Origin: Rhizophlyctis rosea
Lineage: Eukaryota > Chytridiomycota > Chytridiomycetes > Rhizophlyctidales > Rhizophlyctidaceae
Reading direction: 5' to 3'
Assembly (NCBI GenBank): GCA_027596075.1
Contig: JADGJC010000034.1
Span: 124,001-188,000, forward strand
Length of the DNA: 64,000 nucleotides
Part shown: in pieces, positions 1-64,000 of the stretch
Layout of the letters: every line of letters starts with the position of its first letter
Numbering within the stretch: the first letter of the stretch is position 1
Program-made: the position numbers and the translations under genes
Notes under the pieces: model-generated
Seen by the model: the letters and a program-made list of their open reading frames with translations, nothing else
Told to the model about the DNA's origin: nothing
The model's database searches: none

Positions 1-510
1 TTGCCATCACCTACACAGTAGTCTCCCTCGGTGTGCCGTGCGCGTAGAAAAGTATCCGCGTGATCTCAGTGGTCATTGCGTTTTGGATACTTGGAGTGCT
101 GGAATCCGCGGGCGCCGGGACGTACCCACCTTTCGTTGCCGGGTCTAGCTTGGCTTCACCTTTTTGGTCATCAGCCCGGTCTGAGTGCTGTGTGCGTGTC
201 GGTCTGGTCAAGATGGATAGCAGCGGGTTCGAATCCCGCCTTGAACTATATGTGTGTGAAAGCTGCTGATGATTGCAATGGAAATAAACGAGAGTTTAGT
301 TCGCCCCAGGTGGACGGATGTTCCATACGCTATAGTATCCTATACTGAACAACTCAGACTCGAGACAACACAAGATTATTGATGTACACGTCTGATATAC
401 AAGACCGTATTACTTTCATTTACAGCCAAAAGCGAAGCCCTTTTGGTGAAACTTTGCAAATGTGCAGATTTTGCAATAAGCTGCCATCGTTGAAGCGCGC
501 ATCTACTCCT
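1..510. other. Left edge, no complete gene seen
   Basis: Open frames here are short and none resembles a known family. The only notable element is a tRNA-like T-arm at 223-239: a 5-bp stem GCGGG/CCCGC around the loop TTCGAAT, giving a perfect B-box GGTTCGAATCC. No matching 5' acceptor strand or D-arm (A-box) lies upstream, so it is not called as a tRNA. The right end is the 3' flank of the ECM15-like gene. Confidence 0.5.
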
Positions 511-1105
511 TCACTGATGCTGCTGGGCGAGCTGCTCAACCTTTTCGGTGCATCCTTCCAAGTGGGCGACCTGACGCTATTGATTAGACAGGGCGAAAGA
601 CAGCTATGCAACTTGTCAGTGCATACCTTGTCGGTGCGGCAGTCGATGCGCACATCGGAGACGACCCTGGTGCCGCCGTCCATTTTCATGACCGCTGGTC
701 ACAAGAACATGCCATACATCAGCCGTCTCCTTCAATTATGGCAAGGGAACATTGCGCAATCTGTGTCGACTGACCTTCAAGACAGTTTTTGATGGTCTTC
801 ATCACCGCGTCCCAGTCTCCTTCTGTTACCGATATACATATTACTTCAACGGAAACCACATCCGCGACGACCTGCGAAGAACTCACCGATGTTGGTGCCA
901 GACGCATGCATTTTGAAGACGAGCTCGGAATCGGCAAGCTGCTTGTGGCATTCCGCGATGTACTTGGCAGTAGAGACGTCCTCTGTAATGGTCGGAATGA
1001 GATATACGGACCTGCCCTTACATTGCTATTACATTGCTATTCAGAACAAGCGATGAACTTACTGGTGCCAACGGGAGTCAAACAGAAATCGGCAATGACG
1101 TGCAT
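511..1105 (-). CDS. ECM15: ECM15-like UPF0045 / thiamine-binding-type small protein
   Basis: Small alpha/beta protein of the MTH1187/YkoF-like UPF0045 family, whose yeast member is Ecm15; the family binds thiamine-like ligands, physiological role unclear. Exons joined on the minus strand read MHVIADFCLTPVGT, then TEDVSTAKYIAECHKQLAD with HASGTNIEGDWDAVM, then RVVSDVRIDCRTDK, then VAHLEGCTEKVEQLAQQHQ and stop. The order HASGT, EGDWDAVM and VRxDxRxDCRTDK matches Ecm15 from end to end. Three introns are clear from canonical GTGAGT, GTCAGT and GTATGC donors. The first junction is uncertain: the GTAAGT donor at 1062 gives the wrong phase, while GTTCAT at 1058 keeps frame with the acceptor before 1001. 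No single open frame shows this gene; it appears only after splicing. It is divergent from GCP2. Confidence 0.8.
1018..1039. repeat. 11-bp perfect tandem duplication inside ECM15 intron 1
   Basis: TTACATTGCTA occurs twice back to back (1018-1028 and 1029-1039). It lies in the first intron of the ECM15-like gene, just upstream of the acceptor in transcript sense, and each copy adds an in-intron AG. It may be a slippage duplication. Confidence 0.75.
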
Positions 1106-1924
1106 GTTGGTGGTTTTGAATGTGGTTGACGACGATGGTTGGCTGTCAAATAGATGTTTGGATTGGTTCGAACTCGAGCAATATAGAGAGTAAAGTGGGT
1201 GAAAGGGTTGCAAGAGTGTTGAGGCTATTTTTTGACGGGAGTCGAACGGCCAGTTATATATCCTTTAGCTGGCTATGCTAGGATTGTCGCCCCATCAACC
1301 TCAGTCTCGTGATGCGCCAGTTGAATATTTGGAAAAGTTCTGGATTCAAACTCTTTCTCATCCCGTGAACAGTCGCGTCATGAGACTTGTCTCAGCTGTC
1401 CCCACTCAGCATAAGTTCGTAGGGGTGTGTGTTGTGAGGCAAGATTACGCGTCTATTCGTCCCGGATCATGTGCGGAGATATCTGAGACATCATCACATG
1501 CTTTCGCGCTGTCCCATCAACAAGAAAATTGAAGGGCTGGAAAGCCCAAAGCAACGATCCGCAAATCGGACTGCGGGCGAAGGCAGCTGTCGGGCAGACG
1601 CTTATATTGATAAAACTTCAAAGACATCAACCAAACCGCATCAACGATGGTTATGCATTCCTGTGTGGAGAGGGATATTTATAGGACCCTGTGGCGCATT
1701 TTGGTCCGATAAGCCGGACATATGAATCCATTTCTCGTATCACATGGTGCAGCCCACAACAGCTTTCGCTGCACAGTGTCGGGGTTCTTTTGACACCAAC
1801 ATTCCGTCGATCTTCCCAGGATAAGGACTTTCCCTCGAGTGCCGTCGTTGGAGTATATATAGAAACCTGGAACAACAAGCCTTTCCACGGTATAACGCAC
1901 GTAGTCACGAAGAGAAGTGGCACG
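1106..1924. other. Divergent intergenic region, ECM15-like / GCP2
   Basis: About 820 bp between two divergent starts. Open frames on both strands are short and low in recognisable content. An in-frame open stretch runs upstream of the GCP2 start from 1691, but it does not look like GCP2 and is probably 5' leader. No tRNA or other RNA was seen. Confidence 0.5.
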
Positions 1925-4900
1925 ATGAGTGGAGACTACAAAGTCCACGCCATGGTCTCGGAGTTGCTTGCACTGCTTGACATTGCAGATGCTCCTGAGA
2001 AGTATGTCGACTACCTCCTGAAACATAAGCATAGCACCGGCTCGAGTGGACAGGGTATAAACACGTCAAAGGTATGATCTCCTTTGCGATCTACGAAACT
2101 ACGCACTTCGAAAGTTCACGCTGGAAGCACAGACACCAAATATCCGGGCCCTGGCGGAAGAAATTGCCTTAAATGCATCTACAACGTCACCGCGAGCTGG
2201 AGCGCAATTCCTCACCGCCTTTGATAGGTTGCGGACCGAACAAGTCCGCGAACTTGAACCGTTTATACAACTCTTGCATAAGGTTCACGTTGGTGCGTCA
2301 AAACCTATCGAAAGGGTGCACCATTGTAGTAAACTGACATGTTGTCTTTGCAGAACATAAGGACGGAGACTCAGATAGACAATCACTGGACAGATCACGA
2401 ATGGAGGACAGGGATGGTGGAGAGAGCTCAGGACGCACTATGCCCAGTACTCTGCAATCACACACTCGTCCTTCTCGTGCCGCAACGTTTTCAACACCGG
2501 GCACAGGAGCCCTCAACTCCTCACGTCTTCAGCACCATCGAAGTTTGGAAGGGCTGACACCTGCCCTTGGGGTACGACGGGGCACCACAGGAGTGTCTGA
2601 AGGAATTGGTTCCCGTTTGCCACCCCGATCCACCCTGTCCAAATCTCAGTCTCTCAGAAACCTGCAAGAGCGAGCTAAAGTACGAAACGATTCTGGGGAG
2701 TACCAATCCACCGGATTCTGCTAATGATACGTTCCACCTTAGCTAGGATCAGCTTCTCGTGGACCTGAAGATACATCCACCATACATGCATATTCGCCTG
2801 CACAATCAACAATCATGGATGGCACCACATTACACCCAACCCCAAGGGATCCATCTGTAGCAAGTGCATCATCGACGAGTTCCGGTCTTCGAAAAGGTGG
2901 TTGAAGTCATTTCACGATGTACGATGGCGTTGATTATTGACAATTTGCCGAAGGTCGATCCGCGGATCCCGTCGACGAAAAGGTCCACGCACTTGGCCCT
3001 CCCTTGCAATCCAGATTGACAGCCGCCCAATCCGAGGTAAGAGATGGCAGGGGACTAGCTTGAATGCTATAGTGGCGAAGCAGTGTGTCTAACAATATGT
3101 CCAGCTTGAAGATGACGAGAATGACTATGAGCCAATCGGCACAGTTTCTTTGACGGAGCAGGAGAGTTGGATTGTCGAAGATTTACTATATATCCTGATG
3201 GTAAGCACCATTACTACCACTCGGAGTTTCTATGTTTCTTGCAATTGAGCATCACGCCGGTCAATAGGGTATTGACGGTAAATATATTCGTATAAGAACA
3301 AATGCCGCCGAAAGGGATTCAGGCTTTGCAAATGCGAATGGGGACATTCACTTCCGTGTAGATCCATCGCTAGGTTTGTTTACCAAAGCATGCGATCTCA
3401 TGAGCTGGCACTCATTGATCGCACAGATACATCATTGATGAATCTTACGGAGCGGATATTACCAATCGCGAGGAACTACATGGTTATTGATCAATTCGTG
3501 GAATCCCACTCAAAATTTGAATTTGGTCGAGTGAACCATGCTCTTTGTGCTGCGATACGGCGGCTACTGAAGGTATTACAGCGCAGGATGTCAGTATCAA
3601 GGAGACGACATCACTAATTTTCTCGAAAGGAATACTTGATCTTGATAGCGCAACTGGAACACCAGACCCACACCGATGACTCATTTGGCCTGCAGAAGAT
3701 GTGGTATTACCTTCATCCGTCATTGGATTCGATGGCTGCCATCGCGGGACTGTTGAAGGCAATTCGATCATCTCAAAGTGGCGAGCGGGAGGGGACCAGG
3801 GGGTTGCCCCCTCGGATAGCGGGACATAAACCGGCACAACCCCAGGGTGGTGGTGGCATTTTGTTGGGACTGATATCGCAACGGATGATTTGTCTCAGCG
3901 GGTAAATGTTGAATGGTTGAACTCCGCCCAACGCAATCTCTGACTCGCCGAACACTTTTCAGCGATCAAACAGCCAAACAACTATATGCACATCTCCTCT
4001 CGTCGTCATCCGTCCCATACTTCGAAACGTTGCGAAAATGGATTCACTTTGGGGAAGTGCTAGACCCCTATGACGAATTTATGATCCAAGAGCGGCGAGG
4101 ATTGAGCAAGGAGCAGTTGCGCGAGGACTTCAATGACATCTACTGGGAGCAGCGATACACTTTGAGAGAGGATGCTATCCCTACATTCTTGGAGCCGTAC
4201 AAGGGGAAGATTTTGCTGGCGGGAAAGTACTTGAATGTTGTTAGGGAGTGCGGAGTGAAGGTTGCGCGGTTGGATGAAAGAAATCATACAAATGTTGCTG
4301 GTGGAGGGAGTTTGCCGGTTGGGGAAGTCCTGCGAGCTATTGATGGTGGACGGTAAGGTCATTTGCGGGGTTTTGCAAATCTGGGGACTGACGTGGGTCA
4401 AACAGATATGCTGAGGATATCGAGAAGGCATATCAGTTCGCAAATCAAACGCTTTTGGACCTACTGTTCAACAAGGAGAAGTTGATGGACAGATTACGGT
4501 GGGATCTCATGATTCCCTCAAGCCGAATGTCAAAACTAAACAGTGCCGTAGATCTTTGAAACATTACTTCTTCTTGGATCAATCTGACTTCCTCGTTCAC
4601 TTTTTCGACATTGCTCTGGAGCAGCTCGTACGGCCAGCGCGGGACGTACCCCTCGACCATGTGCGGTCCCTGCTGGAGCTTGTCCTGCGAAATCCGGCAT
4701 CCGTTTCCGCCATGGACCCGTTCAAGGAGGATGTGGTAGCGGAAATCGGACAGATATCGTTGGTGGAGCAGCTGTTGAAGATCAATTCAGTGCAAGGGAT
4801 TGATTTGAAGAAGCATATGGAGGAGATTCGTCGGCGGGAGAGCAGAGGATCTTTGTATGATCCCGAGAGCTCGTTCATGGAAGAACGGGACGGTGTTGGT

Positions 4901-6091
4901 GGTATGGCTGGTGCGAGTTTTGGTGGAACCTTGACTGGTAGGAATGAAATAGCCATTTTCGCTTGACTTGTTGGTTGACTCACGTCGATCGGTTCATATC
5001 AGGCATTGATGCGTTCACTCTCGGATACACTGTGCGATTCCCTGTGTCCTTGGTCCTGAACAAGAAGGTCTTGACGAAATACCAACTGCTCTTCCGCAAC
5101 CTTTTCCATTGTAAATACGTCGAGCGCCAGCTGTCCGCCGCATGGAAGGAACAGGGGAAAGCGGGACTATATCAGCGGGGTGGGCGATTCCTGAGGCGAA
5201 AGCCGTCGTCTATTCTGAGTGCACGACGTGACGAGCAACCAGAGGATAGCGGGACGAAGGAAGATGCGCTGTTTGTGGCCAGACTATGTGCGCTCAGGGC
5301 GAAGATGCTGCATTTCGTGCAAGAGTTCATGTATTATGTTTGTTATGAGGTGCTTGAGCCCAGTTGGGCAAGTTTGGAGAAGGAGTTGCCGAAGGTATGA
5401 TTGCTCATTGATTGGTAATCGCATATGCTTTTTGACCAATGGAGAAACTCAGGTCAAAACGGTTGATGAAGTTCTACAAACACATAACGATTTCCTTGAC
5501 ACGTGCTTGAAAGAGTGCATGTTGACGAACCCGACACTCATTAAGGTACAAACCCTTGTAGCTTGTCCGCTTCCTCCTTTTCCTTGCCCAACATGCCGCT
5601 CAAACCTTTTTCAGCTGTTCAGCCATCTCATGACGACATGTACAAAATTCTGCACCTTCACCAACAACTACACTCGCCACAAATCACCACCAACACGCTC
5701 ATCAACAGTCGCAGCATCTCTGCACAGCGAGTACGGAGTACCAATCGGTCTAACACATGCCGAACACCCATCGGCGCCACCTTCGTCCTATCCCTCTAGT
5801 CGCCTATTCGATCCCTCGCGAACAGAGAAGGCGATGAAGGGCTTTGAGACCGAGTTTGTGGGAGGCATGAGAAAGCTTATTGATGCGTTGCAGTATTATG
5901 GGGCTACGGAGACACCTGCGTTGGCGGATTTGATGACCAGGATGGATTACAATTTGTTTTATGGGAGGTTGCCGCCGGATTTGAGTGTTGTTGGGGCTGT
6001 GCCGGTTGAGGCGAGGGCTGGGAAGGTTATGGGTGGGCAGGGGGCAGGAGGAGGAGGCGAAGGGAGACGGCAGGCTTGGAGTGGGTCATAG
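1925..6091 (+). CDS. GCP2: Gamma-tubulin complex component 2 (GCP2/Spc97 family)
   Basis: Core subunit of the gamma-tubulin small complex that nucleates microtubules at the centrosome, spindle pole or basal body. About ten exons can be traced. The N terminus is MSGDYKVHAMVSELLALL, followed by a serine/arginine-rich linker around 2340-2720. The conserved GRIP1 region begins with SLTEQESWIVEDLLYILMGIDGKY and continues with RILPIARNYMVIDQFVESHS and SFGLQKMWYYLHPSLDSMA. The GRIP2 half includes IDAFTLGYTVRFPVSLVLNKK, MLHFVQEFMYYVCYEVLEP and VDEVLQTHNDFLDTCLKECML. It ends in a glycine-rich tail. Start at 1925 chosen because the conserved part begins soon after and the upstream frame is unrelated. 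Some exon edges are approximate. Presence of the whole family core makes the call firm. Confidence 0.9.
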
Positions 6092-6166
6092 TTCATTGTA
6101 CATATTGTTATATGCCTTAATTCCAGAATGTGTACAGAGTGTGTAGGGTTAATGGTTTGCATTCAG

Positions 6167-6196
6167 TTGGGTTCAGCTGAGGTTGGGTTCAGCTGA
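6167..6196. repeat. 14-bp direct repeat downstream of GCP2
   Basis: TTGGGTTCAGCTGA occurs at 6167-6180 and again at 6183-6196, separated by GG. It sits in the probable 3' untranslated region of GCP2. Confidence 0.8.
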
Positions 6197-7298
6197 TGGC
6201 CCAGGGTTGCATCCTGCAAATTCCATGACAACAAACACCTTCATAAATCGCTGATACCATCATTGATGCCGCGCTTGCCGATTTAGGATGCCCGGGCGGT
6301 CCGGCTCCTAATCCCTTTGCGCCCTTGTTCTCAATTCTTGGGTTTGCCACGCCCGGTGCAACAGAGGCGTCTAACAATTTCTAAAATGGGTTAAGAATGT
6401 TCCGCTCAGGTCTGTCAAACTTTCTTATAACCTCGACTTGACCGAGTTCGGTGTCACGGGAAGGGTCCGAAGGGACAATAGTGACAACACTCGAAGGGTT
6501 TGCTCTCAAGGGACCAGACCGTCATGAGCGGGCGAAGCCGAAGCTCCGAAACTATTCGTCGTACATTTGAGCCACACATTACACACAACGTTGCCTGTGC
6601 TGGCCGCTGTCGGCTGACCCCACGAAGGGAAACCTTCTGCGGAGGCTTCACTAGAAATTTTTTGAAAAATTGGCTTCGGGTGAATTTGGGAGGGATGCGC
6701 GGAAGGCCTAGGGAACCACATGTGATAATGGATGTTTGCCGACCTTGGCAGCTAACAGTAAGATCGTTTAAAATGTTCCCTTGAAAACTACTGGTGCCAA
6801 CGGAGTCGGTAAGGGGCATGCGTCTCATTGGTTGATTCGTTACCGCGAGTGTGCTGCCCACGCCTTGGGATGGATTTGATGGGAAACACAAAAGGCCGCC
6901 ATGGTTGCATGCAACTTCTGAATTATGCAGCATCGCCGTGGCTGACGCTCCCTCTGGCCTTAAATACAAGGCATACCTGAGTTGGCATTATCTCAATACG
7001 AACTCGAAGATTGTGCATCAGCCCAATTTCGCCCTCTCCGAGCAGTTTAGCGGTGAGCACGTTGTCTCAATCTTATTGCACCATCAAGTTCACCGAAACA
7101 CTTTTTTGGAACAAATTAGGGTTGCGACACAGATATTGGCGTGGCTTGATTTCAAATTACAGTCGCTGTCCCACAAAAGCCACGCCAGAAATTGCTTGCG
7201 AATACTGTACTCACCCACACCCACCTTTTGTCGATACTCCCAATTCGTCCTCCTAGATAGATAGAGGCAAGCACATACTGCCGCAATGCTCGTAAGCC

Positions 7299-7379
7299 GC
7301 GAGGGAGAGGTTACGCAAGCTTTGGAGGTGCAGAACACAATTGCTGCATCTTTGTGGTTTGCGTAACGCTCTTTCCCGC
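7299..7379. repeat. Imperfect inverted repeat / potential hairpin
   Basis: The left arm GCGAGGGAGAGGTTACGCAA (7299-7318) pairs with the right arm TTGCGTAACGCTCTTTCCCGC (7359-7379) with a few mismatches. The interior is also partly self-complementary (GTGCAG and CTGCAT around ACAATTG). It could be a small inverted-repeat element or the stem of a non-coding RNA. No target-site duplication was recognised. Confidence 0.55.
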
Positions 7380-8236
7380 AGCTTCTGGTCATTGTGGCGT
7401 TGGGTTAGGTATGCGATATGGCGATTGGAGCTTCAAGGAGGCAATCAGTTTCAGCACGGCTTGCGAAACTATTGTAATATATATATGGTGCCTGCATTTC
7501 TTTCATATGTATGATTATGCTCATTGAGAATGATGGTGCCAGTGGCAGCTGATGTGATCGTTTCCAAATGGCCCAACTGTTCCAACATTTTCGATACAAC
7601 GAACTTGTCTGACAAAATTCTGCAGAGATTTCATCTGAAAACACGAGTTCTACGTGAAAGTATGGACGGAGTGGTATCATCATCTCGAAACCGCTCTGTG
7701 TGCAACATGGAGGCGATTCCATATGGCCTATGCCGCAAAATCACTGCCCCATCGGCAAATCTAAGTTCTACTAGAAACAATCAAGTATAACGGAGTTTAT
7801 TCGGCGCAAAAAATACTTAGCAAGGTAAGAATTTGGAGAACACGTATTGGCAAGTTGATGCTGAGAGGAGCAGTAGGAGGAGGAGCTCCGAGCACTCGAC
7901 CGCACTTTCTGTGACTGCGCCTCCGCCCTGGGCCAAGTTGCTCCCAAGTCGTTGCGCAACTTCGCCTGCGTTCCTTGCTTTGTTTCGCACATATGCATGC
8001 GTGCACACAAGAAGAACCAGCCTCCAACCGTTGAGGCTTCCTGCGAAAATATAAAATAAAAAAAGTTCTGTGAGGGAAATGTCGTTGGTGCCTATCGAAC
8101 GGGTTGGCAAAGTCCTCATGCCCCCTTAAGTCACAACGTAGTGTCGGATTGCGTTCTTGCTGGATTTTTTGCTTTTTCTCTGTTAGATGCAATATTACTT
8201 CCCCACTGAAGCCACAGCATTCCAATACCTAGTACC

Positions 8237-10273
8237 ATGAAGAAACTCCGTCACATTTTGACCCGTCCCGATAAGTCCTTCCGTCATCTTCCACATGTTT
8301 CCTACGAGCTCTTTCGCCACATAGCCCATTACTGCCACCCACGGACCGCCGCACTCCTCCGCCAATGCAACCGCAAATCTGCATACGCGGTGACGCTCTA
8401 TGACCTCGCCGTCTCCGTCGTTCGATATGGTTGCTTGGATAAAGAATCCTCCCGTCAACCTGTAGACACTCCCGCCAATGAAGTAGAGCCGGTAGCTGGT
8501 TGGATGGAGGATGAAGGGCATGCTGCTTGCATCTGTTGCTTGATAGAGGAATGCTTCAAGGAGTTATTGGAGGAGCAACATAAGGCAGCTGCAATCGAAG
8601 TCATTCGTGCGATGATCGACAGTCCGTTCACTATTCGGTCCTGTGGGAGCTGGCATAAGCTAGAACCTGTGGAACAATCGGCGGCACTCGGTCTTGCGGT
8701 CGGTGCGGAGCTACTTTTCAAAACGGGGTTGAGGGCCACGGTAGACGATTTGCAGGACGCAGCGCACGAATTAGCCAAACGGGGTGACGTGGAGGGAGTG
8801 AAGATCATATACCGCATCTGTTCACAGATCCCATCTTTCATTCAAGCACAGCATCTGGCGCTAGATAAGATAGGGTGGAGGGAGGGGTCTGTATATAGTG
8901 ACTTCGTATTCCAGTATGCATTGAAGGGAGTGGAAGTTGGAGACCATCAGTTCATGAGCCCACTTCTTACGGTTGCGGTAGAGTTAGGACTGGTGGACGT
9001 GCTGGGAGAGCTCCTGAAGATTGAGGAGATAGCCACTAGTGGGAAAGGGATCGAAGCGCTACGGACGGCGGTAAGCAACGGATCGGTGGAGATGACGAAG
9101 ATGCTACTGGATCATTGTCGAGCATTAGACATCGGGCATTCGGCAATCAACTTGGCAATATGGGGGAAGCATACGGAGCTGGTGGAGTTGTTGGACAAGG
9201 CGGGTGCAATGGACGAGTTCATGTACCCAGAGCTTGCACAGAGAGGGGACTTCGAACGGTTGTATCGAATTCACCGGTCGCCGGGTGTGGGTTCGATGGT
9301 CGTTCCCGACGTGATCCTGAATGCCGTCGCCTTCAACCAAGTTGACTTTCTGAAGAAGTGCGAGACTCACTCCCTATTCGTGATGTCCGACCTTCTGGCA
9401 GTTTCTGTCAACGAAACTGCTTCCCACGTACCCCAATTCCGCCTTGATACCCCGCAACTACTTCGTGTGGCCATTTCTCGTGGTCATGAACAAGTGGTTG
9501 AATACCTCCTGGTCAACAGCGCCAACGCCAATGCCGACGATGGTGCACCTTTGCGACTTGCAAGCCGCTTTGGATACTGCAACATCATCAATTCCCTCCT
9601 TCGCCACGGCGCCTCCATTATACCAAAGTCCAACCACCCGTCACCTTTGCTACTAGCCGTCCGCGGAGGTCACCATGAAGCAGTACAGACTTTGCTTGAT
9701 GCCGGCGCATCAGTCAGCTTCAGGGGCGGTGAGACACTGGAAGAGGCGGTCTGCCCGTCTTCCACTGAGATATTTATGAAAAGCACGGAAGGCCCTTTAA
9801 GCACGCTCGAGCCCCCACCACGACCACCACGTAACCCTTCCATTCTACATCTCCTTATCACCCATCCTACCATCAAACCCGCTCAGATCCAATCCACTTT
9901 CCGGAGTGCCGTCGGCTACGCTGCGGGCGCCTGCAAGTGGAACCCATATGACCATTCCCGCAACATAAATCGTAAACGGCGCCAACAACGAGAACTTCTC
10001 GATGTATTCATTCAAAACAGCCTGGTCAACGTTCAGGCAATGCTGGTTGCTGCATTAGAGGGGCACGATGTTGGCTTCGTGAGGGAACTGGTGATGGTGG
10101 GCTTGGTTCAAGCGCCGGAAGTCATGGATGACAGGTCCTTGCAGACTAAGTTGGACAGGGTTGTGAAGGTTTTGAAGGAGGAACAAGATGAGAACGTTCC
10201 GCAAGTGAAGAGCAAAAGCCATCGAGTTCAATACGGGGGGAGGAAACCGGATCGGAGGATGACACGCAGATGA
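8237..10273 (+). CDS. Ankyrin-repeat protein with F-box-like N terminus
   Basis: Single-exon 678-residue protein. Residues about 15-60 (PHVSYELFRHIAHYCHPRTAALLRQCN) resemble a degenerate F-box helix bundle. Ankyrin-type helices follow from about residue 150; the clearest are in the second half, for example AISRGHEQVVEYLLVNSANANADDGAPL, RFGYCNIINSLLRHGASI and RGGHHEAVQTLLDAGASV. The tail is basic. Such proteins are usually protein-binding scaffolds, sometimes substrate receptors of SCF ubiquitin ligases; the target here is unknown. A second member of the same type lies at 33493-35216. Start is the first ATG of the open frame. Confidence 0.8.
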   Translation: MKKLRHILTRPDKSFRHLPHVSYELFRHIAHYCHPRTAALLRQCNRKSAYAVTLYDLAVSVVRYGCLDKESSRQPVDTPANEVEPVAGWMEDEGHAACICCLIEECFKELLEEQHKAAAIEVIRAMIDSPFTIRSCGSWHKLEPVEQSAALGLAVGAELLFKTGLRATVDDLQDAAHELAKRGDVEGVKIIYRICSQIPSFIQAQHLALDKIGWREGSVYSDFVFQYALKGVEVGDHQFMSPLLTVAVELGLVDVLGELLKIEEIATSGKGIEALRTAVSNGSVEMTKMLLDHCRALDIGHSAINLAIWGKHTELVELLDKAGAMDEFMYPELAQRGDFERLYRIHRSPGVGSMVVPDVILNAVAFNQVDFLKKCETHSLFVMSDLLAVSVNETASHVPQFRLDTPQLLRVAISRGHEQVVEYLLVNSANANADDGAPLRLASRFGYCNIINSLLRHGASIIPKSNHPSPLLLAVRGGHHEAVQTLLDAGASVSFRGGETLEEAVCPSSTEIFMKSTEGPLSTLEPPPRPPRNPSILHLLITHPTIKPAQIQSTFRSAVGYAAGACKWNPYDHSRNINRKRRQQRELLDVFIQNSLVNVQAMLVAALEGHDVGFVRELVMVGLVQAPEVMDDRSLQTKLDRVVKVLKEEQDENVPQVKSKSHRVQYGGRKPDRRMTRR

Positions 10274-10555
10274 CGTTGTGAAATTGTTCTTTGTAGAGCA
10301 AACTATGTAGTTACGCAGTTAGCGACTTTGATATACCATCCCCTTGTACATAACATTTGATTCCATGGGAGTAAACTAATATACCTATATTTTACATCGC
10401 AATCTGTTCACCATTGGTAAATTTTTTGGAACATGACGCAAAGCACACCAAATTGTGTGAGAGGAGCCGCTCATCTTGCACGGGTGTTCAAGTCGAGGCA
10501 ATCACGTTCAAACAAATGCCCCCCAGTCATGAATGTAAGCTCCAACATATCTGTT

Positions 10556-11750
10556 TCAAAAAGAACCACCAGGCCCACTTTTCAAATAAGCTCCCATCAA
10601 CCCAGCCCCAGCCGCCTTCCTAACCGCTTCGTTCCTCGCCTCCTGAACACTGTGCCCTCCCGTCCTATACACACCATGTATCTTCTTATAAAGCACGAGA
10701 AACCATGCAGCTGTCAGGAACCACAGCACCGTAGAAATGGCGCTCATGATGCCCGGCACGATGTGGGAAGAAGCAAAGAGGGAAATGGTCAATATTGCAC
10801 CCGCGGAGCCTGTGCCTGGATTGAAATAGGATATTGGTAAGACGATTGATGGAAGGCTAACAGCTCGGAGGGGGCTGTACCTTGAATACCAAGGCCCATG
10901 TAGAACGAGTAAAAGATGTGACACATGTTGAACGCGAAATATAGCTCTGAGGTATGTCGAATTGTTGAGTTCATCACCTCAAAATCATGAAATCAGCGCA
11001 TGTAAAAATTCGATCACTCACGATAATAAAACGAACTTCCTTTCTGCATAGCATAATATGCTGTAACAAAACAGCCACCTTGAGCAACGTTCTACTGGAA
11101 AGGTGACGTACATTTCACGCATCAGACCACACACCTGGTCGATACCATAAGAATAAACTCAACAATGCAACTCCAAAGCCGTACACCAAACTGACGCCGA
11201 AATCCGTTGCTCCCGTGGACGATGAGTTGGTGACTAGGATTGCAAAACAGGCAATAGCGTTCCATAATAAGAGGGCGAGAGTAGTTATGTATGCGCGGTA
11301 GAGCCAGCGGGCAAAGGGGCGTGATTGTGGGGGGATGTCATTCTAAAGTCAACAAGATGCGCCAATAAGACCCTACAAATCTCTACTGTGCTGTGCCAAG
11401 ACACGCCCCACCTCAATATCATGAACCATTACAGGCCAACAAATTGGGAAATTCTTCCTCTTAGATCCTTGTCCACCCTGTCTCTGCTGCTGATTCAACG
11501 CGGCCTCACGTTGAGCCAGTTCCGCTTCTCGTCTGGCCAACTCTGCTTCACGCTGTGTCTGCAGAGTTGCCTCTTGCTGCTGTTGTTGCGCAAACGGGTT
11601 CCATGTGCCCCATCCTGAGCTGCCGGATGCGCCTGCTGGTGCTGATTGCTGGGGTGGAGGAGTTGCCGTGCCGGGCGGGGGAGTTGCGGGCGGGGTATTT
11701 GAGAAGGGGTTAGCGAAACCGAAACGAGATGGTGGGGTTGTTGTAGACAT
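10556..11750 (-). CDS. SCAMP: Secretory carrier membrane protein (SCAMP)
   Basis: Tetraspanning membrane protein of post-Golgi and endosomal recycling vesicles. The N terminus (MSTTTPPSRFGFANPFSN) carries two NPF motifs (FANPF, WNPF) that bind EH-domain proteins, followed by a glutamine/alanine/glutamate-rich coiled coil (about residues 55-90). The signature NFPICWPVMVHDIE precedes the first membrane segment. Four hydrophobic segments follow, with YIFAFNMCHIFYSFYMGLGIQG typical of the family. The cytosolic tail has KIHGVYRTGGHSVQEARNEA. Several introns separate the membrane segments; exact edges not all fixed. Gene runs convergent to the ankyrin gene on the left. Confidence 0.88.
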
Positions 11751-12114
11751 GAGAGGGACAGATTTGGTGGTATACTATGATGCCTGTTGGGAAAATGTTT
11801 TTATGACAAGTTCACGCCGAATACAGTTGCGAATATGCGCACCAGCAGTGAAGGAAGGTAAAGAACATTGCCACAATCTAGATGCTTGCGAGCCGTTCAC
11901 ATCTTTTGGAGAACCCGTGGCGCAATTAGCCACACTGTGCCACCGCTGTGCCGTTGTGGCACAGTTTATGCCCATTGCATCTTCACATTTCACCAATATC
12001 CGTTGACTATCAAATGCTGCCATTCTTCTTCAAACCGTACGACAAAATCCTTATTGACATAACAGCGTAGTGTCCATACTTTCCACATCCATTTAGGAAA
12101 TACCACAGAAAAAC
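11751..12114. other. Spacer between WDR53-like and SCAMP genes
   Basis: Both flanking genes are on the minus strand. This 364-bp stretch holds the WDR53-like 3' end and the SCAMP promoter. A short palindromic stretch around 11926-11960 (GTGGC/GCCAC elements, CACACTGTGCCACCG and GTTGTGGCACAG) is visible. No gene seen. Confidence 0.45.
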
Positions 12115-13416
12115 TCAGCTCTCTGCACGAAAAAGGAACAACTCGACATCTCCCTCTGTTCTGGTCTTGCCAGCTGCGCCAATCAACGGGCCTCCAACGA
12201 ACGCCAGGACTCGCTGATCATTTGATGAGCTGGCAGACGCTAGGCAGTCGATTTTACGACCGGTCCGGATGGACTGAATGTGGGTAAGTGGTGAATTATC
12301 GGAACTATCTGATGACGGCGACGTTGTGGACTCAATGGGATTCAATGAGTGTAGAGAGATTTGTGCGTCAAGCGCTGCTGTAACCAGCAGCGGGTTGGGA
12401 TTTGAGTCGGATGACAATACGTCGCTGTGCACAATCTTAATGTCAAATATATGCGGAATGTGAGGAGCCATGTCCTAAACATCTACTCACCATCCCGTTA
12501 CACACCACCCATGCACGTTCCCTGCATTTCGCGTCTCCCAATTGACAGATCCAGAATTTCCGCCACCTTTACCGCCACGTTTTGCGCGGTCTTTTGCATC
12601 GAACAGCATTACGGATCCATCGCCAAGCCCTGCAGCTAGCATCCGACCGGTCGGATGAAAAGACAGAGAGTGGACGAATGGTGGGTTGAATGATTGGGAA
12701 GTTTGTGATGAGGTTTGGGGAGAAGCTATGATGAGGCATGATTCTTAGTGAAAGTCGTCCTTCATGGATTTGAAAACCCTCGTGACATTTGACCTACCCA
12801 AGTTCAACGCATACGTTTCTGAACCTCGTGAAAAGTCCCATCGTCGAATGAAACAATCGTGACCGCCAGACCACAGCTCCCATGGTTGTTTAGGCCGAAA
12901 AGCTACTGCGGTTGCTAGCTAGTAGTCATAGTTCAGTGCTCGGTAAGCGGTGCGTAGGACACTTTAACATACATTATCATGACTGCTTCTGAATCGCTTG
13001 AACGGCCGTCTCGTCCTCATATCTAACACGTTGACGCCTCCAGTGTCGTCAACAGTAGCAAGGTATTCTCCACCATCCTTCAGCTGAATAGCATTAATTT
13101 CGTCGCCGGCGACTCCGGTGAGCGTATGCAATGGGTTTGTAACAATTAAGTCTGGCGCTCGAAGGTCATACAGCAGAATATCAGTGCCGCAAGCCAGGTA
13201 TGCGGACTGCGGGGAGGAGAACTCTATGCACGCTATCGGGTGGGGAGTTTTCATGGCCTTTAGGCACTTGTTCGTTTCAGTAGACCATAGCCGAGCGGTG
13301 CCGTCTGCGCTAGCCGAGAAAAGCGTGCTTGGCGAATGTGATGAGGAGACGGAAATGCCAGTGATCGACTTTGCGTGGCCACGAAAGGTGGCAGCAGGTG
13401 GTTGTTCTGGTGACAT
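12115..13416 (-). CDS. WDR53: WD40-repeat protein, WDR53-like
   Basis: WD40 beta-propeller protein. The start MSPEQPPAATFRGHAKSITG opens the first blade. Blade ends such as LFSASADGTARLWSTET and YLATVDDTGGVNVLDMRTRR are visible. The order EINAIQLKDGGEYLATVDDTG then SSHDN matches the region of animal WDR53 that reads EINCLSL...SADDSGAIKILDL. Later exons include WSGGHDCFIRRWDFS, HPTGRMLAAGLGDGSVMLFDA and a C-terminal exon beginning MAPHIPHIFDIKIVHSDVL. In animals WDR53 is a putative DDB1-CUL4 associated factor; function in fungi is not established. Divergent from the GH16 gene. Confidence 0.75.
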
Positions 13417-14220
13417 AACGCTCAAGACAGGTAAAAATTGCACACTAGGGAGAGAATACTGCCAACTTTTGGGAAAGTTTTGGGCGAATGCCTCATATTG
13501 TTTGTGGCGCGGAGTGCGTCCGGAATGTAAATAGAGGCTTGGCCTTTGCCACCGCCACATCAACGCACCCTCCCACATGCAGGCCGATTAAGTATTCCGA
13601 TACCATGTAGATGTACCGGTATTCAAAATTCCTTTTACGCAACTTGGCAGACTCCGCAGCAGCGGCAGCACGGTTGCATGGATTTGTGAGTGTTGGCACT
13701 TCAGGGAACAATTCACAAACGTATGGCGATCCATCATCCCACCAGCTCTGGTTCCGGTAAAAAAGCCCAACGAGAACCTGACAACCAGAGTGGCCTCCAT
13801 AATACATCTACCCGATTGTGTTGGTCCATGCATGTGTTAACGACTCGTCATTTTACTTTTGTGAGCTCGAAATCTACCATCCTCCAATTGCAAAGCTAAA
13901 AACTCAAAATGAAATGTGCGACATTGTCAGAGCACTGTGTCACAGGTTGTTGTACAATGGAAGTCTGGAAGTGCTTAGACATCAACAGGGTTGTACAACC
14001 GGAGAGGCTGTGCGACGATACATTGGCAGGTGGTGGGGTAGCGGGCGTGACCCTGTGGACAGGGGGAGGAGGGGAGGCAATGCTTTGCAAGCAATATAAA
14101 ACCTGCATGTTATGCTGAACCCACCACAAGTGTCAAACCTCTTCGCGAATCAAAAGAACTCACTCGTACACGAGACCCACCAGCACTCTTCCGAACCTTC
14201 CACAAAGTTTCGACTTCATC
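13417..14220. other. Divergent region WDR53-like / GH16
   Basis: About 800 bp. Minus-strand open frames at 13493-13833 (around 100 residues) show no family resemblance and overlap the WDR53-like 5' side, so they are treated as leader or noise. The right end holds the GH16 promoter with a TATA box. Confidence 0.45.
14095..14101 (+). promoter_or_regulatory. TATA box of the GH16 gene
   Basis: TATAAAA, 120 bp upstream of the ATG at 14221, a usual distance for a short 5' leader. The region just upstream is G-rich (GGGGGAGGAGGGGAGG). Confidence 0.55.
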
Positions 14221-15467
14221 ATGGTATCTTCCCGACTACTTGCCGTTGCTCTGGTGTCTGTCGCGTGGGCGCAGACATTTGATCCATTCCCAAATGTTCA
14301 TTATGAAGACGATGTGAGTTTACCACTGAGGTTTTCCCCTTTACCAACTCCAGCCGTGCCCACCTAATCGGTCTTCCCGACATTAGTTCATCCCAGGAAC
14401 ATGCTGTAAGCGTCAACATCTCCAGCTGGCGTTAAAACTGCGAGACTTGCTAATATGTTTCCTTGCAGCCAGGGGCGATCCGAGCAAGTGCACATACTCC
14501 ATGAGCGACAATTCCTGCGATTACCTGTACAAATTTGACCATAACCCCAAGTGGGTCGCCGCTAAAGATCCTGCGTATGGCGGCGACCCAACCAAATTCG
14601 ATTTCACTGTTGAAGCTGGAGAACCACAAATCGTCAATGGCGTCCTTCGCACCCCCTTACTTCCACCAATCAAAGCTGGCTCCGTCATTGGCCAAGCGAC
14701 CATTCTTGCCACCACCAGGTATCTTCAATATGGCTCCATTGAGTTCAAGGGAACGAAGGGAGCAGGCTCCACCGTAATCACCTCTTTGAACACCATGTCT
14801 AATACCTGTAAGTACATAGTCACCATCACTAGTCCTTGTGTTTACTGACATGCATTGCTCAGTGGACGAGATTGACATCGAATTCACCGGAGTAAGCCCC
14901 ACCGAGATCCAAACCAACTGGTACTTCAAAGGCAACGAAAGCTCCCGCGGACAACACTTTGCCATAGCCAATACCAATCAATCCCTCTACGACGTTGCCC
15001 ACACCTTCCGTATCGATTGGTTCCCTGACAGTCTTTCCTTCTACGTTAACGACCAACTCATTAACACCGTCCCCCGCTCTACAACCTGCGCTACCGTGAA
15101 CGGCACCCAAACATGTGGTTACCCATCCGACCCATCACGCATCAAGTTTGGTGTGTGGAATGCTGTTGTTGGAGATTGGGCTGGGCCAACACCGGTAAAT
15201 TGGGCAACTGCTCCTGGAAACAACAAGGGGATATATGCGACGTACGAGTACATTCGGGTGAAGTGCATGGACGCTGTGAACAACCCGAATTCAAAACCAC
15301 AAAACTCGCAAGATTCGACCACTCCGAGCACTCCGAGCACGACGAAGTCGGCAGGTGGTGCTGGGGCGACGAATGGAGCTAGTGCTAGTGGGGCAACTGG
15401 ATTGGTTGCGCCTGCTGTGGCATTTGTTGTAGCAGCTTTGACCGGCGCTGTAGTGCGTTCTCTGTAG
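14221..15467 (+). CDS. GH16 cell-wall transglycosidase, CRH-type, GPI-anchored
   Basis: Secreted glycoside hydrolase family 16 enzyme of the fungal CRH group, which links chitin to beta-glucan in the wall. Residues 1-17 (MVSSRLLAVALVSVAWA) form a signal peptide. The catalytic motif DEIDIEF is intact (nucleophile and acid/base glutamates present). Downstream motifs TNWYFKG, HTFRIDWFPDSLSFYVND and FGVWNAVVGDWAG are typical. The C terminus is a Ser/Thr/Gly-rich stalk ending in a hydrophobic segment (LVAPAVAFVVAALTGAVV), consistent with a GPI anchor signal. Four or so exons; introns at about 14313-14387, 14405-14467 and 14808-14862. No chitin-binding module is visible. Confidence 0.88.
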
Positions 15468-15745
15468 AAGAAAGTAATTGATCGGAGCTGTTGGGGTCCA
15501 TTCCGTATCTTGTACATCTACTATATTGGTTTATCTGTTCAATAGAAATTGTTCTGTTTGTATAATCAGATGACTATCGCTTCACGACTTTCTAAAAGAC
15601 CACTGCTAAGAATACCAGCTGATGCATCATCATTTCTTCCGTACATGCCGAATCGCAAACAAGCTTTCCCTCCTTGCTTCTTGGTTCCAGGAGTCTCTTC
15701 ACTCATGACTAACATTATGCTTTATTATGTATCAGGAAAGACGTT

Positions 15746-18700
15746 CACAAAGTGATTTCCTCAAACTTGATTCCCTCCAACGTCAGCTTCTCCAACATTG
15801 GTACATATACGTCTTTCGTCATGGGACCGATGACTCCCTTGCGCGTTACATTTCCTTTAGGGTGCAGTGATTTTCAGCAATGCAAACTGTCGGATGTCCG
15901 CTAACGAAGGCACTTACCAGAAAGAAGCAAGTCCGTGGCAATCGCAGCTGGAAGGCCAACGGTCTTGGCCATTGCGGAATGAATACCAGGGTCACCGTAC
16001 GCAATCAGCGTTGATGTGCGACGCTCCTGAAGTCAGATATCATCAAAATCAAATTGCTGACAAGCCCCCAAATGAACGGCGCTCAAACCTTCTTCCCCGT
16101 CGACCATTCAATGCCAAACTCATGCTGCATATGCGATAGAGTCAGCATCTCAGCAAACTCATGGTGTCTTGCCGGATGCAGCAACCTTACCTGCATAGCA
16201 ACCATGTCACGTTCTGCCGGTGCAAACACCAATTTTTGTTGCAGAAGGTCGCAGAAAGCATCTAGAACGGAAGGAGCGGGTTTGGCGATGGTGTTGAAAG
16301 AAAGAAGGCCCAGCCTGTGATGGTGTGGGAGAGCATGTCGTTAAGACACTTCTGGGTTTGAGCGACAATAATCGGATTGCATACCAATTCAATGCACCCG
16401 AAATGCGGTTTGGATAACCAGAATCTCCTGACAACCGTGCATCTAGCGCTTGCGAAATGTCCGCGTTTCCATTGACCCCCATCAACTTGCTCAGGATTTT
16501 GGGCTGTTTCGAGGATGTCAGGGCAGGTAGGCAACAGCACTGTCAATAAGAACATACCCACGGCGTTTCAACCTCGATAGCGGATTCCTGCGCAGTGGTC
16601 AGCAGTCCCAAATCTTTGAATGCCGCCATCAACTCACAATAACCCTACAGGAAATTGCGTTCCGTTAATCGTGACGAGAAACATCTGAAAGGATCATCGC
16701 CATTCAAAACACACCTTGTAACGCAATGTACCGCGGAACATCGTATCTATATCCTCCAGAGGACCCAACCCGTACAAATCAGCATACTTCAAAGAATCCC
16801 GATTCGGTATGCCCTCCAACGCAAAGCCTTTGTAAATGTTTACGTCCACAGCGGACTTCAGCAATCGATCCCCGGGGATATCAATGAGCTGCAGAGCGTC
16901 GGGATCAATGTCAATGTCAACAGCATTGAAAGTCATAGACTCGTCTCACCTTGCCATCCAATTTATACTTAGCCGAATTCAACCCTGCAAGCAAAACCCC
17001 CTTCGGACTCCAGCTAAACTTATATCCCAACGGGTTGTTGCTCGCTTCCGGAGCTGGTAAACCGCCACACCAAGACTTGAAAGCGGTGATACGCCCATGT
17101 TGCGCTTTTACTTCATCGAAGAGCTTCATTGCAGTCAGGTGGTCGATGCCAGGGTCTAGACCAACTTCATTGAGGAAGGTGACGTTTGATGCTTTTGCTC
17201 TGTGATGCTGCGTGTCACATGTCGAAGAGATGCCGCTGTTAAATGATGGTTCTTACCTCGCATCCAAGCTTGCCAAGGCAGGTGAAATATAACTAGCTGT
17301 CACCATGTTCGTGTTGGTGGCTAAACATGCTTCAGCAACCACAGGGTGCAGAGTGGCAGGGACAAAGCTAACAATGGGTAAGTTCACAATGCCAGAGAAG
17401 CAAACATTTCAATTCCATTCTTGATCGTACCTGACCACAATGTCATGCTTATCCACTAGTGCCTGCAGCCTGCTCTTGTCCTGGATATTCAACTCCATGG
17501 CTTCAGCGCTCCTCCGTCCCCCCGCGAGCTTTTGTGCATCCGCCAGAATGTTGCTGGCTATAAAGTAGTATCACAGTGTTACGTCAGTTGCCTGAACAAG
17601 GACAAAATCATGGACTACGCCATCTCACCAATAGTAATAGAGCAGTTTGGCAAACAAAGTAGGTAATCCACAAGCGGAGCCGCCACGTAGCCAGAACCGA
17701 GGAGCAAAACACGTTGATGTTTCGATGTTTCGATAGATTTATATAACCTCTCATGTCTTTCAACAAGTTTCCCTTCCGGGGTGGTGATTGTCGCTCGGGC
17801 CAGCGGTGGATGATTGAAATTTCCCTTCACCAACTGCGTAACATGCGGTATCAGAGCGGTACTGAAATATTCGCTGGCTTCAAGAGGTAACTCGGTGGGA
17901 AGGTTGTCTATGGACATGATTTGAATGCCCCGCCCTTCAAAGCTGGAAAAAGGTGTCATTTCAACGCAAAGCATCTATCTTCATATTGAAAACTCACTTG
18001 TCATGGTTCTTGCCACTGATTGGATCATACATGTAGTGAGGATGGCTGATCGTGGAAGCATGGTCCATAAATTCTAATGAACCCTTTACCAGAGTGATGA
18101 ATGTTGAATGACAAGGGGCGAACACGAAAGCCAGCAGTTCCGAGCTTACATTGATATCGCACGAGATGTCTGCTACAGAGAGCAGTCTCAACTTGTTCTG
18201 CTCCGCTAATTTTCGCGTTTGCTCTATCGTCAGCAACCGCGGATACCGCTCATTCCAGAATATGCCGTTCACAATTATCGAAGCATAAGGGCCTATCTTG
18301 AGAATTTCGTCAGAGATGGTTGCTCATTCTCCAGTAGCAGTTGCTCATCTTTACCTTCTCATGGAAGACCGACTCATACTGTTCTGGGTTGCTGTGATAA
18401 TGTTGCCGCTCGTATGGTTGTCCATCTCTTCGTACCAAGTAGTCTTGTGGCCGCACCTGACAAGCATATACCTTGTGCGGGCTCCAATCTGCAAAGATGT
18501 TCGTGAACTTCATACCCTTAATGATCTGCCGATATCTCTAACACATACTGTTGCCCTCAACGAAAGACTTCAATTTGTCCGCTTCAATCCATTCATGCGG
18601 CAGGCATTTGAAGACATGAAGAGCACCCCGCGTGACATTGCCATCTCCTGTGAATACAAAGATCATAGGGCCCATCTGAGTGGGCAGACCGTCATCCATG

Positions 18701-19536
18701 ATCACTAGCCCTGATCGAGTAACATCAAGTCTCGCATCTGCAATAGCTCGGTACATATAGGATAGGCCAATTGCCTGTACGTGGAGGCGTCAGACTATTC
18801 TCCGTCAAACCAGATACATGCAAGGCTACCACGAAGACTTACCAGAAATGGATTTCCATATCCCAGAGCCAGCAAGCGGTGCCCCAAACCATGCAGGCAA
18901 TCAATCATCCCTGCATACCCGGCAAATTTACTAAATTGGACCAGTCGCTTGCTATTATCATTCGTCATCAACTCATAATCTATTAAGCGTATACGCTGAA
19001 CATGGAAGGGGTTATCTACATGTCTTGAATCAGAAGTAGGTGGAACGTACCTTGTCAAGGATATTCTTCAGCAATGGCATGTTATACTTTTGCCCCTTAT
19101 GTGTATGAGAGAAGAAGAGGTATGTCTTGTCATCAAGCAGCCGGTTGATTGGCACCTCTTTCACACCAATGATAATGTCAGCTGCTGATATATCTTCCTG
19201 TATGCGCGCGCCCGCCTGAATGGAGACTTGAAGGTGAGCCCCCAAAATTGGGTTGTGAGTCAACATTGATAACTGTACCATCTCGTACTTGACATCTGGG
19301 AAGACGCGTTTTGTCGACGGCTGGACATAAACCGTCGCTCCGACGTCTTTTACAAGTCGTTCTACATGATCAGGAGTGAGCGGCACGCGTCTTTCCCAAC
19401 GATTTTTATCTTCGCGGCGGATGCCGACTGACAGGAGGGACGAATGCTTTCGCAAACTATGTTGAACTGCTAATTGGCGGGATGAGCGAAACGCAGACAT
19501 GCAATAGCTTGACGATGATGTGTGGTGACGGAGCAT
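15746..19536 (-). CDS. AASS: Bifunctional lysine-ketoglutarate reductase / saccharopine dehydrogenase (AASS)
   Basis: Two-domain enzyme that in animals and plants degrades lysine through saccharopine to aminoadipate semialdehyde. The N terminus has a mitochondrial-type presequence (MLRHHTSSSSYCMSAFRSS). The LKR domain shows IRREDKNRWERRVPLTPDH, FFSHTHKGQKYNMPLL, FAGYAGMIDCLHGLGHRLLALG, FVFTGDGNVTRGA and IIVNGIFWNERYPRLL. SDH domain begins at RVLLLGSGYVAAPLVDYL with a Rossmann motif and continues with CGGLPAPEASNNPLGYKFSW, ALEGIPNRDSLKYADLYG and MFRGTLRYK, ending YVPMLEKLTLEGI. More than ten introns. Model fungi make lysine with separate Lys1 and Lys9 proteins, so the fused form is notable; direction of the pathway here is not shown by the sequence. 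Confidence 0.9.
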
Positions 19537-20828
19537 GGTGGGAGTTGAGTTTCGGGGGATGACAGGTAGGTCCAGTCAGCACACACACAATGAATCCCAG
19601 GCGGACGAAATTTTGTCAAAAAAGGGTTAGAAGGATGTGTGTTTCCGACTTCCCAAGGACATCATGTATCACGTCAAAAGTATGATGTGTGTTCGCAGCA
19701 ATGAGAAGAAATGACAGCTAAACGCGTGAGCGACGTGAATAACAGGGGAGCAAAGGTCATGGGATGCGGCCCACTCCAGGGTTCCTCTCGGGCAGCTGAT
19801 GGGTTCACGAGCCAGCCACCCCTGGCTGCGGATTGAATAAGCAGAGCGGTGCCAACGAAGATATGCTACTTACGGGATTCCAACTGTGAAAACGGGTCGG
19901 AACCGGAGCCTTGATGTAGTTTCTGGGCTGCATCAATCACGGTAAAGTTGGTAAATGGAATTCATTTCAATTTTTGACCTGCTGTATCCATAAACTCCAC
20001 TGTTTTCACTGCAAGCTCTGCAAGCAGACACTGGTCTATGTGCAGAAGGAATTTAATGACTGTGCCGCCCTCTTCATCGATTTTGTGGCTTGTTCGAAAT
20101 GAATTTGTGGGCGCGTCAGGGTCCATTTGGAGGGAAGTGGCGTCGATCTGCACATTTTGAGTTTTCATCCACTTCATCTTTCCCATCCCCACGAACCTAT
20201 ATACCGTCAAAGTTGTCAAACTTGTCAAGACACACGAAAATCATGCACGGTATACGGACCTTGTTACCAATCACTCTGCAGCGTCGGGTGGCTGTGGAGT
20301 TGATCATGCAGGGACAAGCTGCCATTATTTTGTAACTCAGGATAAGAAACGGCCACAGTCAGGAAGTCTAGACATTGAATGTTATTTTCATGCAAACCCC
20401 CTTTACTCCTTTTGACCTGTTAAAAGCTTGTGGAACTGGAAGAAAGCGCCATGAGGCTCGTTGCAACTGAGCATATTGCATCACGCAATGAGCAGCAACT
20501 CACATGATTGTCGCCATATGCCGGCGATAATCCCTATCATCCACAATCATTGAAGCACTATGCAAGGTCTTCTTGTCATGAATGACAAAGTAGAATCAAC
20601 TAGGAAACGTATTGAGCAAAGCTCAAGGATTCCTTCAGAAGCACCTGAGTACAAACTGCCAGTTAACTTGGCCACTTTCCCTTTTCATTTTAATTGGGCA
20701 CTTGCCACTGCACGCTGATGCCTCTATAAAACTGACGAGACGGACACCCTCCCGCCAATCACATCTACACTTTCCCCACGTGTGGTATTCCAGTCGTTGT
20801 ATTCGCTCCTCAATCAAACGGAAGAAGC
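19537..20828. other. Divergent region AASS / CotH-like
   Basis: About 1.3 kb. A minus-strand open frame at 19962-20228 (88 residues, ends VKTVEFMDTAGQKLK) is the longest, but it has no recognised family and no supporting splice structure; it could be a small gene. The CotH promoter lies at the right end. No RNA gene seen. Confidence 0.4.
20725..20731 (+). promoter_or_regulatory. TATA box of the CotH-like gene
   Basis: TATAAAA about 98 bp upstream of the ATG at 20829. It follows GATGCCTC and precedes a short pyrimidine-rich leader. Confidence 0.55.
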
Positions 20829-23064
20829 ATGAAGTATCGCACGCTAGCATTCGGACTGTTCGTGTTGCCGGCCATCGCCATCGCTCGAGATGTCACATTC
20901 AGGGTCGTGGCTATGGAGGGCACGCAGGTTGGAGTGTCTATAAACGGTGCTGGTGCCACTGCTTTGACCGCGCAGTCTGGCGGAACGTATTTCATGGGGA
21001 ATGCCAACATTGACGATGCGGCAGGTGATGTGAAGTATCAGTATGTTGTTGACGGGAAGGCGGAGGTAAATTTGCTTCACCTTGAACTTTGTTTACAAAC
21101 AACCTGAACTCAAAACCCCCGAAAACATTTCAGAACATTACCCGTACGCTCCCCTCCGGCGCGGTTCGCACATACAACGACCTTATTGGCCGCACCATCT
21201 CCTACCATAAGCTCCCTGCCATCCCCAACCCCTTCCCGTCAAAACCCAAATGGACCCGGCAGTCACCTATCGAACCACTTTACGACTATGGCTTTGTTCC
21301 GATCTTGTCCTTGACGGCACCACCTGAGCAAGTGGCACAATTTGACAAATTGGCGCTGAAAGCTTTGAATGCGTCAATGACGATCTACTATGCCGATGAG
21401 GTGGACACCTTCAACGTGAGTTCTTAGCTTCTTGATTCGTCACTTTTTACATTTTTCGTCTTCTAATGCCGCCATCTTCTATTCACAGAATGTGGTCTAC
21501 GCCATGCACAAAGACAACGTTGCCTACGCTGCGAAACGCGCGGTCGATATCGGCTTGACGGGTTCCGACTCCATCAACGGACGCAAGTACTTCAAACTGC
21601 GGGATCTTTCTTCCGAACCATCTCTGATGCGAGAGGTCATCTACACCCACATGCTGCACGCTTCGGGGATCATCTCTCCCAACCAGATCCATGTGCGATT
21701 ATACGTCAACAAAGTTCCCTATGGTCTGTTCGCCATGACGGACTATGTGCAGATCAAGGCGGGAATCTCCGGTTCCACTTGGGAGGTAAGCACGCTCTGA
21801 CTTTTCCAAGCTCTCTGTCCCTTCCCATTAACCAACACCTTCCATGAATCCCCACTACACGTCAGAACTTCCCCGCAACGGCTTTTCACAACGGCACACC
21901 TGCAGCTCCTATCACGAACTGGTTCGACGGATCCAGCGGCAGCTTTGCGTACCTCGGCGAAGACCCTGCTGCATACAACGGTTTCGAGAGCGACAATCCT
22001 CTTTCCCCCACCATCAAGGATCTGATCCCGGCCTTGTCCGTCTTGAACGCCGTTCAAGGAAACGACGCCAACGCCGACAAATTCGCTGCGTTGTTCGACA
22101 TCGATCAAATCTTCACGTCCATGGCCTTCGAATACCTTTGCAGTAGCTGGGACAACTACTGGAGTGCCAACAGCAACTATGCGCTGTATTTTGACGTAAG
22201 TTCAAAGGCGCTTTTCGCTTCACTGATTGCGCCATTGTGATTACAAACGCTTATACATCTCGATGACAGCCGGACACCAAGAAGTGGTATTACATCCCCC
22301 AAGACTTCGACTACACCTTCAGTATGGACAGCCCTGGGTAAGTACTTGGTTGAACTTTGGCCCGTAGCTTCTGCTTCAATTTTTTCAATCTCCTAAAACC
22401 CACCTTCGCCAACATAGCGACACCCCCAACAGCACATACCAAGACTGGGAACAAGGCCGATCCCGCAACCCTCCCAAACCCACCACCGCCCCACTCATTG
22501 ACCTTCTCCTCGCTGCCCCCGGCTACCGCAAACGTTTCGAAGACGGACTTATCGCAATCGTCAAGAAGACCTTCAACCCCGTGGCTTTCAACCGCCGAGT
22601 GCTGGCACTCGCGGACAGATTGAGCGAAGATGTGCAGTGGGATTTGACCATTCCGAGGAAGATGGTTGGCAACCCCAACAGGTAATTATCCGGCTTCCAT
22701 TGTTTTTGGCAGCGCCGTGTCTGATAATCGGCTCTCTCAATACGGCAGGTACCATTATGAAACATTCTACCAAGCGGTCAACGGCACCACACCTGTCAGC
22801 GGCACGTACTATTCACTTACTGGATGGGTTGCAGCACGGGCAGCAACCGTCGCGAAGCAGTTCAACTTCCAATGGGACACTGTCATTCAGGACGACACTG
22901 ACACGGCAAACCCCACACCCGGATTGACTGGGACCCCTGCTGGCGGCGACCTTCCGCACAGCGGGGCGGCAACATCGGGAGCTGAAAGGGTTGTCGAGAC
23001 TGTACTTCGCATGGACTTTGCGTTGGGCATGTTTACATTGATTGGGATGGCGGTAATGTTGTAG
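20829..23064 (+). CDS. CotH-family secreted protein, probable GPI anchor
   Basis: Member of the CotH protein-kinase-like family, named from the Bacillus spore-coat kinase and also found at the cell surface of early-diverging fungi. Residues 1-19 (MKYRTLAFGLFVLPAIAIA) are a signal peptide. A short N-terminal beta domain is followed by the kinase-like core: DSINGRKYFKLRDLSSEPSL, REVIYTHMLHASG, VNKVPYGLFAMTDYVQ, FEYLCSSWDNYWSANSNY and YYIPQDFDYTFSMD, the last resembling the metal-binding region (QDFD). C terminus is Thr/Gly-rich with a hydrophobic end (FALGMFTLIGMAVML), suggesting a GPI signal. Six or seven exons, introns 50-80 bp. Mucorales relatives act in host-cell contact; no such role can be read from this sequence. 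Confidence 0.85.
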
Positions 23065-23216
23065 CCAGATGGTTGTCACTGCCCTGTGAAAAGTATATCG
23101 AATTTTGTATATATGTATTGAAATTTTATAAGTGAATATATCCGAAAGTCTACTACGTGAACGCTCTTCCAAAATGATTTCGCACTAAACACTATTCCCA
23201 TCCGGGTTCACACCCC

Positions 23217-24796
23217 TCATAATGCCACACGATCATCAAATCTAACCCTAGGCCATTTCCCCTTCAACCATTTCATCTTCCTAGCATCAAACCCCGCCAA
23301 CCCCCCCATCCTCACACACTTCAACGCCCTGCACCCCTGCGCTAACTCTCCCACAGCCTCAGCAGTGATGTTCCGCCCCTCCGGTCGACATAAACTCAAA
23401 TCCAATTGCGCCAACCTCCTACAACCCGCAAGCGCCCGCAGAACATCATCCGATACACGGTACCCAACCATAGAGAGGGACTCCAGGTGAGGACAGCACC
23501 CGGGGATGGAGTACAGCGTTGAGGTTGAGATTGTAGATAGGGTTGGGGATATGGTGGATAGGGTAGGGAGGTGGAGGTGATGGAGGTTTGGAAGGCGGTC
23601 GAGGGTTGCGCGGAGGGAGCGGTCGGAGAAACGGGTTTTCGAGGAGAAGGTGAGGGATTGGAGGTGAGGTAGTCTTACGAATACGTGACGGCATTCTTGC
23701 TCTTCGAAGAACTCGTCAGCGCCTATTCCTAGTGTGAGGAGGTTGGGCAGCGCGTTGGGATCCACTGTCAACGCCAACTGCAATGCCGGCCATCCTCCGC
23801 TTGTCATGGTAAGATCAAGCTCAGTGAGAGGAGTGAAATGAGTAATGAACAGTGTGCCCATAACATCCGAAACAGTACGTCCTAATGCGCACTTCGATAT
23901 TCTCAAACTAGTAATGTTTGATACTTCGGTAATGGCCGCAAGACCCTCCACTGTTAGGGCGGAGTTGGACAAATCAACCGATATCAACGAGGACGAATGC
24001 TTCGAAACTAATGCTACAATATCAGCATTCTCAATATTGCGACACCCGCCAATATGAAGTGACCGCAGGAGACAAGGGACCGAATGGACGGTGGAGAGGG
24101 ATATTGGCGAGCTTCTAGATACATCCAAATGCTGAAGCTTACTAACATTTCTAACTACTGCGCCAAGATCGGCATGTAAGACACAGTCTGATAATGTCAA
24201 ACTGCTCAAAGCTGGTGCAGCTGAAAGCAAATAATTCATCCCGATTTCGGTAACTGTTACGTGACGGATGCATATTGCAGACAAACTCCTGGACGGAATT
24301 TGACGGACAATGTTCCAGAATTGGTCATCCAATGACGGAGAGCGGGATAAGGAGAGGGTGCGGGTGGGTTGGTAACTAACACTCCTCACGAAGGTCAAGT
24401 AGGGGAATGTGGCAGCTGAATTTGAAATGAGCGCCTGGAACCGGGAAAACTGCTTGGCCTCGGTGGGTAGAGCGAGGTTTCTCCAGAGCACAGGCACTAG
24501 GCCTGCGCACCACGCACGGCTCACGAGTACATAGTTAAGAAGCTCGTATGAGGAATAGGGGAGTCTTTCGGCAATATCTTGCAGAATTTCGGCTGGTAGG
24601 TAACCCGGCTTTATCCGGTTGGCGGAGGGGCGGCTCACGGGGGTTTGAGGGTCAAGTAACGGTGACGCTGGCCGCCGTATATTTGACTATTTTGCAACGG
24701 TCGGTTTGAGTTTTTAACACCGGACGAAAGCAAAATAGGGAAGGATGAAAATTAACCCACCTCCGAATCGTCTGAGTCGGCATCGTCAACGGTCAT
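23217..24796 (-). CDS. F-box and leucine-rich-repeat protein
   Basis: Predicted substrate receptor of an SCF ubiquitin ligase. The F-box reads YLPAEILQDIAERLPYSSYELLNYVLVSRAWCAGLVPVLW near residues 42-82, followed by LRRs of the AMN1/FBXL type (for example LRSLHIGGCRNIENADIVALV and LAQLDLSLCRPEGRNITAEAV). The long open frame begins with GTG, not ATG. A short first exon at 24761-24796 (MTVDDADSDDSE) followed by a GTGGGT donor and an AATAG acceptor joins in frame at 24686, giving a 501-residue protein with a proper ATG. The upstream exon is an inference from frame and splice signals. Divergent from the PrmC fusion gene, only about 340 bp away. Confidence 0.82.
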
Positions 24797-25132
24797 TTGT
24801 CCGCACAAGTGGGGTAGTACTCATTCCAAAGAGGCAAGTAGCCGGGTAGCAGCTTTAGTTCAAATAGATACTTCTCAGGTGCCTGGCGGACAGTCCCTTT
24901 CGGAGCGCAAGATTTGAACAAAGGAAGCTTTTGAAGTACCTATGAACAAGATTCGGTCTGTGGACTGGAAGAACTCTGAAGGAGAAGGGTCTGAGAGATC
25001 ATGGGTTGGGTGTGGCTTGACCCTGCGGTCGGCTAACTCTCCTTCAATTGTTTGCATCCAATTTTCACGTCTCCCCAGAATCCACCACAGCTTATACCGG
25101 TGCATAATAAGCCTGATTAATAAAAGGCGCAT
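24797..25132. promoter_or_regulatory. Shared divergent promoter, F-box/LRR and PrmC-fusion genes
   Basis: A 336-bp spacer between two divergent ATGs. No TATA box is obvious. A minus-strand open frame (24875-25225) runs through it and into the neighbour gene but has no family resemblance. Confidence 0.4.
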
Positions 25133-27350
25133 ATGATTACTCGTTGCCTTGCTCTCAAAATACGGCGACCCACGAAGATGGCATCGGCCTGTTCCCCAAG
25201 TTCCGGCACTACTTCCTCTCCCCATAACCGCAGGCTGTCTGCTTTCTCCTCCGCCCGCGCCAGCACAGTGGTCGTAACATCAGCAGATGCGGGCACGAAA
25301 CTTCACAAATTCGTCAAAAAGGCCTTCCCAACAATATGCACTTCCCGCTCCCAAGTGCATACTGCCTTCAAAGAGTCCAAAGTATTACATAATGACGAAC
25401 TGGGCAGAGAAGCAGCCTTTGTGGTGGAAGGGGACAAAGTATCACTGCTCCGCACCGTTACAGAGAGTGAAAGGGATAGGGACTTTGTTAAGATTGACGT
25501 ATGTTGAATTGTTAGGGCCCTGCTATGTTTTGCCCAGTTGCGTTGACGCCATTTACCTTGTTCAGGTGAAGTATGAAGATGACTATTTAGCCATTGTCCT
25601 GAAGCCAGCTGGTCTTGCTCTCAAGGATCATGACACCAAGACCTTGGAATTGGCCCTTCCATACAACCTCTCCCAATCATCCCAACCCGACGCGCTTGAC
25701 AAACCTTATCCCGTAAATGAGTTGAACCGAGCCATGTCCGGCTTAGTCGTCGTAGCGAAAACGGCGGCAATGAAAACGTCCCTCAAACAGATGTTCAATG
25801 ACCATAGCATGGAGATCCGTCACCATCTGATATGTCACGGAAATTTGAAGATCACTTCCGGAAAGGAAGTTGGGGAGGAGTTTGTTATTGACGAAGCTAT
25901 TGATGGTACGTCTTGTTCCGTCTTGACCGTGTGGACCAAGACTCCAATGTCATTGTGCAGGTGTGGCTGCTGAGACATCGTGCAGGATCCTTGCTGTCAC
26001 TAGAACCCGGTACGTCCAGATAGTCAACACTGTCTCAACACTGAGACTCAACCACGTAACTCCCACTCTTCAGCAATTCGCCGTCAGGATTTGTATCAAC
26101 AGCGGAATGCTGCGTGCTCAAGGGCAACTCAAAGCATCAAATCCGCATCCATTTTCTGAAGAAAGGAAACCCCGTAATCGGAAATTCCAAATATACCGAA
26201 CTCCATCGATCTGCAAAAGCCAATGGAATCTACATGACACTTACCAGTATTCGGTTTGCGCATCCAATCACGGGGATGGAACTCACCTTCTCACTACCCG
26301 AACCGGCAAAGTTTGAAGCGTTCCGCGTGAAGGATCAAAGGGCTTGGGACCAGAAGCGTGAGGAGGAGCAGGCAGCGCTCAGTCACGCTCAAAGCTTGGG
26401 TCAGCTTCCAAATGGGGAAACACCTGCAGAGGGCGATGATTTGCTGCAGAAGCCATTGGCATATCTTACTGGCCGGAAGGTAAATGAAGAGATTTCCATC
26501 GTGCCCTGCATTCCACCGCTCAGACGGTCAATTCCAGGAATTTTATGGCTTATCCTTCCATGTCACACCGGCCGTAATGGTGCCAAGATCGGCGACTGAA
26601 ACACTGGTGAATGTTGCAGTTCAACATTTACGCCAAGCGGGTAGCAGCCAACCTTCAATTCTGGATTTGGGCACGGGCAGCGGATGTCTTTTGATTTCTG
26701 CGCTGAAGGCTCTGCCGTCCGCTATAGGAGTGGGACTAGATGCATCCCTATCCGCCCTACAGATAGCGGAGGAGAACGCCCGGAGTTTGGAAATCTTCGA
26801 CCGCACCAAATTCGTTGTTGGCGAATTTGCCAATGTGGCGGACGCCTTGAGGTCTTTGCACGAAGCGCCGGACGGTTTCAGACCCAAATATCCCTTTGAC
26901 GTTATCCTATGTAATCCTCCCTATCTGACACGGAAGCGCACTAAGCTGTATGAGGCACAAGCACTGGCGGGTGAGCCGGAGGAGGCTCTGTTCGCGGGGG
27001 AAACAGGTTTCGAAGCATATCACGCGATCGAGACTGGGCTGAGGGAAGCTATCGCGAGTGGGGTCGGAGCTGGTTCAGGAGAAGAAGGCACTCCGACTGT
27101 GGGAGAAGGGACACTACTAGTGCTGGAAGTGCCGCCTGGTATGGCTTTGGAGGTTAGGAAGATTTTTGAGAGGAGGAAGAGGAGACGGAAGTCGGATGGA
27201 GGATCGGGAAATGAATCCACAGGGGAAATCTCAGGCCCAGAGTCGTCTCAGGGAGCCTGGCAGTTTGTCGAACTCCTCAAAGATGATAAGGAGATGGATC
27301 GGTGTATGGTGTTTAGAAGGATTTCCCATTACGACCCTAAGTCACTGTAA
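25133..27350 (+). CDS. S4 / inactive-looking RluA pseudouridine synthase / PrmC-type methyltransferase fusion
   Basis: Five exons (25133-25498, 25566-25905, 25961-26009, 26074-26479, 26538-27350) join in frame to 657 residues. The N terminus (MITRCLALKIRRPTKM) looks like a mitochondrial presequence; M16 is an alternative start. Residues about 60-120 form an S4 RNA-binding fold (GTKLHKFVKKAFP, CTSRSQVHTAFKE, VVEGDKVSL). Residues 123-350 match RluA synthases (VKYEDDYLAIVLKPAGL, MSGLVVVAKT, KHQIRIHFLKKGNPVIG), but the HRLD catalytic motif reads NELN at 173-176 and the GRTHQIR motif lacks its Arg-Thr. From PLAYLTGRKEFYGL on (about 381-657) it is a PrmC/HemK glutamine methyltransferase with LDLGTGSG (430-437) and NPPY (513-516). 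Mitochondrial release-factor methylation is the likely activity; the RNA-binding half may guide it. Confidence 0.85.
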
Positions 27351-27462
27351 CAAATCCTTTGGGCGAACAACATGTATAAAAATGTAATATAGTGTACAAT
27401 TAAGAGGGGTAATCTCAATATGGATTGGGTGTTTTGGGGGAGGGGCAACGCGTCACAGATCT

Positions 27463-28121
27463 CTAACCTAACCTATCAGACATCAAGTCCGACTCAATCC
27501 ACTGCTTTTGGCGTTCGCGGAAGTCTCGGACCATACGGGGATCGTCGCCTTCAACTCCGATACCCTGTGTAATAAACGTGGGATCCTTTAGCATGAGGTG
27601 ATCGGAGGTGGCCCAATCCGACGTTACCAGTTGGGGAGTCTTTGCATCCAAAACGTATTTGTTATCGCAGTGAGGGCAATATTCGTCTGCTTCATCGTAC
27701 TCACTATTGTAGCCATTGCCGTTCCATTAATATAGACCCATTACTGCGATTTCGGATCAAACGGATACCCACTTCATATCTTTCCGAAACACCTTTTTGC
27801 ACTTTTTACAGGCGAAAACCATCTCCATTGTCTTTCGTAGGTTGTGGTCCGATACTTCTTGGTGGCACTCCGGGCAGTCAAACCACTTTTTGCAGCAAGG
27901 TGCTCGAACGGCCACCTGTTGGGTGAAGCAATCAAGGTGATCGAGACAATAGCGGTGTGCAACAGTGTCAATTTGGCTTCCGCCCCCGGAATATCTGCAG
28001 CAAGGAGCGTCCCGACTCAAATGCATACCTGAGCGTTCAAGATGTGCTTGCCTTTTCAAAGCCAAGACGTCAGCAGTTGCACAACCACAAGTCTGGAAAG
28101 TGCTTGGTGTAACTTACACAT
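27463..28121 (-). CDS. CHY-type zinc-finger protein
   Basis: Small 136-residue zinc protein. Four exons join as 28118-28121, 28029-28051, 27773-27915 and 27463-27703. The product starts MCKHILNAQVAVRAPCCKKW, then FDCPECHQE, MVFACKKCKKVFRKDM and EYDEADEYCPHCDNKYV, covering the CHY zinc-finger cysteine/histidine set. Exon 1 codes only ATG plus one base. Skipping the intron at 27916-28028 gives the longer open frame that looks like a start at 28065, but the GTATGC donor and CAACAG acceptor restore the family sequence. Relatives include the yeast mitochondrial intermembrane protein Hot13 and plant/animal CHY-RING ligases; no RING is present here. Role unknown. Divergent from AOX-COQ6. Confidence 0.82.
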
Positions 28122-28574
28122 TGCCTTCGTATGAGAGGATGTATCCTGGGAAGCAAGGTAAGAGCCTTTCGATAATACAACCCACTTTCCCCAATTTTGA
28201 GGTTTCTTGAGTCTGATCTTGGAAGTTCCAAGCACAACGAAATTGGAAGTCGGGAAACAACGGTTGGCGGCATGGCACTGGGGTTGTCCCAGGTCCGTCG
28301 CGTGTGGGGGGACAGGCCAGCTGCGCCATCATCACCCAATGCACGATCGGAAGTTCGATGTAAACCGCGATGTAAACATTTGCTCTCTAGTATTTCCCCC
28401 ACATCATCTAATGACACTAACGTTGGTGGACGACCTTGTTAAGGAACTCTGCTTCAAATGACTATATTTCTGTAGTTGATCACTTCTGGTCGAGCAGCAT
28501 TCTTCTCTTTCCTCTCAAATTTGTCCCGCATAGTTTTCTAAGGCACTCACTTCGTCTCCATCCGCGCGCCGACA
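28122..28574. promoter_or_regulatory. Divergent promoter region, CHY zinc-finger and AOX-COQ6
   Basis: A 453-bp spacer between two divergent ATGs. Minus-strand open frames here (28070-28417) are low-complexity and probably 5' leader of the CHY gene. No clear TATA box. A CTCTAGTATTTCCCCC stretch near 28384 is CT-rich. Confidence 0.4.
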
Positions 28575-31500
28575 ATGAAGATGCGACCTCTTATACGGCA
28601 TAAATCCTTCCTGACCTGCGCTATACGCCGTAATACAAGACATTGCGTCACGTCCCCTACACCTCCACACCAAACTACTCTTGCATCTGCTCCGCACCCA
28701 AAAGCCTCTACAGACCCTTCAAAATCCATATATACTAATGAGCAACTAACTGAGATAGAACAAACGCATAAGAAGCGAGAGGGTTTGAGTGACTGGTAGG
28801 AGCAGCGTATGATGGACTTCTATAAATTTATCATGTTCATGGACCCACTTCATCGCGCTAGGGTGGCATGGTCTGCGGTGCGGTTACTGCGTTTCGGTGC
28901 GTGTGAACAACCTGCTTGCAAATACACTTGATCGTGCAGGACGTGCCACGTGCTAACTTGGAGTTTCCATTGGTTAATCTCCAGGGTTTGATACGGCTAC
29001 CAACTACTCAGATAAGCTCAATGTGATGAACGAGCGACAATGGTTGAATCGGATAGGTATGTTGGTTGATCTTCCTCTTCCGTACCCATTTGACTGATCT
29101 TTATGGTCAGTCTTTCTGGAAACGGTATGCCACTCATTGCACTAGCTGCCAACAATCAGGATGCTGATCACAAAGGGATTATCAGGTCGCAGGCGTGCCA
29201 GGGATGGTGGCGGGGATGACAAGGCATATGAAAGTATTGGTAAGCCTGCCGTCAGGTTGCTACTCCTTCTGCAGCTGATCAACTCTGGTCAGAACTCCTT
29301 GAACCGTGACCAAGGCTGGATTCATACCTTGCTGGAAGAAGCTGAGAATGAGCGGATGCATCTGATGACCTTCATGGGGGTATGCATTACGTTCACTACG
29401 TCGCACGACGAATCGGGTTGACATTGAAACCCTTCCCCATTACGCAGCTGCGTCGACCCTCAGCATTCTTCCGCGCTTTTGTCATTGTTGGACAGGGAAT
29501 ATTCTTCACACTTTACACAATTGCATACGCTCTCAGCCCTCGGACCTGTCATCGTTTTGTTGGATACTTGGAGGAAGAGGCAGTGCACAGTAAGACCGGT
29601 GCTTGGCAATTGACATCAAGTTTGGGCTTGACACAATTATAGCATATAGCAATTGCCTTCTCGATACCGAGGTTGGCCAGATCCGTCATTGGTATGTGAT
29701 CTTCATAGTAAACTCATTGAATTCATCTGAATGGAAGCATATAATGTATCATCCAGGACCGTGACTCCCGCACCTTTGGTTGCCAAACAATATTGGAGAT
29801 TGCAGGAAGGAGCATCGATCCGCGATGTTGTAGCTGCAGTGCGAGCAGATGAAGCTGAACAGTAAGCTCTTAGTTTGGGTATCTCAATAATTCTCTCATT
29901 CACCCGTCAACTATAATCAATACTCAGCCGGATACGTAATCACGAAATTGCAGACGTCAAAGAGGATCAAGAAGGCAAAATACATACCAATGACACAAAA
30001 GCTATGCCCAGAAAGGATTATCAGTATCAGTCAAACTCCGGATCTCCTCAACGGCCTCCCCTCTTGCACGTTACTCAACGCAACTTCAGTGTATCTGTAA
30101 GATCGAAAGCATCCAGCATTCCAACTTCCTCTGTTGAGGACGCGATCCCTTATGACGTGTGCATTGTGGGTGGTGGGATTGTCGGAACCGCTTTGGCATG
30201 TGGGCTTGGTAAGGACTTTTCTGATTGGCCAAGTCACAGAAGCGTGCAAATGACGATCTATGCTTCCAGCAAAGCGCGTCGATTCTAGCTCCCCCCTATC
30301 GGTTGCCTTGATTGAGGCTGGTGATCTGTTCCGGGAGCCAAACACACAGCCCGGCCAATTTTCTAATCGCGTTAGTTCGCTCACTCCAGGTTCCGTGAAA
30401 TTTTTGAACGGTATGTGCCGACACATTCATGGTACCTTGTTCGTAGTACTGAATGAGGCTTAGATATCGGCGTTTGGGACGGCGTTGATCCATCTCTGCT
30501 TCATCCTTACACAAAGATGCGAGTGTGGGATGCCGTCGGGAAGGGAGCGATTAAGTTCGATGCCAAAGACAATGCGGGGTCGCCCATTGCCTTCATGGCG
30601 CAGAATAACGTGTTGCAGTCGGCGTTGGCGAACATAGCGCGCGACCAGGAGGGCCGAGTCACGGTGTTCAACAAGACGCGGGTGGAGAAGATTGTTGGTG
30701 ATGTGCATTATGGAGCATGGCCGGTAGTCCATTTGGAAGGAGGCGAGAAGATCAGAGCTAGGGTTTTGGTATGAACTTGATGAACAGCATTTATGAAAAA
30801 CCTCACCACTGACGCCTGCCGTGATACAGATCGGTGCTGACGGCGTCGCCTCAAAAGTTCGAGATTTTGCGAAGATTGAGACTGTGGGATGGGACTATCC
30901 TCAAAAGGGTATTGTGGCGACACTGAAGGTGGATGATTCCGCAGAGAATGATACTGCTTGGCAACGCTTCCTTCCTACCGGCCCCATCGCCTTGTTACCT
31001 GTGAGTTTGAGTGATTGTTGCTAGCAGTCAAACCTGACATACGATCTGACATATCCCATGGACAGCTCGGTAAAGGATATAGCTCATTAGTATGGTCAAC
31101 ACCGGCAAATCTTTCTGCTCGCCTGTGTAATCTTCCAGTGGAAGACTTTGTCACGCTTGTCAATGCAGCTTTCAAAAATCCTGTTGAAGATGTGGAATAT
31201 TTGATATCTCAGATTGGGCCGGATGGCACTCCTCAAACGGATTTCAAGGCGGAGGCGGAGTGGGGTCGGGAACGGGCAGTGATGCATGAAGATGAAGTAA
31301 CAATCATGTTCCCACCGGCGGTCATTGATGTTGAGATGGGAAGCCGTGCAAGTTTCCCATTACGGATGCGGAACTCGGTCACGTATGTTGATGACCGGAT
31401 AGCATTGATTGGGTATATACATTTCGTGACGTTGGTAATGCCATATCAACAAAGCTGTTGCTTACAACCGGAATCATCAGTGACGCAGCTCATACGGTAC

Positions 31501-31931
31501 ACCCGCTCGCTGGTCAAGGACTCAACATTGGGCTTGCGGACGCTGAGGCTCTGACAAGCGCGTTAGCAGAAGGGCTTATGGACGGTCAAGATATAGGTAG
31601 GTTGCCTAATGTTTGCGCCTTCCTTTCAATCCGTTCGCTGAAAACTGATATGTAACGACCAGGGCAAATCCATGTTTTGGAGAAATATGCGGCGGAGAGA
31701 TATCTACCAAACTTGGCCATGTTGACAGCCTGTGATGGTATCGGGCGGCTGTTTGGGACTGATGCTCGGCTCACGTCGTGGATTCGGTCAGCTGGGTTGA
31801 ACATTACGGATAGCATAACGCCATTGAAGGTGAGAAGCTATTCCTTGTATTGCTACGAACTGGTACTCATCATGCATTTGACCATACACTAGAGCGTCAT
31901 TATGAAGTATGCGGGTCGTATTTCGCCATGA
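28575..31931 (+). CDS. AOX-COQ6: Alternative oxidase fused in frame to COQ6 monooxygenase
   Basis: Seventeen exons joined by GT-AG introns give 781 residues with no stop. Residues 1-55 are a mitochondrial-type presequence. The AOX domain (about 60-265) has all di-iron ligand motifs: FLET (E113), ENERMH (E152, H155), LEEEAVH (around E203-H208) and RADEAEH (E257, H260). Exon 10 (29928-30208) holds the AOX end (HRIRNHE), a 70-residue linker and the start of COQ6 with [12 protein letters not shown] (341-346 is the GxGxxG FAD motif). COQ6 then shows [35 protein letters not shown] (from 675) and a complete C terminus. AOX oxidises ubiquinol and reduces oxygen; COQ6 is the flavin C5-ring hydroxylase of ubiquinone synthesis; both sit on the matrix side of the inner membrane. 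Retention of the intron at 29862 would end AOX early and lose H260. A single-base error hiding a stop is the main alternative. Confidence 0.82.
30079..30090 (+). other. Candidate internal mitochondrial processing site in AOX-COQ6 linker
   Basis: The linker residues 302-325 are basic, serine-rich and free of acidic residues, like a presequence. They contain R311-N312-F313-S314, which fits the R-3 rule R-x-(F/Y)-/-S used by mitochondrial processing peptidase plus Icp55. The ATG at 30004 (M286) lies just before this segment. Cleavage is inference. Confidence 0.45.
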
Positions 31932-32384
31932 ATACCATAGTTACAGGACAGGATGAGTGTTTCTGGCTTTTCGAAGCATTTCTGCGAAGTTTGGACCATA
32001 TGAAGGGTAGTGACTTCAGCTTAATGAGAAACCATAAGATCATGGCGACGAGCTCATCAGAGCTTGACGAAGTCTTGCTGGAGCCACATGCAAAAGGAAA
32101 TACGTCTGTTGCAACTAAAATTCCGATGCGCAAACCGGGCTGTTGTCTGCATTCAATTGACCTCCACTTCATCTTCCTTCTCAACACTGATTGGCGACAC
32201 AGAACGATAACGGACCAGGACAAAACTAGGCCAGGCATTGACTATGCATATATATTTCCCAATCATTCAATAATGCCGCCGCCATCCCTCCCAATTTCCG
32301 ACATTGACCTCTCGTCCATCAGCTGGCATCATGTCCGCCCTTCCCTTCTTTGATACATCTTCACAGGTCAAGGGGTTGAAGGTA
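31932..32384. other. Spacer between convergent AOX-COQ6 and unknown gene
   Basis: Holds both 3' ends. Plus-strand open frames continue past the COQ6 stop in another phase and show no family. The 3' end of the minus-strand gene could extend into this region to 32267 under another splice choice. Nothing else seen. Confidence 0.4.
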
Positions 32385-33216
32385 TTATTTTTGAGGTAAA
32401 GGGTTGTCGCTCGTTCTCGCGTTCGTGCCTGATGAAGACAATTTTCATTTTCAAGTTTGACACATCGCTTCAAGTTGTCTACGAGCACTGACACTAACCT
32501 TTGCCCCATCATCATTGACTCTCCATTGACTTCCCTTCTCACCGCCCAAATAATGAGATGTGATCAAGTTGTAGCCGACGCTGCTTTCGTTGATTTTTGA
32601 TCGGGATTGCTTGATGTCTAATCGCTGTTGTTGACGGAGATCGTTTGCTGCTAGCTTGGAAAATCTCTCGGTGTTCATGGCTGCTTGGTTGCGTCTAACG
32701 GATGTGTTGAAGCATTAAGTGGAGAAGTTTGGCAGAAGTTAAACAAGCTTTGACCTACCTACGACCTTCCCATCGTTTTGCATCGTGATCCCTTATTACC
32801 TCCCTCCGTTCTTTTTCCAGGACATCCACAGGCGTCTCGTTGAACCTATCCTCCTCGCTGATTCCTTGGGGGTAGAAGACGTCGTTGCTGATATTTCTGG
32901 TGTTGAGGCCTACTCTGGGTTGTCGGGAGGAAGGTAGAGGCGGTGGAGGAAGGGATGTAAGCTTTATGGGTTTCAGAGGTGCATCTTTGTTGACTGGTGT
33001 TGAATATGAAGATCGGTGATGATGGCGGATGGATTTTGATGTGTGGGGAAATCGGGAAGGTGGTTCGAGTGCACAGACGGGGAGTGGCAGGGCTGGTAAA
33101 GGGGCATTCGGCGGGATGGGAAGGAATGTTACGGGTGATGAGGTTGAGAGGTAGTGCGTTGGGCGTGCCGTGAGAGGAGAGTCTGCTTGCATGCTATCTG
33201 AAGGTGATTGAAGCAT
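32385..33216 (-). CDS. Conserved-looking hypothetical protein
   Basis: Not recognised. Exon 1 (33216 down to about 32770) encodes a proline/serine-rich, disordered N-terminal half ending in EEDRFNETPVDVLEKERREV and DHDAKRWEG. A GTAGGT donor and a CAAGCAG acceptor join it in frame to a helical segment at about 32680 (MNTERFSKLAANDLRQQQ, RLDIKQSRSKINESSVGYN, ITSHYLGG). The last exon is ambiguous: one join ends TSDNPLPQK at 32385, another continues to 32267 with FNPLTCEDV. The shift from disorder to a charged, regular helix and the good splice signals argue for a real gene. No transmembrane segment or signal peptide. Confidence 0.5.
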
Positions 33217-33492
33217 GGTTCTTTTTGAATCCGATATTTTCGAAGGGAGCTGAAATAGTGACGGGGAGACTCAACAGAGAGTATTTTGCATGTCCGACTT
33301 TCTACTCTCTACTAGGACCCTGATTTGTCGCCAGCCACCTGCACCACCACCGCTCAAGGCGTCGATAGCAGCCCACTTATCTTGTCGACATGCTTCTTCC
33401 AGTCCTGACAAATTGCTCCATTTGTGACTGGACTAGTACATCTCTCAACCTGATGGCTTTGCTTCACGAGCTTTCTGACATAGCAGCGTGAC
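33217..33492. other. Divergent spacer before the ankyrin gene
   Basis: About 280 bp between the unknown minus-strand gene and the ankyrin gene. No TATA box or recognisable site. It may hold an upstream exon of the ankyrin gene, whose 5' end is uncertain. Confidence 0.35.
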
Positions 33493-35216
33493 ATGGATCA
33501 TATTTGGAAGACTGTCATCTTCTGGTGCAGTGCCAGCTCCCAGGCACACCTGCTGCTGAGTGGGAAACAGGTTCGAGCAAATGTCACCCAGGCAGACTTG
33601 AACAGAGCAGAGTGGCGCCGAAGGTGTCTTCGTTGGGAGGGCAGAGCAAGGGACCAGAACTATGGACCTCAAGCTTACATTGACTTGCGTGGGGTAACGA
33701 GCATCGAGCCTGGTCGCGGGACACCTGACGTCGTTGTCAGACAAAACCCCCTCCATTTCATAAAGACATTAGTTGACCTCCAACAACCCCTACACGTCGA
33801 CCACAACCTCAGAGGAACTCCGTGTGCGACATGCACATTATTCTTGGCTACAGTTGTTTTAGGTATATACAACCTGCATCCGCTCCCGGAAGAAGTGGCA
33901 GTGGAACTGATGTTTGTCTAACAGGCCAGACGGAGTTCGCAAAATATCTTCTTGAACATGGGGCTAATGTACATGCCAAAAACCATACAGCCATAATCCA
34001 TGGTTGCGCCTCGGGACCTTTAAAGATTGTCGAACTCTTGGTGTCTCACGGTGCTCTTGTTGGGGCGAGGAGCGGAAAACCTCTCATCACGGCTTGCGAA
34101 AACGGACATTCGGACATTGTTGGGTTTCTGCTGCACCACGGTGCAGCTGTCAATGCCGTCACTGGGAATACCAATGCCTTTGTGGAAGCATGTCGGGTGG
34201 GATCAATGGATATACTGCAGATGATTATTAACGCCGGCGCAGACATCCTGATTCTGGGCGCTCACGAAGCACTTAGTGCTGCAGTCTCCAAAGGCCATAC
34301 TGAGGTCGTCTCCTTCCTGCTAGAAACGGTCAGCTTCGACCAAATCAGCCTGTCTCTCACCCTCCATTTTGCTGCCCACATGGGTTTTGCACACATTGCC
34401 AAACTTCTCCTTTCCCACGGCGCTGTAGCTAATCTGGGACAGTGCATTGGGGACGGCGGCACTCGGGATGCGGATGCTCTACGTCTCTTACTCGAGTGCG
34501 GGGCAAAAGATGAAAATGGCCAAGCTTTGGTGCGAGCTGTGCTATGGTGCTCCCCACCTATCGTCGAACTCCTCCTCACCTCCCTATCGTCCTATTACAA
34601 AACTATTTTGCTCGATCCTACACTCCTCATCCGTGGTGCCTGCTCAATGAACCAGGTGGAGGTGGCCCGATTGTTAATCTCGCACGGAATCGCAACCGCA
34701 GACATGAATCACAACTACCCCCTCCACGTGGCCATACGGTATGGTCATTACGACGTCGCTAAATTCCTCCTCGAAAACGGCGCAGATCCAAATGCACCAT
34801 GGCCAGACGCACCACCTGTCCTCCTTGCAGCGAAATCCGCCCAACCTGCCATCACTGAACTCCTCCTATCCCGCATCGGTACCAGCTCCTTCAATAGCAT
34901 CCTTCCAAAACATCTCACAACAGAGATGCACATCCTAGTGCGTGCTGCACAAAATCGAGATACTGGCCTGTTGAAAAGGATTCTATCAGATCCGCAGTCA
35001 ACCCAGGATCAAAACGCAGCCATTGTTTGGGCATCGCAAACACATGATGTAGATGCGGTGGAGTTACTGTTGGAGTGTGGGCTTAGCCCGGCTGGGGTAA
35101 TCGGAGGGACAGGCATTAGTTCGGAGAGGGATCTGGAAAAGCGAGCGAAGGGATATCGGGAATGCGCGGTGGTATTTGCAAGGTATTGGAAGGAGGAGCG
35201 CTTAAAGGGGTTCTGA
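33493..35216 (+). CDS. Ankyrin-repeat protein
   Basis: Repeat scaffold protein, same general type as the gene at 8237-10273. The firm part is the last exon from about 33925, with at least eight ankyrin repeats, such as GQTEFAKYLLEHGANVHAKN, KIVELLVSHGALVGARS, GHSDIVGFLLHHGAAVN, GHTEVVSFLLE, AHIAKLLLSHGAVA and GHYDVAKFLLENGADPNAPW. The longest open frame of this exon starts with GTG at 33822, which is not a real start; the exon follows a TCTAACAG acceptor. The upstream ATG at 33493 begins a frame (QAHLLLSGKQVRANVTQADL) that could be the N-terminal exon, ending with HVDHNLRGT. The joining intron is not resolved. Function unknown. Confidence 0.65.
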
Positions 35217-35404
35217 TAGTGTAGAGAATTGGACCGAGTTCTGCAAACGGGCGCAAGTAGATGCAACGTAGATATCTGTAGACCTTGTATATATTTGTAA
35301 TTTACAAAAGCTTCGCCTGAGCTCAGATGATGCCAGTGAGTTTAGATGTATTTTACATGCCATGCCCAAACCGTTTCCTTTTGCCTGTGATGGGATGTTC
35401 TGTC

Positions 35405-38400
35405 TCACATGACCTCTCCTGATATCCGGCGCCTTGATCCCTCCAACTGAAATTGGACCTCTCGCGAGGGATTCAGCTCCCTTTCCCATATGTCCAGCAC
35501 TTCACGCGCTCCCAACTTGATAGCATGGAATGGATCACCCTCCTCTCCATTCGTTGCCTTAAACGCCCATTTGTGCAACAGCTCTAGAATGGTGTTGGTG
35601 CATTGTGTAAGTCCTGACGCGGATGTGTAGATGAGAGTGGATAGTATGGAAGGAAGCGTCTGCAAATCCAATTGAAGTTAGACTGTGAAACGCCATCCTT
35701 GAATCATTCACACCGAAACCATAACGCTTGCTCATGATGATTCACCTTCTCTGTTGTTTGACCAACAATACCCGTGATCCCATCCACTAGCGCACAGGCA
35801 AGCTCAACCTTGATTGGATCAGCCATGCATGCCATGATGTGCATGCACAAATGCTTGCATGTAATGAGCATAAATGATGCGACATTGTCATTTGTTGTTG
35901 GGCTTGAATGGCGAACCACGGAATAGAGTACTTCCAGTTGAGCGTGATTCAGTGCTGTATGAGATGTGTGCGTCTACATGGTTTCCAGGCAGTACGTCAA
36001 ATCCTCCATCATGGAACGAGGAAGGCAACGTGTGCAGCCTTACCAACTTGACCAATCCCATTGCCACCGCACGGCTATTCCACGTTTCACTTACTGGAGA
36101 TGCAACAGCTGGTGGTGCAAAAGGAACTTCCCAATTGATGCTTTCCCTTTCATTGGCTTTTCGCCACAACATCTGCCGCCGAAGAGTGTTGTCGAGACTT
36201 AGCAACCCAGTTACAAAGGCAGTTGAGAGCGAGGGATAAGATTTTAGCTGCGGTGAGAGGAGGAGAATTGCTGGAAAATTCGTTGCTTTAGGATCATTGT
36301 CATATCAGATACCATTGAGAGAGGGTGGGCCATGCTTACCAACTCTCAGGGCATCTCCACCAAACCATTTCAAAACACCCACAGCAGCTGGCATTGCGAT
36401 GTTCCAAACAACATGTTTCCATTCCCTTCCTTGACTTTGTTCAGTGCTGGGGGTCCCGTCTGATGGGTTCGTCCACAGCCCTTCCCCGAGTTGGTCAGCA
36501 CCAGCCCTTGCCCCCGACTCCAAAATAGCAGCCACAACGCTAACAAACGCTTTCTGTATGGGAGGGTTGCACCCTGGATGGAATACCAATTTCGAAAATG
36601 GGGGGAGCAGCGCGTTGAAGATGGTGGGCGAGAATGCTGGTTGCGAGCTGGCGGCAGTTGGCGAGACTGAGCCGCCGATGATGTGCCCAACAATCAGCAA
36701 GGAAGCTGAAAGCTCCATGATTGACGGAGTCAGGTGGTGATGACCTTGTCCGCTCGTTGCGAACAAACTTTCTGCTCCGCCGTGCACGTATCCGTTGAGC
36801 ACAGTTAAGCATTCGTTGAGATATAAGGTCCGCACTTGATCAGAAATTGGTGATTGCGGGGATGAGGGTGAGGATGATAGACATAGCGCGCACAGGAAAT
36901 GAATGAATGTATTCAGGGGAGCAGGTGTTGGAGTCAGCGAGTGGAAATGTGGGTGAGGAGTCGGAGATTGATGTGCATGCGGCCGGCCAGTGAATGACTG
37001 TGAATCAGATGTTTGCATCATAGGTCTATACAGGGGCGGACATCGAGCGTTCAGCCTTCTCCTACCTTGATAGCCACCAAGATCCTTACCCACTCTCCAC
37101 CTTTCAATCCTTCCAAAAAGCTCCTCAATACTTTCGCTGCACCCGGCACTTTAAGCATCTCCTCCTCCGTCTCTCCCGCCAGGATTGATATCAGAGTTCC
37201 ATACTCCCGGCATCCTGCCAAGCGATGGAAGGCCTCACTGGGCTGAGTCAATGCAGCATGCAGAGTATCCGCAATAAAGGTCAGAATAGTGATTGTTACT
37301 AAAAGTGTGATGATTAGAAAAAGCAATATGCAGCAATGACTTGAACAGTCACGCACCTGCAAAGACTTTAGAATGAGGTGGATGTGCCTGTAGACAAAAG
37401 ATGCAGAGATCGAGCACTTGATGTATATCTTGTGGTGCAGTGAATTGGCTTATTTGGCGGAAGTGTTGTTTCTGATGAAAGTCAGGCTTAATGTATTGTT
37501 CAACAAGTAAAATTTAGCCCGCAAGCAAATACCTGTGACGACAGCAGTTGTTCAAGCACATGAACATCTTCATCCGTCATAACATCAACCTTAGCAATGT
37601 ATTTCTCTCTCAGGACACCAATTGGTATTGGAGCATTTGTGACGGCTGAAGTTGATGAGCCATGTTGACCTCGATCCGATGTTCGGCCATGAACAGCGAT
37701 GCCCAGTGCCGCCAATAGGGCTCGTAACAACGTCTTTTTGCGTGGTGCAACGATAATTGTTGAACAGGAGCACATGCGGTAGGTGTTGCAAAGTCACCAA
37801 AACCTTCCACACACACCTTATCCGCACGTTCCTCCTCCTTCTTGGCACTCCCAGCAGAACCAACATCTCCCACTGCCCCATTCCGTTCCTCATCTGGGTC
37901 GACAACACCCTCTGCAACTGACGCGTTCGCAACCACAATTTTACTTCCTCCACTGGCATCGCGCGTCAAACTCTTCTTAGACGGTCGTTTCGCCAGTCTG
38001 GGCTCTGCTTTTGGACCTGAAAGCTTGGGGTTGGAAGATGCCAATGGTAACGGAAGGGATGCAGGTGGGAGAGGTGTTGAGTCTGATAGACCATTGTTAC
38101 TGCGAGGTGTTGAAGGGTCAATAGATGTATGGCACTATGCGTGCAGTTGCTCCGTGAGCCTGGTGGTCACTTGAAATAGCAACACTCACAACCGCCGAAT
38201 GACGTGGGCATGTAGGATCTCCAGCAGGACCCCGGCAGCGTCTGGTCGAGCCTGCATGATCTCATTACAGAGTTGTTGCGGCACCGGAATGGACAGTTTC
38301 TACATGGTGGCGACCATCATGATCTTCAGTCAATGCCGACGTCAATCGTCTTGCAACAAGATGCAAATTGAACAACTTGGTTCCGGCAATCGTGTCTTAC

Positions 38401-38735
38401 CGAGAAGACTCTCCCTAAAACATCCCAGTTGCCTTTCTTTGCCTTCATGCCAGTTCCGGTATCAAAACAATGCATCGACACCTCCAAAGGGTGATACTTT
38501 GACAAAATCTCCGCAATAAGGAAGCCATTGGCGAAGTCCCTGTAATGGCAAGTTTAGAACAGACATAGATAAGTGTTTTTCACGATGATGTTACGGTCAT
38601 GCTGGTTGTGATTCAAGTATCACAAACTTTTCTGTGCGACCTGCTGTTCGCGACCCACCTTTTCGTATTCTTGATGGAATATGTCAGATCAAGTGATTGA
38701 ACCCACTTGAGGATATCTCTGCGAAGACCAGTCAT
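35405..38735 (-). CDS. SPATA4-like calponin-homology protein with long helical C-terminal region
   Basis: The N terminus (MTGLRRDILKWVQSLDLTYS, then DFANGFLIAEILSKYHP, MHCFDTGTGMKAKKGNWDVL and IPVPQQLCNEIMQARPDAAG) matches the CH_2 domain of SPATA4/CLAMP proteins, associated with sperm and ciliary axonemes. After a Ser/Pro/Lys-rich linker (around 37800-38100) comes a long helical, armadillo-like region: TDEDVHVLEQLLSSQ, LLVTITILTFIADTLHAALTQ, HRLAGCREYGTLISILAGET, YLNECLTVLNGYVHGG, FNALLPPFSKLVFHPGCNP and VELACALVDGITGIVGQTTE, ending SRRRISGEVM. Human SPATA4 is only about 300 residues, so this protein is roughly three times longer. ATG at 38735 chosen because the CH fold starts there; 159 further bases upstream remain open. 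Internal exon edges approximate. Confidence 0.72.
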
Positions 38736-39172
38736 GGTGTTGGAGATGTTATCGAATCTAAACATCAAAATCACAAGCGCAATTTGTGTTGGGCACCATC
38801 CCTTACGTAAACGACTGCTGCGCCTTACGTAATCAACCTGCACTGCCCCCCCCTCCAACATTCCCTCTTTACGTTTGGCACCTCCATTGACCATGCCATT
38901 GCTGTTGGGTTATTTTTAGCATCTTCGTGAATAGTTGGTTTGTCAGCGGTCATTATTCCTTCCGGCCCACTTGCAGTGTGGTGCCCTATGTTTCAGCGTC
39001 ATCATGTGAAGAGCAACCGAGGCATTCAAGTCCAAAGACTCAAAAAAAAAGCTTCAAATAGTAAGAAAGATAAATGCAAAACATACAAATTATATACATC
39101 TGTTCTGATACAACAGCTCCTTACAGTCTATCAATACAAAAACGGAAACTGTACAAATCATGCCCTCTAACC
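38736..39172. other. Spacer between SPATA4-like and chitin synthase genes
   Basis: Both genes are on the minus strand. It holds the chitin synthase 3' end and the SPATA4-like promoter/leader. An A-rich tract (about 39040-39060) and a small open frame are the only features. No gene seen. Confidence 0.4.
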
Positions 39173-42100
39173 TCACAAATATGCCGTCGACCCAGAGTAA
39201 ACACTCTCCTTGCTCGACCCTCCTCTATCCCTCTCCAACATCGCCATCTCACTCCCATCCAAACTGCCCCTCCCACCCGGACTCCGGCTTCGGGCCCTGG
39301 TCGGCTTCCACCCCTTATTCTGCTTCTTCCATCTTCCCCTCTCACTCCGCCCATCACCGCACCCCATGATCTCCGTAAACAGCTTCGTCAAAAGGAAGAA
39401 GAAAACGCCCAAAATCTTCATCGCTGAGATACTCGTTACAGCGCCGAGAAGTACAAGAAGGTAGTACTGGACACTAATCTGAGTCGCAAGGATGAACAAA
39501 AGAGCGTTCGTTCCAAGATACGTCAGCATCATGGTCGTCCGGAACGCCTTGTAATCGTCTTCCTGTTTCTGTTTGGGGTCAATTTGCGCTGGTGGTTCGG
39601 GCGGAGCGTGCGCGAGTTGTTGGAGCTCGGATAGGGATGCTTGGTAGTGTTGCGAAAGGTCGCCTTTGTCGGCTGCGACATGGACATCCGCTACGACCGT
39701 GCCGTCTTTCTCTTTCTTTGCGCGAACCGCTGGGAGAACTTCGGCTTTGCTGTCACCTTTGGTACCCCAGGAAACGTCATGAAGGTTGGAAAGGGCGTAG
39801 ACCGTGAGGACGTTGATGTACGAGGGGAGAAGGAGCATGTCTAGATGATCAAAAAGTTACATGAAGAAGAGGCAAATAAGCATACACGAGTACCAACTTA
39901 CATTGGATGAAGCAGGTGAACATGTGTGCGAAATCTAACTGCACGAAACTGGCCAAGAAGAAGACGCCGATGGTACTTGCAAGCGTAACCATATAGATAA
40001 GCGCCTCCCAGCGTGCGCTTTTCAAGTTCTCCTCCAATTGGACCATCGTGGTATTTGCTACATGCATGACCATGGCATTGATGAGCAACTGTCCGCCATC
40101 AGTAACTGAGCTATCTGCCTTTTCAATCATCGGATTCAGGAGAGTTCTATATCCCGCCGTGGAGTCTAGGCCGCTCACATGAGTTCCGACTAGGCCGTTC
40201 ACGCGACGGATCAAAAGTCCTATCATGACCATTCCAATTGCACCGAAAAGGATCATGACGATTTTGTAGGTCCCGCGGAAAGCTTGTGGACGATTGCCGA
40301 AGGAGATGATGAAGAGACAAACCAGAATGACAGGGTAGGAGAAGCGTGCAACGGCGATAAGGAACGTGATGATGCGGGTGGCAACCTTTCCTGGTTGGAG
40401 GTCGGGATCTTGGAGAATCATTTCCAATTCACCAAACAGGTAGTAGAATGTGACCGCAAAACTGTTATCATGCCTTTAGAAAATGCCAACCAGCCACAAC
40501 CTTTTGAGGGCAACTCACTTTCCCAAAATGAACCAAGAGAAGATCTGATTGATCGAGTTGTAAAGCCATTGAATGGTGAAGCCGAGCTTGCGACCGATAC
40601 TGTGCTTCGTTTGCCAAATGCGGCGGATGTTCGCAAGAGCATAGAAGCTTGGAGTTCAAAGAATGTCAGTACGGCATCAAAAAAGCTGCCAGCAGTAAAC
40701 AATCACGAACCCAGCAAACAGACTGCCGTTCAACCAACGCCGGCGCTGCGACAAGAACTCGGGGACGGCATCCGGCACATCAGTGTCGGCGGCAGCCTTA
40801 CTGACATAATGGAGAGTCCAGTTCGATCGCTTCTTCGCCACCAACTCAAAACAAAGGATACGATCTTCAGCCTGGAGGGATTGGGTCAACGGAGCGTACA
40901 ACGATATCGTTACCCCGAAGTGTGAGGCGCACCAGATACAAGTTCGCCGAGAAGATTGAGCTGTCTGTCGGCTTCCCTTCCCGTTGTTCTCCTTCGAAAT
41001 ACTTGGCTAATGGTCCTTCCCCTGGCCCAGTATCTTGAAGCGCCTTCCAACGATATGCAGAGAAGGCTCCGGGCAACACACTGATGTACCCAAACGCACT
41101 CTCCAAAGCTAGTTTGATGTCAATATCAGGATGATGTAAATAACGGCGCCAAGAAAACTCACATTTATCAAGCAAGTTGGAGATCTTGTACTCAAAGTTT
41201 TGACTCGCAACCAAAGGGTTCATCAAGCTTTTGAAGTAGTTTAGGCCAGTGCCGAGATCAGCTCGGATCTCTCCACAAGCTCCCGCAATCTGGACGTCGA
41301 CCTTGAGTTAATTGCATCATAAGGTGAACCCGCAAAGACAACATACCTGATCATTTCTGAAAAATGCCTCCCAAAGACGGTACAGACTGTCCTTTGCAGG
41401 CCTCGTCCCGACATCAATCAACACACATACTTGTGGCTCCACCAAGGCAGAAAACGCTTTGAAGAACCATCGGTGCGAATTGATCTTCTTGGCGTTCTTC
41501 TCCTTCAAACAGAAGATGGTTTGCATGGGAGGCATGCCTTCACGTGCTCCCCATGTTGCGAGTTTTGGGTCCACAAAGGTCTGAGCCGTGTACTCGTAGA
41601 TGTCTACGTAATTGTTGATGACTATTTCCTTAAAAATGAACTATGTCAACAACTTACGAGCCGCAGTACTCTCGTTGTTTACAGAGGCTTGCGCCAGCCC
41701 TTCTTGGTAGACGCCCATGACGGTTAGAACTTTGAGCACATTGGGGTGCACTTTCGAACGGCCATCCGACACTACGATGCGGTAGTCAGTACAGCAACGC
41801 CCATCGGCAACCTTACAACTGCAGTCCTTACCAACACAAATGGCAACTTTCTGCCATCCGTCAGCGTCCCACCCATACTTGTTTGATTCACACAAATATT
41901 TGATGTTTTGCGCCAGGCCGAACATTGTGCGGTTGAAGTTATCCTAACATCATATGCAATGATGAGTTCCTGGACATCGGCAAAACCTATGGTACTGATT
42001 GACGGGATGCCAAACCTGATCCTCGTTATACATCGTCACAACGACAAAGATCTCGATATGTCGTCTGTAGTTTACGACCCGCAAGTTGTAACCCTTCTCA

Positions 42101-42712
42101 ATGAACGCGTCTGGGTCTATTGTTTGTAAACAAACCGGCCGAAGTTAATTTCACATCTTGCGGGCACCAACCCAATCCTTTCCCCAACCTACCAGAAGTG
42201 CATGCTGTGTATCGCATGCTCTCGAACTCCTCTCCCTTATTGAAGTTCCCATTCATCAAAGCCTCATCCGGCACTCTCTGTTTCACCACAAAGTTACCCG
42301 CCGCCGACAACTTGACAGTCTTCACTCGTCTCGCCAATGTCGTCTTTGACGGTCGCAATGCCTTCGACGGGTATGCATTTGATACGCCCAGCAGCTCTTC
42401 TTCCGGAGCTTGAGGGTTCAGACTTTGTCCTCGCGGACCAAAATCCGCGGGTCGAGACAATGGGCTGGGAACGTAACCTGTAGAACCGCTGGCGATGGAG
42501 GCATCCGGAGAATATTGAGAGGCAAGGTCTGGCGTTTCGTAGCCCGGCCGCGAGTAGTAGTCTGTCACATAGCTGGCCCGCGGGTCGGTGTGTTCGACGC
42601 CATATGGGTTCGGCGGTGGTATGTAGGCGGGAGTATGCTGCTGGTACGGGTCTGGTCCGATGGGTGCGTATGACTGCTTCTCCGGCTCCTGTATGCGGAT
42701 ACGGGTTTCCAT
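39173..42712 (-). CDS. CHS: Chitin synthase, division I (class I-III type)
   Basis: Plasma-membrane processive glycosyltransferase making chitin from UDP-GlcNAc. The N terminus ([18 protein letters not shown]) is a tyrosine/proline-rich cytosolic region, followed by the chitin synthase N-domain ([31 protein letters not shown]). The catalytic domain shows [70 protein letters not shown] and the signature QRRRWLNGS. The C-terminal half carries five to seven membrane helices and a short polar tail ([17 protein letters not shown] type). No myosin motor is present. Up to ten introns. The DxD residues fall in exons consistent with an active enzyme. Confidence 0.92.
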
Positions 42713-43423
42713 ATTTGCGACTTATTTGGAACGGGTATGGGTGCTCAATGGGATAAACTATTCTGTGAAAGGAAGGTGGAAAAAGTTACGGCAAAGACTG
42801 GGAAGACGGACGGCTTGGCGGAGACCGCCTGGCAGGCACACTCGTGTAGGTCCTCGTGGTGTTGGTGAAGCTGTGGACTTTGCTACCCTGATGAGCTGCA
42901 CCGTGCGTGTTATTGTTCGCAAAGGAGAAGTGAGCGCTGGGAATGGGGGAGGAATGCTTTCAGAAGTAGTTGAGGCTCACCATAACATTGTGGCTTGGTA
43001 TCCGGTGTTCCCCTGTATCACACTCCTCAGACATTCTCACTCGGGTCAACAAGTTTGACACGCCAAAGAGGCCAAAGCGCAGCCGCACTTGCACCGCCAC
43101 TAGGGTCCTAAGAGCATCGCGGTCTGGGACTGAACACACTGAATGGAATGATGCTGCAGGTGAACATGCGGGAGCATGGTACACACTGGACATCGAACGC
43201 ATAACACTGATTAATGATTGTTATGATGCTAAAGAATATATTGATAACAAAACGAAAAGAAAAAAGTTACATAACCATGGTTCGCCCCACTACACAGAAC
43301 CGGCAAAATACATATCCCTGTAGATACGTTGAACTACTCCCGCTACAAATCGCCATACAACCCCATTTCTACTAACGAATCACTGATGATATGCTTCGTT
43401 GGAACAAAAAATACCCTTCATGA
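42713..43423. other. Spacer between chitin synthase and DNMT5
   Basis: About 700 bp holding the chitin synthase promoter (right to left) and the DNMT5 3' end. Open frames are short and unrelated to families known to me. No RNA gene or repeat seen. Confidence 0.45.
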
Positions 43424-46400
43424 TCAATGTTCATCCTGCTTCCGTTCATTCCAAATCTCCGTATCAATCGTGTCCAACGTCAACATCCTCCAAATCTTGA
43501 CATCCTTCGTCTGCCCATACCGCCTAACCCGGCCAATAGCCTGTGTCATCTGCGAATCAAAGTCCTCCTGCGTATCCGCCAGCAACGGGTTGAAGAAGAT
43601 CGCATGATTCGCCGTTGTCAGGTTAGCCCCACTCGCACGTTCATCTCCCAACGCTAACAACAACACCGGCTCAACATCGTTCCCAACCTCCTGGAACCTT
43701 TCAAGCGCCCCACTCTTCTTGTTAGTACTACCCAACACCTGCAACGCCGGGATTTTCGCATCAGCGAGCGCCTGAGCAACAATCTCCATCAGGTCCGCAA
43801 ACTGCACAAACACCAACGCCCGCTCCTTCTTGGCAATCACTTGCTTCTTCAAAAGTTCCACCAAAGCTTGCAACTTCGCACCGTACCGCCCAGACTTTTG
43901 CGCATCGTCCTTCCCCAACGTGGCTGCCCGTACGACGTTGTTGACCCGAGCAGGAGCCTTGCATCCCTTGACGGGGCAGAGTTGCTCTTCCGCACTTTCC
44001 TTCAAGCATTGGTAACAACCGGTGTGGCCACAGCAGGACAGGACGGCGATATCTTCCGGTTTCAATAAAGTCGCCCCCGCACCTTTGGTGGTTTTCTTAC
44101 ACGTTGCGCAAGACGTTTGGATGGTTCGCAAGTCGCGGGAGGTTTGGACGTCACGGACGAAGGCGAAGTAGCGCAGGGAACGAACGCGCCCAACCAATTC
44201 TTTATGGTACCGGCGGAGGACGTGAGTGAGTTCGCGGAACTCAAGGATTTTATCTTCACGGGTAGGCTTCTTGTCCTTCTTCTTCTTCTCACCCGTCTCA
44301 TCATCATATTCAACCTCCTCCTGTTCAATCTCTTCCTCCGCCGCCTCCTCCTCCCCAGAGTTTGTGCCCTCCGAGTCTTCCTCAAAATCATCCTCCTCGT
44401 CCGAATCCTTCGCCTTCTTCTTCCCTTTGCCCTTCGCCGCCGCCTTTGCTTTCGCTTTCCCTTTAGCCGCCCCTTTAGATTTGCCCTTGCCGTTTGCCAC
44501 TTCCTTCCCCTTCCCTTTCCCGGCCGAACCTGATTCCTTCTTAGCAGCCGCAAGTCGCTTCGCCCTGGCCACTGCCCTAGGAGCCAGCTCGCCAGCCTTC
44601 CTAGGTTTCGGCATGGTCTTCCCATCGAATCCGCCCTCCTTCAACAACGTCTTGATTATCTCATCCGCCTCATCATCCCCAAGCCCGCTTTCAACCTCCT
44701 TCTGCCAAACTACGAACTTATTCTGAGCTGGATCCTGGAACCCGCCAAACTTCATCACTTCCGCGTAGCTCACTTTCGCCTTCTCCAAAGCATCCGCCAA
44801 GTCATCCTGGCACTCCTCCAACTGCTGTTTCCGCTCCGCAACAATAGCTTCACAAGCCCCACGTGCATCGTCAAACTGCTGTCCATCAAGCTCGTCAAAG
44901 TGTGAGCACCGCTTCAATAAAGCCTCCTCCGCCGACTGAGAACTCCCCAACGCCTGCTTCAACCGACTCTCCCGATCCCCGTGCTTTCCCTTGCCCGCCG
45001 ACTTGATCGTCTTCTTTGTGTTCATCTCCATTGCCTGCAAGTGATGCTCCAACTCTAGATAAATAGCCCTCTCCGCAGCAGGGAGTACAACCTCAATGAG
45101 CTTCTCCTCCGTTGGGATCTCATCGATTTCCGCAATGTTTTGACGAACGAACTTGTCCAAGAACATCTGAGCGACTTGATGGCGACGTGCATGCCACGCG
45201 GCGCTGCGCACTTCCCGATAGGCATGGAATTGTTCGGCATCGGTTTTGTCGGTGTTGTTCTTCCTCCCACGACCCTCAAGTGGCGCGTCATCATCAATAC
45301 CCAAATGAACCCTGAGGAACACAGCCATGCTCTTCACAGCTGTGAAATCGTGCAAGGGCGGGGTGCCGGAGAGAACCCAGTTGAAGGAGGAATTGAGGCG
45401 GGTGATGGCCGTGTGTTCCTTTTCCTTTGAATACGTGAACTCGTCTACCACGATACGGTTGAAGTTGAACATTTCCATAGGTGGGCACGTCATCTTCTTC
45501 CAATCCCGCTGCACTTCCAAAGTCTTCAAACCCCAAGGATCTGTGCTGAGCACCTTCTTTTTCGGCTTAGCCTTTTGTGGGACATTTTCCTCCTCCGACG
45601 GGTCGTTCACTTCAGCCTCTTCCACCTCTTCCTCATCGTCCTCGGCTTCCTGATCCTCGCTTTCCGATTCCGACTCCTCCTTCATTGCCCGCCCTCCTTT
45701 CTTTGGTGCTGGCACATAGTCCTCATCATCATCTGACTCTATCACAATGCGGCGAGTTTTCTTAGCAGCCGGGGTCCGAACTTTAATCTCCTCCTCTTCA
45801 TCCTCGCTTGCAGGTTCCGAGGCCGTCGGTGTTTTCCTCTTTCCGCCAACGTAAAACTCTATCCGACTATTCTGTTCCTCAACTTCCTTCTTGGTTTTCC
45901 TGACAGCTGATTGTCCAAGTTTCGATCCCTTCCCTTCCGTTTTCACGTTGCCACCCGTTTTCGTGACCGTGCTTTCCGTCTTCACCCGTTTCACGTTGTG
46001 TTGCTCATGGTACTGCTTTCCGACTAATCGCTTCGATGGCAGAAGAGCAACTTCGGTATCATCTCCCTTGTTTCTACCCGCCTCGATTGCGTCCAAAACA
46101 GCCCGCACATTTTCCCTTCCGCCCTCCGAAAGCTTGGAAACCCTTTCCCGGAGTGCGGCAATCATCGTCTCATATCTAGTCTCAAAATGACGCCCTCCCT
46201 TCGCACTCGTCGGCAACCGACCTCCAGCCCCCGAAAAGTCCGCAAAGTTCTCCAAATACTTTGCACTCTTGAAAACGCTGGACGCCATGACAATAACCTC
46301 AGCCTGCTCGACATCTGCAATCGTCAGTTTGTTGAGATTCGCTACCGTGCTGATGACTTTGACGTGCTTGTCGCTGAATGACTTGCCCAAGAACTTCTGG

Positions 46401-49400
46401 ATTTCCGTAGGCCACTGCTTGACCAAATGCCCCGGAACAACAATCAACGTAGCCTTCACTGACACAATTCCCTTGAGTGTCGGCAGCGTAGCGTCCCTTT
46501 TGGAGCGAGCGACATCGATAAGGCCGAGCGTAATAGCAGTCTTCCCGTACCCAACCTCATCTGCTAACACACCGCCCCGAATCAGCGCCGGCCTTGCAGC
46601 CTTCGCTTCCACCCGCCATCCCAGTGAACCCAATTCTGCCTCCGCAACTTCCTCCTCGACGAAAGTTGGCTCAATCGCCTCCTCCTGCTTCACCATCCAA
46701 TGCAAAGACCGAAGTTGCTCGGGACGCAACTTCACCTGGAAGTTAGGGGGTTGGGAATATGCCGGGTCGAGCTTGTTGCTAGTCAACTGGAGCTTTTTGA
46801 GCGGAGCAGGCTTTTCGTCGGTGGTAAGTCGCCAAAGGAGTTGCAAGTGATCCGAGTCAGACCTGATGTTGGCTGGCAGGCTAGCCGTCGCACGGTGGAG
46901 TAAGGAGACAACGTTGACGCCGATACGGACGTGACCCATGCCGTTCTTTTCGTTCAACTGAACAATGAAGGGTTGCGGCCTGCGCTTCATCGCTTGTTCG
47001 TAGGCACCGGCCTGAACCACATCTTCAATGGGCACCATCTTGTTCTTGGCATTGACTTGCCACTTTACATCTGGGCGTGATGGTGCACAGCGGGTGCATA
47101 TCTAAGTTATTGGATCATTAGTTTACAAAAAATTTAAAAACGTGACAACCTGATATTAACGAACCTCCGTAATATCAGATGCATCAACTTCCATCCAATT
47201 AGCCAACGCCGTCAAACGGGATACACGCTCCGTGATCCAAGAGATAGCATCAAAGGTCTGACGCCCCTTATGCAACAAATCAATAGTTCCCCAACTGTCC
47301 TGCGGCCACAAAGCATCCGATCGCCCAAGGGGCACTTTGCAACTAACAATCGCCGCAGCCGCTTTGCAACCATCACTGCCGCTGCAAGTAACACCGATTG
47401 AATCCGCAGCTAAGGGAGTGGCAACCACCGCCGCATCCGTGGCCTTCAAATCAATCTCTGCCGGAGACACTTTGACAGCTGGGCATGGTAGCCACTTCCC
47501 CTTCACATGGCAGTTTACTTGCTTAGGCCCTTTGTCGTCGTTGGGACGCCAGGACGGGTCCAGAGAAGCAACAATCATTCTCTCATCCTCATAGCCGATC
47601 CGACGAATGCTGGTCGAGAACACAAACGGATCCTGATCGGTCTCTTCGCAACGCGTGGGCTCCAAGAAGAAGAACAACGGCCTCTGCCCTTCATCCTCCT
47701 TTGTTCCCCGCTTCTTATGCAACGCTCCCATGGCCGTTCCGCACTTTTCAAACAAGTCGTATGTGCCTGCAATCTCCCGATCCAAGTAACTTTTGGCTTC
47801 CCCCGGCACTCCCAAAATCCGCAATGTCGACCACCACTTCTTGCCCTTGTACTGATCTTCCGTCAACCCCAGACGCGCCTCCCAAGATGGAACAAGTTCT
47901 CCCTCGCCCGTAACAGTGACCTTGAAACTCTTCGAAGTAGGCAAACAGATTTCCCAAACCCCATCAAGAAGCGATTCACCGCTGACCTTCAATCGGGCAA
48001 CGGGTATGGTGAGCAGAGCCCGGAGTTTGCTATTGACGGCTTCAGTTGTCGGGGTTTTCACGATGATCCTCCACTCCGGGTGCAGCGGGTCAAGCCACAA
48101 CTCAAGGATAGCAGTTGGTGAATCATACATAACAAGCCAAATATCCTGACGCTTCACCGACTTGAATCGGAACTCGGCTTCCGGAATAGCTTCCAAAACC
48201 GACCGACGCCATGTAAGCCACATAGACCCATCAACATCCGCCTCCGCCGCCGATTTACAACTATCAAGCAGTTCCGCATCGACTCCACGTACATTCACCC
48301 GCATAGGAATAGCTTTGGTGATTTCTCGTTCAAACTTAGCCGGATCAACACGCATAAGATCCTTCATGACCGTGTAGTTATGCTCAGGCCGTTTGCCACA
48401 TTTCTGACAGGATGTGAAACTGCAATCCGAACAAATTTGGATAGGTTCGTTGCTGGTGCCGGTGCGCCCTTCACATTCACAGTACCGCGCGCTCCTCATC
48501 GCATCCTTCAGTACGTTCCCTACTCTAACCCCACTAGCGGTGGCAAGATCCAATGGTTGTGCATCCAGCATCTCCTCCCCGACAACCGTTTGAGCATCAG
48601 CGGAAGACTCTGACCGTTTGACGGGTTTGGCCGATGCGGATCCGGGTGTCAAGAGCTTGTTGGCAAGGATCAAGGCTGAAATCATGCAGGTTCCGACGAC
48701 CGTCGACGTCATGGCGTTCCCAGCAAGGTCGGCCAAGTTATCTTGCGACTCGCGGGTTAGGATTAGCTCGTTGATAGGTAGACCTTGCAGAGACAACGCT
48801 TCGAGACCGATGAGGGGTCCACCGCGGTTGGTTACGTAGGGGATCATGGATGGGGTTAGGCAGGGGCAGATTCCCGGACGGTTGCTGGCAGTGGTACGAT
48901 CGACGTTTTGCGACAGGTTCCAGACGATGGTCTTGTACGTAACATCAACTCCCTTTTGCGCCATCCGCAACGTATTAATGTCCATCAAATCCAACACTCG
49001 CTCCGTTTGACCGCGACCCCAATCATTCCAAGCAAAGTCCGGAAGGTCGCAAATACTCCCATCTTGCCATGCCGTCAGCGGCCGTTTAATGCCCAGCTTT
49101 TCCGTGTCACGAGCCAATTGATGACGACTTTCGCACCGAGCCCAATCTATTCTACCAGCCTTCTTTCCCCCAGCTTTCTTCTGCGCTAGCTCTTCTCGTC
49201 CTTGATGGATGCGAGGGTCGTCGGAGGGTAGCATGAAGGCTTCGAGAGGACTGGAGGCGGGGCGGGCAAGTTCTTTGACCATCGCGTACCACTTGTCGGG
49301 CAATTGACCGGTCGATCCCTTTTCGGCGGTTACGGCAAATAGGTATACTCGCGTTCTGGTATGCGGAATATAGTAGTCTTTAGTGTCGAAGCGTGCGAAC

Positions 49401-50347
49401 CGTACGTGATACTTTGCTTTCCTGAAATGATCCTGCACTTTCTCCCACGGTGCGCCGCACACGTTCTCAAGAATGACGATTGGAGGCCGATGTTTTTTGA
49501 CCCAGTTCAGCATGCCCATGAAGGTCCGACCCGATTCACCCTTTTGTTCCAATGTCTTTTTTTGGTTGTTGAGATTGGAGTAGTCGACACACGATGTCCC
49601 AGCCACCAGCATGTCGACATTTCCTGGAACTGCCACTTTGGAGCCGTACGCAGTCGTTGCAACATCGTCGCCCAATTCGCACACGTCTCGGAACAAAATA
49701 GGCGGCTTGAAGTTACGCTCGATGTATGCCTGCTTGAAGGGTTCGATCTCGCAACTGAAGACGTGCTCGACGTCTAATTTGGTACCATGGATGTCTTCCA
49801 GCGCACGAGAAATGAGATCCAGCGCGAGAAGCGGACTTTCCGTCCCACTGCACATTGTCGCCACCCGAAGCTTTCGGCCCTGCAACCGCTCAGCGACTTC
49901 CGTCAGTTTCGGAGTCCGTTTCACCATATCGGTGAAAATGGCATCGATGTCATTGATAGGCGGTAAGTCCGTGCCAGCAAGTTTCCCTCCAGAGAATGCT
50001 TGTGCACCACCCTTCTTCCCACCCCTTTTCTTCGGACTACCACTATTGTCGTCATCGTCATAGGAGTCACCGTATTCTTCGGGTTCTTCGTCGACTTCCA
50101 TGTCGTTAGATTTGCTAGGCGACGGCTTGCTTGGAGATTTGAAAAACGCCTCCAACCGCATTTGTTTGCCGTTTGCTGAGGAAGGTTGGGAGCCACGGGT
50201 TTGACGGCGTTGGGGCGAGGAAGGCGAACCCTTTTGAGGTGTTTTCATTTCGCCCTTGACGGTTTGTTTCTTTGGCGATGGAGAATATGCTGCCACGTCC
50301 TCATCCGACTCGGACTCGATGACCCTGCCCTTGCGTTTGGGAGGCAT
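43424..50347 (-). CDS. DNMT5: DNMT5-type cytosine methyltransferase with RING and SNF2 ATPase
   Basis: Two exons (50347-47165 and 47101-43424) with a 63-bp intron join in frame at EITC-type sequence ICTRCAPSRPDVKWQVN to 2286 residues, normal for DNMT5 (Cryptococcus Dnmt5 about 2380). DNMT5 maintains CG methylation using ATP hydrolysis. N-terminal disorder holds QMRLEAFF (62-69), a PCNA-binding PIP box. The methyltransferase has MCSGTESP, FSCEIEPF, TSCVDYS (catalytic Cys about 253) and ENV (294). A Cys-rich cluster follows (CSDCSFTSCQKCGKRPEH). The SNF2 part has DEVGYGKTAI, VVDEF in place of DEAH, VLSGTPP, a RING (CCGHTGCYQCL) and GRVRRYGQ. A Lys/Glu-rich insert precedes the RING. The open frame begins at a TTG; the first ATG is MPPKRKG. 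No chromodomain is visible. Without joining, the two exons look like separate genes. Confidence 0.92.
50141..50164 (-). other. PIP box motif in DNMT5 N terminus
   Basis: Encodes Q-M-R-L-E-A-F-F, a perfect Qxx(L)xxFF PCNA-interacting motif in a basic, disordered segment (flanks K61 and KSPSK). Confidence 0.7.
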
Positions 50348-51579
50348 TGTTGCTACCGTCAATCTGCAATAATCTTCTGGTTAGCTAATGACGTAAGATT
50401 GCATGAAACTCAAGAGATAACAAGCAAAGAGTGGGAAGAGGTGTTGTTGACAACACTGTTGTAAACAAACCGCACTCGTTCAACACTCAGAAAACGGCGT
50501 TCGCTATATACCAGTGTGGTGCGCTCAAGAATGCCAAAAACAAAGAGCAATAAGTTCTCAAAATTTGAGTTGTAATGATTGGTAGTAAATGTTGCAAAAA
50601 GTATGCTGTTTGTCGTGCAAAATATTGACTCGACCCCTATTTTCCATCGTCAGCGACTCATCTCGATTTTCTCGAGCAAGCAAGAAAAAGGAGAAACAAC
50701 ACTCACAGTAGTTCACTTCGGAAGAAGTCAAGCAGACTTCCAAATACAGTGCGAAGCGAGCGCACTTCCACACGGGTCGACTTAAAGCTTCCGATTAGAA
50801 GCTGAGAATAGCACTGATGTCGACCTCAGGTGACTTTTGAGAGCAAAAGATGGAAGCTGCCCCTCCCTCAAAGCGCTCCAACCAGTTGGTCCGAGACATT
50901 TGGACATTGTTTGACGGGAGGAGGTGTCTGTGCGACAATCATCCAAAAAGGGGTGTAATGGGCGTGAGACATCCACCAGATCTGGGCTTCGCTTGGAGTT
51001 TGAACGAGGACAACCCTCCCATCAACAAGTCCTCACCAATTGGGCATGCAATGCGCGGTAACGGGCAAGGAACAAGCAACTGCACTAAGTCGACTGCTTT
51101 TGCGACCGCGGCAGGAAGCGTCTGGGGAGACTTGTGAGACGACGTTTCTGTGACGACCCCTTCAAGTGTTCTCACTTGCTACTCCACCGAGATGTTCCAT
51201 ACCTTCTCCATCACGACGTTCCACTTGCTTAAGGGCACCGTTTGAAAGCGCAGTGCTGACTATGAGCAGAATATGCCAGACCCCGTTGGGCCTGACGCGT
51301 TTCCTGAACGTCTCTCACCTACATCGTGAACTGATGACTAAAAGGGAGCTATTGAACGATGCTCTTCTGTAGGAGCGGGGAGAGAAGACGACCAATATTC
51401 TCTAGTGCCGAGTTCAGGATTCCAAACTTATGGTCTTTTGAGAAGCCCTCAGGTCATGGTGATTCGCATATGACCCAATATAACGCATCAATTTGAACAG
51501 CTTATTTGATACACATGTTAACTATGTTACATACTACATACAACAGCAGACATACAACAATAGACTTCTCTGATGATCA
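50348..51579. other. Upstream of DNMT5, no gene recognised
   Basis: About 1.2 kb. Holds the DNMT5 promoter and leader, where a 5' UTR intron is possible. Open frames are under 100 residues and show no family. The right end is the 3' flank of the Ssh4-like gene, with AT-rich sequence (51480-51560). Confidence 0.45.
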
Positions 51580-52830
51580 CTAGGCATATGGTGGTGGCGG
51601 AGCATACGCAGATTGGGATGTTCCAGGAGGCGGTCCAGGCGGTGGTGCCATTATGGTAGGCGGCATTACACCTGGGCCGGGTCGATACAGAAATGGTCGT
51701 TGACCAACATTTACGCTAAGCTGGCATGGTCCATCAGCTCCGACAGCCGCATGGTATGGATGCAATTCCGCACTGGGTGCATAGCCTAAAAACGCCCCAT
51801 TCAAGGTGAAAAAGACTGCATGGTGAGGATGGTCAGAAATAATGTCTGACATAAATGGTGCAATCAACCAAACTCACCAGCACCAGTACTGTGGTCGTAT
51901 CCACAGCCAACGGTATCACCCTTGGAAAACGGAGACCCAAACAACTTTCCACCAAACCCATCGTTTTGGAACATTCGCCCGTCATCACTGTGATATCCGA
52001 CAGAGTGATGATTCCAGCCAATGAGTCGGAATGGAGGGTAAGGTTTCGTGGCCAGTCCGATAGATATGACTGTGGCCTCGTGTCCAAAGACAATGTCGTG
52101 AATTGTGACCTGCGACAATGGCATTTGAATATCCAAGTTCAGCACAGGGCATCCAACCGATACCTACCTCAAAGTACGCATATGGCCTGTCCCCATCAGG
52201 AATCAGCGGGTACTGAGACATACAGGACCTGTCCAACCTAGAACTCTGCTTCGCACCAGTATCGGTGAAGGTAATGAAGTAGCCCGATGGATCTACATAC
52301 ACCCCGCCCAAGTATTGGTCGACTTCGAATCTCCAGGCACCATGTCCCATTGATTGTATCATTTCCATTTCTCCGCCGGAAAGAGCAGGCATCGGGTTTG
52401 GAGGATGTTCTCTCTCATAAGCCAGCCCCGCATCATACGCTTTCGATGGAGCGTTGTTGAAGGAAGCAAAAGCACTGCCAGGAGGAGGTGCAGTGGCTGG
52501 CGCCGCGTAAGCCCACGAACTTCCACTATCCGCGTGCGGGACTTCCGTTGGAACCTTCGAGCCGCGGTTTTTACGGTACTTGAGAAACATTGCGATAACA
52601 AAACAAAGTCCTACACCACCAAACAAGGATCCTACTATGATTCCTATGGCGACACCCGATAAAGCTTTACCACCGCTGGAACTAGAACGTGAACTGCTGC
52701 TGCTACTACTGCTGCTGGAATGACTTCCCCCTCCGCTCGAGCTTCCACCTCCACCTCCGCCTTTGGGAAATGCTTCGACGATGCTAAGTGTGAGAAGAAG
52801 CACAGCCACAAGCAACGTCATACGCCCCAT
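51580..52830 (-). CDS. Ssh4/Ear1-like SPRY membrane adaptor of Rsp5 ubiquitin ligase
   Basis: Endosome/vacuole membrane protein that recruits Rsp5-type HECT ligase to membrane cargo. N terminus MGRMTLLVAVLLLTLSIVEA is a signal sequence, followed by a Gly/Ser-rich lumenal stretch and one membrane helix (GVAIGIIVGSLFGGVGLCFVIAMFL). The cytosolic SPRY domain follows: AYFEVGI, ISIGLATKPYPPFRLIGWN, SVGYHSDDGRMFQND, KGDTVGCGYDH and FFTLNGAFLGYA. The C terminus is proline-rich and ends with a PPPPY motif, the WW-domain ligand used to bind Rsp5. Start at 52830; the longer open frame upstream overlaps the divergent gene. Introns near 52155-52185 and at about 51820-51890. Confidence 0.85.
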
Positions 52831-53107
52831 TTCTCGTTTCGATGCAAGAACGATGCTGTTGGAACAGGCAACGGGCATCTGCTTGTGCTGTTGTTTATTT
52901 ACATCCGCGTTTGGCACTGCCACACAATCCCTTGGCCATCGAAATGAGCTTGGGGATCCGGCACCGCCACTGTGCCACGGAATTTGACGCCATGGCGCAA
53001 ACATAACTTTGGACGGTGCGTCAAAGTCTGCTTCAAAGTTTGCCCTCTCGCCTCCATACATCCTTGCATGACTCCCATCTCTTCCTTCACATTCAAACAA
53101 CGGAATA
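52831..53107. promoter_or_regulatory. Compact divergent promoter, Ssh4-like and unknown gene
   Basis: 277 bp between two divergent ATGs. No TATA box or clear site recognised; an open frame on the minus strand runs through but is not conserved-looking. Confidence 0.4.
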
Positions 53108-53881
53108 ATGACCGACAAGAAAGCAATCGAAGCTGAGCTTGCCAAAGCGATAGAAGATGAGGTCGAAGTTGACTCCGTAGCAAAGGAGTGGATTGCAGAG
53201 CGGGCGCGCGTGGAAACCGTAAGGCATTACCATTCTCTCCCGCAAGCACGTTATCACTACCAACACACCGTACAACAGGAACGTTTGAAAGCGGCCGGTG
53301 TAAAACCTCTGCTTCTTCCAATTCGGAACTACGGAATTGTAAAACATGAAGGTCACAAACCTGTACTAATTATCAACCGTGTGGAGGTACATATATTCAG
53401 AGTGCCTGTAGCAAAATTGAAGTTATCTCATAAGGTTTTGGGGGATGAAACCTACAGATAAATACAGGATTTGATTTTGAGCAAAGGGTCAAGCAGGTAA
53501 GCAGTTTGGATCAGCCCCCACGGGTGAAATGAGGACTGACCCCTTTCGATTACTGCAGATTATGGTGTCAGACCCAGAGCCATATCCACACAAAGAAAAT
53601 CATGCTTACTGCAATGTAAGAACCATCCACGATTCAGACAAAGCTTCAATGCATCGCTAGACACTGAATGTCCCTCCACCCAGGTGCTTCTGCTAACCGA
53701 AAATCTCAACATTCCCCTCCTTGTCCCATACATCTACCCCACAACAATCAAAGTCAAAGAACCGACAGGCAAAGGCAAAAAAGCATCAGGCACGGTAAAG
53801 AACGATCTTCAGGAATGGCTGTTCATCAATGCTAAAGGGGCAAGAGCAAGACAGTCTGTTCATGAGTTCCATAATGTGTAG
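53108..53881 (+). CDS. Hypothetical protein, 190 residues, four exons
   Basis: Not recognised. Exons 53108-53386, 53458-53496, 53559-53615 and 53684-53881 join in frame through GTACAT, GTAAGC and GTAAGA donors. The N-terminal 60 residues are acidic and helical (KAIEAELAKAIEDEVEVDS, AKEWIAERARVETVRHYHS). The middle reads LLLPIRNYGIVKHEGHKPVLI and NTGFDFEQRVKQIMVSDPEP, then YPHKENHAYCNVLLLTENLN and IPLLVPYIYP. The tail is basic (KEPTGKGKKASGTVK, KGARARQSVHEF). No signal peptide or membrane segment. The regular pattern after splicing and the tidy exon phases support a real gene. Shares its promoter region with the Ssh4-like gene. Confidence 0.65.
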
Positions 53882-54142
53882 AGGAGTCATCTTTTGCAGT
53901 TAGTTCACTAGCAGCTTTTTTAACTTAATCTATTTATGCAATAGGAAATTATGACCGGAAATATACCCGAACCTGTTCGGTCATCGTAGAGGGGGTTTCG
54001 AACGTGATGGAGTTGTTTACTAACCATTTTCATACATGCTGGCATTTGCCATAGACGTAAGCATGTCTTCGATCGAAGTACTGCAATCAAAAGGATCACA
54101 TACTTCATATACATACAAGCGTACAGTCAATCTCCTCTCCAA

Positions 54143-55520
54143 CTACATAACAACCAACGGGTCGGCGTCTACACTACTAACTACAACGTCCACAATCATA
54201 TCTGGCTGCTCGCCAAGCCCATGGTCCAACTTCAATGCAGAATGAAGCCGGCTCTGCAAAACATCAGCTAAATATCCTCTCTCCGAGTTCGAGTGCTCAC
54301 ACACAATGACGCTACATAACCGAGGGGTCAATCGGGACCAAAAGGAGTAAAACTGGTAAGAACAGATGCTGAACCATACCTAGTATTTGACGCAACGGCA
54401 GAAAGCACGTCGTGATGGGACATTTCTCCAGTGAGATAAAGATCTGCCTTTACCCTATTGAGGACTGAGGAACCTGGGAATTGCATGTCGCTTAGCCCAC
54501 GACTCCCATGCCCACCAGTGTTTCGTTGCAAGGCGCGCCCATACCTGATCCGGCGCAAATAGCAACGGTTTTGATAGGGTTTGGAGATCGCGCCGTGGCT
54601 ACCCTGACTACATTAGAGACGTTGATTTCAGAGTGGGTTGATTGTCGGAGGTGCAGTTCAAAAGGCCATACCAAAGTCAAGTTGCAAGTGAGCTTTGATC
54701 CGCTTCACGATATCCTCGAGGGCGACGGGTTCGTCCAAAGTGTGCAGGCGACCTGAGCCTGCACCTTCCTGGTCTGGCAGATAGCATGTTACAATCACAA
54801 AAGGTGCAAGCGCTGACGGAAAGACAACATACCAGGCAGTGGGTTGGGAGTTGGGTTGATGACAACGGAATGTCCAGCCCCCAGCCCTCGTGATAGCCAA
54901 TCGTTGATGCCTCCGACGCAATTGTCGAGGGCGGTATGTGGAGCATAAATGGACACGCCTTGGATATTTTCAGTACGCATGCCTGGTAGGAGGAACACAG
55001 TCTGCTTTACAGACCTGCAGCCGCACACTTGAGCGCTATCGCTTGCTTCTCATCGGATAAGCAGAGACGTTTCATAGCTTTGAAAATGGGTGGATGGTAA
55101 CTGTATGTGGCATCATATGCCATTAATCCTTTGAGATCGGTTTGGTCGCTTGCCTGCGGTAAAAAGGTACCCACGAGACGATGACGCCGACTTTGGGATC
55201 GGACAATGCTTCGTCGAGAACAGGCTAATTTGGAATTTCAGGCAAGTGAGAAGCAGCACTTGCGTGTCAAATTCTGATCCTACGCTCACCTGTGTTAAGT
55301 CAATGGTGAGAAAGACGCGTGTGGCATTTGGTCGCGGGAAGGGAGCCTCGAGCAAGATGCCGACCTATGCAATCTCCGTTGAGTTACCAGTCATCGCTGT
55401 GCGAACAAGCCTGAAGTAGTGATTTCGAAGGCTCACGTTGTCCCAGGCGCTCTCCGCTAGCTTCAAGGGTGCGATAGAGTTCATAGCTTTCGCAACACGA
55501 TGCACCAGGGTGGCGGTCAT
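54143..55520 (-). CDS. NIF3: NIF3 family protein
   Basis: Conserved di-metal protein of the NIF3/DUF34 family; biochemical role debated (once annotated as GTP cyclohydrolase-like). Start MTATLVHRVAKAMNSIAPLKLA is followed, after an intron with a GTGAGC donor, by AWDNVGILLEAPFPR and FLTIDLTQ. Metal-binding motifs follow: YHPPIFKAMKRL, GVSIYAPHTALDN and GVNDWL-type sequence. The C-terminal half has VAICAGSG, ADLYLTGEMSHHDVLSAVA and VVVCEHSNSERGYL, the family signature. Five or six exons, all short. The gene ends VVSSVDADPLVVM. A mitochondrial or cytosolic location is not clear. Confidence 0.88.
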
Positions 55521-56670
55521 CTTTGTTTATGTGATTTATCGAAAGGAGAACGCGTCCAAAGGAAGAAGATAGGCAAAATGTCCGCTGCCTTGAGCTCAAA
55601 CAGGTCAGATCTTGGGGAGGTCGTTGTGGAAAAGGTAGATCGACAATTAGTAATGACTAGGAGCGCTGAAAAACGGATTTTCAAGGCGGCAGCAGTGGCA
55701 CGGACACGTGGAGGATTTGACGCCACGCGAGCGACGCGTAATCATAGGACCCTTGAAATCTTGCATTTCCCAAGGACCCTCCTTCCATCCCCCCTCATGC
55801 CATCCCCAACTGCGAAAAACTCTTTGGCACGGGACTTTCCATGAGAGTCGGCCATTTGAGTTCAGATATTTTGTCGATTTTCCGCTGCTTCTACTACCCG
55901 GCAGATTTTTGCAAAGGCGGAGAACATCTGTCTATCAACAAAAGCTCCCATTCTACGCTTACGCTACGGGGTGTGATGCAAAAATTGGTTGTACTGTGTC
56001 TGTTCGGCGGGATCTTTCCCCGTGTGCCCTTCCCTCAGTATCAATGACCTTCGCAGTTCAAAAAATTGCATAACTTATGAGGAATCAAGCATCTCCTGAT
56101 AGATCCTTGAGCAGACGGTGAGAGTGTTCTTCAATGCACACGAACCGATGCCGGTGAAATCACCTTTGGTAAACTTTCTGCTTGGTGTCAAAGTCCATAC
56201 ATCTGTATGGGAGGCTTCTCAGTCTCCCATTAGGTAATCGCCCAGCAGCGCGTTTGACGGACTCCCATCTCCCAGCTTAGTCAGCTGTTATCATGGCCAC
56301 CACTTTAATTTGTTGGCTATTGGCTGGGGGCCGGGCTGCTCGTCTCCCGCAAGCCACTGGTCAACCTTTGTCAAGCCACATAAACCTTATCATTTCTCAC
56401 TATCATAGAGCCACTTGGTGCTGTTGGTGACCTACTTCTGGACCCGCACAGAAACCTCTCTGGTTATCATCCTATCTGCTCAATGGGCGTGATGAAGTCA
56501 ATGATGGAACATGCGAAATGTGAACAAGATGCGCGATGGGAGAAGTGGGAGACTGCAAAATGCTGCTATCAACCCCTTTTGCATGCGTTTGGTTGACCTC
56601 ATGCCATTCGCCTTTCCCCTGAATTGTGGGGTAAAGACCATGACGGCCTTGACCCAATATTACAGACTCA

Positions 56671-56747
56671 CCCGGTGTTTCCCATCACCATGAGGTGTTT
56701 CTCCCACGTCCTCCACTTTTGCTTCCCAGTTGACGGTCATATAAAGA
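56671..56747. repeat. 77-bp direct repeat, left copy, abutting gap
   Basis: From CCCGGTGTTTCCCATCACC to CGGTCATATAAAGA; identical to 56848-56924. The copy ends exactly at the first N. Confidence 0.9.
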
Positions 56748-56847
56748 NNNNNNNNNNNNNNNNNNNNNNNNNNNNNNNNNNNNNNNNNNNNNNNNNNNNN
56801 NNNNNNNNNNNNNNNNNNNNNNNNNNNNNNNNNNNNNNNNNNNNNNN
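56748..56847. other. Assembly gap, exactly 100 N
   Basis: A run of 100 N, a conventional placeholder for unknown length. It is bounded on both sides by the same 77-bp sequence, so the gap may be a false join of overlapping contig ends or a collapsed tandem repeat. Confidence 0.95.
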
Positions 56848-56924
56848 CCCGGTGTTTCCCATCACCATGAGGTGTTTCTCCCACGTCCTCCACTTTTGCT
56901 TCCCAGTTGACGGTCATATAAAGA
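56848..56924. repeat. 77-bp direct repeat, right copy, abutting gap
   Basis: Identical to 56671-56747. It begins exactly after the last N and contains the TATA box of the nitrate transporter gene. Confidence 0.9.
56917..56923 (+). promoter_or_regulatory. TATA box of the NRT2-type gene
   Basis: TATAAAG about 160 bp upstream of the ATG at 57080. The same sequence occurs in the left repeat copy before the gap. Confidence 0.5.
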
Positions 56925-57079
56925 CAGCCCGTCTCCCCGCCATCAACAAGTCCTTCTCCCATCAACAAGACATCATATCATCTTGATATCCCCCTGTTCT
57001 TCAATTCGAAAAAAGCCCTGACCATAAACACAAACTTCTCCCACTTCTATAGTCCATTGAACCAACGATTAGTTCAGCA

Positions 57080-58619
57080 ATGTTTCCCTTGACTAAGCCC
57101 AAACCTTTGCCCACCGAACCGGTTAGCGGGAAAGCAACAGCACTCCGTCCTGTTGCGTCGAAGTCTCCCCACCTCCGTGCCTTCTATCTCGCTGTTCTCG
57201 GACACTTCGCCGCCTTTTGCTCCTGGTTTGCCATCTCCCCTCTTCTCAGCGGCACCATCGCGCCGGACTTGGGCATATCTCTTTCGGACGTGGCAAGCAG
57301 CGATATCGCCAATGTTGCCTCAACAGTCGTCTTCCGAATCGTCGTCGGCGCAGTGACGGACAAGGTTGGGCCCAAAAAGGCTATGGCCATTGTCCTTGCT
57401 CTGGGCGCCATCCCCGTAGCATGCGTAGGCTTAGTGCACAACCTCGGGGGCTTGATCGCCATTCGAGCTTTCATTGGGTTGTTGGGTGCCGCTTTTGTGC
57501 CTTGCCAGGGTGAGTCTTAATGGATAAACCTCATCCGCCGTGCATCATTCATTGACATTCAAACTGTTTCCAGCTTGGACCACTGCTTTCTTCGCTAAAT
57601 CCATTGTTGGAACGGCCAACGCCGTCGCGGGTGGTCTGGGCAACTCCGGTGCCGGCGTTACATACCTTCTTACGACCACTGTCTTCAACGCTTTCGTGAG
57701 CAGTGGCCGATCGATCTCGACATCCTGGCGCATCACCTACCTCTTCCCTGCCGCATTTTGCTTGATTGTCGCCATCGCTTGCCTCCTCTTTGGTCCCATC
57801 AAACCCGAGCCGTCTTTGCCCTCGATCGCAACACCCGACAATGACACAACACCTACAAGTAGCGCTTCCATTGAAGAACTCAACGTCGACAAACTCGAAC
57901 ACATCAAGGACGCCGATGACAAGAAGGTGTCGATTGATGTTACCCCATCCCACACCGTCACGACTGCGCCCGTTTCCCCGGCAAACCCCTCCACCTCCGC
58001 CCTCGTCCGCCTTCGCCAAGCCTTGACGCCCACTCTTCTCCTTCTCATTTTCCAATATGCATGCTCCTTCGGTGTGGAACTGTCGGTCAACTCTACCCTC
58101 TCCACCTACCTCCAACACGCCTTCCCCTCCCAAATCTCCCAAACCACCGGATCAATGCTTGCCTCCACGTTCGCCCTGCTCAACATCGTTTCTCGTGCCT
58201 CCGGAGGTCTCACATCCGATTCCGCCATGCGCAAGATTGGAATCCGCGGTCGCATTATGACCCAAACCGTTCTTTTGACCCTCACTGCCGCGTTGGTAAT
58301 AGCCTTCTCCTTCGCACCCACCCTCGTTTCCACCATGGTGCTCCTCGTTCTCTTCGCGTTCTGTACCGAGGCGGCAAGTGGTGCGCTCTTTGGTGTACTT
58401 CCATACGTTGCGGATGGGAACATGGGTTTGGCGTCGGGATTGGTCGGTGCTGGTGGTACGATTGGCGGTGCAATCTTCAATGCGGTGTTTAAGCATTACG
58501 TTGACGACTTGCGGAGCGGGTTTAGGGTTATGGGCTTTGTAGTTTTGGTAGGCGCAGTAAGCACATTGTTGTCCAGGGTGGGTGGTGTTGGGCTCTTGAG
58601 TAGGAAGAGCCGGGCATGA
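57080..58619 (+). CDS. NRT2: NRT2/NNP-type nitrate transporter
   Basis: Major-facilitator nitrate/nitrite permease. Two exons join with a GTGAGT donor near 57510 at FVPCQAWTTAFFAKSIVGTA. Twelve membrane segments can be counted. Family signs are FYLAVLGHFAAFCSWFAISP in helix 1, FRIVVGAVTDKVGPKKAM between helices 2 and 3, and the nitrate signature AGGLGNSGAGVT in helix 5. The second half has RASGGLTSDSAMRKIGIRGR and GLASGLVGAGGTIGGAIFNA, the second nitrate signature region. The central loop is long and polar (about 57800-57990), as in fungal NrtA/CrnA. No nitrate or nitrite reductase gene lies in the window. Confidence 0.87.
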
Positions 58620-59005
58620 AAGCCTTCCCTTCTGTTTAGGAGTGCACCTTCTGTGATAGCATTTTAGAGTCGCACTATGCTATTTAGAGTATTTATCCCA
58701 CACAACATCTGTAGATATGTACATCATTATACCCGAACGGGCCGCCTGCGTGAAAGATGCGCAAGGCTTGCAAAATATATACAAATCACTTTCACTAATT
58801 GGCAATCCTGTGCACATCTCCGAGGACCCCCGTGTTGCTGGAAGCTGTGAGTGCTGCGCCACAGTGGGGGCTTCTCACCCAACTTCCTGCCCAACTTCTG
58901 CTTCCCCCCAACTGACAAGACATCTACACCACCTTTGACATCCTTTTGCTTCTGGAGCCTTCACGCGGTACAAAAAGGAACACCTACACCCACACAACAG
59001 AGAAG
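58620..59005. other. Spacer between NRT2 and TFB5
   Basis: About 390 bp, tandem orientation. It holds the NRT2 3' end and the TFB5 promoter. A TATATAC stretch lies at 58778. No gene seen. Confidence 0.4.
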
Positions 59006-59506
59006 ATGGTCCGAGCAATCAGTGGGGCACTGATAGAGTGGTTCGCACACTCCTTCTTGTTCAACAGGTCTCTTCACCAGCTCAACCTCCATTCTTCCCA
59101 CAGTGACCCAGCAGTCCGCCAAATCCTCGTCGACCTCGACAACCAAGCTGAACCAGATCAGAAGTTCATAGTAAAGAAGCTGGACGAGACACACCTACTA
59201 ATACGTATGTTTCAACTCCTGCTGTCCAATTGTCGTGGGGGAATCGGGGTTGCTGTTTCAGCGGTGTCGTACCGTACCACACCTTGACTGATAGTGTTCT
59301 TTGACATCTCTGATCCACAGGGAACGAACACGTTGCTGTAGTAAAGCAGAAACTAGAGGAAATTTTGGAGGTATATCATCATCCCTTACCGGAAGACTGG
59401 CGATTGGGATGGAAGGATGATAGTGATGACCTTCGCAATACACTTCAACTTCAACTTACCGCTCTCTTTATAGGAAAACACATATCGCGCACCAGATCAA
59501 TTTTGA
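59006..59506 (+). CDS. TFB5: TFIIH subunit TFB5 (GTF2H5/TTDA)
   Basis: Smallest subunit of the TFIIH core, which stimulates the XPB ATPase in DNA repair and transcription. Four exons (59006-59040, 59104-59204, 59321-59370, 59474-59506) join in frame to 72 residues, the same length as yeast Tfb5. The product reads MVRAISGALIECDPAVRQIL, VDLDNQ, KFIVKKLDETHLLIR, NEHVAVVKQKLEEILE and ends ENTYRAPDQF. The order GxLIECDPA, KFI, LDxTHL and the final helix match the family. Its short exons make it easy to miss. Confidence 0.9.
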
Positions 59507-60413
59507 AAATTTTGTGACGTGACTAGTACGATGGCGCTTACTGATTATGTCTCTTTGTAAATAGGACTGTGACAATATACCAATATCCATGAGAAGTCAA
59601 TCAAAAATCTTCCGACGGGAATCAAGGAAGGATCTTTCAGTTCAAGGCAGCTGCTGGACTCGTCAGCAAGCTTCTGCTCGGTCTCTGCTCCAGCAACGTA
59701 GCTTGCGTTGGCATTCTGCACCTCGCTCCGTGGACTGAAGTCATGTCAAGCTGAAGCATCTGTGGTCGGCCGAAGGTTGTGCTCAAGGCCATCGTGCACA
59801 TCAAGGCTCCGTTCCGGAGAGTGCGTACAAGGTGGGCTGGACCATCGCCACTTGCGTGGCTGTTAAGTCGCCGACTCCGGAGAATTGGGCTCGTTGAAAT
59901 GGTCATCTCTGGTCCACCGTGTTGAGTACACGACAATGAGCGCAGAAGGAAGACTTAGTCATGAAACGGCAATATGGCTGACGAAGTCTTAGGTTGAATT
60001 GTTCGAATGGAAGAGAATCCTCTGGTGCAGTGATCAAGAAGTGAACTTTACTGCGAGAGCGCATGCGGGCCATTTGGTCAAGGCTTCCGTCCGCAAATCA
60101 ACTCCTCCCAGTCTATGATTTCATTTCTAGGCCATGCGCAAGGATACAAAACTGAGTGAAGTGGTAGTGCTGCGACACTTGATGATTGGGGATGCCACAA
60201 ATTTGGAAGTTCGTGAATTCGTTCTATTTGCCAATGAACGGAGAAACCTAGTGAAATTACAAGAATGGAGGCCAGGAACCCAGTTCCTTCTAGAAATCCA
60301 CCCTAAACCAAAACCAAACCACTATCCTACCAACTAAACTATAAAATGCCAATCCCGAACCTCCTACCCTATCTACAAAACCATCTCCCATTTATAGACA
60401 ACAGCTCCATCTA
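59507..60413. other. Convergent spacer TFB5 / SPX transporter
   Basis: About 900 bp. A minus-strand open frame at 59637-59936 (99 residues) and a plus-strand one at 60134-60337 (67 residues) show no family. The 59640-59900 stretch is richer in GC and CTG-type triplets than its surroundings and could be a remnant or non-coding RNA. Nothing firm. Confidence 0.4.
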
Positions 60414-63400
60414 TCACCGGAAGTCCAACAAGCCCATGATGAAGTATCCGATGCTCATGATCGCCCCCCATGCAATGAAGCCGCTGGGAATTCCTGCAAC
60501 CAAAAAGTCTTTGACGCTCAACCAAGGTATTCCCGTTGCGTCCTCCAACGAGATGGCGTTCATGTTCGGGAAGGATGATACCGGCAGACCCATGGCGCCG
60601 GAACACATCAGGGCTGTTTGTCGTATGAGATTGTTTAAAGTTATGGGATGGGCGCAGGTTTGGATAGGATATCATGAAAAAGAAACCGTAAAAGTAATCA
60701 GTCAAGATTTGCCACATAATATATCGCAAACAAATCAAGAAGAAGCCGAAATCAACGATTGTCCAAACATAACCTACCAGCAGCCATGACCATCGTCCTC
60801 GGTCTAGGATCCGGCAAAGTGTGCGCAACTTGCACAACTATAGGCAAGATGATCAAAGCTCCCACCGTGTGGCTGATGAAGCTCGTCACTAGCAACACGA
60901 TTCCGGAGAAAATGGCTAAGCAGTGGAACGTCGACAAGTTCGTCAAATGCGGCGCGATGCTGCCCGTGATTTCGTGGAGAAGACCTGACGATTCGACCGC
61001 TTTGCCGAGCGCGATACCGCCCATGGCTAGCATTACGACTGATAGTAGGAAAAGTCGAAAGTCAGAAGATACAAAACACTCAACAACCAAGAGGCACTTC
61101 AAAACCCAGCATGATCATAACACCACTCCAAAAAGTACTCACCAGACCACAACATACTATTCCAATCATCCTTCGTCAAAATCCCCGTCCCAAAGAACGC
61201 CACAATCGGGACAATAGCAATAATCCCCATATCCCCAACCCACCCCTCCAACTTACTCTCCGCACACCAAAGCCCAATCGTCAACGCGCTCACAAGCAAA
61301 ATATACACTTGCGTCTTCGTCAACGGGTGGTCCTTGAAATGACTGCGGCTAAAGATCTCCGGCGGGGCGGTGCCTTCGGTTTCCTTGGGGCGGTAGACGG
61401 CGAGGAGGAGACCCCAGATCATTAGGTCGATGGTGACGACGACGGGGAGGGCGATGGTGAACCAGTCTAGCCATGAGGGTGGGGGGTCGATGGTGCCCAT
61501 GGCGATGATGTTTTGGGGGGAGGCGATGGGGGAGGCCATGCCGCCTACGTTGGAGGCCATGGCGATGCCCATGATGAGGCAGCGGGCGTAGGGGGATTTG
61601 TGGGGGAGGTTGCGGAGGATGGGCTGTTGAAATAGCGTCAATGAACGTGTTCAGTAGCATGAATCAAATAAACATATCCAAAAACTCATTGTACCATTGT
61701 ACCAAGCCCCCATAGCGATAAACAAAAGTGCATACTAAACCCCACTGCCACCCTACTAACAAAAAATAACCAAACAAAAAGCCAAGCCCACTCACCGTAA
61801 TTAACGAAAAACACAACACCGGCGCCGCAACATTCGAAATCCACATACTAGCAAACGTACTAACAAACATCAACGCCAACAACACCATATGCGGTTTACT
61901 CCCCGCCTTGCCCAAAACAAACGACGCCACCCCTTTCGCAATGTTGTGTTTGCTCAACGCCGAGGCTAGAGCAAACCCTCCTAGAAGAAGCATGATGACG
62001 GATCCAAACATGTCTGAGAAGATCCTTTTGGACGCTGCTTTGGCGTCCATGCGGTGGTATTCTATGCTGCCGTCTCTTTGAACGACGGGTTCGCGGAGGA
62101 CGCGCAGGAGGACTACGAGGAACGGGACGAAGAGGGCTGTTACGAAGAGTTGGAGGACCTGTGGATTTTGGCATGATTGTCAATATTTTCAAACTCAAAA
62201 AAGTATGCAGCAGCAACCGGCAGAATAAGATGAGTTACCTCGAACGCCCAAAGCAAGGAAACAAACACCAAAATCGCCAAACAATTCCTCTGCTCCGGAA
62301 TCTCAAATGTATCCGCCGTCAAAAGGAACCCAAACACGGTCGAACAAAGCACAAAAAGCATCAACTTCGTAGACAACTTCGGCACCGTGAACTTCAATCC
62401 CAAAAAGATCACCTCCCTCTTCGTCGCCTCATCCGCCGCCTTCTTCAAAGGCCGCAACCCAATAGTCTCCCGCCTCCGCTCCTGCTCAATCATGTCCCTC
62501 CAAATCGTGTTCCGCTCCCACACAATGTGTTCCCGCAAGTTGCTCTTCAAGTCCGTCAGGGCGAGCGACTGTTTTCCGTCCGTCAGGACCCGCGCGTATT
62601 GTTCCACGATCCGGTCCACGGCTTCGTCTAGGCGTTGCTTAGTTTCCGTTCGGAAGGGGTAGGCCGGTTCCACTTTGTTTGCGAGGTAGGTTCTTCGGAG
62701 CTTGTTGCCCGTGACTTTGTCGTACTTTTTGACGATTTTGCTGAAGCCGGTGTAGTTCAGCTCTACGTAATCTTTCAGCTCGCAGAGTAGGACGAACGCG
62801 TCTGATAGGCGTTTGTGGAAGCGTTGGCGGTGTTGTTTCAGGCCTTTGGATCCCCATATGACGGAAGCCATGTATCGGTGTCGTTCGTCTTCGTGCGGGT
62901 TTTGGGGTTCGGAGACGGATCGGCGGGGACGGGTTGGGCGGGAGGAAGGTGCGACGTGGTCTTCGTATACGGATTGCGGTCGTCGAGGACTGTCTCCACT
63001 TGCCGCTGACGCAGCACCTCCCGACGCCCTTCCTAATGTATCGAAGTTGGCAGGCAACGCGGTCTGAGCGAGGAGCCAGGCACCATCATGTGTCTCTATG
63101 TAGTTGATGTCTACCCCAATGGCTTCTACTTCTGCCAAGAGATCCTGCTCTTTCCGGCGGTAGAAGTGGGAAATCTTCTCGAGTTGTTCGTCCAAAGCCC
63201 GTGTGAAGTAAGCATTCGCTTCTTCCTGATCTAGCGGTTGGTGAATGAGGGGTGCTCGTTCCTCGTCTCGAATCTCAGACTCCTCGCTACGACGGTTTCG
63301 GCCGCTTTCGGCGTCAGCTTCACCGGTTTCTATGTCATGCGGGGAGGCTGGGAGGGACTGTAGACCGAGAGTGGCCTTTTCGATGGCATAAATGATTTTT

Positions 63401-63540
63401 TTCAATTGCGAGTATGCTCTAGATCGGGGTACGATGAGAAAATTGACATGGAATTGGTATATTCAAAAACGTTGTGCGTACAAGTAGTACTCTGTCCACT
63501 CTGGCGAAGAATTCAACTGGATCGAGTGGGAGAACTTCAT
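60414..63540 (-). CDS. SPX-domain low-affinity phosphate transporter (Pho87/90/91 type)
   Basis: Plasma or vacuolar membrane phosphate carrier with an SPX inositol-pyrophosphate sensor. The start MKFSHSIQLNSSPEWTEYYL joins, through a GTACGC donor and CTAG acceptor, to AYSQLKKIIYAIEKATLGL, the conserved SPX N terminus. SPX continues with QLEKISHFYRRKEQDLLAEV and DYVELNYTGFSKIVKKYDKV (residues to about 290), carrying lysines of the binding surface. The transport part is of the DASS/CitMHS type: LCSTVFGFLLTADTFEIPEQ, MLLLGGFALASALSKHNIAK, IGIAMASNVGGMASPIASPQN, LLVTSFISHTVGALIILPIV and ends FLVAGIPSGFIAWGAIMSIG. The two SNxxxP/SHTxxA hairpins characteristic of the family are present. About eight exons. 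Confidence 0.9.
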
Positions 63541-64000
63541 CCTGCCAGCTTTGATAGTACCACTACGAGCAACAAGTTGCAAAATGGTTAGTCGATTATC
63601 GAATTTTTCGCAGTTTGAGAATAGAAGCTGGTTGCGCAGCAGTTGTAGTTACTCACCTGTCAGATGGATAAACAAGACAGCGTAATGGTATATCGTCAGC
63701 GGTGAGGATCACTTTCTCAGGGTGCAAGCTGTGATCACGACCCCACGTATGTCCCCTGCGACACTGAGTTTCGTGCACCCCTCGCTCGAGATGGAGGGAT
63801 TTGGAGTTGGTTTTGGAACGCGAAGGGTGCAGATGTTGGTGCACGGCGTCAATGTGGGGTTTTCTTTCGTGCAAAACCAACGGAGATTTCCGGGAACAGT
63901 GTCTTTCGCCTGACTACCCGGGTGAAGTCTAACAGCTTACTTGCTACGTGGGTTGCTAGTTATCGCGTGAAGGGTGAAGGTGGGGGGAGTAAAGCTGAGC
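63541..64000. other. Right edge, upstream of the SPX transporter
   Basis: Promoter/leader of the SPX transporter. Short open frames on both strands (63653-63880 minus, 63722-63913 plus) show no family. A possible 5' UTR exon cannot be ruled out. Nothing else seen. Confidence 0.4.

Follow-up and report, generated by a model that had tools for sequence, protein, structure and literature searches.

The window considered here, a stretch of 64,000 nucleotides from the chytrid fungus Rhizophlyctis rosea (Chytridiomycota, Rhizophlyctidales), raises the question of whether an alternative oxidase (AOX) and COQ6, two enzymes that work at the inner membrane on its matrix face, are encoded between 28575 and 31931 as one continuous protein or as two neighboring genes. 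The locus presents a single open frame in which both enzymes are full length and one exon runs across the joint. We estimate a probability of roughly 0.68 that this represents a genuine end-to-end gene fusion, which is predicted to yield one tandem mitochondrial precursor comparable to yeast Arg5,6. This reading draws on one assembly and on DNA sequence.

Gene structure and the two enzymes

The single source assembly comprises 44.1 Mb in 634 contigs, with the locus situated on a contig of 215,293 bases. The gene model, rebuilt by hand and checked by script, has the same exon count, outer bounds, exon 10 and protein length as the preliminary description of 17 exons and 781 residues without a stop. 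The spliced exons give a 781-residue frame free of internal stops, and all 16 introns are of the GT-AG type, 53-88 bp in length and consistent in phase. The features of the locus are as follows:

28575..31931, + strand: whole AOX-COQ6 gene, 17 exons, 781 amino acids (rebuilt model)
28575..28795, + strand: exon 1, with a presequence-like stretch of AOX (residues 1 to about 46) and the first part of its domain
28796..28861, + strand: intron 1, which holds an in-frame TAG (rebuilt model)
28862..29955, + strand: exons 2-9 and the first 28 bases of exon 10, remaining AOX domain with the six iron-ligand positions
29928..30208, + strand: exon 10, AOX end, linker and COQ6 FAD motif in one exon
29956..30150, + strand: linker, residues 270-334 (rebuilt model)
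30079..30090, + strand: R311-N-F-S in the linker, candidate MPP site of the R-3 type (motif scan; putative MPP use)
30154..31931, + strand: COQ6 half with its stop codon, starting at the FAD motif (residue 336) and extending from the last part of exon 10 through exon 17

Exon 10 carries the AOX end, the linker and the COQ6 FAD motif at the coordinates originally assigned to it; the linker, which had been put at 70 residues, is indeed present in this exon but measures 65 residues by the domain bounds. Separately, the in-frame TAG at 28797-28799, which appears if exon 1 is read straight through, was considered as a sign of a pseudogene and ruled out, as it falls within intron 1. This intron is supported by the AOX homology, which runs across its splice (SDW before and VA after the junction, in the alignment to P0125).

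The fused AOX contains the full domain, with PF01786 spanning residues 53-269 over profile positions 1-216 of 216 (302.9 bits, cut-off 22.7; E 1.6e-90). Inspection of the alignment bears out the earlier statement that all the iron ligands are intact: E113, E152, H155, E203, E257 and H260 are all present and identical to the residues in aligned 3vv9, whose six corresponding positions (four Glu, two His) we take to be the AOX iron ligands. In a tree of 27 AOX proteins, built from fused residues 49-275 and 26 database proteins with a stricter column filter, the fused AOX pairs with the stand-alone Spizellomyces 'palustris' P0124 with support of 99/98; this tree omits four distant proteins (P0147, P0152, P0171, P0183), and the genus names of all 26 database members are, presumably, those of chytrids. 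In a wider tree, which combines fused residues 1-285 with 30 AOX proteins from the database, the same pairing has support of 92/66 and the snail AOX P0147 joins next. Both trees exclude P0134 and other unnamed metagenome AOX matches. The end branch of the fused AOX is long (0.65 versus a median of 0.21), and that of its sister P0124 is as long (0.68). By phylogeny, the fused AOX is a diverged second paralogue, which together with P0124 forms a diverged second AOX lineage.

The COQ6 half is spanned by TIGR01989 at residues 335-773, over profile positions 1-437 of 437 (428.8 bits, E 2.3e-128). It had been described as having every motif intact; the FAD motif (GxGxxG; 11 residues), which starts at residue 336, and the GD motif (15 residues) are both present, but the score falls below the curated COQ6 cut-off of 489.3 (NCBIfam TIGR01989). 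In the sequence comparison, the low score seems to reflect the lineage and not damage, because all four stand-alone chytrid COQ6 proteins scored also fall below 489.3 (434.7-475.4 bits), and the cut-off is therefore no usable test in this lineage. Membership of the UbiH/COQ6 subfamily is found with TIGR01988, the cut-off of which (224.65) is passed at 397.1 bits. The stand-alone COQ6 of Borealophlyctis nickersoniae (P0001) shows 66% identity and is likewise a full-length UbiH/COQ6 flavin hydroxylase. However, as deposited, it starts with its own presequence-like stretch, whereas the R. rosea COQ6 comes after AOX. Two complete proteins, mitochondrial by family, are contained in one frame.

The joint and the linker

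Comparison with stand-alone AOX proteins allows the joint to be placed. Like P0124 and the R. rosea protein P0125, the fused AOX has the full domain and all iron-ligand positions, and its tail is of the same length as that of P0124; however, the stand-alone versions stop after this tail, while the fused version lacks a stop and continues into COQ6. The last residue of P0124 matches K284 of the fusion in a gap-free tail alignment, although in the last 14 columns of the tail only four residues are common to the two. The AOX-type tail ends at K284 (30000), and after one codon there follows M286 (30004-30006). Since stand-alone P0124 aligns gap-free to K284, the AOX would be complete and only one codon away from M286. 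The stretch between M286 and the FAD motif measures 50 residues, as compared with a median N-terminal extension of 45 among 79 COQ6 homologues, these being the ones with extensions of 20-90 residues out of 92 with both motifs, from 316 proteins. On this alignment, the two proteins thus seem to abut, each of them complete, and nothing is left over for an intergenic region.

Exon 10 is open from the H260 codon, which is completed by its first base, through the AOX tail and linker to the FAD motif. None of the 37 alternative introns modeled from its GT[AG]NG donors, a form that fits 15 of the 16 modeled introns, brings in a stop before residue 319; for seven of the 37 the acceptor lies beyond 30410, and nothing was appended after the splice in the test. 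Retention of intron 9 gives a stop at 261, with Gln replacing H260. Within the exon 10 frame, AOX has no exit before COQ6.

The openness of the linker on its own is weak evidence, because open 65-codon windows are not rare in the flanks of the gene: 715 of 5540 are open across both flanks, a control that took in 27361-28560 with a probable minus-strand zinc-finger gene, and 355 of 3142 are open if the control is limited to the downstream flank (31936-33700). Codon usage does not separate the linker (score -0.064) from the open flank windows (-0.095 +/- 0.107; downstream flank alone -0.108 +/- 0.094), the in-frame windows of the AOX-COQ6 gene having 0.070 +/- 0.100. The case rests on two complete, intact enzymes and a single exon, and not on openness alone.

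With regard to targeting signals, residues 1-46 form an N-terminal presequence-like stretch devoid of D/E, with eight R/K and a hydrophobic moment of 0.49. Linker residues 291-329 (39 residues) likewise contain no D/E, with four R/K and a best moment of 0.30, lower than the COQ6 N-extension median of 0.41. Acid-free runs of at least 38 residues are not discriminating, being found in 48/79 mature parts and 38/79 N-extensions of the COQ6 homologues. The internal presequence character of the linker, as judged from its composition, is weak; this would also fit a COQ6 relying on the AOX presequence. The linker contains a single R-x-[FYL]-[SA], a pattern which we take to be an R-3 type MPP site, in the form of R311-N-F-S; the motif also occurs once inside COQ6, as R513-D-F-A. 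It is present in 32 of the 79 COQ6 N-extensions versus 11.3 expected from mature windows of the same length, and in four of the 15 chytrid COQ6 N-extensions among the matches listed.

Other copies, relatives and precedent

Separate AOX and COQ6 genes elsewhere in the genome, which had been suggested as something to look for alongside the preliminary description, were sought in the R. rosea contigs, with a different outcome for each enzyme. AOX profile matches lie on three contigs (C502, that of the AOX-COQ6 locus, and C581). The one on C502 is a canonical stand-alone AOX, the domain of which is covered by a single open frame (334.2 bits), corresponding to HDV00_009850 (P0125); going by this gene, the fused AOX is not the sole oxidase of R. 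rosea. On C581, at 28448-29034 on the reverse strand, there is a diverged AOX-like gene, the exon pieces of which were joined by eye, with Gln at two iron-ligand Glu positions (ENQRNH for ENERMH; GYFQEA for GYLEEE). No second COQ6 was found: a profile search gave 11 matches, five at the AOX-COQ6 locus and the other six partial at 40.5 bits or less, and in a search with the COQ6 half seven of eight matches were at the locus, the eighth having 24.1 bits. These searches scored the best candidates only, in an assembly that may be incomplete, and a sole COQ6 here means that none other was found.

The deposited annotation does not report the fusion. The protein P0240, 'putative ubiquinone biosynthesis monooxygenase' [Rhizophlyctis rosea], of 363 amino acids, is 100% identical to the COQ6 part and begins at residue 419, thereby missing the AOX, the FAD motif and the COQ6 N-terminus; an intact deposited protein for the fused AOX is absent from the best 120 AOX-half matches listed. 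From a second R. rosea annotation (HK097), only the AOX P0127 occurs among the best 120 matches listed per search.

The earlier remark that no described AOX-COQ6 fusion was known agrees with two protein searches and with the open-licence papers listed. PF01786 and PF01494 were not found together in any of the best 120 of 525 matches to the 781-residue query (E <= 0.001), in a search that scored 7998 candidates of 0.55-1.75 times the query length; its top score was 632 bits, and since single-domain matches head the list, a close fusion would be expected above this value. A fusion of this length, which could have been listed, was likewise absent from the best 120 of 7691 matches to the COQ6 half (E <= 0.001), while the AOX-half search takes shorter proteins only and could not list one. 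Nor is it named in the open-licence papers searched, among the matches listed. As deposited, the COQ6 proteins of Borealophlyctis and Spizellomyces are unfused, and in S. 'palustris' the AOX (P0124) and COQ6 (P0004) genes do not seem to share a contig, being on contigs of 185,490 and 336,289 bases, respectively.

In Homolaphlyctis P0013 and Gonapodya P0248, COQ6 does share one predicted protein with another domain (isocitrate lyase in the former, cytochrome b5 in the latter), although the partners differ; both are known only as deposited models and may be artefacts of merged models, whereas the AOX-COQ6 joint lies within one exon. By eye, AOX is present twice in tandem in the deposited P0002 (Rhizoclosmatium hyalinum), P0005 (Parachlorella kessleri) and P0121 (Actinostola), which could be either true tandems or merged gene models.

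A closer parallel is offered by the tandem mitochondrial precursors. According to the passage on these in PMC8847149, in which Friedl et al. 2020 is cited, yeast Arg5,6 is cut internally by MPP to give two enzymes from one precursor, and similar MPP motifs were detected by in silico search in Rsm22-Cox11, Etp1 and Atp25. As far as that passage describes them, Arg5,6, S. pombe Rsm22-Cox11 and Etp1, and Atp25 resemble AOX-COQ6 in having two complete mitochondrial proteins per frame, one N-terminal presequence and a candidate MPP site between the partners. AOX-COQ6 differs from them in its partners, an alternative oxidase and COQ6, in an internal presequence that is weak by hydrophobic moment, and in that its processing is a prediction. 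Neither enzyme is new, nor are tandem mitochondrial precursors; it is the pairing of AOX with COQ6 that has no counterpart among the matches listed.

Fate of the predicted precursor and its neighborhood

Taken as a genuine fusion, the locus would have arisen through loss of the stop codon from a diverged second AOX paralogue and its joining to a complete COQ6 gene, which apparently brought its own presequence. One spliced mRNA would then give one precursor, imported by means of the AOX presequence; AOX would occupy the matrix-side leaflet of the inner membrane, with COQ6 next to it on that side. Of the earlier interpretation, the sequence supports the continuous reading frame, whereas the joined protein at 1:1 and the coupling of respiration bypass to quinone supply would be further predictions, as the two enzymes may be separated after import at the MPP-type site of the linker. 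A cut by MPP near R311-N-F-S, between F and S, would release two separate enzymes in equal amounts; if uncut, the precursor would have AOX and COQ6 tethered by the linker of about 65 residues. By analogy, cleavage of the linker is slightly the more probable outcome, a leaning based on the Arg5,6 precedent and the similar motifs in Rsm22-Cox11, Etp1 and Atp25, as presented in the PMC8847149 passage. Points against the fusion reading as a whole are its basis in one assembly, a linker codon usage that does not set it apart from open non-coding windows, the weak internal presequence, the limited identity of the tail to P0124 (4/14), the unfused P0240 and the unfused relatives.

If the fusion is expressed, the only COQ6 found in R. 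rosea would be synthesized at a fixed ratio to a ubiquinol oxidase. Whether quinone supply is linked to respiratory bypass could then be tested directly, and the tandem mitochondrial precursors, of which few are known, would gain a membrane-associated pair of redox enzymes. Should the precursor simply be cut in two, the interest would be mainly evolutionary, with two genes placed end to end and one codon between them.

That the product instead persists as a stable bifunctional enzyme, with uncut AOX-COQ6 keeping its ubiquinol oxidase within the CoQ synthome or next to it, appears rather unlikely. The single frame and the shared location on the matrix face of the inner membrane would suit such an enzyme, as would the weak internal presequence if COQ6 needs no import signal of its own. 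Nevertheless, the linker does contain an R-3 type MPP site, the known tandem precursors are cut or bear such motifs insofar as they are covered in PMC8847149, and the bulk of the bypass could be served by the other AOX in the genome. The fuller version of this proposal, in which COQ6 is made only within the stable protein and a specialized second AOX is tethered to the CoQ-making complex, is doubtful; were it true, ubiquinol would be oxidized where ubiquinone is made, setting the local redox state or oxygen level around CoQ synthesis.

It is improbable that the locus consists of two transcription units, with COQ6 produced mainly from a promoter inside the AOX gene and translated from M286, and with the AOX decaying or rarely read. 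The ordinary length of the COQ6 N-extension from M286 and the long AOX branch are in keeping with such an arrangement, although P0124 has a similarly long branch. On the other hand, the AOX splice sites, ligand positions and frame are all intact, the AOX has no stop of its own such that an mRNA spliced as modeled reads on into COQ6, and a presequence beginning at M286 looks weak. Very improbable is an assembly error by which intergenic DNA between neighboring AOX and COQ6 genes was lost, for despite there being one assembly of 634 contigs and an unfused deposited model, the joint is in frame, within one exon and between a complete AOX tail and an ordinary-length COQ6 N-extension, and random loss would seldom keep tail, extension, frame and single exon together.

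Other genes in the window include a further candidate fusion of two enzymes, which lies some 1.2 kb upstream of AOX-COQ6, at 25178-27350 on the + strand, with five exons in one frame of 642 amino acids. Its first part is an RluA-type pseudouridine synthase (PF00849, 41.4 bits) and its second a PrmC/HemK-like glutamine methyltransferase (TIGR03534, 154.1 bits, short of the cut-off of 199.1), and its exon 26074-26479 contains the end of the former and the start of the latter. The interval between the two candidate fusions holds, at 27760-28113 on the - strand, an ORF that matches the CHY zinc finger (PF05495) at 40.2 bits, over a cut-off of 31.3. Further downstream, at 43424-50362 on the - strand, neighboring long ORFs carry SNF2 and C5 DNA methylase domains; taken together, they resemble what we take to be a DNMT5-type gene.
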